A stretch of DNA of 64,000 nt, taken from contig NC_045144.1 in NCBI RefSeq assembly GCF_008831285.2, positions 9,091,886-9,155,885 on the forward strand, read 5' to 3'. The position numbers were made by a program, and so were the translations under genes. The notes beneath the pieces are model-generated. The model was not told the origin of the DNA. It saw only the letters and a list, made by a program, of their open reading frames with translations, and searched no databases. Within the stretch, counting starts at the first letter, position 1. Each line of letters starts with the position of its first letter. Source of the DNA: Nymphaea colorata (taxonomy: Eukaryota; Streptophyta; Magnoliopsida; Nymphaeales; Nymphaeaceae). Below, piece after piece: positions 1 to 64,000 of the stretch.

Positions 1-3000
1 AAGTTCAAATCTGTGTCTTTGTCATGTCCCAGTCCATCATAGTGGGTCTCAAAACAAGTTTCATGAACTTTGAGAGTAATTGGTACAGTGGGGGAGGCAA
101 TTGCTTCTCTTTGGGGTGGTAGAATGAATCATTCACCCTAAAATTTAAAAAAAAAAAAAATCTATAAGCAGTTAGGACAAAAAAACATTTTTTAACCAAA
201 AAACATAATCCAAGTGTCAAATTGAAATAGATTTATTCCAAATTAAAGGGAAAGATTGTCATAAGAGCTGGATAAAACCAAGCTCAAGTTTGAAAGCAAG
301 AGAAAGTTGTCCATTAGACAGATCAAAATAGAAGGGCGATCGAAAGTGTGCTAAATCTATGAAATACATAGTTGACAACAGAAATACTAACATAGTGTTT
401 TACGAAATTGTTCCAAAGATTGCAGCTAATTCATGAAACATTGTCCCAAAGATTGAGGCATAATCATGAATCCATTTTAATCTTTAGGAGAATTTCATTG
501 AATACTATGTTAGTGTTCATATTGCCAAACACCTTCATAGTATTATTAAATCACAAATTAAATTACGTGTAAGATGAAACATGAAAACCAATAAGAAGAA
601 CTTATTAAACCATATATTGATTTAAAGTAGCTTCTGTTAATGTGATATAAGAGTTCATAATGATAATGGTTTATCAAATTAAGGATATTACTCCTAACTT
701 AAAAAATCTGTATTGAACATCCTTTATTCAGCTTTTTGCACTACCAAAAAGTCTAATCTAGAATTAAAAGAAGGGTGTAATCTTGAGTCCATCTAAATTA
801 AAGGTAATCAAATGCCCTTTGAAGATCAAAGGCGTCAGGAGGCAGCAATTTTAAATGTGTGCCACATGATGACATGTGGGCTAATTCCATCTAAAAAAAA
901 GGTTGACTTTTGTTGGGGTGAGAAAGTTAGATTCTTGGGAGAATTTGATAAGAAGAACATTTTGTTCATGGAATAAGTACTCTTAAAATACACAATTTAA
1001 TAAAACCAACATTTTTGTTGTAAGAAACAATAAAATCTTGTTCTTAGATCTAATAATTAACAATCAACATAATTATATAAGATGTTTTCTTAGAGCAAGA
1101 ATAATTAACATGTATTTTATGTGTTTCAATAACAGAGTGTTCGTTTTACCCAACACCTTTTAAAAGTCTCAACTTTTGGGCCTCAACAAGCCTATTGCAG
1201 CTGGTCGAGCTAGGGGTTTGTAAAACAATAGGTCTCTAGTTTGATTTGATTTCCACGAGGGCTGAACTTTACACTTTAAGTGGTCGGAAGTGGTACCTAA
1301 GTTGAAGGATATGCAACTACTAGTGCTGATGTCCATGTACTATGTAGCCTAAGACCATGGAGACAAGGGAAACAGGAGGCTTTCGGGCCTCTTGGCAGTG
1401 AGGTGTTAACCTCCTACTGGATTGGAAAGTCTGAACTCTTGGACATAAGATTTTGCAAGCTTAATTCATTAATATTCTCATATTCTTTCATAAACCAACC
1501 AAACCCTAAAATAAGGTACCAAGAGAGAGAATGATGCACCACACTAGCATGTTCAAAATGCATTCATCAATGCCTTTTGCTTACGCCTTGGCATTTCATG
1601 TTTGTGTACTCAACATGGATCTCAGATCCACATTACATTAGTTTCTCTTGCTGTAGAAATCCCCTGTTTGTTTTGACAACCAGTCACACAAAACAAGGAT
1701 ACAAAGTTCCCTTGGATCTCGCATAGATGGGCAAACTAACACACCCTAATTAATGGAGTTCCAATCCTTAACTTGGAATGTACAACGGGCAAGCTGAATT
1801 CATCTCAACTTGAGTTCCACTTAATCTCTACGTTAGCTCGACTCAGTAAAGCTCGTGACATTTGATTCGTAGATTTTTTTTTCAAATGAAAATGAAGACC
1901 AGTGAAAGGATGTTAAAATTGGTCAAAACTTGCTGACACAACCCTGAAGATTAACAAACAGGGAGGTACGAGCTGAATTGAGTTTAAAATAGTCGAACTT
2001 GAGTCATTTATAACTCGGGTTTTAACTGAAGCTTGAGCTCGACTTTTTTATTAAATAGGCCGAGCTCAAGTCAAACCTACACAAACAAGTTGAATTCAAG
2101 CTGGAATTGGCTCTACATGGGTACATCCTTTCTTATCCTTGACTATCAATTACCAACCCTAACTTAATGGCGTCGTAGGCGGCAATCTTTTCAACTTCAA
2201 AAGTAGGAGATACTATTTTAGCCTGCCACATTTGTGAGTTCCTCACCAGACGACGTACAAATTGGAATTGATTGCCTCTTAACTCTTGAGAATTTTTTCA
2301 CGCAAATAAAAGGATTTGGATTCAAAGAAGGATAAAATCATGGGACATAAAATGAAGAAATTGCAAAGAATTTAAACTAGCCCATATTGGGATTTTTTTT
2401 ATTAAAAATAACTTAAAATAATTTAAAAAATACTTCAAAAAGCATAGCGTAGCTGATCGGGCTTATAGGCCCGGCCCATGGAGCTTCGTATCACTTCAAT
2501 TCCAACAAGCCTATTCAGATCCCAAAGCAGTCTTGAATTGAATCTTGAGAGGAGAAGATAAGAGTAACCTCAGCCTTTTTCAGATCCCTTCCTCTCACCC
2601 AAAATAATTAAAAATAATAATTTTTTTTTTAATTTTTAAATGGGTGTTGGCCCAATATTATCTGGTGATGTACCAATATGATGAACATTGGTTGATAGGT
2701 GTCTGATATTGACAATACCTGTGCGTACTACGTTCCAAAATGAGTCAAACATTGTAAACTTTTTTTTAACATTTGGTAGTATAAAAAAGTTATGTTTAAA
2801 AAGTTTTGATTTATTTCATTTAACGACTTAAATTGCATATTTTGAGCAGTTAAACCAAAGGAATGGAACTAAATTAAGCCTATTTTCATTATAGAAAAAA
2901 GAAACACATAGTAATCTGTTTTAAAAATACAATAAATTATTAAATTAATAAAAAGTGTGATAACAGCAACTCAGGATGTAGCTCGGTTAATCCTTCTTCG

Positions 3001-3584
3001 AGGCTCTTGAAAACTATTTTTATAGATTTAATATTTCGTAGAAAAAAGTTGAAGTCTTAAATTGTCTTCTTGAAAATACAAGATATTCAATTATTCATTC
3101 CGTTCCTTGTGTACGTTTGGTTAAAAGTACATGCCTCTCAAATGAAGCATATGTTCGGATACAGACATACATTATTAATAATACCATAATTTGGAATTAT
3201 TTCTGCTCTTGGGACCATGATTTCTGGAAACGTGTGACAATAAAAGGTGGTAAACTGCCGCTCTATCCAAGGCTGATTGAGATTGAGATATGAAGGGAGA
3301 CATTTTCCATTTAAACAAACATGGATTCAGATCAATCGGAATATAGATCCCAAACTTTCAAATAAGTTAAAGAACTTATATTAGATGAAAGTTGGTAGGT
3401 AACTACCAACTAGTTTTTATTTTGAATTTATGAAATGCTAAATTTTATGCATTAAAAAAAAAGTAACTAAGCTCAAATTGAAGCATGGCAGAGATAGCAC
3501 CGAGAGAGTAACATCAAAGGACTTGTTAGGTCAACTTAGTCACTCGACTTGTTTTCTTCTTTTCATAAGTATATTTTTCAGAAA

Positions 3585-3589
<5 letters not shown>

Positions 3590-3640
<51 letters not shown>
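3590..3640. repeat. (AT)n microsatellite
   Basis: An uninterrupted run of about 25 AT dinucleotides in intergenic DNA. It is probably length-polymorphic. Confidence 0.95.
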
Positions 3641-3644
<4 letters not shown>

Positions 3645-4748
3645 GTGAAAATTTGATAGAACATATGTGTGCTTATATAAATATATGTTTGATTTTGCAA
3701 GTATATTTATGTAAGTACTCGTTCTACGAACGTGGGCAACTCTGTTAAACCCAATGGCTTAGCTTGAGTCATTACACTTGTTTATTTTTGTGACCAGGTT
3801 GAGGATAAGCTTGGGTCAACATTGATTAACATAAAAGGTGTGAATGCTCACACCATTCAAACCAGCGATAGCGATGACTGCCTAAGCCTAAGCTGGTTCA
3901 CGACACCCCTTGAATTCAAATTCTTATTAATTTAGATGAAAAAAAAATTGTACAATATTTGAACCCAAAATCCAATATACAATTGATTCAATCTGAATCT
4001 CATTTTTAGATTAACATCCAAATCCAACATTTAAACCAAATGCAAACCATATTATAAACATTGAATATATGATATTTATATTTAAAAATATATCTTATTG
4101 AATCTGGTTAATATTTACTTAAATCTGAATTTAAATCCGAACCCAGTCGGGGTTATTTCTTACATCCCAATTCAATTTAAATTTTTAATTTTTTTCATAT
4201 CTAAATTTTTTATGGGATTCAATCCAATATTAGACCTAAATGAGATCGATCGACGTCCTTACTCGTTATCCCAAACTTTGAAATCTCAGTCAAAAACCTG
4301 AAATGTGGAGGATATTTGAGTCATTTTAGCAGTCAAAGATACCTAAACAGATCGTGGCAGAAGAGACCTATTTTGTCAGGCTGAAATATCGAAAAAAATG
4401 ACAGATCTGTCCCTCCACAGTACGCATGGATATGATCCCCATTTCCCTCGAGCCGCTCGAGGACATTCTCGTCATTACCTGAACCAATTAAGGGCAGATC
4501 TGACTACAGAAACCCATTAACTTCCAGGCCAAACTTTCATAAATGGAGGAAATTTTTATAACAAATTCATAAAACCGATACTTCTTTCCCAATCTTTCTA
4601 ATTTCATGGTCAAATAAACTATTATTCTTGGAAGATTATTATATTTTTTGAATTTTGCTTGTTTCGAGGATGCCCATGATATTGCGGCTCGTCTGGAGCA
4701 AGCCATATGTTACAATAAGTTACATGTTAGGCCCTAACATAAAACTAT

Positions 4749-5181
4749 GTGTTAGGAGGTAGAAATGATTGAAATACAAAAGCTATGTTTTTTAAAAAAA
4801 CCTTAAGTGACTAAAGCATCTTTTTCAAAGCAAAAAAAAAAAAAAACCAATCAAATTGAAAGAAATGAAGTTTTTTTTCAAACAATTTGGATACAATTGT
4901 TAACAATTACTGATGTTTTCAAAGAGTGTGAGATCTTTGATACGATTATGATAAAAAAAAAAGCAGGCTTATATGTTAAGAAGTAGAAATTTTGAAATAC
5001 AAAAAACTATCTATTTTAAAAATACTAGAGTTATCTTTTTCAAAATAAAAGAAATCACTCAAATTGAAGAAATGAAGATATATTCTTTTTGAAACAATTT
5101 GGATACAATTTTGAACAATGACAATCCTGAAATTTTGGAGAATGCAAGGTCTTTTCGGAAATTAAGATAAGAAAGCAGGCC
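4749..5181. repeat. Imperfect tandem duplication, two units of about 215-225 bp
   Basis: Unit A (4749-4973) and unit B (4974-5181) share the same order of words: a GTAGAAAT start, a TTGAAATACAAAA block, CTTTTTCAAA, an AAATTGAA(A)GAAATGAAG block, AACAATTTGGATACAATT, and an AAGCAGGCYTA end. They differ by substitutions and by poly-A length. The unit is AT-rich and non-coding. A related beginning (TGTTAGG..CCTAACAT) also occurs near 47443-47462, so this may be a dispersed repeat. Confidence 0.65.
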
Positions 5182-5939
5182 TACAAAGCAAATTTCTGTC
5201 CCAATATCTGCCCTTTTGTTTATTTTTATTATATTCCTTACCAAAACAAGTCCTTGTGTCACAAGAGGGAGGGACCGCCGACCCCAGCACAGAAAAGGGC
5301 CACCCAAAGTGAGAGGGGCTGCGACACCGCCCCTCACTTATCCGGTTCGATCACCGAACCAGAAAACCGAATCGGGCACGCTCTGGGACACACCAAATCA
5401 CCACATTTGCATGACCGGAGAGGAGTTCCCTCACATTACATTCTCTAAGCCTCGTCAATTTCTGCCTTAAAAAGAAAAACAAAAATAAAATACATACAAA
5501 ATAAATAAAATTTTAATATGAAACAGCTTACAAGTATTTTTTTATGCATAAACGATGTTTTAAACTGAAAAAGACCCCGCAATCAGGTTATGCAAAACCT
5601 AGGTGAAAGCCAAGTTTTTACAAAAGCGGAGTTTCTAAAAAACCCAATTTCCATGACATCTAAACACTTTATGAAGACAAAAACGTTATTTTGCTTCAAA
5701 AACCCATTTTTGTGTGTATCCAAACACGCCCTTAGAGACACTGTTATGATAGTTCTCAACGTCGAGTTTAAGGTCTCATGTGAAAATGAAAAATGAAGGA
5801 CCGAACGCAAGGGACATCACGGCCCGGGCCAAGTTCCGGCAGGACAGGCAGAGACGGGAGACAGGTGACGGGGAAAAGAGAGGCCGAGCCGATTTCTTGC
5901 GGCCCGGGACGGGGGCAAAGCGCCAAGGGGTTGGACGTT

Positions 5940-6598
5940 GACAAATTCTGGATCATCGTTTTGTGCTCATGGAACATTAAAAGAGGAGAGAGAGAGAGAG
6001 AGAGAGAGGAGAGGATCGTAAAAGAATATAATAAAAAGAATCATGGAAAATGGAGGGGAGAAAGTGAAGAAAGAGAGAGAGAGAAGAAGGTCATCGTGCT
6101 TTCTGTGTGTGAGAAGACCGCTTTATCTGAGGATCTCTCTCTCTCTCTCTCTCTTCCGTGTATCTTCCTCCGCAATCCTTTTCTTTTTCTTCCCCTAACG
6201 ACAGGATTCTCTCTCTCTCTCTCTCTGGTGTTTACCTGTGGCCCCGCGTCCGCAGCAGCAGCGGCGGCGGAACCGGAATGACAGAGGATTAGATATAATC
6301 TCTGTCTCTCTATCTCTCTCTCTTTTTCTCTTCCTCTAGATTCAGATGGTGCTCTTGGATCCGGTGCACGACCAGGCCTTCGGTTGGGACTGAGACTCTG
6401 GCGCCGGCCGGAATTCTTGACTGCTCCGGCGACGTCCCTTGGTGGTCCTCCTTTTGGTGCATTGTCTTCCGGGAAGAAGGCGAGGGCCATGTGTTCGGGG
6501 CCGTACGAGGCTGGGGCCTTGGCAGTGAATCGGCTCCCACTCCTGCGTCTCCCTTCTGTGGGTCTCGGACACTGATAAAGCGATGTGAGGAGGTGGAC

Positions 6599-6640
<42 letters not shown>

Positions 6641-6720
6641 TTCGTGGAAATTTCAAGTTCGGATGGAATATGGCTAGGGTTTTTCCTGGACTGCGTTTGA
6701 TTCCTTTCTTTGTTGCGGAG
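5940..6720 (+). promoter_or_regulatory. Probable promoter/5' leader of the DUF863 gene
   Basis: GC content rises sharply here relative to the flanks. The segment carries several long (GA)n/(CT)n runs (about 5983-6009, 6139-6153, 6210-6226, 6602-6630) and a short (CAG/CGG) stretch at 6253-6270. CT-rich leaders are common in plant 5' UTRs, and the coding start at 10572 lies just inside an exon with an acceptor at about 10519. A leader exon here joined by a roughly 3.8-kb intron is therefore likely. The donor site is not determined. Open frames here encode only Arg-Glu or Ser-Leu repeats and were not called. Confidence 0.5.
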
Positions 6721-9700
6721 AGCTGGAGATGTGGAGCTTAGGTGAAGTAATTTGGCTTGATAATCGTCGACCTTTCTGCGAGGATCTTGTTTTGAGGTTT
6801 AGAGTCAGAGGGAGATTTTTGTTCTTTCGACGTCTTCTCATGATCTCGACGATTTCCGGAGAAGAAGTCCTTTTCCTCTCGTTGAATTTTCCTTTATCCC
6901 TTTTTTGTAAATTTAGAACGGAAAATTTTAGTTCGTGTCCGGGTGAAGTGGACTGAAACTGCAGTTTTTTAATGTGAATTTTAAATAAAGATGTCGATTA
7001 GTTTCGGCGATCCATCCTCCTAGAAAATGTGTTTCAATACTTTTCTCCAAAATTTGAAACGCTTCCGCAAAATCAGGTCTTCGGATCACGACGGTGATCA
7101 TATATTATTTTTATTTTTTTAATGGTTTATTCTTTCATTAAATTTGTTTCTGCTTCTTAAGTTTTTGCCTGGATGCGTTCTTTTGAGCATCAAATGAAGC
7201 TTTATTTTTTAAGTTTCGACGGAGACTACGGTGTTTACTGTTCCTTTTTTCAATTTATTCATATGTTTTTCATGCAATGCTCGTGTATAAGTTTCCCATT
7301 AATTCGACTTATTTTTCTGAGGCCGACTGAGTGGCTTTTCCGCTTTCTTAACAGATTGCATCTCCCTGCTTTTCTGCTCATCTGCAACCGTATGAATTTT
7401 CTAACTTTGCTTTGTGTTCCCGAAGATACTTGCTTGCTCTTGCCTAAATTCTGCCATTATAAATGCATGAAATTAGTTTCGACCGAATTCTGCGGGCTTC
7501 AATAAAAAATAGAGATGCATGCGATAGTGTCGTTGTGACGAAATTCCTGAGACAATTGCTAGCTGCAATTTCTTTTGCTTTTGCGAACTTGGTTCTATAT
7601 TACGTAGGTTGATGACCCCAGAGGATTCCATTATTAGGAATTTAGGATGGACGAAGCACATTATGACATGATAGTTGTTATTTTCTTCACATCTCATCTA
7701 CCGGATAGTTTTTTACTGGATGCCATTTAATAACCGGATAGCATGCTAAAGAAGAGCAAAAGGTTGGTATACCCTTAATCCAAATTCTCATAGGTTTCCC
7801 CAAATAGCTTTCAAGTCTTTTTCTTTCTCCCAAAATTGTTAGGCTATACAGTGTGAAATATTTATGGCTATCAGTGCCTTTTTGTGTTTCATGGGAAAGA
7901 TATTGGCAAATAATGACCACAGCATGCCTTGCAGTTGGAAGATTAGATGTAGAGTTCTTTAGTTTGGATGAATAAATTGACAATGGCATAACGTTATATA
8001 GCTGTTCTGTGGTATTAAAAGGGGACTATTGATAACTACTCAAAAAAAACTTGGGATCAAAGATAAAGCAAACACCATAACTTCTTCCATTCACATGCAT
8101 TTTCTGCAGATTATCAGAAAAACTGAATCCTTTCCAGTTATTATTTGCTAATATGCAATTGAACACACTCATTCTTTGCTAAAATGATAATCGCAAATGA
8201 GCATAAGCAAGTGGCAGAAGTACATACTCTGTTGATATTGGCAACTGGGGATACAGCATCCGATGTCTGATCTTTGTTTCGAGACCAAACTTTTCCACGA
8301 TAATGATTCACACAGAAGGACAAACAGGAGAAAGATAGTCAGGAAAAATATGTTCAGACAAATATTTGTTTAGCATGTACTTGTCCCCAAAAAAGGCTGG
8401 ATGGAACGGGATCAGTTGCAATATAATTAACATCTCGGAAACTTACTATTTAAGATTTTGTTCCAAATTTTAAAAACTGATACTATAAGTGGACTAGGTT
8501 TTAACTCTGGAAATTAAGTCTGCAGGTTGGAATTTTGAAAAAGCAACAGAAAAAATTGATATTAAATTGTAATTGAACAATTTTTCGTGCACTTATTGCA
8601 CAAGTTTGCACTTTCATAGGCATGAAGCGCTTTCTTATGATGCTAACGGGATTGGAAAATATTATTCTAGTAGCCACATAACTTGCTATGAACTGCAAGC
8701 TTCATGATACCCATTGGCAGGTTTTGTAGCAAACACACCTCTTCATGCATGATATACTAGTTTCTTAGTTTCCATGAAATTGTTGGAACCCTTGTTTGTT
8801 TATTACAAGGATACTCTGCTCACTCCTTTAAATGAAAATTATTATGGGAGCTTCTTATCGCTATATCCATGTAAACACATGCTTGTATTTTTTTTTTTGG
8901 TTAAGATATTATTGTCATTTGCTTGCATGATTGCTTTAGACATGATATTGGCATATTTGTTGATCTATATATAACTCGGACGTGATGTATGTTTTTTCGG
9001 GTTTAAGATTGTATTGAAAGGGTGATCAAGTATTTGGATCGTCAAGTCCCATCTTTTTCAGCATTATGAAATTTGCATTCCCTTGAAGTCAATATGTGAA
9101 TTGATATTGAGAATATGGAGCATTGACTTAAATGTGATAGCATTTTTTAAAGTAACAAAGTCGGTCTTGTTGATGCTAATGATTAGATTACTATTTATGA
9201 TAAAAAGAAAAGGGAGGTTTTTAACCAATACCATATGCCTCTTAATTGTCAGGTAAACTGAAAGTCTGTCAACATGAGTGATGATAGTGCAACCATAATG
9301 AAGATCAACATGTTCTAGCCAGACCATAAGAAGAGATTGATATGATGTTAGAGCCTGATGATGGCGATGAGTTTCACGAACTGGAGTCTGGCCATAATTG
9401 CTGGTGGAAATATGTCTTCATAAGATTTTGTAAGTTTGAATTTTGAAATTCCGTTTATTGTATAAAACCCTTGAAACCTTCAAACGTTGAGGTTTCATCA
9501 ATAGTTATATAATATCATGAATATCAATCTTAAAATATGGAAATGAAAGCCAACGTATTCAATGGAAAAGGGATGCTTCAGACTGAGTTGTTTGATTCAA
9601 AGTTGAATCGTCAGTTTTACTGGGTTAGCCTAGTGGAAGGATATGAAAACCCACAAAGTCAGGTAAGACTTGGCTTATTCATACTGCAGCTCAGATGTGT

Positions 9701-10175
9701 GTGGCTATGAGTTATCACTTGTTCATGCCAGATCATCTCTCTCTCTCTCTCTCTTGATGCACACACACACACACACATTATGTGCATATATGTGTGAATG
9801 TTGCACATGGTGTCACTTCTAAAGCAGCATAAAACATAAAAACTTTTAATAGTGGAAATTGAGATGCCTTTTTTTCAAAATTTCACTGGGTGTTGTTGGC
9901 AAGTGTTAATTGTTGATTAACTTTACAGGCAACTATTTTGAATCTTAGAAGTTGTTTAAGAAATTAAGTTAGACAACACTGTTGAGTTCACTTGGAAACC
10001 TCAATTGCTTAAATTTGTTGATGTTTGGTTTTCGGTGCTAGGCTTGTTGTCATGCATACACGTGCCACTTGTATGGTTGATCCACTTCCCATGTCCGAAT
10101 GTTGCTTTTGCCATTTTGCTTACTTTTGTCATCACAAGCATCTATTCATTATCTATGCCTTTCTCTCTCTTTCTT

Positions 10176-10256
<81 letters not shown>

Positions 10257-10519
10257 TACACACACACACACGTGTGTGTGCATAAAGTATAACCATAAAC
10301 CTTAAAGAACAATGCTTACTAAAGGAATGTCCTAATGTAACATTTCATTCATGTGTAATTGGATTGCATGTTAACAGGCTGCATGTTTTCGTTATCTCTT
10401 TTTTCTTGCTTTGTTAAAATCTCAAGCTCAAGAGTACTACTTATCTGTGTTTATTTTAAACATTTTATATTTTCTTTGTAGGGTAACTGAACTTTTACAA
10501 TATAACTGATTGTTTACAG
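6721..10519 (+). other. Probable 5' UTR intron of the DUF863 gene
   Basis: AT-rich and T-rich sequence with no coding matches. It ends in TGTTTACAG at 10519, a good plant splice acceptor 52 bp before the start codon. It contains (CT)n and (CA)n tracts at about 9736-9778, a CT/AT/CA compound microsatellite at 10161-10281, and otherwise nothing I recognise. The left border is uncertain. Confidence 0.45.
10161..10281. repeat. Compound (CT)n-(AT)n-(CA)n(GT)n microsatellite
   Basis: About 48 bp of CT-rich repeat runs directly into 40 bp of AT repeat. A short CA tract then flips to GT, making a small palindrome. It lies in the presumed leader intron. The overlapping frames encode only SLSLS/YIYIY and are not genes. 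Confidence 0.9.
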
Positions 10520-10571
10520 ATTCATCTCACCTCAGCTAGTATTAGTGGTGCCTACTATTCTGTCGGTAGGA

Positions 10572-13500
10572 ATGGGAGCAAAAGTACAATGTAACAGATA
10601 CCTGCCTGCGTATTACCACATGAAGGATCTGAATGATGATGTTAGGAGTACTATTTGCTCACAATTTTATGAAGATCGGATCTTTGCTGGGGGACAATAC
10701 TGTAATGGTTTCATGCAGCAGAGTGCAGACGGTTATTCCGAATATGACAAGGAGGTACTCAAACAGACAATGCTTGAACATGAAGCCATATTTCGGAAGC
10801 AGGTAATACCCGTTGGTTCTTTCAATGTTATTCATTTCTCTTTATGTAGTGCCAATAGTGCAGATTATTTTCTGAAGATTTAGCATGAACGAGTGTGTCT
10901 ACTTTCTATTAAACCCATAAATTACATAATTTGATGACTAGATAATTTCTGGGCAATGGTTAGTAAGTGACAACTTATACTTTCCTATAGGTCAGTGAAT
11001 TGCATCGCCTATATCAGGTACAGAAGGATTTGATGGATGACTTGAAAAGGAACAAAGCAAGCACATACTCCTTACAGATGGAAGCCATGTTTGATGGCCA
11101 CCATCTTTCCCAAATAAAGTCTGCTGATCCATCTAGATTTTGGCAAGCGTCTATGCCATCTGTTGCATGCTCAAGTTCCAGTAGACCCTCTGTTTCAGAC
11201 ATGAAAAGGACTTGCTCTCCTTTGGATCTTTTAAAAGAGAATGGCATACAAAAAGTACCTACTCCAACCCATAGTATTAAGCAAGAATCCTGTGAACCTC
11301 TTAATCTGCAAAGGAATAAGAGTGCACGGAGATCTATTGACCTTCAACTTCCAGCTGATGAATATATTGACATTGAAGATGAGGAATTGTCAGTGGAGGA
11401 GGTAAAAGTTCCTGATCGTGATCTTGTACTTGAGAGTGAGGTAAAACTAACTCTTGGCACTGGGTATAGTGAAAATGCAAAGAGTGGACAAAAAAAATCA
11501 GGCATATATTCAGCAGATGGGTTCCACAGTCACCAGAAAGCAGGGTCAAACAATACCTATGAAGCGTCCTGTCATAAGGACATTGCAACTTCCAGCTTTA
11601 GAGTGCCAGGGGTATTTCCTGGTGAAGTTCGAGCCAGACAACGAGTCGTGGATCCAAGTCCTGCTGCACCGCTAAAGGATTGCGTTATGGAAGATGGCAA
11701 CAGGCGTTATTGGAATTTTTTGGAATCAGAATGCAACGGAATCAAAGGTAGCTGGCATTCCCTATCTTTTTGATATACTTTTTCATCTGGTACAAGCTCG
11801 CAGTAGTAGACACATCAAGTTGTTGAAGCAAACATTTCTACACTTTAAAGTACCATGCTGAAGAAAGACCTCTTTCTATTGTGTTTTATTGATTTTTTTT
11901 AAGGGTTAAGACCCATAAATATAATCCGTGTGGTCTGTTTAGTTAGAAATATGTTTTAGATTGCCAAACTGCATCTGGAAGCAGATTTCTTAAGGACTTC
12001 GAAATCAGGTTTTGAAATGCATTAGACTTTCTTGATAAAAAATTGTCAGTCCTTTTCGCATTTGGAAAACCTAGTCTGAATCGTGTTTACTAATAAATGT
12101 ACCAGTGGATACGTTGGGGTCAGGAATTCACAAAATGTTACTTCCACCTGCTTGTGCTAGAATGCTTCAATGTAACTGCAAGTTATTTTTATGCTTAATT
12201 GTTTAGTGACTTTGTTAATAAATTTTCTTACTTTGTAGTATGCCTGTTGTCTTTGAATTTAAATTTATACTAAATGGTAGTCACAATTCATTCGGTAGGC
12301 TCCTTATCATCTTGAGTTAGATAGCTGATTTACCAAGTGGTGAGGATGCTTAAATTACTGAATTCTCCTCTTAACATGACGTCCCACAAGTATATGCGTT
12401 ACTCTTTTCTCTAGAAGAAAAACTATTTCAGAATACTCTTTCACTGTTATCAACAGGAACTAACATCTTATCCTCCTGCCATATTTCTGTAATAGCATAT
12501 TTATGCTAGGATATTTAGAAATTCCGGGGCTTCACCTTCTCCACTTCCCAGTTCAAGGATCATGGTTCAATTGTCATCCATTCATTTACTTACTTGTGCA
12601 TGTATTCTCCATAGACCGTAGTTGTAAGGAAGTGAGATAGTATGAATTCAGTAGTTGGTAAGGCCTCAGTCCCTATAAGGATGGTCATGTTCTGAAGCAT
12701 TTTATTATTATTATTATTGTTATATTTTCATGCACGAGGTTGACATCATTACGTAGTTGACCTCAAAAGAATAAAGAAACTTGAGTTGTCAAAATTTTCA
12801 CTGTTTTGGTTTTTTTTTGGGGGTAATGATCTGTCCTCCTGTGGGCAACAAGCGAGTCTTCATGGATTCTCCAAGGAAGTTTTGAGAATGTTAGCTTTGC
12901 CCAGGAAAGCGGAGAGGACTCTCAGCTTCAGAAGAAACTAGATTTAGACAATGTCATTTCAAATTCATTTACTACATCAGGTCTCCAATAAGATTTTTTG
13001 ATTAAGGGTGCTTCATCATTGTCCATGGATGGATTTCCAATATACATCTATAAGTATGTCATCTCCCTTGTGTCTCTTGCTGTCCAATATTTTGGTGTTC
13101 TGTAAGCAATGTAACACTCTTCCACAGGTTAGGAAACACAGGTGTTGGTTGATAGGCTGTCAAGACATTGGTATTGGCTACCTCACCCACATTATAATGG
13201 TTGAAATGTGGAACAGCCCACACCCAAAACTCGAGCCCGGGCCCGGCCCGACCATTCAAACCCGAGCCCGAGTCCGGTCCGGGCCCGGCCCGATTAAATT
13301 TAAAAATAATTTTAATATAAAATAATATATAAATGTAATTAATCGTAATAAAATATTATATATATATAAATTAATAAAATAAATATATATATAAAAAAAA
13401 AACATTATCGGGCCCAACCGGGCCGGGCCCAATAAGGAACTGGGCCAAGCCCGGTGCCCCTTTTTCTGGGCCCAGGCCCGAGTCGGGCCGGGTACCGGGT

Positions 13501-16500
13501 ACCCGCCGGTGGCCCGGCCTGGTGCTCAGCCTTAAGATTCAGGCCAGCCTATGTGAGGACCTTGATTGGATGATGTGTGATTTTCCTTCTGGCCTCCAAA
13601 CTAGCTTGGACTTTGAACTTTGAAGGTTCTTTTAGTTAAACTACATAGTGCTCGTTTATATTAATTATACAAGCCTTCAAAGCATTGGATGGCTTTTTAT
13701 TGCTCAGAACTTCAAATTGATGAGCCTGACCACATTCTCTCATTTGCTTGTCCTTTCACATCTTTTAGGATATGTTTGATCTATTGTGGATTGATTATAT
13801 GCATTTTATGTCGATGGCTAGAAACAGGTTTTTCTTAGTTGTATCATCTCTCCATCATCCAAAGTTTGAAATTACATTCAAAATTATGTCAGTATGTGCA
13901 TCACTCGGCTTGGTGCCAACTATACTTAGCTTTGTTGCATAATATTCTCTTTTCAAATCTTTGGTTTGATCTGTGACTAGTATGTTACTGTTGAGTGAAA
14001 AGCATGCCTAGGCCCTAGGTGGCCACTTTTCGACTAGGCTGGGCTACATAGGCGCTCAAGTGAAAAAAATGTTATTTATTTCGTTTTTGTTATCTTCTTT
14101 GCTTTTGCCTTTATTATTTTTCTTTTGCTTTTTTCTTTTTTTTTTTTCCTTTCCTCTTTGTCCCCATCATCTCCTTCTTCTGCCTCCTCCTCCTCCTCTG
14201 CCTCTTCCTTCGATTTACTGCTTTTGTGTGCCTAGGTGCCATCTAGTTTTTTTTAAGGTCCACTTCCTACACCTGTCTGGTGCTTTTGTTTACATAGGTC
14301 TATTAATTATATTACACCATGTCATTAACCTAAATTCAGTTATTGGGAAGCAGATATATGGTGGCACTATTTTTTTTTCTCTAATACTCTGTTGCTGCCC
14401 CTTTCTTACAGAGCATTACAAAAGCACAGGTGCTCCATTTTTCCAGAGTGTTAGGAATAATGACCCAGTTGATTTTAGTAAATCACGTGAACCCCCAGCA
14501 TTTGTTTTGCCAGAACAGAGACAAAAGGAATTATGGTTAAAAGATACAGAAATGCTGAAGATGAATGTTGCAGTGACCAATCCTGCAAGAGACATAAGGC
14601 CAACTTCTTTGGCTGGAACCTCCCCAGCTGTTGCTCAATCTGGTCCGACTAGTAGTGGGTCTCTGGAAATTTCTTCCTGGAGAAGGTCTAAGAACACCAT
14701 TAATCAGTTACCTTTTGGAATTCAGTCACAAGCACATTTTGATGGACCTACAAGGAGAGATCTTCCTGGCAAAACTACCTTTCAACCTTTTCAGAGTACA
14801 GAGATTTATAAAGAGAAGTTGTGTCTTGGTGTCACTTCAACTCCTCATCAGGGTCTTGGCCATGAAGTGCCACTTTGTAACAGTATCGACCTGTCTAAGC
14901 CAGAAGCAAGTGGATCACGGTCGTGCTCCTTTCTTCGCCTTGAGAAGCCAGATTTGAATACTGACAACAACTTTAGTTATGAGCACCCAGAAGGCAATGG
15001 TCCTAGGAAAATTATGAAGGAATTTGATTGTCGTGATGTCAAAGCAAACAAAAGTGTTGATTTATCCCTGGCACTTCTGGATGTACCTGGAGGTGATAAT
15101 TGTGTTCATAGTGCTAGGGACCTGTTCCTTTCTAGAGGTAAGGATGATAATCCATTGCAGAGGCAATTCATGCCTCAAATGGAGGCAAATGCACAGGCTA
15201 ACAAGACAGCAGACATCGACAACGGCAGTGCTCAAACAGGTAAAGGCCTCTCACGAGTTTTTCATCAGCCTTTGTCCTACATCAACCTGGAGGAACCATC
15301 AAATGTCAAATATGAAACGGCAGGACAGATATGTGATGCAGCAAAAGTTTCCCTGCCTAAAAATGACACAAGCTTTGTTCAGGAATTTTCATTTCTGCAG
15401 GCAAACAAGAATGATTTGGCTGTTGTCCCTGATATTCAGGAAACCAGAGGCTTATTAAGCAATGGCTTCAATTTCTTAAAGGAACCATTTGCTCATGAGT
15501 TGCCATCAGAGCCCAGTAAGGATTGGTCAAACTTTGAAGGCTCCAAAAAGCAAGACCACATTCAAGGACTTCAGGGAAGCACACTGGGTGATCTCAAGTT
15601 ACGAAGTGTTAAAAAGCATGTCTTGGTAGGTCGAGCAAGTGGGTGCTCTGCACGTCAAGAGATTACTAGTACTGCCTCTGGTTTTCATGATGGAATCTCC
15701 AGCTGCTTAGGTGAAAGTGGACAAGAATTTGCTCTTTCATTTAAGATGGAATCCCTAGCTAAGGAGGGAAAAGTCTCTAATGAAGACAAAGTTGGACAGG
15801 GTGAATGCAAGATGGTCACGAGTGTGAGGGACGAAATGCCTCAACACAGAAGGAAGATCCCTCAGTGCAGAAGAATCGATCTTTCAGATGTTGACAGGAA
15901 TGGATTGGAGAATGATTGGATATTAGGCCTGCCTGGCGATTCTGCTAGGTTGCGGACACCTGTAGTGCCAGCACAGATGGCACAGAAGGTTTTGCATCTT
16001 GAAGAATCCATCAAAATTGATTGTTCTGTTGCTGGTGGTAAATTTTGTGCGGGGGATGGTGACTGCTCAACGGAATCATCAGATGCACTTATTTGTATGG
16101 CCGCTGAGGTGCTTATGACAATTTCAGCAGTTGCAAAGGAGAAATCAGATTGTGTTGCTTGGAACGAACCTGAGGCTACATCGAATGGTCCATTGAAATG
16201 GTTTGCTGATGTGGCTTGTTCAGGTACTGCTGTTCAACCGGAAGCTAGTGTAGCAGTTTCCGGAGGAAAAGTTGACAATGATCCTCAATCATCTGATGGG
16301 GATGATTTCTTCGAAGCGATGACCCTCATGCTGAGAGATACTAAGATGGATGAGGACTACTATTATAAGCCACACCCTCAGAATGAAGAACTCAAGGGCC
16401 CTGAAACGGATGCATCTCCGTGTCCGAATCAACCATCTAGGCGAACACCAAGGAGAGGCAGACGGCAAAGAGACTTTCAGAGGGAGATACTGCCAGGTCT

Positions 16501-16831
16501 CACATCTCTCTCGCGGCACGAGGTCACTGAGGATATGCAGACCCTTGGTGGCCTGATGAGAGCATCTGGCTGTTTCTGGCAGACAGGGCTAGCACGTAAA
16601 AATGGCTGCAAAAGTGGGCGGGGCTCCCCAACAAAGGGACGGCGATCAAAAGGCATGGCCGTCGAGGCAAATGAGGCAGTTCTTGCAGTCCTGCAATCAA
16701 CTTGCAATGCAGAAGTTGATGAAAATGGAGGACTGAAGGGCTTCTCGTGGGGAAAGACGACAAGACGTCGCCGGCGTATGCAGAGAAGTCGGAGCACAGC
16801 TGCTCCAGCTTCTTGCATAACAAAGAAATAA
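10572..16831 (+). CDS. DUF863 family protein (function unknown), three coding exons, 1135 aa
   Basis: Exons are 10572-10802 (phase 0), 10991-11747 (ends phase 1) and 14412-16831 (stop TAA). All borders are GT-AG, and the joined frame stays open for 1135 codons. The start is the Met of MGAKVQCNRYLPAYYHMKDL, the conserved plant N-terminus of this family; nine upstream in-frame codons lie in the leader. Family hallmarks seen: KQTMLEHEAIFRKQV followed by SELHRLYQVQKDLMDDL across the first junction (residues about 63-95), LPADEYIDIEDEE (about 196), and near the C-terminus DDFFEAMTLMLRDT (about 960), a basic RRTPRRGRRQRDFQ patch, LPGLTSLSRHEVTED (about 1030) and a GLMRASGCFWQTGLARKN block. No enzyme motif, signal peptide or membrane span is visible. 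Basic clusters suggest a nuclear protein, which is inference. The length fits plant members of roughly 900-1200 aa. Confidence 0.93.
11748..14411 (+). other. DUF863 gene intron 2
   Basis: Bounded by AAAG|GTAGCT and CTTACAG|AG. It contains a GC-rich foldback-like repeat (13214-13540) and a long pyrimidine tract (14085-14215) before the acceptor. The open frame running through that tract (14060-14411) is intron read-through: it is a Leu/Phe/Pro string with no family similarity. Skipping it keeps the frame and gives the conserved order of motifs. Confidence 0.85.
13214..13540. mobile_element. Non-autonomous repeat with GC-rich arms and an AT core
   Basis: Two arms full of CCCGGGCCCGGCCCG / GGGCCGGGCCC words (13229-13295 and 13407-13525) flank an A/T-only core of about 100 bp. 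The arms are roughly self-complementary. Similar arrangements occur at 32140-32430 and, as a half copy, at 55607-55790, so this is a dispersed family. No coding capacity. Superfamily is not assigned because I see no clear target duplication. Confidence 0.55.
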
Positions 16832-18627
16832 GTTTTGGACGACAAAGCTATCCAGCAGAAAAATAGGCAGCAAGTTCAGATCCTGTGCAGCTGTCAAGGA
16901 GGATGGTGATGGCCGCTGCCCCTGTAAAGCGTGTCTAGGCCCAATTTGTAGGTGGGCACTACTATTACTTTCTGATTAACAATATTCAAATAATGTGCAT
17001 TATTTGGTGTAATCTGGAGTAGATATACATACATATGATACATGTACCGCATCCAGTTTGCACTTCAGCCTAGTAAGCTCAACCCTTCTTCCCATGGAGC
17101 CTGTACCGGAGCTTTCGGCCATTCCTGCAGAATTAGCTTCAAGTTTCCCCTTTCCATCTTCACTCCGTCATTGCGGCGCTTTGTCTCTTTGCAGTTCCCT
17201 CTCCTTGCCATTAAAAGGGTTTGCAGTTAACTCTGTCATTCACATGAGTTCGAGTTTTTTGAGTGCAGCCTACATGCAACAATGTGACTCTCTACCCGCA
17301 ACAATGTAGATTCTCTACCTACAGGTGTCACGTTGCTCCCGTAACCTTTTGGTCTAACCGAGAATCTTCGTCTTGGACGGTCTTTTCCAACGGAAGGGCA
17401 GTCGATCCATGCATTTTCGGCTGCATTTATCGGTCGTACTCGACTCGTTTATAAACAAGCGAACGAGTAAGTTTGAGTTCGTTTATAAACAAGCGAACAA
17501 GTCAAGTTTGAGTTTCAGGAACTTGATTCGTTTATACTAGTCAAATTGATTCGTTTATACTATTCAAAACAGGTTGATCGAATCACCGGAAACCTAATCA
17601 CCGGTTTTGGCTTTTAAGGTAAAAATAAATGTTACACGAGTTAACGTTTATGTGAGTTAAACTAATTAATGCTTACACGAGTTAACACATAAACAGGTTA
17701 AATAGGTTAAACGTCGAGCTTGATTTTTGTATAGTCAAGTCAAGTTTTTTGAGTGCAGCCTACATGCAACAATGTAGAGTTTTTTTAAGTGCAGCCTCCA
17801 TGCAACAATGTAGACTCTCTACCCACAGGTGTCACGTTGCTCTTGTCACCTCTGGTCTAACCGAGAATCTTCGTCTTTGACCGTCTTCTCCAATGGAATG
17901 GCAGTCGACCCATGCACTTGGGATTTTAATTTGCACCAAGCGGATCCCTGAGGTGAATAATTCTCTTTTTCCCTCAAGAGAGTAATTCTCTTGTTGATAT
18001 GCATGCAAAATACCAAATACTTAATATGCGGTATGCCATTTGAGTATTTGGAAGAATTTTGTAGGGATATTAATGGATTCAGATTTGAATTGGGTATCAT
18101 ATTTTTAACCGTACTTTCTTTTTTTTTTAAATATTTACATATCCAAATCAAATATGAACAAAGCAAAGTTATATTTGAATCTCCATCTGATATCTGAATC
18201 CAACCCACGTTCGATTTTTACATTCATATTCAAATCCGAACCCGAATTTGAACCAAATCTGGCCAATTTTCAAAATGTAAGAGCATTGAATAGAGAAGAT
18301 TTATTTAAAATTAAATCTGATCCAATTGTGACCAGTTATTTATGTATATCCAAATTTTAATCTGAATCAATTAGGATGTCATTTTTTAAATCCGGATTTG
18401 ATTCAATGGTGGATGGCTATGGATGCATGGTGATGCCAAAAATTCTCTTATTCTTTTCCTATACATGTTAAAGTAGGGTGTGCAGTGCAGCCCAATGATG
18501 TAATCTGTGTAGTAATGTCAGAACGGACAGTGACAGTGGCTCACAATCATCCGATCTATTTGTTAAAAGTCATGTGTCCCACATCACAAGAAACAATTGT
18601 CCTTTCTGCGTCTCTCTACATACAGTT
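16832..18627. other. 3' flank of the DUF863 gene; intergenic repeats
   Basis: It begins with the 3' UTR of the DUF863 gene; no perfect AATAAA lies close, though AATAAT occurs near 16990. Beyond about 17040 there is a direct duplication (17253-17415 and 17743-17918), a stretch of CGTTTATAAACAAGCGAAC words (17440-17510) and a segment rich in AATCCGAACCCGAAT-like words (18180-18260). No further gene is seen. Confidence 0.6.
17253..17918. repeat. Two direct copies of a ~165-bp sequence flanking a 330-bp insert
   Basis: Copy 1 (17253-17415) and copy 2 (17743-17918) share AGTTTTTTGAGTGCAGCC, ACAGGTGTCACGTTGCTC and GTCTAACCGAGAATCTTCGTC in the same order. Both end near CAGTCGAYCCATGCA. Copy 2 also has a small internal reduplication of its first 40 bp. 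The DNA between them carries CGTTTATAAACAAGCGAAC twice. It could be a small terminal-repeat element or a segmental duplication. Confidence 0.6.
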
Positions 18628-18632
18628 TATAT

Positions 18633-19108
18633 TGTAAGATCATTTGGTGGGCCGGCATATGTCTATGAGGAATTTCAGACATTATGGCTGTCTTAACGTA
18701 AATATCCGCTTAAGTGATTGCATTTTGGGATATTACGTCATTTTAGATGGTATGGGGTAATTTTGAAATGTATAGATACCGGTACGGAATTACGGACTCT
18801 TTGATGGGTGGAATCCGTAATTGTCTTTATTATAAAATGGTAGTGGTCCCTGGGGTCGTGCAAGGGGTTGCCTGAAACATTGGTTTCTAGGGTTTTCCTC
18901 TTCCCCATCTGAGAGAGAATTCAAGCGCGCCGCACGTACCCTGGAAGACCCTGCTGCGATCTTCCCGTGCACCAGATCAGATGGATTCAGGTACGCTTCC
19001 GCTTCAGTTTAAGGTTTCGTTTATTTCAATGATTTAGCATGAGCATGATCCTGTTTTAGGGTATATACGTTTGGTTTTGTATATGCGTTATGAGGAGAAA
19101 TCCCAACA
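18633..19108 (+). repeat. 5' LTR of copia element A
   Basis: A 476-bp TG...CA repeat, collinear without gaps with 23436-23911. It contains an inverted GGTACGGAATTACGG..CCGTAATTG segment and a TTATAAAA box at about 18829, which could be the TATA element of the promoter. Confidence 0.93.
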
Positions 19109-19110
19109 TT

Positions 19111-19122
19111 TGGTATCAGAGC
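19111..19122 (+). promoter_or_regulatory. Primer binding site (initiator-Met tRNA) of copia A
   Basis: TGGTATCAGAGC sits 2 bp inside the 5' LTR. It is complementary to the 3' end of plant initiator methionine tRNA, the usual copia primer. Confidence 0.9.
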
Positions 19123-19339
19123 CAATGTTCTTCGTTAAATCGTTGAATTTTTGGATGATTTTGTGCGTCTCCTCATTGGTTCTTCCCTGTTCTTCGGCTG
19201 CAAGTATTGTTTTCAAAAAAAAAAAAAAACATTTTGCCGCCTCGCGCCCGAGCCCCTGCGTTTGATTTTTCGGACCGGGTCGGGTCCTGTCGGACCAGAC
19301 ACGCATCCATTTGGTTTAAGTAAATCGGTTCATTTTTTT

Positions 19340-19690
19340 TTAAACCGGTTTTGGAAAAGACTCGAACCGGTTCATTCGGTTTCAGACCGGTTCAATACGA
19401 TTCAGAACCGATTCGGTCCGATTCAGACCGGTTCAGACCTTCTAGAGACCGGTTCGGACCTTTTAAACCCGATTCGGACCATTTTGGGACCGGTTCATTC
19501 AGTTTTGGAACCGATTCTAGCATTTTCAGACCGGTTCACTTGATATTTAGACCGATTCAGGGCTTTTCAGACCGGTTCATTGAGTTCTGAAACCGTTTTT
19601 TAGCCAATTTTAACCGGTTCAGTAGGTTTTAGAACCGATATGGTCTATTTTTGACCGATACGTCTAACTTTAAGACTGGTTCAGCCCTAT
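19340..19690 (+). repeat. Minisatellite of ~20-21 bp units in the leader of copia A
   Basis: The consensus RACCGRTTCA followed by about 11 T-rich bases recurs some sixteen times with a 20-21 bp spacing (for example GACCGGTTCA, AACCGATTCG, GACCGATACG). Because 21 is divisible by three, open frames through it show short DRFRP/GPF-type peptide repeats, which are not a real protein. It lies between the primer site and the first gag remnant. Confidence 0.85.
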
Positions 19691-20554
19691 ATAGGGGCAT
19701 GTGGGTGTTCTAATTGTGGTTTAAGAACGATACGGGCCATTATAAGGCCGATTCAGTAGTTCTTGACCCTCTTAAGCACGATTATGATACTGGTTTATAA
19801 ATTTTGGACACTTTTAGGCCCCTTTTATTAGATCATTTTGGTTTTGGAATCAATATAGGGCAAATTTGTATGTAAATTTTAATTCATGTATCATGTTTTG
19901 CATGTTATTAAAATTGTGTATGTGCTTTAGATGAATGTTTGGATTATGAATTTGATCTTTGGCCATGTCTGTTGTTTGAAATGAGTACGTTTGTACTTTA
20001 TGTCGCCAAAGTGACCTCTGTTGTACGAATTTGCTTGTTTTAAACATTAAATGATAGTATACTTGATCCATGCGGACAATGATCAGCCCAAAGGAGGATT
20101 GTTGTTTGGTCAGGTTTAAGTATACAGGGCAATGAATATGTGATAATTTTTCAGGTTTCCATGTGAATAGCGAGTCAATCCAAAGATAGGCTCGTTGTTT
20201 GACAGGGTTAATTATCTATATTCATTGTTGACCAAGAATACCACTTGCAGTTAGTATTTCAATCCAAAGATTAGATATTAATGTTGCCCTGGTACCTTGT
20301 GATGGGATTTAGGCCATTGTATTTAAATTCATTTATATTTGTTATTTCATCTTTGTACATGTATTGATTGTGAGCATGTTTGGTATTTTTGTTGTTCTTT
20401 GTACAGTGAGTTCTGCTTCCATGATATTTGCAAATTTGAGTACTATTACTGAGATGAATGATTCGATTTTTTTCAAGTAAGAAAAGAAAGACTGTTAAGG
20501 AAGTTGCAGTTGACCAATCATCCGTTAAAAAACAAAAGAAACATAAGGAATGCC

Positions 20555-21250
20555 TATCAGGCTGCTTCTTTTGCAAAGTGAAGGTCATATGAAGGATGAT
20601 TGTACTGAGTATCACGCATGGCGTGAAATGAAGGGTACATTTCTCACTTTGGTTTGTTCTAAGGTTAATTTAACTTCAGTACCCAGAAACACTTCGTGGG
20701 TAGATTCGGTGTTACTACTCACATAGTGTTCATGCAAGACTGCCTAAATTGTCGAATGCCAATTGATGCTGAAAGATTCATCTATGTGGGCGATGGCAAG
20801 AAGGCGAAGGTTGAAGCCATAGCAGATTTTCGGTTATTGTTAAAGACTGTTGCTATTTGAATTTGACAGAAACTTATGTGGTACCGTCTCTTAGATGGAA
20901 TTTGGTTTCTTATTTCCTCATTGGACAAATTCGGTTATTATTGTTCATTTGGAGGAAATAAATTTAAGTAGTTTCTGCGCTCAAATTTGATTGCCACTGG
21001 TTCTTTGTCTAGTAGTGATAACCTTTATTTGCTTGATACAGTTGCTTCATATAATGAAACCTTGCATGTTACGTTTAGTGGTACTAAAAGAAAATTGGCC
21101 AAAGAGAATTATGCTATGTTATGGCATTGGCGCTTAAGACATATCTCTGAAAGGAGAATATAAAGGCTTATGTCAAAAGGAATTCTTAAGTCCTTTGATT
21201 TTGCAAACTTTAATGTTTGCACTGATTGTATAAAGGGAAAATGAACAAAC
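20555..21250 (+). pseudogene. Remnant of copia A gag zinc knuckle, protease and pre-integrase
   Basis: Around 20563-20611, two frames together give a CX2C...GHX4C zinc knuckle, split by a shift after CFFCKV. At about 20694-20750 there is a WVDS...H segment resembling the aspartic protease site. At 21118-21250 a frame reads MLWHWRLRHISERRI, a stop, then CTDCIKGK, matching the GAG-pre-integrase region. Many stops and shifts are present. The first part of gag is not detectable upstream. Confidence 0.7.
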
Positions 21251-21261
21251 ATTAAGGGGTT

Positions 21262-22974
21262 ACAAATTTTATAATCCATTCAGTAAGTCTTTCTTTGAAA
21301 AGGGAAATGCCCATTTCTTTGAGGATATTGAGTTTGGGGAGGTGATCAGGTTAGAAACATTGCCTTGGAAGAGGGACCTGAGTCCACTCTATTCGGAAGA
21401 AGGCAATGATGTCGATATCTCTACTGGAGAACAAACTCAACAACCTCAAGAAAATCAAGTAGAAGTGCCACTAAGGAGATCCACTAGAGAGAGGAGAAAT
21501 ACAATTTTAAATGATTTTGTCTATCTCCAAGAACACGATGTTGATATGAGCTTAATGGAGGATGATCCTGTCAACTTCCAGCAAGCAATAAAGAGTTCTA
21601 AATCTCTTAAGTGGATAGATGCCATGAATGAGGAAATAAAGTCCATGATGGACAATGACGTATGGGAAGTTGTTCCTTTGCCTGAAGGTGTGAAACTCAT
21701 TGGTTGTAAATGGATATTTAAAACCAAGAGGGATTCATTAGGTAACATCGAAAGGTATAAGGTACGTCCTGTCACTAAGGGCTTTACTCAAAAGGAAGAC
21801 ATTGAATATATATAGACTTTCCCTCCAGTTTCGTTGAAAGACTCTTTCAGAACTATAATGGCACTTGTAGCTCATTTTGACTTAGAGCTGCATCAGATGG
21901 ATGTTAAGACAGCGTTTCTAAATGGAGACATTGATGAAACGATATATATGGTGCAACCAGAAAACTTTGTTTCAGGAAATGCAAAGAAAATGGTCTGCAA
22001 ACTCAAGAAATCCATATATGGACTAAAGCAAGCTTTCCAGTCAATGGTATTAAAAATTTCATTAAATTATAGTTTCATTTGGTTTCGAAACTAATATGGT
22101 TGATGAATGTGTATACCAAAACTTCAGTGGAGCAAATTTATCTTTCTGGTTTTATATGTCAATAATATATTGCTGACAAGTAATGATGTGGGCATATTTC
22201 ATGAAACTAAGAAATTTTTGTCATCAAAGTTTGACATGAAGGATATTGGTTGTGCATCTTTTGTATTAAGAATCCAAATATTTCGAGATCGTTCTCGGGG
22301 TATTCTTGGATTATCACAAAAGACCTACATTGATAAGGTGCTTCAGCGATATGACATGAAGGATTGTAAACCAGGAGATACTCCAGTTGCTAAAAGAGAC
22401 AAGTTTAGTCTCAAACAGTGCCCTAAAAGTGAAATCGAATCTAAGAAAATTGAAAGGATTCCCTATTCGTCTGTTGTGGGAAATCTTATGTATGCTCAGG
22501 TTTGTACTCGTCCGGATATTGCTTTTATCATTGGAATGTTAGACAGATACTTAAGTGATCCTGGTATGGGTCATTGGAAAGCAGCCAAAAGAGTTTTGAG
22601 GTACTTAAAAAAAAGAACATAAGATTTTATGTTTACATACAGGAAGTCAGACCAGTGGGAGATCATTGGGTATTCAGATTTTGACTTTGCTGGGTGCCAA
22701 GATAATGGCATCCAATCAGGTTTTGTGATTGCAGAATTTTGTCATGAGGCTGCGCATTTTGTATGGTATAGAAAGACCATTAAGATTCTTGTGTGACAAT
22801 AATTCAGCAGTCATGTACTCTTATAACAGCTACAATTTGTCAAAGTCGAAGCACATCGACATTAAGTTTTTTTGGGCTGTTAAAGAGGGGATACAGAATG
22901 GTCAAGTGTCTTTAGAGCATATTGGGACAAACTCTATGATTTGCGGATCCGCTTACCAAGGGTTTAACACATAA
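21262..22974 (+). pseudogene. Broken copia A polyprotein: integrase C-end, RT and RNase H
   Basis: It opens with the C-terminal integrase motif LRGYKFYNP right after the pre-integrase region, so the DDE core is absent. RT follows: WIDAMNEEIKSMMDND, KLIGCKWIFKTKRD, an in-frame TAG at 21813, then DVKTAFLNGDIDETIYM and KKSIYGLKQAF. Two frameshifts lie near 22060-22130. The catalytic motif reads YVNN instead of YVDD, and then come QVCTRPDIAF, WKAAKRVLRYLKK and an RNase H with KSKHIDIKFFW (22840-22877). Loss of both catalytic Asp residues and the stops make the enzyme dead. Confidence 0.9.
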
Positions 22975-23435
22975 GGTCTTTTACGAACATGTTGTTCATA
23001 TGGGGGTGTTATCATTGGATGATGTGCTGGTTTAGTGGAAGTTTGTATTTTGTTTGCTCTTATGTATGGACACATATTCAGTTTTCTGCAGAATAAAGTT
23101 TAAAGTTCTTTGGTTCCATTCTCTGTTTATGTGTTAGGTTTTGATCTCCATAAGGTTTTAAAGTTGGACCAGTTGAGAATAGACATGTTGTAATCACATT
23201 ACATGTAATTCTCATGCTATGCATCCATATCAGATCTATGTCATTGATTATGTTAACATTTGTGATCATTGAAGGTTTAGCTAATTTTATTATAGCGAAA
23301 GCCGCTTTGGTTCTGTGTTGATATGGTCATGGACGAGATTGGTGAAAATGACGTTTATAAGATAGTAATTATGAGCTCCTAAGGTTTTATGTAATGTCTG
23401 AATGTATTAAGACATATTTGACCCAAGTGGGAGAT

Positions 23436-23911
23436 TGTAAGATCATTTGGTGGGCCGGCATGTGTCTATGAGGAATTTCAGACATTATGGCTGTCTTAAC
23501 GTAAATATCCGCTTAAGTGATTGCATTTTGGGATATTACGTCATTTTAGATGGTATGGGGTAATTTTGAAATGTATAGATACCGGTACGGAATTACGGAC
23601 TCTTTGATGGGTGGAATCCGTAATTGTCCTTATTATAAAATGGTAGTGGTCCCTGGGGTCGTGCAAGGGGTTGCCTGAAACATTATTTTCTAGGGTTTTC
23701 CTCTTCCCCATCTGAGAGAGACCTCAAGCGCGCCGCACGTACCCTGGAAGACCCTGCTGCGATCTTCCCGTGCACCAGATCAGATAGATTCAGGTACGCT
23801 TCCGCTTCAGTTTAAGGTTTCGTTCATTTCAATGATTTAGCATGAGCATGATCCTGTTTTAGGGTATATATGTTTGGTTTTGTATATGCGTTATGGGGAG
23901 AAATCCCAACA
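23436..23911 (+). repeat. 3' LTR of copia element A
   Basis: A 476-bp partner of 18633-19108, preceded by the polypurine tract AAGTGGGAGA and followed by the target duplication TATAT. Confidence 0.93.
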
Positions 23912-23916
23912 TATAT

Positions 23917-25468
23917 TCCATAGAAGATTGTACAAAGTTGGTATATCCCATCTTTCGGATACGCTCTTGTGCTCGTATGTGCACTCTATACTCTCTCTTT
24001 CAGCAAGAGAGACTGTAAGTTCACCTGGTTCCCATGTAGCTTTAGACCATTGGAATGATACACCCTCCTATAGATGCATCAGCATTTCTTTGTTACACTG
24101 CATAAAGATGTGCTGCTACCTGCTTTCTCTCCTTTATGTCAGCCATGATCGACTATTGTGATGTTTGCACGTCACCAGTAATCGCCGCAGGAGCAATTTC
24201 CATTGTTAAAATGATGGAAATGGTTCAGATCTTTCATTGTGACGCGGTAACCTTGGCAACCAACTTTGTGGCACAAAGGGTTTTTTACGATGCGGATCGT
24301 TGCTCCTGCTGTATGTTAACCATTCCAAAAGCAATGGCCAGCTTCTCACTGTGAGTATTGATATTGTTCGTGTGTATCTCTTATATGAGAGTACCCATAT
24401 TTGGCATTTTTCATTCTTAGGGAACTAGATTTCTCAAGAACATCTACGAAACTAAGAATTTCTTTTGATTCTGGAGGGGAAGTGTAGGAAGCGTCTTCAG
24501 AACATTGATTTTCATTTTTATTGCATCAATCCTTTTGGTTGCCATTGAATTTTCAAAGTGGCATTTGATGGTTTGGAATTTTGATTTAAAAATGAAAATC
24601 CATAATCATAATTCCTCTTCAAATTGGAACAAAATCAAAATTTTAGGTTGGAGTTTCCTAATTTCTGAAACAAAATACCTAGTTTGTTTAATAATTCAAA
24701 TTTCTTAAAAGATGAGCATTTTGATTCTAAAATTTCATGATTCTAGATATATCAAAAGCCCCCTCACAGATGCTGGTTTACCTGAAATATATTTCTTCGT
24801 GGGCATTTGGATGAGACTCCAAAATGCTGTTCTAGAGGCAAAACGTGATGATATTTTTGGATTGTTTAGTGACATCAAAAACTGGGTATCATGAAAAACC
24901 CATATTTGACAAAATGTTGTTTGTTAAAAGGGAGTGAAAAACCTAATCCTCCTCGTGTTCATAAAACACTTGGTTTTGGGTGTGTCACACAAACCAGGTA
25001 CTCAAAACTTATTAAAAAACTCAGTTTTCACAAAATCAAGCTTTTACAAAATTGGGTTAAATGATGGCGTCATCTAAATGCCCCCTTCAGTCGAGGGGCG
25101 GACCCAAGGAGGGGCATGCATGGGCCCTGTCCCCACCTCATTTTTAAAAAAAAAAAAATTACATGTAAATTTTAGAAAATTTTACTTGTCTTATATAAAA
25201 ATTTTCAAAAACGATATTTTGGTCTCTGTTAAACTTTAGAAACTTTAATTTACCCAAAATTTAGAAACTTTAATTCACCACATTTTTGGTCCTCATTAGA
25301 AATAGCCAAATAGGTGTATCAACAACATAGTGCTCGAGGTGGAAGTTTGCCACATGATTTTGAGCTGCTTCGGTGAATTTGGGTTTAAAGAAGAAGGGTT
25401 AGGGAATGACGGTTGGGACTCAGGTCATTTGTGTTCGTTCTGGACATGATGCTATCCCATGAGGGTCT
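23917..25468. other. Intergenic DNA between two copia elements, with a small MITE
   Basis: No gene is recognised. Open frames at 23930-24355 have no family similarity. A MITE-like element occupies 24801-25082, followed at 25095-25145 by GGGGCGGACCC..GGGGCATGCATGGGCCC, which resembles the terminus of a common plant dispersed repeat. Confidence 0.55.
24801..25082. mobile_element. MITE-like element, 282 bp
   Basis: Terminal inverted repeats GGGCATTTGGATGA (24801-24814) and TCATCTAAATGCCC (25069-25082) match at 13 of 14 positions. The interior is AT-rich and non-coding. No convincing target duplication is visible, so the superfamily is open. Confidence 0.6.
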
Positions 25469-25667
25469 TGTAAAGAACCGTGAGGATTGAGAGAGAGAGA
25501 GGGAAAGATTCAGCAAATGAATCACATGTCTGTTTGTTATTGATTATACAAGGTATTTATAGAGTACAAGAAAGATGACGTTACAACAAAAAAGGCAAGA
25601 AATAAAATCGTGTAATCAGATCCTAAATTGATAGTGATTGATACGATTTTATTTCTTGCTGAAATCA
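25469..25667 (-). repeat. 3' LTR of copia element B
   Basis: A 199-bp TG...CA repeat. It contains its own small inverted repeat: a 17-bp arm (GCAAGAAATAAAATCGT) and its complement around a 31-bp loop, at about 25595-25659. The purine run GAATGAGGGAA (minus strand) adjoins it at 25668-25678 and serves as polypurine tract. Confidence 0.88.
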
Positions 25668-25728
25668 TTCCCTCATTCAAGCTCCTTCATGATTCCATGA
25701 TCTTTCCTTGAAGGGGCTCTTTCCTGTT

Positions 25729-27480
25729 TCAAGATCTTTCCTTAACAGCCTCCCGCAAACTGAACGGCGGCTCTATGACGTTGAGGTTGTTTCTAAAATC
25801 TGTGAACACTGTTCCTCCTAGAGCCTTTGTCATTCCATCCGCTAATTGTTCTTTAGTACGAATGAAATTCACTTGGATCTCTCCTTTATTGACATGATCT
25901 CTAACGAAATGAAAATCAATTTCAACATGCTTGGTGCGAGCATGAAACACAGGGTTTGAGGCTAAATATAGAGCTCCTATATTATCACACCATAAAGTTG
26001 GTGCATCTGATAATGGAAACTGTAGCTCTTTCAGGAGAGATTTTAACCATAGTATTTCTGCAGCAGCACAGGCTAGGGACTTGTACTCAGCTTCAGTGCT
26101 GGACCGAGCAACTGTTCTTTGTTTTCTAGAAGCCCATGAGACAACATTATTGCCTAGGAAAGCAACAAAACCTCCGGTCGACTTTCGATCTTCTGGACTA
26201 CCAGCCCAGTCTGCATCAGCAAAAATACTCAATTGCAAAGATGATGATCGAGTCAAGCGAAGGGCATAATGACTGGTTCCTTTTAAATACCGAAGTATTC
26301 TTTTGACCATCGTCCAATGAACAGTCTTTGGCGAGTGCATGAATTGACAAGCGCGATTTACAGCAAATGCAATATCTGGACGTGTGAGAGTAACATATTG
26401 TAGTGCGCCTATTATACTTCGATACATCGTGGGATCCGAAAATAACTGCTCAATGGCTGTAACAGATTTAGTGATCACCAAGGGAGATGTTGTAGGTTTG
26501 GCATTGTCCATTTGAGCTTTGTGAAGAATGTCAATAATGTAACGATGTTGACTCAGATATATCTCCCCAGGCCTTCGCTTGACTTCAATACTTAGGAAAT
26601 AGGTAAGGGGACCAAGATCCTTTACCGAGAATGCAGAGCCAAGCTGTTTAATAATATGAGAAACGAGAGACGGCGCGGATCCGGTGATGATCAAATCATC
26701 TACGTACACAAGAAGAAAAATGTGATTGCCATCGCGAGAGTAAATAAACAGAGATGCATCAGACTGAGAGGCAACAAAGCCAATGTCGCGAAGGAAACAA
26801 CTCAAGCGATGATACCAGGCACGTGGAGCCTGCTTGAGACCATACAAAGCTTTGTCTAGCTTGCATACATGATGAGGATAGGTGGCATCTTGAAACCCCT
26901 CTGGTTGAGCCATATAGACATCTTCAGAAAGAAACCCATTAAGGAAAGCATTATCAAAATCAAGTTGTCGTAATGACCAGTCAAACTGAACAGCTAAAGA
27001 GAGTAGGACTCGGATAGTAGTTGGTTTGACGGTGGGACTGAAAGTTTCTTGATAGTCAATACCAGCCGTTTGAAGAAAACCCCGGGCGACAAGGCGCGCC
27101 TTGTGCCGTGCGATAGAGCCGTCAGGATGACGCTTGAATTTGTACACCCATTTGGAACTGATAATGTTGAAGTCAGGTTGAGGCGGAACGAGATGCCATG
27201 TTTTGTTTTTCTGCAATGCTGAAAATTCTAATTGCATAGCTTGGCGCCAACACGTGGAACGAATAGCCTCTTTAAACGTTCCTGGTTCTTCTTGTTCATG
27301 GATGGCAGAAAAAACTTTGGGTTTTAACGAGCCAGTCATGGAACGAGTGATCATCGAGTGAGAAGGATGCAGAGCATCTTGAGTGGCTGCGACATCAGTA
27401 ACTATGTCCGACGAAGAAGCCGCCAACAGGTCCGACACGGGCAGGCTGATAGGCTCCAGTGAGGACGACGCCAAAGTCAT
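25729..27480 (-). CDS. Copia B reverse transcriptase-RNase H, 583 aa
   Basis: The Ser/Thr-rich linker is followed by WRQAMQLEFSALQKNKTW (start of the RT fold), KARLVARGFLQ, YQETFSPTVKPTTIR, LDFDNAFLNGFLSEDVYM, LYGLKQAPRAWY and the intact catalytic YVDDLIIT at residues 258-265. The RNase H part follows: TRPDIAFAVNRACQFMHSP, LRYLKGTSHY, DADWAGSPEDRKSTGG, ARSSTEAEYKSLA, and TKHVEIDFHFVRDHV with LADGMTKAL near the C-end. The frame is fully open and the active-site residues are present. Its ATG overlaps the stop of the integrase frame by ATGA, so in the ancestral polyprotein this was one continuous frame. Confidence 0.92.
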   Translation of the reverse strand: MTLASSSLEPISLPVSDLLAASSSDIVTDVAATQDALHPSHSMITRSMTGSLKPKVFSAIHEQEEPGTFKEAIRSTCWRQAMQLEFSALQKNKTWHLVPPQPDFNIISSKWVYKFKRHPDGSIARHKARLVARGFLQTAGIDYQETFSPTVKPTTIRVLLSLAVQFDWSLRQLDFDNAFLNGFLSEDVYMAQPEGFQDATYPHHVCKLDKALYGLKQAPRAWYHRLSCFLRDIGFVASQSDASLFIYSRDGNHIFLLVYVDDLIITGSAPSLVSHIIKQLGSAFSVKDLGPLTYFLSIEVKRRPGEIYLSQHRYIIDILHKAQMDNAKPTTSPLVITKSVTAIEQLFSDPTMYRSIIGALQYVTLTRPDIAFAVNRACQFMHSPKTVHWTMVKRILRYLKGTSHYALRLTRSSSLQLSIFADADWAGSPEDRKSTGGFVAFLGNNVVSWASRKQRTVARSSTEAEYKSLACAAAEILWLKSLLKELQFPLSDAPTLWCDNIGALYLASNPVFHARTKHVEIDFHFVRDHVNKGEIQVNFIRTKEQLADGMTKALGGTVFTDFRNNLNVIEPPFSLREAVKERS

Positions 27481-28478
27481 GGTGGGTGTAAGATCCTCAT
27501 AGGCTCCCCTGATGTGGGCTGAGCAGGCCCATGGACGGGCAGGCTGATATGCTCAGAGGAAGAAACCATAGCAGATGATGAAGAACCAATTATTGGTAGT
27601 GGCAGAACAATATACGATGACGACGATGCTGGCTGTAATGGAGCGACGGGACTACTTGAAGGAGAGCTGGTTGTGTGTGGTAGCCAATGCGATACAATAT
27701 CTTCTGAAATAGTCATATGTTGATCGGACTTGCTCGGATGAGTTTCATCAAAAATAACATGCCGAGATATAAAAATACGGCGATGACTCTTGTCATAGCA
27801 TAAATACCCCTTATGATGACTAGCATAACCCAGAAAGATGCATGGAGTGGTCTTGGGCAGAAACTTGGAATCATTCATGGGTGTCAATAATGGATAACAT
27901 GTGGTTCCAAAACCCCGAAGATGTGTATACTCTGGATCTTGATGAAAGAGCATATAAAAGGGTGACTTTCGCTGCAATTTTAGTGTTGGTAATCTATTGA
28001 TAAGATAAATAGCAGTTCGAAAAGAATCATCCCAAAAATTATATGATAAACCGGCATCATAGAGCATACTTAATCCTGTTTCAACAACATGACGATTTTT
28101 GCGTTCAACGATGCCATTTTGTTCGGGAGTGTAAGGACAAGAAAACTGATGAAATATTCCATGTGCTTCACAAAACAAAGCTAAGTCAGAGTTGACAAAT
28201 TCTTTTCCATTATCGGATTGAACGGAACATATGTGAGCATTTAATTGCTTTTCAACCAAGGTTTTGAAATTCTTGAAACATGGAACAACTTCAGACTTAG
28301 CTTTAAGAGGAAACAACCATGAAAATCTGGAATAGTTGTCAACAATAAGAAGAAAAAACTTAAAGCCTTCCCGAGAGAGAATAGGGGCAGGTCCCCATAC
28401 ATCCATATGAAGCATTTCAAGAGGACGTGATGCTTGAAAATCAGAAATTGGAAAGGGTTGTTTATGTGCCTTTCCCAT
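27477..28478 (-). CDS. Copia B integrase, 333 aa open frame
   Basis: It starts inside the pre-integrase zinc region (MGKAHKQPF). The DD35E catalytic triad is intact: D26 (MDVWGP), D89 (QSDNGKEF) and E125 (EQNGIVERKNRH), with exactly 35 residues between the last two. The C-terminal FLGYASHHKGYLCYD and RHVIFDETHP motifs follow, then a Ser/Pro-rich linker. It is in the same frame as the gag ORF upstream, separated by a TAG, and out of frame with RT downstream. The first Met is therefore not a natural start but the first one after the stop. Confidence 0.9.
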   Translation of the reverse strand: MGKAHKQPFPISDFQASRPLEMLHMDVWGPAPILSREGFKFFLLIVDNYSRFSWLFPLKAKSEVVPCFKNFKTLVEKQLNAHICSVQSDNGKEFVNSDLALFCEAHGIFHQFSCPYTPEQNGIVERKNRHVVETGLSMLYDAGLSYNFWDDSFRTAIYLINRLPTLKLQRKSPFYMLFHQDPEYTHLRGFGTTCYPLLTPMNDSKFLPKTTPCIFLGYASHHKGYLCYDKSHRRIFISRHVIFDETHPSKSDQHMTISEDIVSHWLPHTTSSPSSSPVAPLQPASSSSYIVLPLPIIGSSSSAMVSSSEHISLPVHGPAQPTSGEPMRILHPP

Positions 28479-28487
28479 AAGACAAGA

Positions 28488-29999
28488 CTAACAAACTCCT
28501 TTCTGAATAGGAGAATTTATTGAAATGAACTGACTAGAGTTTAGAAAGCTAACAATCTTCTTGTTTGCATGACCAAGCCGCCGATGCCATAGATCAAATG
28601 ACGCTGAAGGTTTATTGACGCCTATTGGAAACCAGCAACTAAACGCTGCCCCCTTGGTTGAAGATGACTCAATGTTTGATCGGACAGCCTTGATGGGGTA
28701 GAGCCCGTTACGCATCTTTGGTCCTTGAAGAAGAACCTTGCCCGTCTGTCGATCCTTAATAATAAAATCATGTGGTGAGAATTGAAAAATACAATCATTT
28801 TCAGACGTAAATTTTCCCACTGATAAGAGATTATGAGCTATTTTAGGAACATGCAAGGCATTAGTAAGTTTGAATGAAGTCCCTTCAGAATTAACTAATA
28901 AATTGCGTGTATGCTTAATAGAAAGGCTTAAACCATTACCAATCATGATATTGTCTCTTCCATCACATGGTGTTTTGTTTTGCATCATCTCATCACTGTT
29001 GACAATATGATTAGTCACTCCCGAGTCGGGATACCAATATTCACTTGTAGACTCCTGTAGGTTCATGGCTGAAAATGCCCGCGGGATATCATAACATGTC
29101 CTTGCCGAATGACCCTTCCGTCCGCAATATTGACACGTTACGATAGGTCGAGAATGACTTCCATTTCCTGCATTGTTGTTTGGATGTTCATGCTGTGGTT
29201 GAGGCTGGAGAGGAGGTTGTCTTCCTCGTCCTTGGAATCGACCTCCTTGCCGACCCCTAAAGTTGCCTCGACCTCTAGCGCGTCCTCGAAAAGTATTAAA
29301 GGCAACTTGATTTTCAGCCTGTGGTAATGCCTGAATGGATCTGTTAGAGTTGGACATTGACGATTTGAACATCTCAAGTCTCTTCTCTAGAGTGAGTAAG
29401 AGATCGAATAATTCAGAAAATGTAATTGAGACATTTGAAGAGTTAGCACTAATGAGAGTAATAAAACTTTCATATTCAATAGGCAAACCGTTCATCGTGA
29501 TCTGAACAAGATCACTGTCGTCCGTGTCTATTCCCGCCGCAGCTAACGTATCTGCAAGGAACTTGATCCGTTCCAGATATGTGTGCATATCCATATTTCC
29601 TTTTTGAATGAAGTGTAGTTCCTTCCTCAACAACATTATTCTCAATGGTGATTGAGAACCGAAGGACTTTTTCAGCGTTTTCCATGCTTCATGTGCTGAT
29701 TTGCTAGACACGATTTGCCTCAGGACTGGTTCTGAAACAGTGGCTTTGATCCAACTTAAAGCCAGACGATCGGACTTCTTCCAGATAGCAAAATCTGGAT
29801 TAACTTCATTTTTACCGTCCTTCATAATAATCTCTGGAGGAGGAGGAAGCGTCCCATCAATGAACTGTACAAGTTCTTGGGACTCCATGACTGATTCCAG
29901 TTGACTGTTCCATAGAAGATAATTGTCTCTTGTGAGTTTGACGGAGACAAGCGCGGAGATCGCGTTCCATTGTGTTGACAAAGAAGATGAGTTTGCCAT
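28488..29999 (-). CDS. Copia B gag, protease and pre-integrase, 503 aa
   Basis: The N-terminal gag domain carries LTRDNYLLWNSQLESVM. A Gly/Arg-rich stretch (RGRARGRGNFRGRQGGR) precedes the zinc knuckle CQYCGRKGHSARTC (about residue 286). The aspartic protease region reads WYPDSGVTNHI (about residue 320), with Val where DSGA is usual. The pre-integrase motif LWHRRLGHANKKIV follows. The frame ends at an in-frame TAG (28488-28490) in the middle of the pre-integrase zinc motif. The ATG at 29997-29999 is the natural polyprotein start. Confidence 0.9.
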   Translation of the reverse strand: MANSSSLSTQWNAISALVSVKLTRDNYLLWNSQLESVMESQELVQFIDGTLPPPPEIIMKDGKNEVNPDFAIWKKSDRLALSWIKATVSEPVLRQIVSSKSAHEAWKTLKKSFGSQSPLRIMLLRKELHFIQKGNMDMHTYLERIKFLADTLAAAGIDTDDSDLVQITMNGLPIEYESFITLISANSSNVSITFSELFDLLLTLEKRLEMFKSSMSNSNRSIQALPQAENQVAFNTFRGRARGRGNFRGRQGGRFQGRGRQPPLQPQPQHEHPNNNAGNGSHSRPIVTCQYCGRKGHSARTCYDIPRAFSAMNLQESTSEYWYPDSGVTNHIVNSDEMMQNKTPCDGRDNIMIGNGLSLSIKHTRNLLVNSEGTSFKLTNALHVPKIAHNLLSVGKFTSENDCIFQFSPHDFIIKDRQTGKVLLQGPKMRNGLYPIKAVRSNIESSSTKGAAFSCWFPIGVNKPSASFDLWHRRLGHANKKIVSFLNSSQFISINSPIQKGVC

Positions 30000-30119
30000 G
30001 ATTAGAGGGTACCAAGGCCTTCTCTCGTCGCCTTTAGACCTCGTCAGGCAAGGAATGATCCTTGACGAAGCGGCGCGTTCTCCTTGCTCGACTTAGGCGT
30101 AGCAGCGGAATACCGACCC

Positions 30120-30470
30120 TCATTGGCGAACGAGGATCGGGCGAAGCAGGAAGGAATAAGCAGAGCGGGCGAACGTTGACGCAGGATGCTCGAGGGATCT
30201 TGCGGGCAGAGCGGGCGAGATAGAGTGGGCGTCGCTCGAGCGGAAGGAACCGAGCGGAAGGAACGGATCACGGATGGAAGATGATGGAAGGGCGTCGCTC
30301 GAGTGGACACTCAAGCGGGCGTCGCTCGAGTGGACAATGATGGAAGGGCATCGGGCGAAGCACGCAGAGATAGAGGGGCGGATGGAAGGCGCTTGAGCAG
30401 AGCGGAACCACGCTGGCAGAGCTCAAGCGGTCGGACGCTCGAGCGAGGACAGAGGAGAAGAGCTCGAGTG
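30120..30470 (-). repeat. GC-rich short-repeat leader of copia B
   Basis: Between the primer site and gag the base composition jumps to GC-rich. The word GCGTCGCTCGAG(C/T)GGA recurs at about 30227, 30291 and 30318, with related words GGGCGAAC, GAGCGGAAGGAAC and GATGGAAGG in between. Frames on both strands are open by composition only. It is non-coding leader with degenerate tandem repeats. Confidence 0.7.
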
Positions 30471-30541
30471 GGCGGGGCAGGACGCTCCGGGCGAACGCAG
30501 GCAAGGGCTTGCGCAGGTAAAGACACCTCAAGGGAGAGATA

Positions 30542-30553
30542 GCTCTGATACCA
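30542..30553 (-). promoter_or_regulatory. Primer binding site (initiator-Met tRNA) of copia B
   Basis: On the minus strand TGGTATCAGAGC directly follows the ...TTTACA end of the upstream LTR. This fixes the element's orientation and the LTR edge at 30554. Confidence 0.92.
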
Positions 30554-30857
30554 TGTAAAGATCCGTGAGGATTGAGAGAGAGAGAGAAAGATTCAGCAAA
30601 TGAATCACATGTCTGTTTGTTATTGATTATACAAGGTATTTATAGAGTACAAGAAAGATGACGTTACAACAAAAAAGGCAAGAAATAAAATCGTGTAATC
30701 AGATCCTAAATTGATAGTGATTGATACGATTTTATTTCTTGCTTTTTTTGTTGTAACGTCATCTTTCTTGTACTCTATAAATACCTTGTATAATCAATAA
30801 CAAACATGCATTTGCTGAATCTTTCTCTCTCTCTCTCAATCCTCACGGATCTTTACA
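30554..30857 (-). repeat. Hairpin-converted 5' LTR of copia B (304-bp palindrome)
   Basis: Arm 1 is 30554-30694, the 31-bp spacer 30695-30725, and arm 2 30726-30857. Arm 2 is the reverse complement of arm 1 apart from one 9-bp deletion and about two single-base differences. Both outer ends read TGTAAAGATCC. Arm 1 plus spacer plus the first 17 bases of arm 2 match the 3' LTR; the normal outer end TGATTTCAGC is missing and replaced by the inverted copy. Confidence 0.95.
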
Positions 30858-32750
30858 ATAAAGGTTGAGGGCCTACCTCTCCACAGGTTTTCACCACAAC
30901 AACATAGTGCGTGAGGAAGTTTTTCACGAGCATCGCACAACAAATTATTTAAATTCTATGTCCATATGAATTTCATGTGTGTGTGAACGAACAACAGTAG
31001 TTATGTAGTAATCTTTTGATGCTTTTGGTCTGAATGCCTTTGATAGATTAACTTCTCCTAATTAATGGTCATAAAACATCATTGTTGATAGATAGTATGG
31101 GGCGGAGCCACATCCACATGTGGGCATGTGCGGGCAATTGCCCATGCAGTCCGATAGAAATCGCCTTATTTATTTATAGAGTAAGCGCTCCTCAGCCAAA
31201 TATGTCTGTCTCCACCACTTTGGATAGCATTTCTTCAATTGCTTGTTGCAGCTCCTGTGATGAGCAGTGGTAGAGGCAATGCTTCTTGTGGTTTAGACTT
31301 CAGGTGAAAGGGAATGGAATTCATTCGTATGATGGATGGCTTGTACTTTGCATTTTAGGCATTCAGTAATACCTGATCTGCTAATAATGACTACAATATT
31401 TAGATTGTGGAAATAAAACCAATTTTTAGTCTACAAAATTTTCAGTTAACCTTGGACCATGTTGATGTGCATAACATTGGGTGAGTGTGCGAAACTCCTT
31501 GTTGGATGTTGAGATCTGATCACCACGGACATGTTTCCAAGCCATTGTGGTGCTTGGTGCCGCTGCTCTGCCTTCTTCCACTATCTCACATTTGTCAACC
31601 TCTCTTTTTCTCTCCCTTCATGGGCAATCAGTCATCCAACCAAAATCGTCCATGTAAAACCAATGAATGGTTGATAAAAAAAAAAAAAGAGAAAAAGTTG
31701 TAAAATAATACTAAGATAACGTGAATGCCAATCACTTTTGTTTTTTATTTTTTTCTTAGTTGTCCATCGTATTGGATTAGATAGTGCAGATTAAATTAAA
31801 TGACTAAATGACTTTGAAAAACTAAAGTCACTATTCAAATTTATTTTACACATATATATATATATATACTTTTATATAATTTTTATTATAAATATATGTT
31901 TAGATATTAAATTTATATAATTGAAATATTTCTTATTAAGTGAGGTTGGATTGGATTAAACTTTCATGCTTAGGCCTAACTTTGAATGCTTGGAGTCTTT
32001 TGAAAAATGCTGCCATTTTTTCTGCTCATTTTTCATTTTTTGATAAGATGGAACACGTGTGTCATAGATATCTTCATACCCGTTGATTCTTTCTGTCAAT
32101 ATCAAACACTACTCCGTAAAAAAAAAAAAAAACAAAGCCCGTTTTAGGGGGCCTGATAATCGGGCCGACTCGCTCGATAAAGAGTTGGGCACTTGGGCTC
32201 TACTTGAGTTGCAGCTCGTAACTGTGGCTCGGTCTTTGAGTCGACACTCGAAACCCAAACCGTAGCTCAACTCAATTAAAATTAAAAATATATATTTTTA
32301 AAATAAAATAATAAATAAATAAAATTAATTATAATAAAAAATATATATATATATATATATTAATGAAACAAGCCGTGCTTTTTTTTAGGTCGGTACCCGG
32401 ACTCGAGTCGAACCGGGTATCTACCCGGTCCGATGCCCATACTGGTGGGTCCCATCTCCTCCTTTTTGTTCGTCTAGTGTTTCTCCTGCTTCGGTTGCTT
32501 CCTCCATTTTTGTGGCACTCAAATGTTTGGAGTTATCTGGTGTTTCAGCATGCTTGACCGACCAACAGGCTTCCCCCGCATCCTTCTCCGGAAGGAACAG
32601 AAGATGCGAGGACGATGCTAAAGGGAAGGGGCGCTGTTCTCTTGACGGCTGCCTCTCTTGAGATCAATGATTCATGCAGACTAAGGCTTTAATTTCCTGA
32701 GGAGCGAGGAAAACTTTTCTTGGTGGTTTTGTGTTCTTCGAAAGGAAACG
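30858..32750. other. Intergenic region upstream of ClpF
   Basis: No gene is seen. It holds a segment at 31095-31150 (GGGCGGAGCC..TGTGGGCATGTGCGGGCAATTGCCC) that looks like a dispersed-repeat terminus, an AT-rich zone with (AT)n at about 31852-31868, and a repeat with GC-rich arms and an AT core at 32140-32430. The last 300 bp, richer in C and T, should contain the ClpF promoter and 5' UTR. No clear TATA box was identified. Confidence 0.5.
32140..32430. mobile_element. Second copy of the GC-arm/AT-core repeat
   Basis: The left arm has GGGGGCCTGATAATCGGGCC and ACTCGAAACCC words, then about 100 bp of only A and T (32280-32361), then a right arm with GGTACCCGGACTCGAGTCGAACCGGG. The layout parallels 13214-13540 but the arms are more diverged. 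Confidence 0.45.
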
Positions 32751-33498
32751 ATGAAGGGCACCTTCATGAGTTGCTTGCCATCTTCAGGAAACTCGACCAG
32801 TTATGGAGTGATGATGCCCCACTCAACAGGTGGTGACATTAGAGCTGGTAATAGGGTTCAGAGGAACGTTGCTGTTTGCCGAACCTGTTCTATCCAGCAG
32901 CGACGTGTCTTCGGGCTCTTTTTCACCGGATCAAACCGTTCCAGAAACGCAGGGTTGAGAGTTCAAGCAGGATGGTTGTTCAGAGGTAGCGAGGGCAGAG
33001 AGATGAATGCAGGCTGCGAGCGCAGCGAGAGTGCTAACGAGGACATCTTGGTGTTCTTTTTCCAGCTTGACCTGGCTACCCGAATTCAGGTAATGCCCTC
33101 TTTGTGCTCTTCCACTTTATGGGAATCACTGTGTCTCTGTAAGATTGCAAATTGTTTTCTCTGTTTTCTTTTGGGATGGTCTGAATTATTTGAATTGATG
33201 GCTGAGGGGTTTTCGTGCGTTGAACAACAAATGTAAAATTCATGTGGGTAAGGGAATTCCCGTACTTCTGGGGCATGCTTGTTCCCTTCGAGTTGTATCC
33301 CACATGAGGTGGGCATTTGGTGCAATCTAATAGGCTAATAGCCAGGTGCCTACCACTTTGGGTTTGCAATATTAACAAGGGAAAAGAAGATTTGGTTGAT
33401 AATCATTTTTTAGACTATGGAAGCCAAAGCTGTACCGACAAGCTACTGGTTATGCCATTTCCTGCATTGTCGAATCAATTTTATACATGGCTATCTTG

Positions 33499-33540
<42 letters not shown>

Positions 33541-36500
33541 CTTAACCTTTGGCAATGGCACATAGCAGTACGCGTTGAATATGGAGCAGTATGAAGCGGC
33601 CCAACAACTGAGAGAAAAGCTTGCCGAGGTAGGTAAGCTAAGCCTTCCAGTTCTTTCGAGTCTACCAACAAAGAGTGTGTGGTGAAATGAAATGAATAGG
33701 ATCTACAGACTCAAGCTGATGAAATGAATAGGATCTACAGACTCAAGCTGACTGGCTAAGCATGTCTCTTTTTCTGTGCAAGGTTGAAGCAGAGGTTAAC
33801 AGGCTACAAGAAGCAAAAAGGGGCTCCACATCGCCAAAGAGTGAAGCCCAAGATAAAGCCATAAGTATCCTGCGTCTGCGGTAAGTTTAGCCTTCTTCTT
33901 CCTCTGCGCTCCACTAGAACTTGACAAGGCCAGTCCGAGTGTTACTTGTTGGTTGTTACTGATAGTTGAGTTCTTTGTTACTTTGAAATCCCCGTTTCAT
34001 TTCAGTGCAGATTTGCAGAAAGCTATAGAGAGTGAGGACTATGGTTTGGCTGCTGACTTACGTGATGCAATTTCTAGACTTGAGGTGTGAAATTGACAGT
34101 CTTGCTATCAAAATTGCCATGGCTTTTATTTAATACTGTAATTTGACCATTTATAGCTCGTCTTTTGCACCCCCAAATGTTTTGGCAGAATAATTCCATA
34201 ATCATTTGCAGGCAGACTCTCTAGCAGCTTCTGCAACAGCTTTGGCTTATGAAAGCACAGAATATGCATTCCGATTGGGACAGAAAGTACAGCACAAGAT
34301 GTTTGGTATGTAGCTTGTATTGTTCCTGCTATTAATATTCATCATCTGTCATCTCAGTTGGGGTCAATGAATCAGACCCTACAGACATGGGGGCATCCAG
34401 ACTCAGATTTACCTAAGACTTTCTGGACTTAGTCTTGATCTAGATTCTATTGTATATTTTATAAAAGAAAAACATGAGATCCTTTTGAGCAGAAAAAAAC
34501 AAAAGGAACCCGGTTAATACTGATACATATTGTCGATCTTATCAAAATTAAGGTTGGATGCAGGTTTGTTATAGCATGTTCTGAACTGGAGCTGGTCTAT
34601 TTATGAGCTATATGTTATGACTTGAATACCTATTCATCTTTTTTTGTATAAGATATAGATTGCACTTTCTACCGGTTCGATCAGGTTACACATATGCCAT
34701 TGACATCTCATTCCAAGCTACCATATGATTTCTTTCACTTTTGATCTGGTTGCAAGTGCTAAATTCAGGGATAGAATTTGAACCATAGTCACAGGTATCA
34801 TTATTGGGAATTTCTAGAAAGCTGTTCTAAATTTTGGTTTTCAGGAAAGTATTGGCAATTCAAACAATTAATGAAACTATATAAAAAGCAGTAGAAAAAA
34901 AATTGTGAAATTATGAGTTTGCTACTAATTTTGCTACAGAAATATTGTAAGACATTCTTTAATTTTTAAAACTCTAAAACAGAAAAGTGGAAAATATACA
35001 CTGAAATACATAGAAAAAGTTCTCTTTTAAACAAGAAAGATATTGTTATATTACCATAATATCATTGTGACATTTATTTTTTGGCAATACTTTAGAAATA
35101 TCATGGTATCTGAAAAGGAATGTTTTACTTCTTTTCGGCATAAAGCACAATATTTGCAAATCATTGCTGATTCTTGTGACTAAAATTTGAACATGGATGA
35201 GGAAAAAGACACTATCTCATGTCATCATCTGTCTTCGACTAGTCTTATAGCTGATAAAAAAATCATGTTCACATTGATGAAAGCCTAATATCTGTTAAAG
35301 TTGATGAATGAGCAAGCTGTTGCAAATTTCTTTTGCCATGGGTGATCTCATGACCCTTGTCTTATTATTGTCATGGCATCATTTGCGATTTTTTAAATTT
35401 TAATTAGGGATACATAATTACTCTTAGCAATGTAAGATGCAAAAGAAATTGGGATTTTGGCTTTAACTTAAAAGTGGTAAAATAGTTGGAACCTTCCTTC
35501 TTTTCCATATGTTCTTGCTCTTGCATTCCTGTCATGTCTTTTTGCTGTACATTCATGCCTTGTTCAAGCTCAAGAAATGGTTTCTCGAACAAGCTTGATC
35601 TCATATGTGTTGCACATTGCGACTTCATTTTTCACCTGTATATCTTGAGCAACCTATAATCTTTGCATGGTTGATGGAGGGGCCACCGGAATATGCGTGA
35701 CAACTTGCACATCTCTAATTTTCTAATAGAATCTTGACAAGATCCTTGTCTGGGTGATCTGGAGTTTGTCCATGAGGTCAAATCTAAACCTCAAGGAAGC
35801 CTTTCAATCAGCTAAAACAATGTGGTCTTGCAGTGGTCTTGTTGGGAATCCTAGTGAATATTAAAAAAAAATCTTATGATTTTTTTCTCTAGATATAATA
35901 TTTGAAGCCTTGGAGAAATTTTCAATGGAAAAAAAAATGCTGAAATCAAATTATATTGTTAAATGATACTAATTGCGAAGTTTTTATAGTGCATTCTAAG
36001 TGTAGAGCTTTGTTATGTTTACTTATTTATTCATTTCCTGCTGATATTTGATGCATGATGGAATCAGCATCGGAAAATCCATTTGTCTGATTCTCCTGAA
36101 CCAGAAAGGTCTATGTGTATTTTACAATTGCTTTCTCATTTTTTGAGTTATTGTCAGTTACTGGAGCTCATTGATGTATTCAGGCTATCGAGCTGTCATA
36201 TGTGGAATGGATCCTGTATGCCGTGAATCAAGAGCATGGATGGAGAATGCCCATGTTGCCAAGTTGGCCAAAGGAGCCAACCAACCATTTTATCAGGTAA
36301 GGTTCTTTTGTCTGTTATTTGAGGTTATTTTGAGCAATTTAGTGTGTGATAGTTGAGAAGCTCTAGATTCTTCTGATATGATGAGTTACCCATGAGTGTC
36401 CTGTTCTCCATTGATAAATCATTTTCTCCTGGTACAGAAGCTCAATTTTTTATGTCGTGAGGATGCGCCCTGCCAAACTTAAATTTTCCTTTCCTGAAAA

Positions 36501-39500
36501 TCATGTGAACTATAGAAAACATAGTTGTATTTCTTCAGTAGACCTATTGGTTTCGACAATTATATCTTCCTCTTAATTTTTTAATTTCAGTTCCTTTTCA
36601 CCAGAAGTTATTAGGCTATGTTGAACCATGATAACATATTCAACCGTAAACTGTGATATACATTGCTCACAGAATTACATTCTTTTGCATGTATATTTTA
36701 AGCATAATCTTTTGGTTGCATTCCATTTGCCATTGCATTTCCTCCTAAAACTCTACAAAAAACATGGCTTACAGTTTAATTCTGAGTTAGAACCTAACTC
36801 CTGGTTCTGACTAATTTATAATTGATCTGTCAATAATCTTCAGCTCTAAATTTTCTCCTGGTGCTATTTTCCTTTCTGCTGCTATATGGCTATAGGCCAC
36901 TCCTCTAAATCCATCGACTTGCTTTGCTAGCTAAGTAAATGTTCTTAACTCTTAAAACATGGGGGTCAGTGGAACATTTTTTTGTGACTAAATTAGCACT
37001 GAATTATGAATAGTTGTCAGTTCTAAGTTCTAACGTAACAAACTTGTCTGTGGGAGGCGTACTTACAGTATTTATGATTGGAACAAACTTGTCTATGGTG
37101 TGTGTCTACAAAACAATGTTTACATATTTCCTGAATTTCAGTAAGCATATTTCAGTGTGTGTGTGTGTGTACGTATTAAGAGAAACTGGCACTTTTTGCT
37201 GTGCCTAATCTTGACAAATGACAAGGTTTTGAGCTTCTGTAACTAAACTTTCGTTACCTCCAGGTGATAAAAGTAAAGAATGGAATTTAACAATGTCTTA
37301 ATATGTTTGATGCTGGCAACTTTACATATACACCCTTAGTCCTCCAGAAGCATCAAGGTAACATAACCTGCAGGTAGGTACAATAAATAAACTTTTAACA
37401 AACATATAGGAAGCTTCTTTCTTTGTTTGTTTTTTTTTCAAATTTTTTATTTTGGCTTGCTGCCATTGTTTTTCTGGTGTATTTCAAATTAACATAACCT
37501 GCAGGGAGGTACTTTAAATAAGCTTTTATAGTCTTTTTTCTTTTTTTGGTTTGAGGCCATTGTTTTTCTGGTGTATTTAAAGTTTAAGTGTGATTTGGTC
37601 TCTATGTGCTGTAGTCTAGTAAAATCGTGTCTTCAACATTTGTTCGATGGATCTAAAAATTTTGATAGGGATGCACTGATATGTAAAGTTTTAGTTGAGG
37701 AGGGACACCCATATGTAAATTGTGCATGTTGACAATGCTGAAGAGAAACATCATAAATCAGATTCCATTAACCCTAATCTCTTCTTAAATAGAGATTAGT
37801 CAGAAATTGCAAAATGGTCCAACATATCTAAAAGAAATAATAAAGAGGACTGATGGCTTGTCAAAATTTCAAACAACTACCTTAAACTATTAACATATTA
37901 CTTTCAACATTCTCCCTCAAGTTGGAGCATAAATATTTTTCACGTTTTCCGCTTGCCACGACACTTCAGAAAAATGGAACTAGAGATAGGTTTGGTAGAC
38001 ATATCTGCTACTTGATCTTCTGAAGCCATATGAACCATAGATATACATCCAGGTTAAAACTAAATTACAAACATAGTGACAATCAACTTCGATATGCTTG
38101 AGAGACACTGGATCATTTGTGATATATGTGGCAGCCTTATTGTCACATTTCATCTCTATAGGAATAGAAATCTTGACCCGTAGACCAGCTAACATAGATT
38201 TAGTCCATAGCATCTCAGTTACAGTTTGAGTCATTGATCTATATTCAAATTTTGTACTAGACATGACCACAATGTTTTACTTTTTGCTTCTCCATGTAAC
38301 TAAGTTTATGCCTACCAAATACAAAATGCTGTGGTAGATTTCTATCTTCAAAAGATCTTGCATAATCGGCATTTGAAGATGGTTCCACTTCAAGTGTCGA
38401 TCCTCTTTTAAATGACATTCCTTTGCCAGGGGAAGACTTTTAAGTACCTAAGAATCATCATGGCTGCATCCTGGTGTACCTTAGTCGGTTTATTCATAAA
38501 TTGACTAACTTTACTAATTGTTAAAGCTATATAGGTCTATTGACAATAACATAAAGCAGTTTATCAGCAAGTGAACAGTAATTGTTACTATCAACTGGCT
38601 CATGTTGCCCATCGAATCAATGTTTCTTAGGAATTAGGATCCATTGGAAAATTAGTAGGTTTACTGTCCAACATCCATGTCTCGCTTAACAGATCCAGTT
38701 GAGACAACACAATTCCTTCCTTATTTTGGGTAACATTAATGCCTAAAAAATATGAGTGGCCCAAGGTCTTTTGTGACAGTGTTTCTGAAGATGTACCTTA
38801 GTCTCAAATATATCGTGTATGTTACTTCCTGTCTACATGATATAATCTATATATACAACCATAACCATCACTCCACCAACTTCTGAAACCATGCACATGG
38901 ACTTTGTTCCAAACCATATAATACTTTCTTTAGCTTGCACACATTACAGTCCTCATGAATCTGAAACCTTGATGGCTATTGCATATATACCGTCCCAGAT
39001 AAGTCACATATAGGAACACATTCATTACATCCAGTTAACATAATGTCCTTCCATAATGTATTGCAATGGAGATAACTAGCCTGATGGCACCAAGCCTAGC
39101 AACAGGTGAAAAAGTTTCAAAGAAATCCATTCCATACTATAGAAAGAAAGGAAACAAACAAGAAGACAAACTTGACGTGGAAAACCCTCAACTTGAGGGA
39201 AAAACCACGATAGAGGAAATCTGGCGCCCGCTAGCAGTCAGACTCTCTCTCACTTTAGACTTTCATTTACACACTGAAAATAGGGTTACACGGTTATAAA
39301 TAGAACCCAACCAAACTATAGAGTGGATCAGATCCAATCCCAGACCCGATGACCTAAAACAACCAAACACGTCAACACATACGTTTCTGTGTAGCCTTTG
39401 GCTACTAATCTTGCTTTATGTCTGCATCTTAAGGAGGTGTGACTAACTCCGAAGACCCACGTTTGTGCAAAACATCCATCTCCTCTTGCATAATCTGTCT

Positions 39501-42500
39501 CTACCGAGGTTTTAGTAGTGCCTTGTTGATGATTTAAGGGAACAGCCGTAACTGACAAAGCAGCTATAAATTGTTTCATATGGTTCCCAAGTTTAGCATC
39601 GGTCACAACATTGGAGATGGGATATGAAGTGCACTGTCTTCTTTTGTTCCTCAAAGCAATATGTTTATCATCATCTATCTCAGGTACGTCTACCTACTCC
39701 TGCATTTTTTGGAGTTGCAACATCAACAACTATATTGTTAGAGTGAAGAAGAAGTAGTAGAGACTTGTTCAGTTGGTGTCTTCGAGCATACACAAGAGGA
39801 GGATCACAAAATCGAGAATGAGGAGACCTTTTAATAATTGTGGATGAACTTGGGTTAGATTCATTAGGTTTATTATACCATGTCAAGGGAAGAGACTCTA
39901 AAGGAAATGAGGGTATTGAAATTAGGAAGAGTCATGGTATCACTTTGGTCAGCTTGAAGCCTAGACACTGAGTAGAGTACTGAGTCGAAGAAGGTCACAT
40001 CCGCACTGACATACTCTTTTCTAATCATAGGAACATAGCACTTGTATCCCTTTTGATTCCTAGGGTACCCTAAACAGATGCATTTTACGGCGTGAGCTGC
40101 AAGCTTATCACGATTAGGGCCCAATTTTATACAAAAAACACACATCCAAAGACTTTTGAGGAGACATAGAAAGAGGTGAGTTTGGAAAAATTATTTGGAT
40201 TGGGATTTGCTGTTTTCGAGAGTGAATTGTCTGATAGAAGAAAAGGGCATACGGTTGATTAGATAGCATGTTGTGAGGATAACTTCTCTGCAGTATGAGG
40301 CAGGAGGACTAGAAGTATACACCACTTCTACAGTCCACTTTGCAAATCAATATGGCTCCACGCCTGGCCTTATCAATAAGACTCAACTAAATGGGAAGAT
40401 CAGACGGATAATGATATCAATCAAGGCCTGAAAGAACCAAATTCACAGGAAATTTAATCAGCGATTAATTGCAAGAGACTTCAACAATACTTTTGGCAGA
40501 GTGAACATGAACAAGAGTTGATTCATGTTATGGCATCTAAGGACAACAACTTGCGACTTTAAGTGTTAATTTCCACCCCAACAGCACCAACTCCAATCAG
40601 ATTCGAATGGAAATTCTGTGTGTCAAGCAGTGCGGCTCTAAGCAACATCAACCTGGACCAATCATGGATCTGATTCAACAGCTTCAGCAACAGACCTGAT
40701 CCATCGACTCCAATCAAAAGAGAAATTCTGTTGACTAGATCTGCAAGATGAGATTTGAACGGCAACTCCAACAGCAACAGCTTTTAGATCAGATCTGCAT
40801 GATGAAATCTGAACAATGACTTCAACAACACCACCTTTAGGGTTGAGTACACGATTGCAACATAAAGAGAGAGACTCTTCCATACAGCTTCTAGAACAGT
40901 AAAATAATCTCAACCCAACTGATAAATTGATTGCAGTCCACCAATAACAACCACGTAACTGGAACACCTAATCATGCACAACCAATAACCAAACCACATA
41001 CACCTTTAGTCACGTCCACTGAGTTTAATAGACCGATCTAGAGCATCTGATTAGATCGACACGCAGTGTTAATGTAAAAATTTTTCTCAATTGAACCTGG
41101 GTCATGAGTAAATTAAAATTGAGCTAATGCGTTGAAAGAACTAAAATACCCTCAACATGGAAATTTTTCATTTTTAACCTGTATACCTCGTAACACATGT
41201 TTAATTATATTCAAAATTTTTAATATCTAATTCAGAGACAGGTTTATTTTATTTAATGCTAGTTTAAGTTAAACTTTAACAACAGAAACTTAGGTGTATA
41301 CACAGTTAAATATATTTTGCATGCCCACCTGTAGAAGTGTAGACTGGTATTTTAACTTGAAAAAGTTGGTGAAAACAAACTTTTGGACCTTTTCAACTAA
41401 CCATAGAAAAAGTTAGGTGTGTCATTATGTAGTATCAAACGGCGGTTAAGTGTGTTTATGTGTTTTTTTCTATTGTCACCAAATTTTTAGGAGTACTTTA
41501 GAATTTTTTCTTTTTTGAAACATTATCAAATGATTTTTCCTATTCTTTTGGTATGACAAAAGGAACAGTTGTCTTGTCAACCAAAAATAGAAACTGTACT
41601 TCTGCCTCTTCCATTATGGGTTCTAATATGCTCCCAGGTTCATGCAAGGACATTATTTTCTTGGCTCATTATGAGGACTGAGAGCAAAATAAGATGTCAC
41701 AGTTCTTCACCTTTTCCTTTTATGGCTTGTTCACCATCGTCAGTATCCTTATTTTACAATTTAGTTTGTAAAACATGTTTTCCTTTTTGTCTAGTGAGCT
41801 ATTAAGCTTTTTATTCTGATAATATTGCAACTATAGGGAATTCTACCAAGTCCTTGTGTTTCTCTTTTACCTTCCAATGTTCCTTTTGTCTTAACATATC
41901 AAAGCTCTTTTAATTTGTGACTCTACATTATGAATCATGGTCAATTTCCTGCAGGTTTTAGTCGATGTGCATGCAGATCCAAACCTTCTGGTTGCTTATG
42001 GTAATTTCAAATTTTCTTCTAGACTTTCTGTTCTTTCATCTTCCTAAAACTGACATAGTTGATTAGTTTGTTCGCTTGTACTTGCTTTACTCTCATCCAC
42101 TTTGTTGTCTACACTCCTATTCATTGTTTGTGACAAGCTTGACTACGCTTAGAGCTGTATGTTGCCAAACTTGGGATTTGACTTGTTCAATCTTCTTTTT
42201 GTACTGAATTAGAAGGTTAAAAGTTACCTCTTATAAATGAGAAAGGGTGGGATGCCATCAAATAGCAGGAACTAACTGCTTTTTGAATGTCTTGAACTTC
42301 ATAAGCCCATAATGGTGGGAGACTCTTTGACTTATAAGCAGGCTCATTTAAGCTCAAGGAAAAAGTTCTGTTCGTTTTACCTACTCTTCACAGCTGATAT
42401 TTTACATATGGTTTCGAAACTCAATGGCTCTGCCTATTTCTGGAGGCTCTCTAGGTGTATAATTACCACCCAGGAGATAAGTAACATAGACTCTTAAAAG

Positions 42501-42626
42501 ACTGACTTGGGTGCAACAACAAAGAAATTTTTTTATTTTCCATTGAATCACACATACAATCATAGATTGTTAATTGTTATTTTTATTATTTGTGAACAAT
42601 TTATTGCTTTTTATTGTTGGTTGACA

Positions 42627-42660
<34 letters not shown>

Positions 42661-44316
42661 AGTATGTATGAATGTTGTACGTATCGTACGATACACCACC
42701 TGTATCGTAAACAGGTAGTGTATCGTGCCTATATTGCACATATCGTATGATACATATCGTATGATACAGGCACCGTATCGTACGATACGTTATGATATGT
42801 TATGTTCCTTGTTGTGCTTTCTAGATTGATATTGACATATTGTTATGAATTTTGATGTTTATGAATGATGAAGTAATGAACCGTAACTTTATAGCAATAA
42901 TAAGTCTATCATTCTGTAAAACATGTTTTTTATGAAGAACATATTATTCTTCATTTTTACTGATTTTTTTTGTTTTTTTTTAAATACAATACAGTTACGA
43001 TACATTACAATATTTTACGATACAACGTATCTTAAAGCCAGACCGGTACGGCTGACGATACGTTTTTTACAACATTGGTATGTATATATGTGTGTGTGTG
43101 TGTCTGTATACCCATTGAAAAAAGTCGCACCTGCACCTACGTTACACATCCACCGCCCCCCACCCAACCAACCTGTGTGACATGGCCCAAGAACACAGGA
43201 AACTAAAGATTTTAACCTTAGGCTATTTCTTCCCCCTTCACATTTTGATTGATCAAATCTAGAAAATGTGGCCTTCAAGATGAAAGCGGGCTGGTGGAGT
43301 TCCCCTTCCATTCAAAAAAAAAAATAAATAAAAAATGATAAGATATATGCAAACAAAACAAAAACAAAAAAGACAAAAAACGGAGCCAGTTAGGCTCCAA
43401 AAACCTCCTACGTACAGAGCAGGATGATTACATCAGAAGACAGTCTTCAATTTGGTTTAATCCTCTGGGAGTTCAATTTTCAGGGTCATGTGTTAACTCT
43501 CAAGTCTTTGGACCTTTTCACAGCCTCCTTACCCCCTTACCCAGCTGCCGCTTGATACTTTTGGTTGCTTAAGTTTTAAGTTGCTTTTGTTAGCAAGATC
43601 AGAAGTTTTAGATCTGGCCCATCTGGGTCTCTTGTGATGTATATGTTAGTTTTTTGTAGGGAAGAGGGGTTGTTGTAATGAGGTTCTTTAGATGCTTGCG
43701 TGCAATGAAATTGTGTTGGTAAATACCCTTTATCAGGTTTGTGATTCTAATACTAATTTCTTGACAGTTGCTGAGGAGAATCTTGAGGCTCTCAACCCAC
43801 CAGATAAGGTGAGTGGGCTTCTGCTTACAAGGCAACAGCATGACTTTATTTCTTGTATAAGAGTGTTGAATATCTGAATCATTGTCTTAAAATCACCCGT
43901 ACCTATAGGAGCTTCTGTCGCCATTGTCTAAATCAGTCTTATTTGTTATGATGCATTTGAATCTGAATGTATCGCCTCTCCACCTTAGAAATCACGTTTA
44001 CTATTTGAACAAAGACTGACACCACTGCACAATTGAACTGAATGCTGATCTCTCTACATTGTCACCTTTATTGGCAGAATAAAGTTTGATAATGCTGCTC
44101 CTTTTCCTGCTAATATTCTCTTCGCTTGCTTGTGTGCTTGTGGCGATGCAGGGCCAATTTGACCATCCTTACGTCTCCTTCTTGTTTTATGGAATGGATA
44201 CTGCTGGAGATCTTATCCCAATACGGCAGCTGCGAGAGAAATATAACAGGCCTCGGCATGAAGTACCTATTGAACCTGAAGATGACATAGATGGTAAGGA
44301 CGGAAGTTTAATGTAG
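32751..44316 (+). CDS. CLPF: Clp protease adaptor ClpF, chloroplastic; nine coding exons, 344 aa
   Basis: Exons: 32751-33089, 33569-33628, 33783-33880, 34006-34084, 34212-34305, 36184-36296, 41955-42000, 43768-43808, 44152-44316. All are bounded by AG/GT and joined phases agree. Residues 1-70 are Ser/Arg-rich without acidic clusters, as in chloroplast transit peptides. SANEDILVFFFQLDLATRIQYALNMEQYEAAQQLREKLAEVEAEV carries the first UVR-type motif, and DLQKAIESEDYGLAADLRDAISRLE a second. From FRLGQKVQHKMFGYRAVICGMDP the YccV/HspQ-like domain runs to QLREKYNRPRHEVP. In Arabidopsis the homologue works with ClpS1 in delivering substrates to the stromal ClpC chaperone. Its length there, about 330 aa, agrees. 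Confidence 0.93.
33500..33535. repeat. (AT)n microsatellite in ClpF intron 1
   Basis: About 18 TA units lie 33 bp upstream of the exon 2 acceptor. Length variation here could affect branch-point spacing (inference). Confidence 0.95.
33687..33750. repeat. Perfect 32-bp tandem duplication in ClpF intron 2
   Basis: Two identical adjacent copies (33687-33718, 33719-33750), starting ATGAAATGAATAGG and ending CTCAAGCTG, lie just before exon 3. With no mismatches, the duplication is recent. Confidence 0.97.
34306..36183 (+). other. ClpF intron 5
   Basis: An AT-rich intron of 1.9 kb. The minus-strand open frame at 35404-35628 has no recognisable similarity. I see no mobile element in it. Confidence 0.8.
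37727..37909 (-). repeat. Probable 3' LTR of copia relic C
   Basis: 183 bp with TGTTGA and TTCAACA ends, directly outside the polypurine tract of the relic. The partner LTR is not in the window, so the call rests on position and ends only. Confidence 0.55.
39141..39371 (-). mobile_element. LTR-like insert inside the RT of relic C
   Basis: The RT sequence breaks off after KGYTETY and resumes about 230 bp further on. Read on the minus strand, the insert has a TATTTATAA box (about 39293-39301), a GCGGGCGCCAG segment and the hairpin CCCTCAACTTGAGGG beside GGAAAACC/ACGTGG words. These are typical of the R/U5 part of plant copia LTRs. Exact ends and target duplication are not resolved. Confidence 0.5.
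42628..42655. repeat. (AT)n microsatellite in ClpF intron 7
   Basis: About 14 TA units directly left of the hAT-like MITE. Confidence 0.93.
42662..43085. mobile_element. hAT-like MITE with 8-bp target duplication, ClpF intron 7
   Basis: The element 42670-43077 (408 bp) has inverted ends GAATGTTGTA and TACAACATTG. The 8-mer GTATGTAT occurs immediately on both sides (42662-42669, 43078-43085), as expected for hAT transposition. Its left third is packed with palindromic TATCGTACGATAC and GTATCGTATGATAC words. No transposase frame. The flanks are TA/TG microsatellites, so chance agreement of the duplication is possible but less likely. Confidence 0.65.
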
Positions 44317-44998
44317 TAAACCTATTTCTTTCTTATTTGATTATTTCCTCCCATATAATGAGAAAAAACTTCCTGCCAATTGCCAATTTTCCTTGTCAGT
44401 CCCTTTGGTTCAAAATCATTATCAATATCTACGTCATATATGACCAATATACCACAGCTGATATTTATTTGGCCCATGTGCCGATAGACGTCGTTCTCTA
44501 TGGCTTATTTCCTGCTTTCCATTTCGAAAATAATTTGAGGTGATTACAGTAAACTGAAAAAAAAAAAGGACAAAGGATAGCTTCCTTGGGACCAGTATGG
44601 ACGGCTGATGTACAAAAATAATGATGATACTGAACTTGTAAGCAAATGCCAATTGCATAGAAAATGTTATGAGAAGGCAGCTTCTCATTTCTATAAAAAC
44701 TACAGGGTGCAGGGTCATTTTTATTATGTTCTGCTGTCGGTTGGGCAACCTGTAATGTTTAACTAAGGGCTTGTTACATGCCTTATTATTCAACTAGGGG
44801 CTTGTTATATGCTTTAGTAGTCCCCTCTAACTGCATATCTTATTTGATGTTTTCTCAGTTGTTTCCTCCACCACGACAGTGCATTCATAGTAAACACTGA
44901 AAATTTGGGGAGTAGGGGAGACGTTAATGGTATGATAGTTGAGCATTTTCAGTATAATCTTTATATCGTGACATGGTTGTGCAGGATATGTGGTTGAA

Positions 44999-45033
<35 letters not shown>

Positions 45034-48000
45034 GAGAGAGAGGAACGTCGGCCATAACGAGTGACTTCGACGTATCCCAAGCCTCGCACTGACGCTGTCT
45101 GATTTTTTTTAATCGGACGGTGTTGACTTGTTTACCTCAAAACAAGACGGCTTCGCCGGGCAGACAATTTGTTGCACGTTTGGTTGTAATCTCAAATACT
45201 GTTCACAGGTGTTGGGGTGTTTGGGTGAGCATGAGGTTAATAACTCACTGAAAAAAGAACACTTGAAGGTTTTCTCACTCTCTGCTTTGAAGTGTTGTGC
45301 TGCATTGGCACTTGGGTGGGGTATGGTAAACCTGTCAATTAAAGTGACACGTGACACAGTCTAACCCTTACCATTTAGTTGAATAGTTCCTATGACAATC
45401 GAAAAAGCGACAAATTTTTATGCTACATCCCTTCTACACGATATGCCTTCAAATACTCTTCACCCTTTCTGACCTCTTAAGTGCCTTAAAATTCCTGTAC
45501 ACATTAGAATCTAGTTTCGTATGTTTAAGTTTCATGAAGTCAAACAACAAGCGTAAAAAAATGTGTACACATAACCGACCATAGAATTATAATACGACAC
45601 GATATTGTACTCACAATGTCACAGTTTATGCAGAATAATAAGTGTTTCAGATAAAACATTTAAGACCAGAAAAGTGGCAACCCAAAGAACTGTACACCAT
45701 GAGATTATACTCAAAAGGCACAATTTATGCAAAAGAATAAGTGTTTCAAATAAAACATTCGAAACTATTTAATAGAAAAGCCTTTTCAAAAGAAATGTCT
45801 GAATTTAGGGGAAGAGAGGCAAGATAATAATAGGGACTGCCTCGAAGATTAGCAACGGTTGCTTCATAAAAATGTTATTATCTTGAGAACCTCTATGCGC
45901 CAGCCATGGCCAACTAGGGAGGGGACAAATTTTTTATGAAAAAAAAGGAGGGAGGGGGAGAGTAAAAAACTGAAAACTAATGAAGTTTTTTTTTTATATA
46001 TAAGTAAAATAAAGTTTGTGGGTTGGTGTCAGCTACAACGAAGCTCCACCACTGCCATTGACTATGCGAGGAACCCCCAAGGTTTAATGGAGGGTGAAGG
46101 CGAGTGAATGGTAGCACAAAACTATTTGAGAAGAAAAGACTGAATGAGGAGAGTCGTAACGTCAGAACGCAATGAGCATCCGATCAATGATATTGGAAGT
46201 GAGTGAATGCAAGGCATCTACATCTGAAGCCTAGAAAACAACTGAGGAACTAATGAAGTTATAAGGGATACACAGTCTGCCTTATCCTTTAGAATGAATA
46301 TGTCCATCGATGGAATGAGCGGAGACAGCGATCAATGCTGTTAAATGCGATGAGTAAGAAAGAGAAAAGCTTCATGGGCTCCTCTCATGATGGTGAGGAG
46401 AAAAAGCTTCCCAGGCACCTTTATTCCATGGACGAAGGAATTGTGATTCCAAAATTTGGCCTCTGATTTAGGAATCAAAATTCATTTTTTGTTTGGATCA
46501 TTCCCATTTCTTGAAAAAAGAGACCTGATTATGAAATTTTATGATTCCAGGCGAAACGAATACCCCTAATATCATGTTAAAAGCCTTGTTGCTAAACTCG
46601 CATAGATATTTGATGTTAATTAAATACAAGATAAACGATAACTTTGTGTGGTGTACAGATCCTTGACATAGTTATATATGGGCTTCCTTTAGTAACCTTG
46701 CAAGCTCGGTTTCTGGTTCAAAATGATTGTATGCTCCTTTACATTCATTTTCTCTTTATTGGTAGACATCTATAATCAACTCACCAATATGGCAGTACCA
46801 TATTATGTAACTTTCAGTTAAGCCATTGCATGCCAAAAGGTATTAAAAAAAATTGCCTGTATTATAATGCACAATTACTATTATAATTTTGACCAAGTCA
46901 ATTCATGTTTGTATCGACAAACTATTGTTTGTTTTTGACAAAATTGAAGGGACAGTGAACTCCAGTTAAAAATATTAAACTTGTCCTACATAAAACCACT
47001 TAAACTCCAGTTAAAAAATACTAAAACTTGTCCTACATAAAACCAAAAAATATAATGTCAACAGACCTAGTTTTTCTCCAAATATATGTCTCACAGTAAC
47101 ATAGCAATATCATACACCACACCCATTTTTTATTATCCAACTTCTATGCCCAGTAGAGGCAAACAACCTTCTTACAAGGCCCACCGCTACACAAAAATTA
47201 CAAATTCAAAACTGATATCCTGTTGAAGTACGTGTCTGCAATCACGTATGAATGACGTTGCGTTTTGCAATAGCAACCTGCCACTAAGAAGACTTTCAAA
47301 GGAATAGGTACTCAGACTTGGTTTGTCATTTTGGTTCGACGAAAAATAGATGACCATTCAGCAAATGAGTGAAAAACAAATTACATCTCATTTTTTTGGA
47401 AAAAACATCATATTGGCATTCAAAGTTTGGGAGCATGTAATATGTTAGGGTCCTAACATGGGACCATGCGTTATGGATAGAAAATTATTGGTTAAATGGA
47501 AGACCCTTCCCCTATAAGGGGAAGAGTAGTAGAATTCGAAAAGCTTCCTATAAAATTATCAAAATACCCCTATAGTAAAACATGTGGCATATCTTCTCAT
47601 GTTGGCAGCATAATCTAGGAAAGTCCTCTTCATTTTTTTTTTGTTATATCTTTGTGACCAAACATGGGCACTGTGTTAGGGCTTGAAGTCACCCAAATGA
47701 TTTTTATGATTGATAAAGAAAATCTTTCCATTTAAGGACAAAAATGAAAAAAATAAAAGGTCACCTTTTTGTGCAAATGATTAAAATGTCCATTTCTTTA
47801 CTAATCATAATAGAACTGACGTCTCACAAACAAAGGCAAAAATAGGGATTGTTTTCATGAGATCCAGTTGCATGCACACCCATGCACCAAATGAAAAAAA
47901 AAGGAATCTTAGGGTATTTTTGAAAATTTTTGTAAAGTACTGTATATTTTAAACTTTTAAAATTTTTAAGAACCACTTTTGTCCTTTTTTCATTAAGTAA

Positions 48001-48944
48001 AAGTATTTTGATTATTATATACACCATAATTTTACAAGAGTGTGTACATAATCAGTTCTATATTTCACTCTAACACTCAAATCATTCTCTCAACTTTTCC
48101 ATATCTCTGAAACAACAGCTCATCATAAAAAATATTGAAACAAAAATCCAAACAAAATTATCTTCCTAAATAAATTTTTTAATAAATAAACAATTTAGAA
48201 AAATGGCTCTCTCCTCACCAGAATGAAGGATCAGCTCACCACCATTTTGGTACCTTGGGTAGTGAGGATTATTGACTCACCACTGTCGCCTCTTGCTGTC
48301 CAGTGAAAGTGGCACATCGATGGTAAAGACCTTAATCTTGAGCCGCTGCTCTCGCCACTCTAGCGACGGGCAAGCCGTTTTTCTTTCAAAGGGTTGGTAT
48401 AAGTGGATAAATTCATAATTCCAGTGATTATTTTTTAATATTTTTTTATGAACAGTTGTCCAAAAAACCAAGATAACAGTAGAGTTTGACGACGTTGAAG
48501 AGATAGTCATCACTTTTAGGGGCGTCTCCTACATGATCGGTTTAGCAGACTGATGAGAGTTGGTGAGAGTTGGTTGTCAGTTTGATTGTTGTTGGTGAGT
48601 TTGGTTGTCAATTTGATTCTTGTAAGTATTGATGATCCGGTTCAGTTGAAAGTTCAATCGATCATGACGCAACTCTGTGAATCGAGGACAAACGGAAAGA
48701 GGGGGCTCCAACCTGTCTTTTGAGCTGTATTTCGTTTTTCTTTTTACCCTTCTTTCATGTTCAAATTTCAATGGAGGAGCACGATTGTGTCCCTCCCCTA
48801 CACTCTACTGAGAGGTGAAAGGCAGAGGAGGGTGGAACTGGGTTTCAGGTTATTACCTTTAAGTATCTGCTGTCTCTCTGCCGACTGTAATAAAAGTTCG
48901 GGCGGACTCTCTCCCTAGTCAGTTTACCACGAAACAAGAGAGAG
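44317..48944. other. Intergenic region between ClpF and the oxidoreductase gene
   Basis: It starts with the ClpF 3' UTR. It then holds an (AT)n tract (45002-45030) followed by a GC-richer unknown segment (45031-45365), a palindrome-like TGTTAGGGTCCTAACA (47443-47458) and AT-rich DNA. No coding similarity. The last 100 bp (GGGCGGACTCTCTCCC..) should be the promoter-proximal leader of the next gene. Confidence 0.55.
45002..45030. repeat. (AT)n microsatellite
   Basis: About 14 AT units followed by a short GA run. Confidence 0.93.
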
Positions 48945-51900
48945 ATGGAGGAGGAGAAGATCGATATGGTGATCTTTGGTGCCTCAGGCTTCACGGGGAA
49001 GTACGTGGTGAGGGAGGTCCTCCGATTCCTTAACTCCCCACCTCATGCTCTCACCACAATTGGTCTCGCCGGCCGGAATCCAGCCAAGGTGGAGGCTGCC
49101 CTCAGGTGGGCAACGGCCCCTTCTCCGCCGCCTCCCTTGCCCATCTTCAAGGCCGACGTCTCAGATCCCTCCTCCCTCTCTTCCCTTTGCCGGAGGGCCA
49201 GACTCCTTCTCAACTGCGTCGGACCCTATCGCCTCTACGGCGAGCCTGTCGTCGCCGCCTGCGTCGAGGCCGGGACGGACTACCTGGACATAACAGGGGA
49301 ACCGGAATTCATGGAGCGGATGGAGGCGAAGTACCGGGAAAGGGCCGCCGAGACCGGTGCACTCGTTGTCTCCGCTTGCGGGTTTGACTCGATCCCTGCG
49401 GAAATGGGCGTCCTCTTCAATTCCCGTCAATGGGTACCTCCTTCTTTGCCGCATAGTGTCGAAGCCTACCTGGTTCTGGAGTCCGAGAAGCGGATCGTGG
49501 GGAACATCGCCACCCTGGAATCATCGGTCTTGGGATTGGCCAACGTCGAGGAGTTACAAAAACTGAGGAGGTCGCGGCCGAAGCCTCCAAAACTCCAGGT
49601 AATCAAAATCCACCGTACCTATACTAGAGTCTTTCTCCTTCATCAAAAGCATGGTTATAGTTCCACGTGTTCTTTGACCACCACGGGTGGAGCAGTAGAG
49701 TTCTTCGAATTCTGGACACAGGACGTGGATCACTCGAATATGGAGAAACAGCAGGGGTTGATCTTTCGTTACAGAAAAATTTTGAGGAGGACGAGTTTTT
49801 CACAATTCTCTGAAAGGAATTAGGCATCCGAATGCATTTTTTTAGTAGGTGTTCCTATACTTAAAACCCTGGTGTGGTTAGCAACATTACCCTAAAAAGG
49901 AGGGGCAGGCAAAATCAGTAGCTGCTTTCTTATGGAGCAAACAGGAACCGAGGGAAGACTCAATGGGAGTACGACAGCCAGTTGAAGATTCGATAGAGTA
50001 ATGGGCAGTGCCCTTTATTCGCGTTAGGTACTATGAAATATGATGCTAGTTTACCTATGAGCAATTCAGAAGATTAGTTGTCTTTAAGCTTTCATAATGA
50101 AGCTAAATCAATTTCAGGAAGTTAGGAATTTGAGGCATCAACATCTCAAACAGCTTTTAACGTTATAAGGTAACACGCACTTGATTAACTGGTTTGCTTG
50201 GTTTTGCTACTTAAGCCTTTAGGAAAACTACACCCTCACGTATTGTCACCACGGTTATAGTCAACAGCACTAGGGGCTGCCTAGACTGTGAATGGCTGGA
50301 GACCTTCCATCCTCTCACAAAAAGAGGAAGCCTATAAAACTGGATGGACAAATGTTCAAATTACTAATAAAAATAAATTTTCCGATGGGCAAAAATGACT
50401 ACGATCATATAACAGTGGAACAACTAAAACATACTATACACATTAACATGCACTTCGTGCTGATAAAAATACTTGGTTTGGAATTACAATGCTTGGATTG
50501 GATGCTTCAAATATTAAATTTAACAACTTTGAACATTTAAGGTTTACGAGTTAACACTTAGATGCTAGACAGATAAGGAATAATCTCAGCCTTTGATCTT
50601 TTTTGGATCAACAGTTGAGAGAAAAACAGGGAGGAAAAAGACGTAATCCAACACTTGATGACGAAAATGCCCATCAGTTTTCTTTTTTCTTGTTTTTCTC
50701 GAAACCACCAAATATGGAAAAGATCAAGAGCTAATCAGCTAAAATTATTCCTTATCTGTGTAGCATCTAACTGTCTAGTACCTACTAGTTTTTATATATA
50801 TATATATATATTATTATGTTTGTGTGTGTGTGAAAACACCCTTACATACTAGGCTTGATGAGAATCATCTCGACCATTGATTCGAAGGAGATCAAATTGT
50901 AGAGATTATGGTGTAAATATAAGTCAAGTTGTTTGAAGTTGGGTTCTGAGATAGAGTGAAGTTGGGTCGAATGCAGCATAATCCATCCCTGGATAGTTCC
51001 TCATGTGAATTGATAGACTAACATCTGCTTCCAATCTACATACCTTATGTTAAGTAGTGATATCAAGTATTGTTTGCAGTTCATATTTTAAGTGACACTT
51101 GATTAAGACACCTATTTGCGTTAAATGGACAAACTTATAATTTTTTGATGTACAACTTTATGTATCTTCTTTGGTAAAAAAAAGGCAAGAAGGTTGGCTA
51201 AATTCTGCTTCCTTGTATAGCCATTGGCACCTCTATCTGCTCACTGATCTTTGAATTTTTACCATATGACCGGGTAGAAAATAGAGGTCATTTTTCTTTA
51301 GGTTTGGAAAGAGGACTTATTTTTTATCTTCTAAAACCTTTGTTTCTTGCATCAGAAGTGCAGAATGAATTTCCAAGACTTCTATTGGTGCTTCTGCCTC
51401 AAAAATTGAATGCCTTTAGGACTCTTCCTTTTCATCATTTTTGTTTGGGGTTTTGTTCTTCTAATCAAACCTTGATTTATCTACTCAGATTTTTTTCGTT
51501 TCTATCTTTTTGTGGTAAATGACATGAAACATGATTATTTGTCAAACATAGTCATGAACTTGAATAGATGGAAGTTTTCTTTTTTTTTTTTACTGTCATG
51601 CATTATGTGTTCGGCATTTCTTGGCTTGTATCCAACATACTATACTCTAGGAATATAAAAATCAGAGCTTTCGTTCTTTTAATCTACTTTTGGGTCTCAG
51701 ATCTCTTTGTTTTTTCTACATCAAATCCTTCTTCCTGGTCTTCTTGATCGTAATCAACCTTGTCTTCTACTTCCAGCATTAATTTACTGTGAATTTCTTG
51801 GCTGAACTCATAGTTTACATTTTTAAGGCAATAAAAATAATAGGATAAATAGGTCCATATTGGTAGGATGGGGAACTATGTGCTTCAAACCATAGAAAGG

Positions 51901-52466
51901 GGGTTCTCTATCGGATGGGGACTTGAAGTATCCTCCCCAAAAAGTGATTTTGCAAAGGGGACTGGCCTTCCCTTCTCATTCCTTGATTGACTCTTGATGA
52001 TTCTATGTAGGTAATATTGCTTGGTTTAAGTCTCCTAAGTTTTGCATTGTAGTGTTTTCCAACTTTCGATGGACTGTTACAAATTTTTCATATAGCTATA
52101 CTTCTGGGATTCCATCAAGTTAGTGTTATTTCAATGTAAAAAATTCTTGACCGAACATATAGACTTGTTCTTGAATTTCAACTACTCTATTGTAAGCTGG
52201 CTTTTCGCTTTGCTGGATAGGATCACCAGGGATACACTAATTATACATCTTAACAATTGTGACATCTCAAGTTCAAGCAAGATGGGGTTTGAAATTTGTT
52301 GGACAAGTACCAGTTTAGAAAATAACTAGTGTTAGACATGGTTCCTAAGAAATTTCTTTCAAAGAATGGTTTGTTGGAGAGTTGGTAGCTATGTCACATA
52401 GGTATGGGTACGAATGCCTATATATGTACCGGTTTGAGTACAAGTATGGAGAATTAAAAAAACATG

Positions 52467-52538
<72 letters not shown>

Positions 52539-54635
52539 TCATATTTGTATAAGTATTTAGTGCTTTTATTTTTTTCTTTCTGTATCTTGATTTTTACTTG
52601 TTTAGTTGTTTATGACTTGTGAGAAATTTAGTCTTTATGTTGGAAGGTTTATTTAGAAGTTATATTGAAGTTATTTAGAAATCAAGATACAAAATTTTTT
52701 TTCATTAAATCCCCTCATTAACACAGTCTGTATGTAGTAGGTTCAGTAATGGCTCTCTATCTCTCTCTTACCTTTTATTATGCCTCTTTTTTGGTTAAGC
52801 TTCATTATTATAGCATTAAATATATCATTATCATTCATTATTACGGCATCTTTATTATTATTGTACTAAATATACAGTTAACCTTCATTATTCATTTATA
52901 GCATTAAATAGTATGTGTTGAAAAATATAAAATAAGCAGAATAAATAAAAAAAGGCAATGAAAAATTTATTTTCATTAAATGTGCATGTTTTTTCACCAT
53001 GGAAGGCCATCATGAGCCTTGGTTATTCAAATTCAAAAGAAATAGATAGGTGACACTCTTATAATCTTGGCATCCATTTGATGATAAACATGAGAAACTA
53101 AATTTGATTTTGTGAAAAGATTTTATTTTCCTTTATCATTTACCTTTGATTTTCTTTTATGGGTTTCTTTCCTTGAATCTCTTTAGAAGCGGTTGCCTTT
53201 CAACCTTATCATCAACACATCCTCCCTCAAACTTGACGATGGATCTGAAAGTCCAAGTTTGCTGGAGAACTTTGTAAGCCGATCATTCCATCTCTTTGGT
53301 GGTGATTCGGCAAGCCCAATTTTGTTTCATGAAGTTTTTCTTCAACATGATCAAGTCCTTGCTTTGATGACGAAGGCAGGGACCTCTTTGGTCGTTTACA
53401 GATAATCTTTAAGATTCGATCTTCTTCGACAACCATCTTACTTTGATATCATGTGGAAAAAATATAAAATAAGCAGAATAAATAAGAAAAGGCAATGGAA
53501 AGTTTATTTTCATTAAACATGTATGGTTTTTCACCCTGGAAGGCCATCAAGAGCGTTGGTTATACAATGCAAATGAAAGAGCTTAAATCGGTGACATTCC
53601 CATAATCTTGGCATCCATTTGATGATAAACATGGGAAACTAAATATGATTTGTGGAAAGATTTTCTTTCTCTTTATCATTTAATTTTGATTTATCCTGCT
53701 GGGATTCTTTCCTTGAATTTTTTTAGAAACGGTTGACTTTCAACCTTACCATTAATCCTTCCTCAAACTTGACGATAGATCTGAAAGTCCAAGTTTGCTG
53801 GAGAACTTTGTAAGTGGATCATTCCATCTCTTTGGTGGTGATTTGGCGAGCCCAATTTTGTTTCATGAAGTTTTTCTTTAACAAGATCAAGTCATCGCTT
53901 TGATGAAGAAGGCAAGGATCTCTTTGGTCGTCTACAGACCATCTTTGGGCTTCGATCTTCTTCGACAACCATTCGACTCTGATACCTTGTTGGAAAAATA
54001 TAAATTAAGTAGAATAAATAAAAAAAAGGCACATTAAATGTGTGTGGTTTTTCACCATGAAAGGCCATCATGAGCCTTGATTATACAATGCAAATCAAAG
54101 AGCTTAAATAAGTGACATTCCCATAATCTTGGCATCCATTTGGCGATAAACATGGAAAACTAAATATGATTATGTGGAAAGATTTTTTTTCTTTATCATT
54201 TAATTTTGATTATCTTGTTGAGATTCTTTTCTTGAATCTCTTTAGAAACAGTTGCTTTTCAACTATGCATAGCCATGGTATATACACAGTAAGTATAAAA
54301 AAAACCCTCAGTTTTGAAAAAAAAAAGACTGTCAACTTTGACTAAGTCTTAAAATAGATGGTTCCTAGATACAAGAGTCAAGACCATACTCCGTACGATT
54401 TTGACTGTGCCATACCCACCAGTGTACTGGTCCCCGTATGGGTACCATACCGGGTTGGTATCGGTACTGCTCCCTTGTGACATAGGTTGGTTTGGTTACC
54501 TAGGATATAGGGGTGCCAAGGCTTGGATACCAAATAAGGAGAGACAGACAGAGGAAGAGATACACACAAAGATTTGAGGGGTGATCGGTGGAGGAGGAGG
54601 AGATACATATGAAGGACTTGTGGTTGCACAACTTT

Positions 54636-54673
<38 letters not shown>

Positions 54674-55927
54674 CACGATAGTAAATATGAGATTGTAAGA
54701 GTGAATTATTAATTTAATGTTTTTTTAAATTTTATTATCCTTTTTAATTTTTTAGAATATAAAATTCGCCGTGTCCGCGTATCCTAAAATTTTGAAAATT
54801 GTCGTGTCCGCGTACCCGTACCCGTGTGACATAAGAAAAATCGTAAAAATTAGGGAAAATAAAATAAAATAAAAACCTAACAAGACAATACATGTATGAT
54901 TTTACATATATGTATATCAGTATATTATATGATTATAATTATATGTATAACATAAACACAATAACCATGCATTATTAACAGCTGCACCCACTTCGCATCG
55001 AGTGTGCACCTGATTTCTGGTGTAGCAGCAAATTTACAACGTGGTCAGCACCCATGTGACAGACCTAGTAATCACAGTTTTTTAATGGACACGCTTCAGC
55101 ATGATGTGTACAGTCCATTTAGAGCCCCTTAATCCACACGAACATGTAACCCATCAGCATAAGAATGCGAGAAACTAAAAACCTGAACAAGGAGTGAGAG
55201 ACACTGAGAGGACCGCTGGTTGTGTGGAAACTGGAAACCCAGCAGAGCAATGGCTGAAACTGAGAAATGGGGAAAAGAATGGACAAAAATTGAGAGAGAT
55301 GGAAGGAGAACAGACAGAAAGAGAGATGGGGAAGAGAGAGATGGCTAAGAAGAGATTTAAACTTTGGGTAAGTCCTAAAGAGAAAGAAAACGAAGAATGA
55401 AATCTGTTGCCTACCTCAATGGATTGAATGAGCACTTCCTTTCTCCAACTCTCACGCATAACTGTCTTTTTTCAGAAACGCTAGAAGGCTAGAACACCCA
55501 TTTCCATTCTGCAAATTCGATTCAGGTATAATCGATGAAGTCAACCTTTCTTTATCTGTTTACATAAGCCATTTATAATTTTCAAATATTACAAGTTATG
55601 CCACCGAACCGGAGACCTGGTTATTGGGCCGGCCCAACACCCGAAACTCGAGCCCATGCCCAGCCCGGCCTGGTTAAAATAAAAAATTATTTTTAATATA
55701 AAATAAAAACATTAATATTTTTTAGTAATAAAATATATATCATTACTAAAATAAAAATAAAAAATAAACCCCAAAAAAATGAGTGCGTCGTCACAAAAAT
55801 ATGCCAAAAAAACATTTTCAAGTCTTTTTCATTTTTTTTCGTTTTTTTAAAACACGAATTTTTCCCATTTTTTTGGAAAATGAATTTCTTGCGTTTTGTT
55901 TGAAAATAACACTTTTTGTGACTATAA

Positions 55928-55980
<53 letters not shown>

Positions 55981-56204
55981 GAGAGAGAGAGAGAGAGGTG
56001 AATTGAAACTAGCTGGCCAACGTCTATTGCCTGATGGGTAAATTTAAATTTTGGAAAGCTAACAAGTGTCACAAATGGAGTATTCGACAACAGCAAATCT
56101 TTGGCCATGGTTTCTAGCCACAGAATTCACCAGTTGCAATAGTTTTTAGCATCACAAAATTAAACAAAAAAAAAAACCCTTCTGGCCACGGGATGCACCA
56201 TTTT

Positions 56205-56241
<37 letters not shown>

Positions 56242-58059
56242 TGTTTCATCACTTAATTTGTCTTTTTTTTTTAAACTTTTATTACTGTAAATAAAGAAAG
56301 AGAATGGGAGAGAGAAAAAAAAAGGAATAAATGGGATGCAGTTGGGGTGTGAGTTGGGGCCGCACCTGCACCCGCACCCGCATCGCATCTACGCGAGTGC
56401 TGCACACTTTTTGAAGAGTCTGTGTGACGTAGCATGCAACATCAAGAAGAATGAAGAAAAAGAAGAATGAAGAAAAGAAAATCTGCATAAAACAAGAAGA
56501 AGAAAGACTACCTTATACAGCAGAAGAGGAAGAAGAAGAAGAAGAATGAATGAATGAACAGAAAAAATCTTCCCAGGCAACAGAACAAGAAACAATGTAA
56601 GAATATAAAGAAAAAAAAAAGACTAATAAAAGCTATTTTTCTCAAATGTTTGATGCCCAGGCCTTTTAGTGCCTAAGTGAAGGCCTTGGCATTTCCGTTA
56701 TATGCAACAGCCAGCCTGGATCAACACATGCCTGGCACACCTTTGGAGATATATAGCACAAGAAGTGCAGTACATCAAAGTTCATAGCATTTTGTTATCT
56801 AAATGTGCTCACTATGGCTTTGTAAAATGTTTTGATTTTTCCTATGGAAATGGCAACTTAAAAGTTGGTCGTGAGTTTGCTTGCACTAGGTAATGCTCAC
56901 CAAGATAGAATTAGTATTTATATTGAACCACATTTGCTGTTCGCAGTCGACAGAGTCTGGCAAAGGTAAAAGGAAGTCCTCATTGTTGAACCTCATTGCC
57001 TAGATCAAGTAGAGCTACGCAGAATGAACTCTTCATGTTGCACCACATATGTTGCTCTGGATTGAGGAATATTAGTCTACTAGAGAACGCTAATCCAATG
57101 AAGATTTCATGTTGAACCATATATTTCCACAAATTTCTTTGGATAATGTTGGGAAATGCTTGTGATGTCTTATATGTCTGTATGCTTGAAATAGTTAGCT
57201 TTTCATATTGAGCTCGATGCATGAAACGAAGTCTTTCTCCTTAATGTAACTCAAAGTATAGTTATCTTGTGTGTGTGTGTGCATACACATACAACATAGA
57301 GAGAGAGAGAGAGAGAGACACACACACACAGAGATTTGTTAAGGTGATTGGTAACGATGTGTGCTTGGCTTGCAGATTCCAGGCCCACCACCAAATAAGG
57401 GAGGCTCGCTTGAGCATCACAATACACTAGGACTTTGGGCTGTGAAATTGCCATCAGCTGATACTGTTGTTGTCAAAAGGACACTCACAACGTTGGCAGA
57501 GAACCCACATGGTCTCCCTGGAGTTAATGAAAGTGAAGAGCATATCCAGAAGAGAACAAATTTCTGGTCCACGGTTAGACCAGTCCATTTTGGTGTTAAG
57601 ATGGGATTTAAGTCCTTCTGGGCTGTTGCTCGTACTATTTTTGTTGGGGTTATCATTGGCCTTCTTTCAAAAGTGCAGATTGGTCGCAATCTTTTAGTGA
57701 ACTACCCAGAAATTTTCACACTGGGTTGGTTCAGACGAACAGGACCAACAGAAGAAGAGGTAAGAAGTGCCACCTTCAAAATGTGGTTCGTGGGACATGG
57801 ATACAGTGATGAAAGCAAGCTTAGGGGAAAACCAGACAAGCAAATTATAACCAGAGTTTCAGGACCTGAAATTGGGTATGCAACAACTCCTATAGCTTTG
57901 GTGCAGTGTGCCCTCATTCTACTTGAACAGCGTGGCAACCTACCAAAGGGTGGTGTTTTTACCCCTGGTGTCATTTTCGGGCCAACCAATCTAGAAGATT
58001 GTCTCCAAGAAAATGGGATCTCATTTGATCTGATATCTGGAGATAAAGTGCGATCTTGA
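48945..58059 (+). CDS. Saccharopine dehydrogenase-like oxidoreductase, two coding exons, 445 aa
   Basis: Exon 1 48945-49598 (218 codons) and exon 2 57376-58059 (227 codons plus TGA) join in phase 0 at CTCCAG|GTAATC...TTGCAG|ATTCCA. The N-terminal Rossmann nucleotide-binding motif is FGASGFTGKYVVREV (residues 8-22), followed by IGLAGRNPAKVEAAL, LLNCVGPYRLYGEPVVAACVEAGTDYLDITGE and the SACGFDSIPAEMGV loop. Exon 2 has a hydrophobic stretch FWAVARTIFVGVIIGLL and ends with GYATTPIALVQCALILLEQ and GVFTPGVIFG. It matches the SCCPDH-type proteins (Arabidopsis At5g39410, about 450 aa). These carry the saccharopine-dehydrogenase NADP-binding fold, but their reaction is not established. The hydrophobic segment hints at membrane or lipid-droplet association (inference). 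Confidence 0.93.
50793..50811. repeat. Short (AT)n microsatellite
   Basis: About nine TA units in the oxidoreductase intron, followed by a GT run. Confidence 0.9.
52469..52535. repeat. Long (AT)n microsatellite
   Basis: About 33 uninterrupted TA units in the intron, the longest simple repeat in the window. Confidence 0.97.
52916..54265 (-). mobile_element. Tandem array of a miniature (TRIM-like) copia derivative: LTR-int-LTR-int-LTR
   Basis: Three LTR copies (52916-53217, 53452-53756, 53988-54265) alternate with two internal segments of about 235 bp. LTRs start TGTTGGAAAAATATAAA-like, and the best-preserved other end is ATCATCAACA. Just left of LTR2 and LTR3 lie TTTGATATCA and CTCTGATACC, the complement of a decayed initiator-Met primer site. 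Just right of LTR1 is CCTCCCTCAAAC, the complement of a polypurine tract. On the minus strand the internal part retains a short peptide, SKLGLSDPSSSLRED, like the C-terminus of copia pol. The element is thus an internally deleted copia derivative. LTR3 is truncated and no target duplication is seen. Confidence 0.8.
54639..54670. repeat. (AT)n microsatellite
   Basis: About 16 AT units in the oxidoreductase intron. Confidence 0.95.
55607..55790. mobile_element. Half copy of the GC-arm/AT-core repeat
   Basis: One arm (ATTGGGCCGGCCCAACACCC, ACTCGAGCCCATGCCC, AGCCCGGCC) runs into an A/T-only core with TTTTTAATATAAAATA, as at 13300-13330. The second arm is missing. Confidence 0.5.
55938..55978. 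repeat. (AT)n microsatellite with (GA)n tail
   Basis: About 20 AT units preceded by GT and followed by GA repeats. Confidence 0.95.
56208..56238. repeat. (AT)n microsatellite
   Basis: About 15 AT units in the oxidoreductase intron. Confidence 0.95.
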
Positions 58060-58126
58060 TCCTCTATTTCCTTGGGTTTTTCTGCTCTGCATAACTGAAA
58101 GACATTGACAATTGATTCTGTGGTTA

Positions 58127-58132
58127 AATAAA
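58127..58132 (+). promoter_or_regulatory. Candidate poly(A) signal of the oxidoreductase gene
   Basis: AATAAA lies 68 bp after the TGA stop, a plausible distance for a plant near-upstream element. Confidence 0.5.
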
Positions 58133-60340
58133 GGTCTTCCAGAAACTACATATTCCATGGTTTTTGTTTGTTGTTGCTTGTCTTCTTTAATCAGTTAAAA
58201 GCTTGAATTTACAAATGTCAGTTGTTATTCACCTATGTGGCATTGCTGCTCGCACCATCACCAGCAAAGACCATCACGACGACCACATGTTGGGAACTTG
58301 TCAATCTTTGCAATATGCAGCTTCAGCTTTATCTCTTCCACCAACAAGCAACCATCATTGCCACGTTCCCAGCTTCTGAGATCTGAACATTTAACAGTTC
58401 GGAGTATCCTGATGTTTTATAGATAACTGAAAATCTTTAAGAAATTGTTTTCTAGGTGCTTACCTATAGCACAAACATCTGATGTCTCCGTGTGGTTTTG
58501 CAAGAAAATCCCACCATAGAGGCCCATTGCAAAACTGATCCTTGTGACATCATTTAGGCTATTCATGGTTGGATATTGCTCAAGCTTAGATGATTGTGAA
58601 AATATTCAATTAATTCAAAACGAGAGGATTTTTCTGTCTTGTTTGTATTCACATGATGGTCCTTTCATAAGGGGACAACCACCATTCTGTTATTTTTTCC
58701 TTCTGCTGGTTATTGCAGAAGGCAGTTGGGCTACTTTTTAAGAATGGACAAAAAAGTTTTGAGATTTGTAAAATCAGGAAATGTAGTCTATTCAAGGCAG
58801 CAAACCTTTTAGTTTATTTTAGGATAGTATTTGCACAAGAGATTGAATCTGATACAGTGGTCTATGGAATGAATAGTTGTTAGATAGCCAGCCTTTACTG
58901 AAAGATATAATCTCGTATTTAAAATTAAAAAACTTTGGCTTCCTCTTTGAAATCGAGTGCAAGAAAATAGCTTCCATATCAAGTGGAATAGCCATACACA
59001 GTCGTTTTGGTCTTAAGTTAATCCATGAATACATTCCTATTACTCTACTTTCGTACGTGCTGTTGTCAAGGGATGCTTCAAAACTTCGCTTGCTAAAGTT
59101 GTGTTGATTTTGATGGGTTTCCTGCTTAGATACCTGATGTTTCTGGAAGTTGGAATTATCAGGGTAATTGATATTCATATTTGACATTTTGAAACAGAGA
59201 TCTCGGCCGGCATTCAGGACAAATAAAGTTGGACGAGAACATGTAGGAGAAGCAATCTGTGTCCTAAATTTTGGTGCAGCAGAAATGATGTCGAATTTTC
59301 TTCATTCCAAACCAATTGTCTAGATAATTATGTCGAACCCTCTTGTGTGTTTCAATTGGCTTTGAAACTCATAGCAATAGCTAACTTATTCTCATAATGC
59401 TTGACGTCATGGGGTTTTATCGTTTAATTGCAGACTTGAGATGATTATTTTTAACAGAATCACTGTACTCTTGTGGTAAGCACTATACTTCAGTATATAT
59501 CATATTTCGATATTGGTTATTGAAAGAACGTAAACGTACTTCAATCTCATAAGGAAAATGTAGCTGGAGGTGCTCCTTTTCCTTCTATCTAGGACCTTTT
59601 ATTACTATCGCCGACGTAAGGACGATTTTGCAGAGCATTCAAAATGGAAAAAACTTGCAGAACATAAATCTAAGTAAGAAGTCCCGTATAGCATTCAGAC
59701 GGTTGTCACCAAATATCACTATTTAGAGAAAAACGTGTTAAAAATGGAAAACAAGCAAGGAAGAGAGGGAAAAAAACATGGTACTCTAAAAAAAATGTCA
59801 AAGATGAAAATGTCATGTTTTAACAACGTTTTTTCTTGTTTTCCTTTTTTTTGTAAAAGATGTTTTTCAATATATTTTAAAGCCTCGTTGTTTCTTTGAA
59901 CACTTCCATAATCATTTTCAATGTTTATGAATGTTTTTCTGAAATCTTCAGTACAAATGTTAAGATTTCATAAATTTGTCTGTGATTTTTTATATTTTTT
60001 CATTTTTCAAATTATGTAGAATTTATTGAGGAAAACAAAGTTGTGACAATGACCGGAGCAAGACCTCGCTAATAAACCTCGATAATGGTACTTGTGACAA
60101 TGGCGAATAAGAACCACTATCAAACATATCAATTTACGAGAAGGGATGGATGCAGGTGTGGGCAGTAACTGTTACTGTCCCCGCATACCCCAATAAATTG
60201 TTTATTTTTATATTGGTATGTTAAGCATTTTTTTCACATTTACATATTGGTGCCCGTTAAAAAATTATACCAAGCGGCCGTCAGTCAAGTTTCTGGCTCG
60301 GCACTGCTTCCAAGCAGCAGGTAAGTCCCAAAAATATTAA
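58133..60340. other. Intergenic DNA downstream of the oxidoreductase gene
   Basis: AT-rich with no recognisable gene or mobile element. The short open frames have no family similarity. Confidence 0.55.
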
Positions 60341-60349
60341 GTGTGTCTA

Positions 60350-60612
60350 CGTGAACTCTGCAGCAGTAGATGCCATGGCTCCAGTGACAATTTTTCATTC
60401 TTGGCACTATAGGAAATGCAATTTACACTTTTTGAAATGTGCAAAAACAAGTTGCAGATCTTCTAGTTTCTGGGCGTCCTGCCCAATCTGCATCCTAGAG
60501 GGCATAAAATCAAGACAGCTGCCATTCAGAATCTCCATCCCTCATCAATTGTCTTTGATATAACCGAGAATGTGCTTCACCAATTTGAGAAGTGGGTTTG
60601 ATGCATATGCCC
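60350..60612 (-). pseudogene. Scrap of copia RNase H
   Basis: On the minus strand, across frameshifts, are KPTSQIGEAHSRLYQRQ (like the PTSxHWxAxKRILRYxKGT region) and then DADWAGRPETRRSAT, the copia RNase H motif. Neither the rest of an element nor LTRs are seen. It directly abuts the presumed 3' end of the LINE. Confidence 0.65.
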
Positions 60613-61148
60613 AAACAGCCCTTCTGGAGGAGAGCCCTCCAAAATGAATTAAACAAAATAGCAAGTACAATCTCATGGCATTTATAATATATTGCTGTAC
60701 AAAGCAATAGGAGACCTCAGGAAAGGACTAGACAGGGTGTAAACAGCAGTCAAAATGAAAAGGGGGGACAACAAACAAACATAGAAATGGCCAACATCAA
60801 AATAGCAAGGAAATCTGCACATCGGTTCAATTTTACAGGTCTCCAGCTTTTGAACGTTACTTGCAATTCGATTGTGCCTGCGGTCAAAATTGGAGTTGCC
60901 TGCCCAGCAGTCCCCCAGCCATTTTTTCCAAAACCTGTGATTAGAAACCAGCAGAATTCTGGACCAAAAATGAGCATCAATACAGCACATCAGTTTATCA
61001 AGAATTTCATTCTCAGGCAGCACAAAATCCCCGGTAACCTCATGAGATCCGAGGTAGCAGATATCCCCATTGCACCCTTTTGCGCCAAAGGCAATTTGTT
61101 TCCTACCATTCTGCATAAACAAAACACTTGAAGGCATATCTGACCCGT

Positions 61149-61619
61149 TTAAAGATGAGCCCACTCATCTGCTGCAACACCAGTCACAAGCCACAGTCTG
61201 GTGAACAGATTCTCCTTGTCATTCCTAGCATTTGCAATGCAAACGTCTTCAAAAATTTTCACAATTCTTTTGACTTCTTTGATATTAACATCAGTGGCGT
61301 TATACATGAACCTGTATGTTGAGGTCCAAAAGCTCCAAATAGTAATGGCATAACCAAGTCTCCAACACCTAGACAACCAGCCTCCCTTCAGATCACTAGT
61401 GAACCACCTCTTGAGTCCTTCAACCAAGCTTTGAAAATGGAATAGTTTCTTACGGCACTTGGCTAGTATAGAAGTCCAAACTAACTTAGCGAGCTTACAT
61501 TCATAAAAAAACATGGAAATTGCTCTCCTCCTAAAATTTACAAATATAGCACTGATTAGCCAACTGGAATCCTCTTTTTTGCATCTGATTTTGGGTGGGG
61601 AGGCAATCTTCAAGGGCAA
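61149..61619 (-). pseudogene. C-terminal end of the LINE ORF2 (zf-RVT region)
   Basis: The frame contains FFYECKLAKLVWTSILAKC, resembling the conserved HLFFxCxxxxxVW motif of plant LINE reverse transcriptases. An aromatic-rich segment (WRLGYAITIWSFWTSTYRFMYN) and a stop follow. It is the longest open piece of the LINE but is a fragment. Confidence 0.75.
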
Positions 61620-62104
61620 GGTATGTAAACCACTGAACGGGTTTGGTCGGCGAAAACCAGACCAACTCTCTTCACTTATCCGGTGCTTTCTTCTGTCAGC
61701 ATCGACTAGACCAATATCCTTGAGACCTTTTATCTAGGAATCTCAAAGCATCTTCAGTCGAACAGATGGAAGGTTGATCTACTCCAACCCTCAACATAAA
61801 ATCTTTAAACCTAGTCACGAATTATGTGCGACTGTAGTAAGTCCCTGATGGAGTATTTCATACATTCACCGACCCACTCAGAATCCTCAGAGGAAAGACA
61901 ATGAACCATACATCTTCCGACCAGTAGTGGAACCAGAAACTAATCTTACCAGCCCCCGGATGCCATTGAACCACCCCAGCAATTTTCCTCCAACTGCGAA
62001 TAATGCCTCGAAACAAGCAAGAATCTTTCCTTTTCGTTTTGACAGTCCAAAGGCTTTTCCACTTAATGTATTTCTTAGCAACAAGGACAGACCACCACTT
62101 AGTC

Positions 62105-62575
62105 AGGCCTGTTTGGTTGGAAGGAAAGAGAGGGAAAGGGAGGGATTGAGCAATCCCTCCTGTGTTTGGTTGGCTAATTAGAAAGGAGGGAAAGAGAGAA
62201 AATCTATTTGGATGGGAGGGGAGGAAAAAAAAAGAAAAGGAAATGATTGTATAGTGTAAATCCAATCCCTCCCAAATCGGACGGATTGGGAGGGAAAGGA
62301 AAGGGATTAAGTGCAAAAGTGTTGGCTGCCCACAATACCCTTCCACGTTTTTTTTCTCCATGCCTCCCAACCTTTTGACTATTGAGGGTATGATTATAAA
62401 TTAAATCATTTCATTTCCATTTCACTCACTTTTATCCAAACAGCTTTTATAATCACCTCTTTCCATTCCCTTTCCTTCCCTTTCCTTTCTCTTTCCTTTC
62501 CTTTCCTTTCCTTTCCTTTCCCTCCCTTTCCCTCCATCTCTTTCCCTCCCTTTCCCTCCAACCAAACAGGGCGTC
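62105..62575. mobile_element. Foldback/MITE-like insertion in the LINE
   Basis: The ends GGCCTGTTTGGTTGGA (left) and TCCAACCAAACAGGGC (right) are inverted repeats. They extend inward as purine-rich GGAAAGGGAGGG on the left and pyrimidine-rich CCCTTTCCCTCC on the right. The LINE frame is interrupted exactly here, between LEL ALQVGMQT and LTKWWSVLV. No convincing target duplication. The interior is non-coding; the long frames across the GGGAAA repeats are compositional. Confidence 0.7.
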
Positions 62576-64000
62576 TGCATACCAACTTGAAGAGCAAGTT
62601 CTAGCCATCTTAGCAAAGTTCAAAGTCTTACACCTCCTTCACCTATCAGGTGGCACATTCTTGCCCAACCCTTATAATCAGGCCTTCTATTATCAGCCTG
62701 CTCACCCCAGAGGAAAGCTGCCATGTACCTTTTAAGTTGCCCAATGATGACCAGCGGAAGATAGAAAATACCACTCCAGACGTCGATCACGTGGCTCAAA
62801 ACATATTTAACGAGGCAGCGCCTTCCTGCACAAGAAAGGGTTTCAGTATTTCAAGTAGCCAATTTTTTAGTCACTTTGTCTAGTAGAGGAGAACAAGTCT
62901 CCAAACAGATATTCCCAATGAATAGGGGCAGGCTCAAATAAGTGGTAGGAAGGGAAATTGTTAGCCAATTTAAAATCCTATGTAGGGCATCAATCTGATT
63001 AGAATTGGCATTAAAGAATATAAAACCAGATTTTTCCTCGTTTGTCTTGAGGGCCACACAACCAGCCAAATCCTGCAAAGAAGCACGTATTTATGAAATA
63101 GATTTAGTAGAAGTATTAGAAAAGATGAGCACATTGTCTGCATATGAAATAATCGGAGGACAGGCCCCCATCTAGTCCAAATAGAGTGTTTTGAGCAAAC
63201 CTGCAGTCACCTTGGCTTTCAGATGGCAGGTAAACATTTTCATCACCACGGACAAAGGGTCTCCCTGGCACAGCCCATGTTTAAGATCAAAATATTCTAT
63301 GGGACACCCATTAGTCATAACACAAGCAGATGCAGATGAGAAGCATATTGGTAGCCGATTGACCCAAACGTCACTGAAACCCAAAGCATGTAAGGATGTC
63401 TGGAGAGAGGACCAGCTATTCAGCTAACACAGTCTTAGGATTTTGCCAAGTCAATCTTGAGACAACATGACCGATTCAGGGAATTCATGATCTCATGAGC
63501 ACTAGTTGCATTATCTGGAACAAATCTCCCAGGCGAAAAAGCAGATTGACTAGCATCTAATATTGTCGCAAGACAATCTTTCATCCTGCAAGCCATCAAT
63601 TTAGAAATGAATTTGTAAGTAGATTTACACAAAGGAATAGGTCTAAAGTATGGCATTCTCTCTTTTTGGAATGAGCACAATCTGCCTATTCATTTTCTTA
63701 ACTACCTTGCATGTGTTAAGAAAGGAATTAACCATTTTCAATAGATCCCGCCCGACCACCTCCTAATGGGTTTGATAGGAGGAGGTCAGAAAACCATCCG
63801 GGCTTGGACACTGTCGGGATCGAGGTAAAAGTAATATGTTTGAGCTCCTCTAAAGAAATGGCCCAGTGACATCATTAATCTCATGTTAGATTTTTTGTCC
63901 CTTGAAGAGCCCAGGAGCACCACTACCTGCCATTGTTGCTAATAAGTCAACAAAGTAACTCTCACAAAAAAACCTTGTATTTCGGTCTCACTTGGCTAAC

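Follow-up and report, generated by a model that had tools for sequence, protein, structure and literature searches.

Layout of copia B and extent of its LTRs

The window, by which we mean the whole stretch of 64,000 nucleotides analysed here, contains a copia-type element (copia B) whose gag, integrase and reverse-transcriptase domains (Retrotran_gag_2, rve and RVT_2) are found on the minus strand in copia order. The three open frames that encode them are broken from one another, as judged from their coordinates, by a stop and then by a frame change. The primer binding site, TGGTATCAGAGC, which we take to be a match to the initiator tRNA, shows that the 5' LTR has its inner U5 edge at position 30554 and the 3' LTR its outer one at position 25469. 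The features of the element outside its 5' LTR are as follows:

25469..25747, minus strand: intact 3' LTR with the native 17-bp inverted repeat (placed by similarity among relatives)
25748..25756, minus strand: purine-rich stretch adjoining the U3 edge, presumably polypurine-tract-like (related 3' LTRs have the same or nearly the same stretch beside their inner U3 edge)
25729..29999, minus strand: coding region, in three open frames
25729-27480, minus strand: reverse transcriptase frame (RVT_2)
27477-28478, minus strand: integrase frame (rve)
28488-29999, minus strand: gag/protease-like frame (Retrotran_gag_2)
30542..30553, minus strand: primer binding site TGGTATCAGAGC (sequence match)

The sequence-only reading had placed the partner LTR at 25469-25667 (199 bp), which is wrong; the actual LTR spans 25469-25747 and is 279 bp long. 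In an alignment of 20 LTR regions fetched from relatives, similarity passes 25667 and reaches TTAACA at 25747, where GCCTCCCGC follows. Across the relatives the LTR ends in TTAACA or a near variant that adjoins GCCTCCCGC (26 of 27 loci, some of them overlapping; the motif has no match in L019). In the 5' LTR, native sequence covers 30554-30742, up to where the native 17-bp repeat ends, and 88 bp of U3 are missing when it is measured against the 3' LTR. The same U5 terminus is present at both ends of the element, as had been proposed, but the missing part of U3 is these 88 bp and not a few terminal bases.

Copia B is a copia-derived element and no intact member of the copia LTR retrotransposons. 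It shares with them the LTRs, the tRNA-type primer site and the gag-integrase-reverse transcriptase order, with the integrase upstream of the reverse transcriptase and both the gag and the reverse transcriptase of copia type. Unlike usual copia elements, it has as one LTR a U5/U5 hairpin without 88 bp of U3, and it has no target duplication. In place of two complete direct LTRs there is a whole 3' LTR and a 5' LTR that has lost its U3 end and carries an inverted U5 end, and in place of a 5-bp duplication the flanks read GGTCT and ATAAA.

A second copia-like element, copia A, has LTRs at 18631-18930 and 23434-23733 that are 98% alike over 300 nt, and a plus-strand primer site at 19111. Positions 52970-54171 of the window are occupied by tandem-like repeats, whose period is approximately 520-540 bp.

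The palindromic 5' LTR and the origin of its outer arm

The assembled sequence contains a 304-base palindrome at 30554-30857, with TGTAAAGATCC at both outer ends. Its parts are:

30554..30694, minus strand: arm 1 (141 nt), comprising U5, R and part of U3 of the 5' LTR, the putative template of the copy (arm alignment)
30695..30725, minus strand: 31-nt loop in native sequence and orientation (arm alignment)
30726-30857: arm 2 (132 nt) (arm alignment)
30726..30742, minus strand: second half of the native 17-bp inverted repeat, the last native piece of the 5' LTR
30743..30756, no strand assigned: TTTTTTTGTTGTAA, start of the inverted copy (14/14 against the target in the C4 paralog, 13/14 against the LTR)
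30757..30849, plus strand: inverted copy of arm 1 with no target counterpart, 9 nt fewer than in arm 1
30850..30857, plus strand: TCTTTACA, the U5 edge (7/8 against TCTTGACA of the C4 paralog, just before ATAAAGG)

Arms, loop and outer ends all lie where the sequence-only reading had put them. Folded as DNA, the palindrome reaches -147 kcal/mol against a shuffle mean of -25.3 (sd 3.5), an energy attained by none of 100 shuffles. It ends at the LTR edge, with pairing at only 1 of the next 12 positions. The arms differ solely in one stem-end base and in 9 nt, placed as 5+4, that arm 2 lacks; beyond the native stem the copied part of arm 2 is 115 nt long. It is extremely unlikely that the structure is an assembly or read artefact derived from a fold-back read, from which equal arms and random ends would be expected; the arms here are unequal, and outside the palindrome the target runs on as in its paralogs.

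The idea that other copies of the element might carry the same hairpin did not hold within the 407.8 Mb of genome searched, as the junction is present once at three or fewer mismatches, a pattern that more diverged copies could escape. The whole 304-base sequence used as a query was matched on both strands only at its own site in the window (32 candidates scored).

The native 17-bp inverted repeat also folds in the intact partner LTR, in agreement with the earlier reading. From the alignments, the outer arm is the copy, and the loop and inner arm are native. The closest of the 22 LTR sequences aligned with arm 2 is arm 1, with 4 differing columns that are partly gap-derived, compared to 6 differences from the 3' LTR and 10 plus 2 gaps from the best other copy, L010. 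The arms also have AGATCC and the length of a GA run in common, unlike the 3' LTR. The proposal of a snap-back from the native inverted repeat gains support from this proximity of the two arms and from the native loop beside arm 1. Features expected of template switching are accordingly present in the sequence itself: a prior 17-bp inverted repeat at the fold and a new arm that is a copy of the nearby one.

The earlier reading had named a second LTR in inverse orientation as its main alternative, in which copia B would have inserted at GGTCT and a solo LTR approximately 36 bp to the right, the two being fused by an inverted-repeat deletion. This would account for two exact outer LTR edges, and the solo LTR could have ATAAA as its duplication on the right. 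However, apart from copia B's own LTRs no sequence among the matches listed exceeds 94% identity, yet arm 2 equals arm 1 save for the junction base and the 9-nt gap, and the target homology at the ends of the copy (described below) would be left unexplained. No reciprocal U3-U3 palindrome was found at three or fewer mismatches, although a simple deletion would leave none. We consider such a double insertion very improbable. A chromosome inversion between two copies was rejected for want of the reciprocal palindrome, of which a lost or more diverged example is possible.

The polarity of the two differences that set the 3' LTR apart from the arms was also considered. The 3' LTR has the state AACC in common with the C9 pair and the arms have ATCC in common with C1, which is the closest of the three internal relatives compared (96.3%, against 93.1% for C9 and 91.1% for the third). 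Since both states occur among the relatives, these differences give no date for the hairpin.

The target site and its homology to the ends of the copy

The flanks of copia B represent two parts of one target sequence:

25338..25468, plus strand: left part of the target, probably a LINE-type tail, ending in GGTCT (paralog alignment)
30858..30896, plus strand: right part of the target, starting with ATAAAGG, its right end approximate (paralog alignment)

Both parts are found in one piece in two paralogs, L040 on C4 and L041 on C14, which were located via the left flank. Between GGTCT (GTTCT in L041) and ATAAAG these contain 36 bp and 35 bp, respectively, that are absent from the window. If the original target resembled its paralogs, approximately 36 bp would have been lost at copia B relative to these empty sites. 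Used as a query, L040 gave 30 matches, which include the right flank of copia B in the window as well as the C4 site; 12 of the 30 were made into loci and aligned as one repeat family. GTTGTA occurs at the corresponding place in 11 of these 12 loci (the exception being L045), and the full TTTTTTTGTTGTAA is present in three, namely L042 (the C4 site itself), L044 and L053. The target is probably the tail of a LINE, because in repeat copy L048 a frame with a LINE-type zf-RVT domain lies just upstream. Just left of the target, positions 25094-25251 form a piece of a high-copy repeat, for which a first look gave 2139 candidates; 40 were scored, most of them matching here.

No target duplication is present at copia B, where GGTCT on the left faces ATAAA on the right. 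Duplications of 5 bp flank five of six related full elements (AAGAC, CGGAG, ATCCC, ACAAG and ACAAG), or four of five if the two ACAAG cases, which appear to go back to a single insertion within a duplicated segment, are counted once. They also flank all three solo LTRs (GTTCA, CTTAT and CTCCC). These counts refer to elements in which both outer edges were read; L014, L017, L022, L025 and L029, whose partners were not fetched, are uncounted. The ACAAG elements (L018/L019 and L020/L021) are located on C7 at about 24.62 and 23.23 Mb, in opposite orientation and with similar flanks, and look like a single insertion carried by a C7 segmental duplication. One relative, L026/L027 (C10:12823676-12828792), has no matching 5-bp target duplication. 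A longer imperfect duplication at copia B, with TGAGGGTCT on the left and TGAGGGCCT on the right, was rejected, since in the C4 paralog both words are present although nothing is inserted between them. A 29-bp likeness of the left and right flanks (CAACAACATAGTGC) is weak, as 28 of 2000 random pairs score equally high.

In the C4 paralog the counterpart of the lost target reads GAAG-TTTTTTTGTTGTAA-TTAGCTATTT-TCTTGACA, followed by ATAAAGG. The inverted copy in copia B opens with TTTTTTTGTTGTAA directly after the stem, matching the C4 target at 14 of 14 positions, and closes with TCTTTACA before ATAAAGG. The LTR version of the opening sequence, CTTTTTTGTTGTAA, is one base off TTTTTTTGTTGTAA, and this base is the sole substitution between the arms; at the stem end, a T native to the LTR and a T from the target fit equally well. 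In L041, which ranks second in closeness among the paralogs, the opening homology covers 11 bp instead of 14. The closing sequence, at which template switching would be expected to show return-point homology, matches 7/8 both against TCTTGACA in L040 and against TCTTTGCA in L041, and is weaker in more distant repeat copies.

In a control of 141,274 positions, taken from both strands with the paralogs and the element left out, TTTTTTTGTTGTAA was found at no position at one or fewer mismatches and TCTTTACA at 97; within the window, TTTTTTTGTTGTAA occurs at this stringency only in copia B. This control is preferred over a looser first one, because the pool of the latter held both paralogs; the CT run was also kept in. 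In that first control 15 of 2,962 random 36-base segments share at least 13 bases with any part of arm 2, a match of at least 13 to the start of the copy occurs in 9 of 39,515 segments, and the closing match in 19 of 39,515. These tests were framed after the matches had been seen. Homology of the target to both ends of the copy, although noticed after the fact, tends to argue against a pre-integration cDNA hairpin, which would be an event independent of the target.

Proposed fold-back copying at the chromosomal target

The sequence-only reading had taken the precise end of arm 2 at the LTR edge to indicate an event on cDNA before integration. This is not upheld, given the missing target duplication, the loss of approximately 36 bp of target and the target homology at both ends. 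As the lost target is homologous to both ends of the copy, the stop of arm 2 at the LTR edge can have been set by the target, and the bracketing homology makes it most likely that the snap-back took place in contact with chromosomal target DNA. We therefore propose that the hairpin probably arose at or after integration, through a copying error of the repair type.

An ordinary copia element would have inserted after GGTCT in the LINE tail, presumably with a duplication, and the boundary between 5' LTR and target would have been re-made by chromosomal template switching, either later or during completion of the insertion. The strand with the native 17-bp repeat would fold onto arm 1 and copy it outward to the U5 edge, after which a microhomology (TCTT.ACA before ATAAAGG) would let the copied strand rejoin the target. 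The remaining U3, the target duplication and approximately 36 bp of target would be lost in the process. In the C4 paralog TTTTTTTGTTGTAA, which matches the LTR in inverted orientation, lies 4 bp beyond the point of insertion, and this sequence in the target probably aided the fold or the switch. The target T7GTTGTAA may have served as the second fold arm, if the deletion came first and a longer hairpin was extended, or the native repeat may have acted alone. With chromosomal copying, the exact end at the LTR edge becomes a coincidence in the position of the microhomology, estimated very roughly at 1 in 140, and a copy of 115 nt is long for the fold-back class.

An error of reverse transcription would avoid this coincidence. 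During completion of the 5' LTR, the 3' end of the minus strand could leave its template at the native repeat and copy the displaced 5' end of that strand, which ends exactly at the U5 edge. The resulting U5/U5 cDNA would then enter a chromosome break through microhomology end joining, without normal integrase joining and with no target duplication. Such capture accounts for the missing duplication and the 36-bp deletion, and the extra T at the stem end would be the next native LTR base. The displaced 5' end has to be the template because a strand copying itself would run into the primer binding site. For this reason a plain snap-back on its own strand was rejected as a cDNA event, as beyond U5 the template goes on into the primer binding site whereas the copy stops; a self-primed hairpin used as plus-strand strong-stop DNA was likewise rejected, since it predicts an inverse loop beside the primer site, where the loop is native. 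Capture of an aberrant cDNA nevertheless requires two rare events and leaves the 14-bp target match at the start of arm 2 to chance (none of 141,274 positions at one or fewer mismatches), and a second hairpin junction is absent from the genome at three or fewer mismatches. We regard it as unlikely.

Copying in the chromosome is a mechanism of a known kind in an unusual setting, namely a long instance at the edge of a retrotransposon. Two reports describe quasi-palindrome mutations that extend the identity between imperfect arms (PMC3820800) and template-switch mutations that can create hairpins (PMC8794818). As in copia B, copying of one arm onto the other in a single event lengthens an imperfect inverted repeat and makes it nearly perfect (PMC3820800, PMC8794818), but the template-switch cases described are shorter, with stems that range from a few bases to tens (PMC8794818), whereas the tract in copia B runs 115 nt past the stem and replaces an LTR end and flanking target. 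In yeast, fold-back inverted insertions are described at double-strand breaks, mostly of about 5-34 bp; an end primes itself via a short inverted repeat whose halves are separated by a loop (41 nt in one case, compared to 31 here), and end joining connects the other end, as proposed for copia B (PMC11724301). Unlike these, copia B is a natural case in a plant, at a retrotransposon edge and with 115 nt copied past the stem. Pol theta combines stem-loop extension with end joining and extends certain mismatched ends relatively efficiently, which resembles stem-loop synthesis followed by microhomology joining as read here (PMC11292364). That work used the purified human enzyme (PMC11292364), and the copia B sequence points to no particular polymerase. 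Tandem LTR elements of plants are a different structure (PMC11899658). We found no account of an LTR turned into a hairpin among the titles and abstract openings listed, which covered few subscription journals, so that its absence from the literature is unproven.

Copia B offers a clean natural case in which fold-back copying made an LTR into a long palindrome, at a target whose dispersed repeat allows the lost sequence to be inferred. It also serves as a warning that a palindrome stopping exactly at an LTR edge is no proof of an event at the cDNA stage. Hairpins of this kind could seed breakage or double-stranded RNA. The TATA-like sequence CTATAAATA is found in both arms, at 30638-30646 and 30775-30783, directed inward to the element and outward to the flank, and the hairpin LTR may represent a putative divergent promoter.
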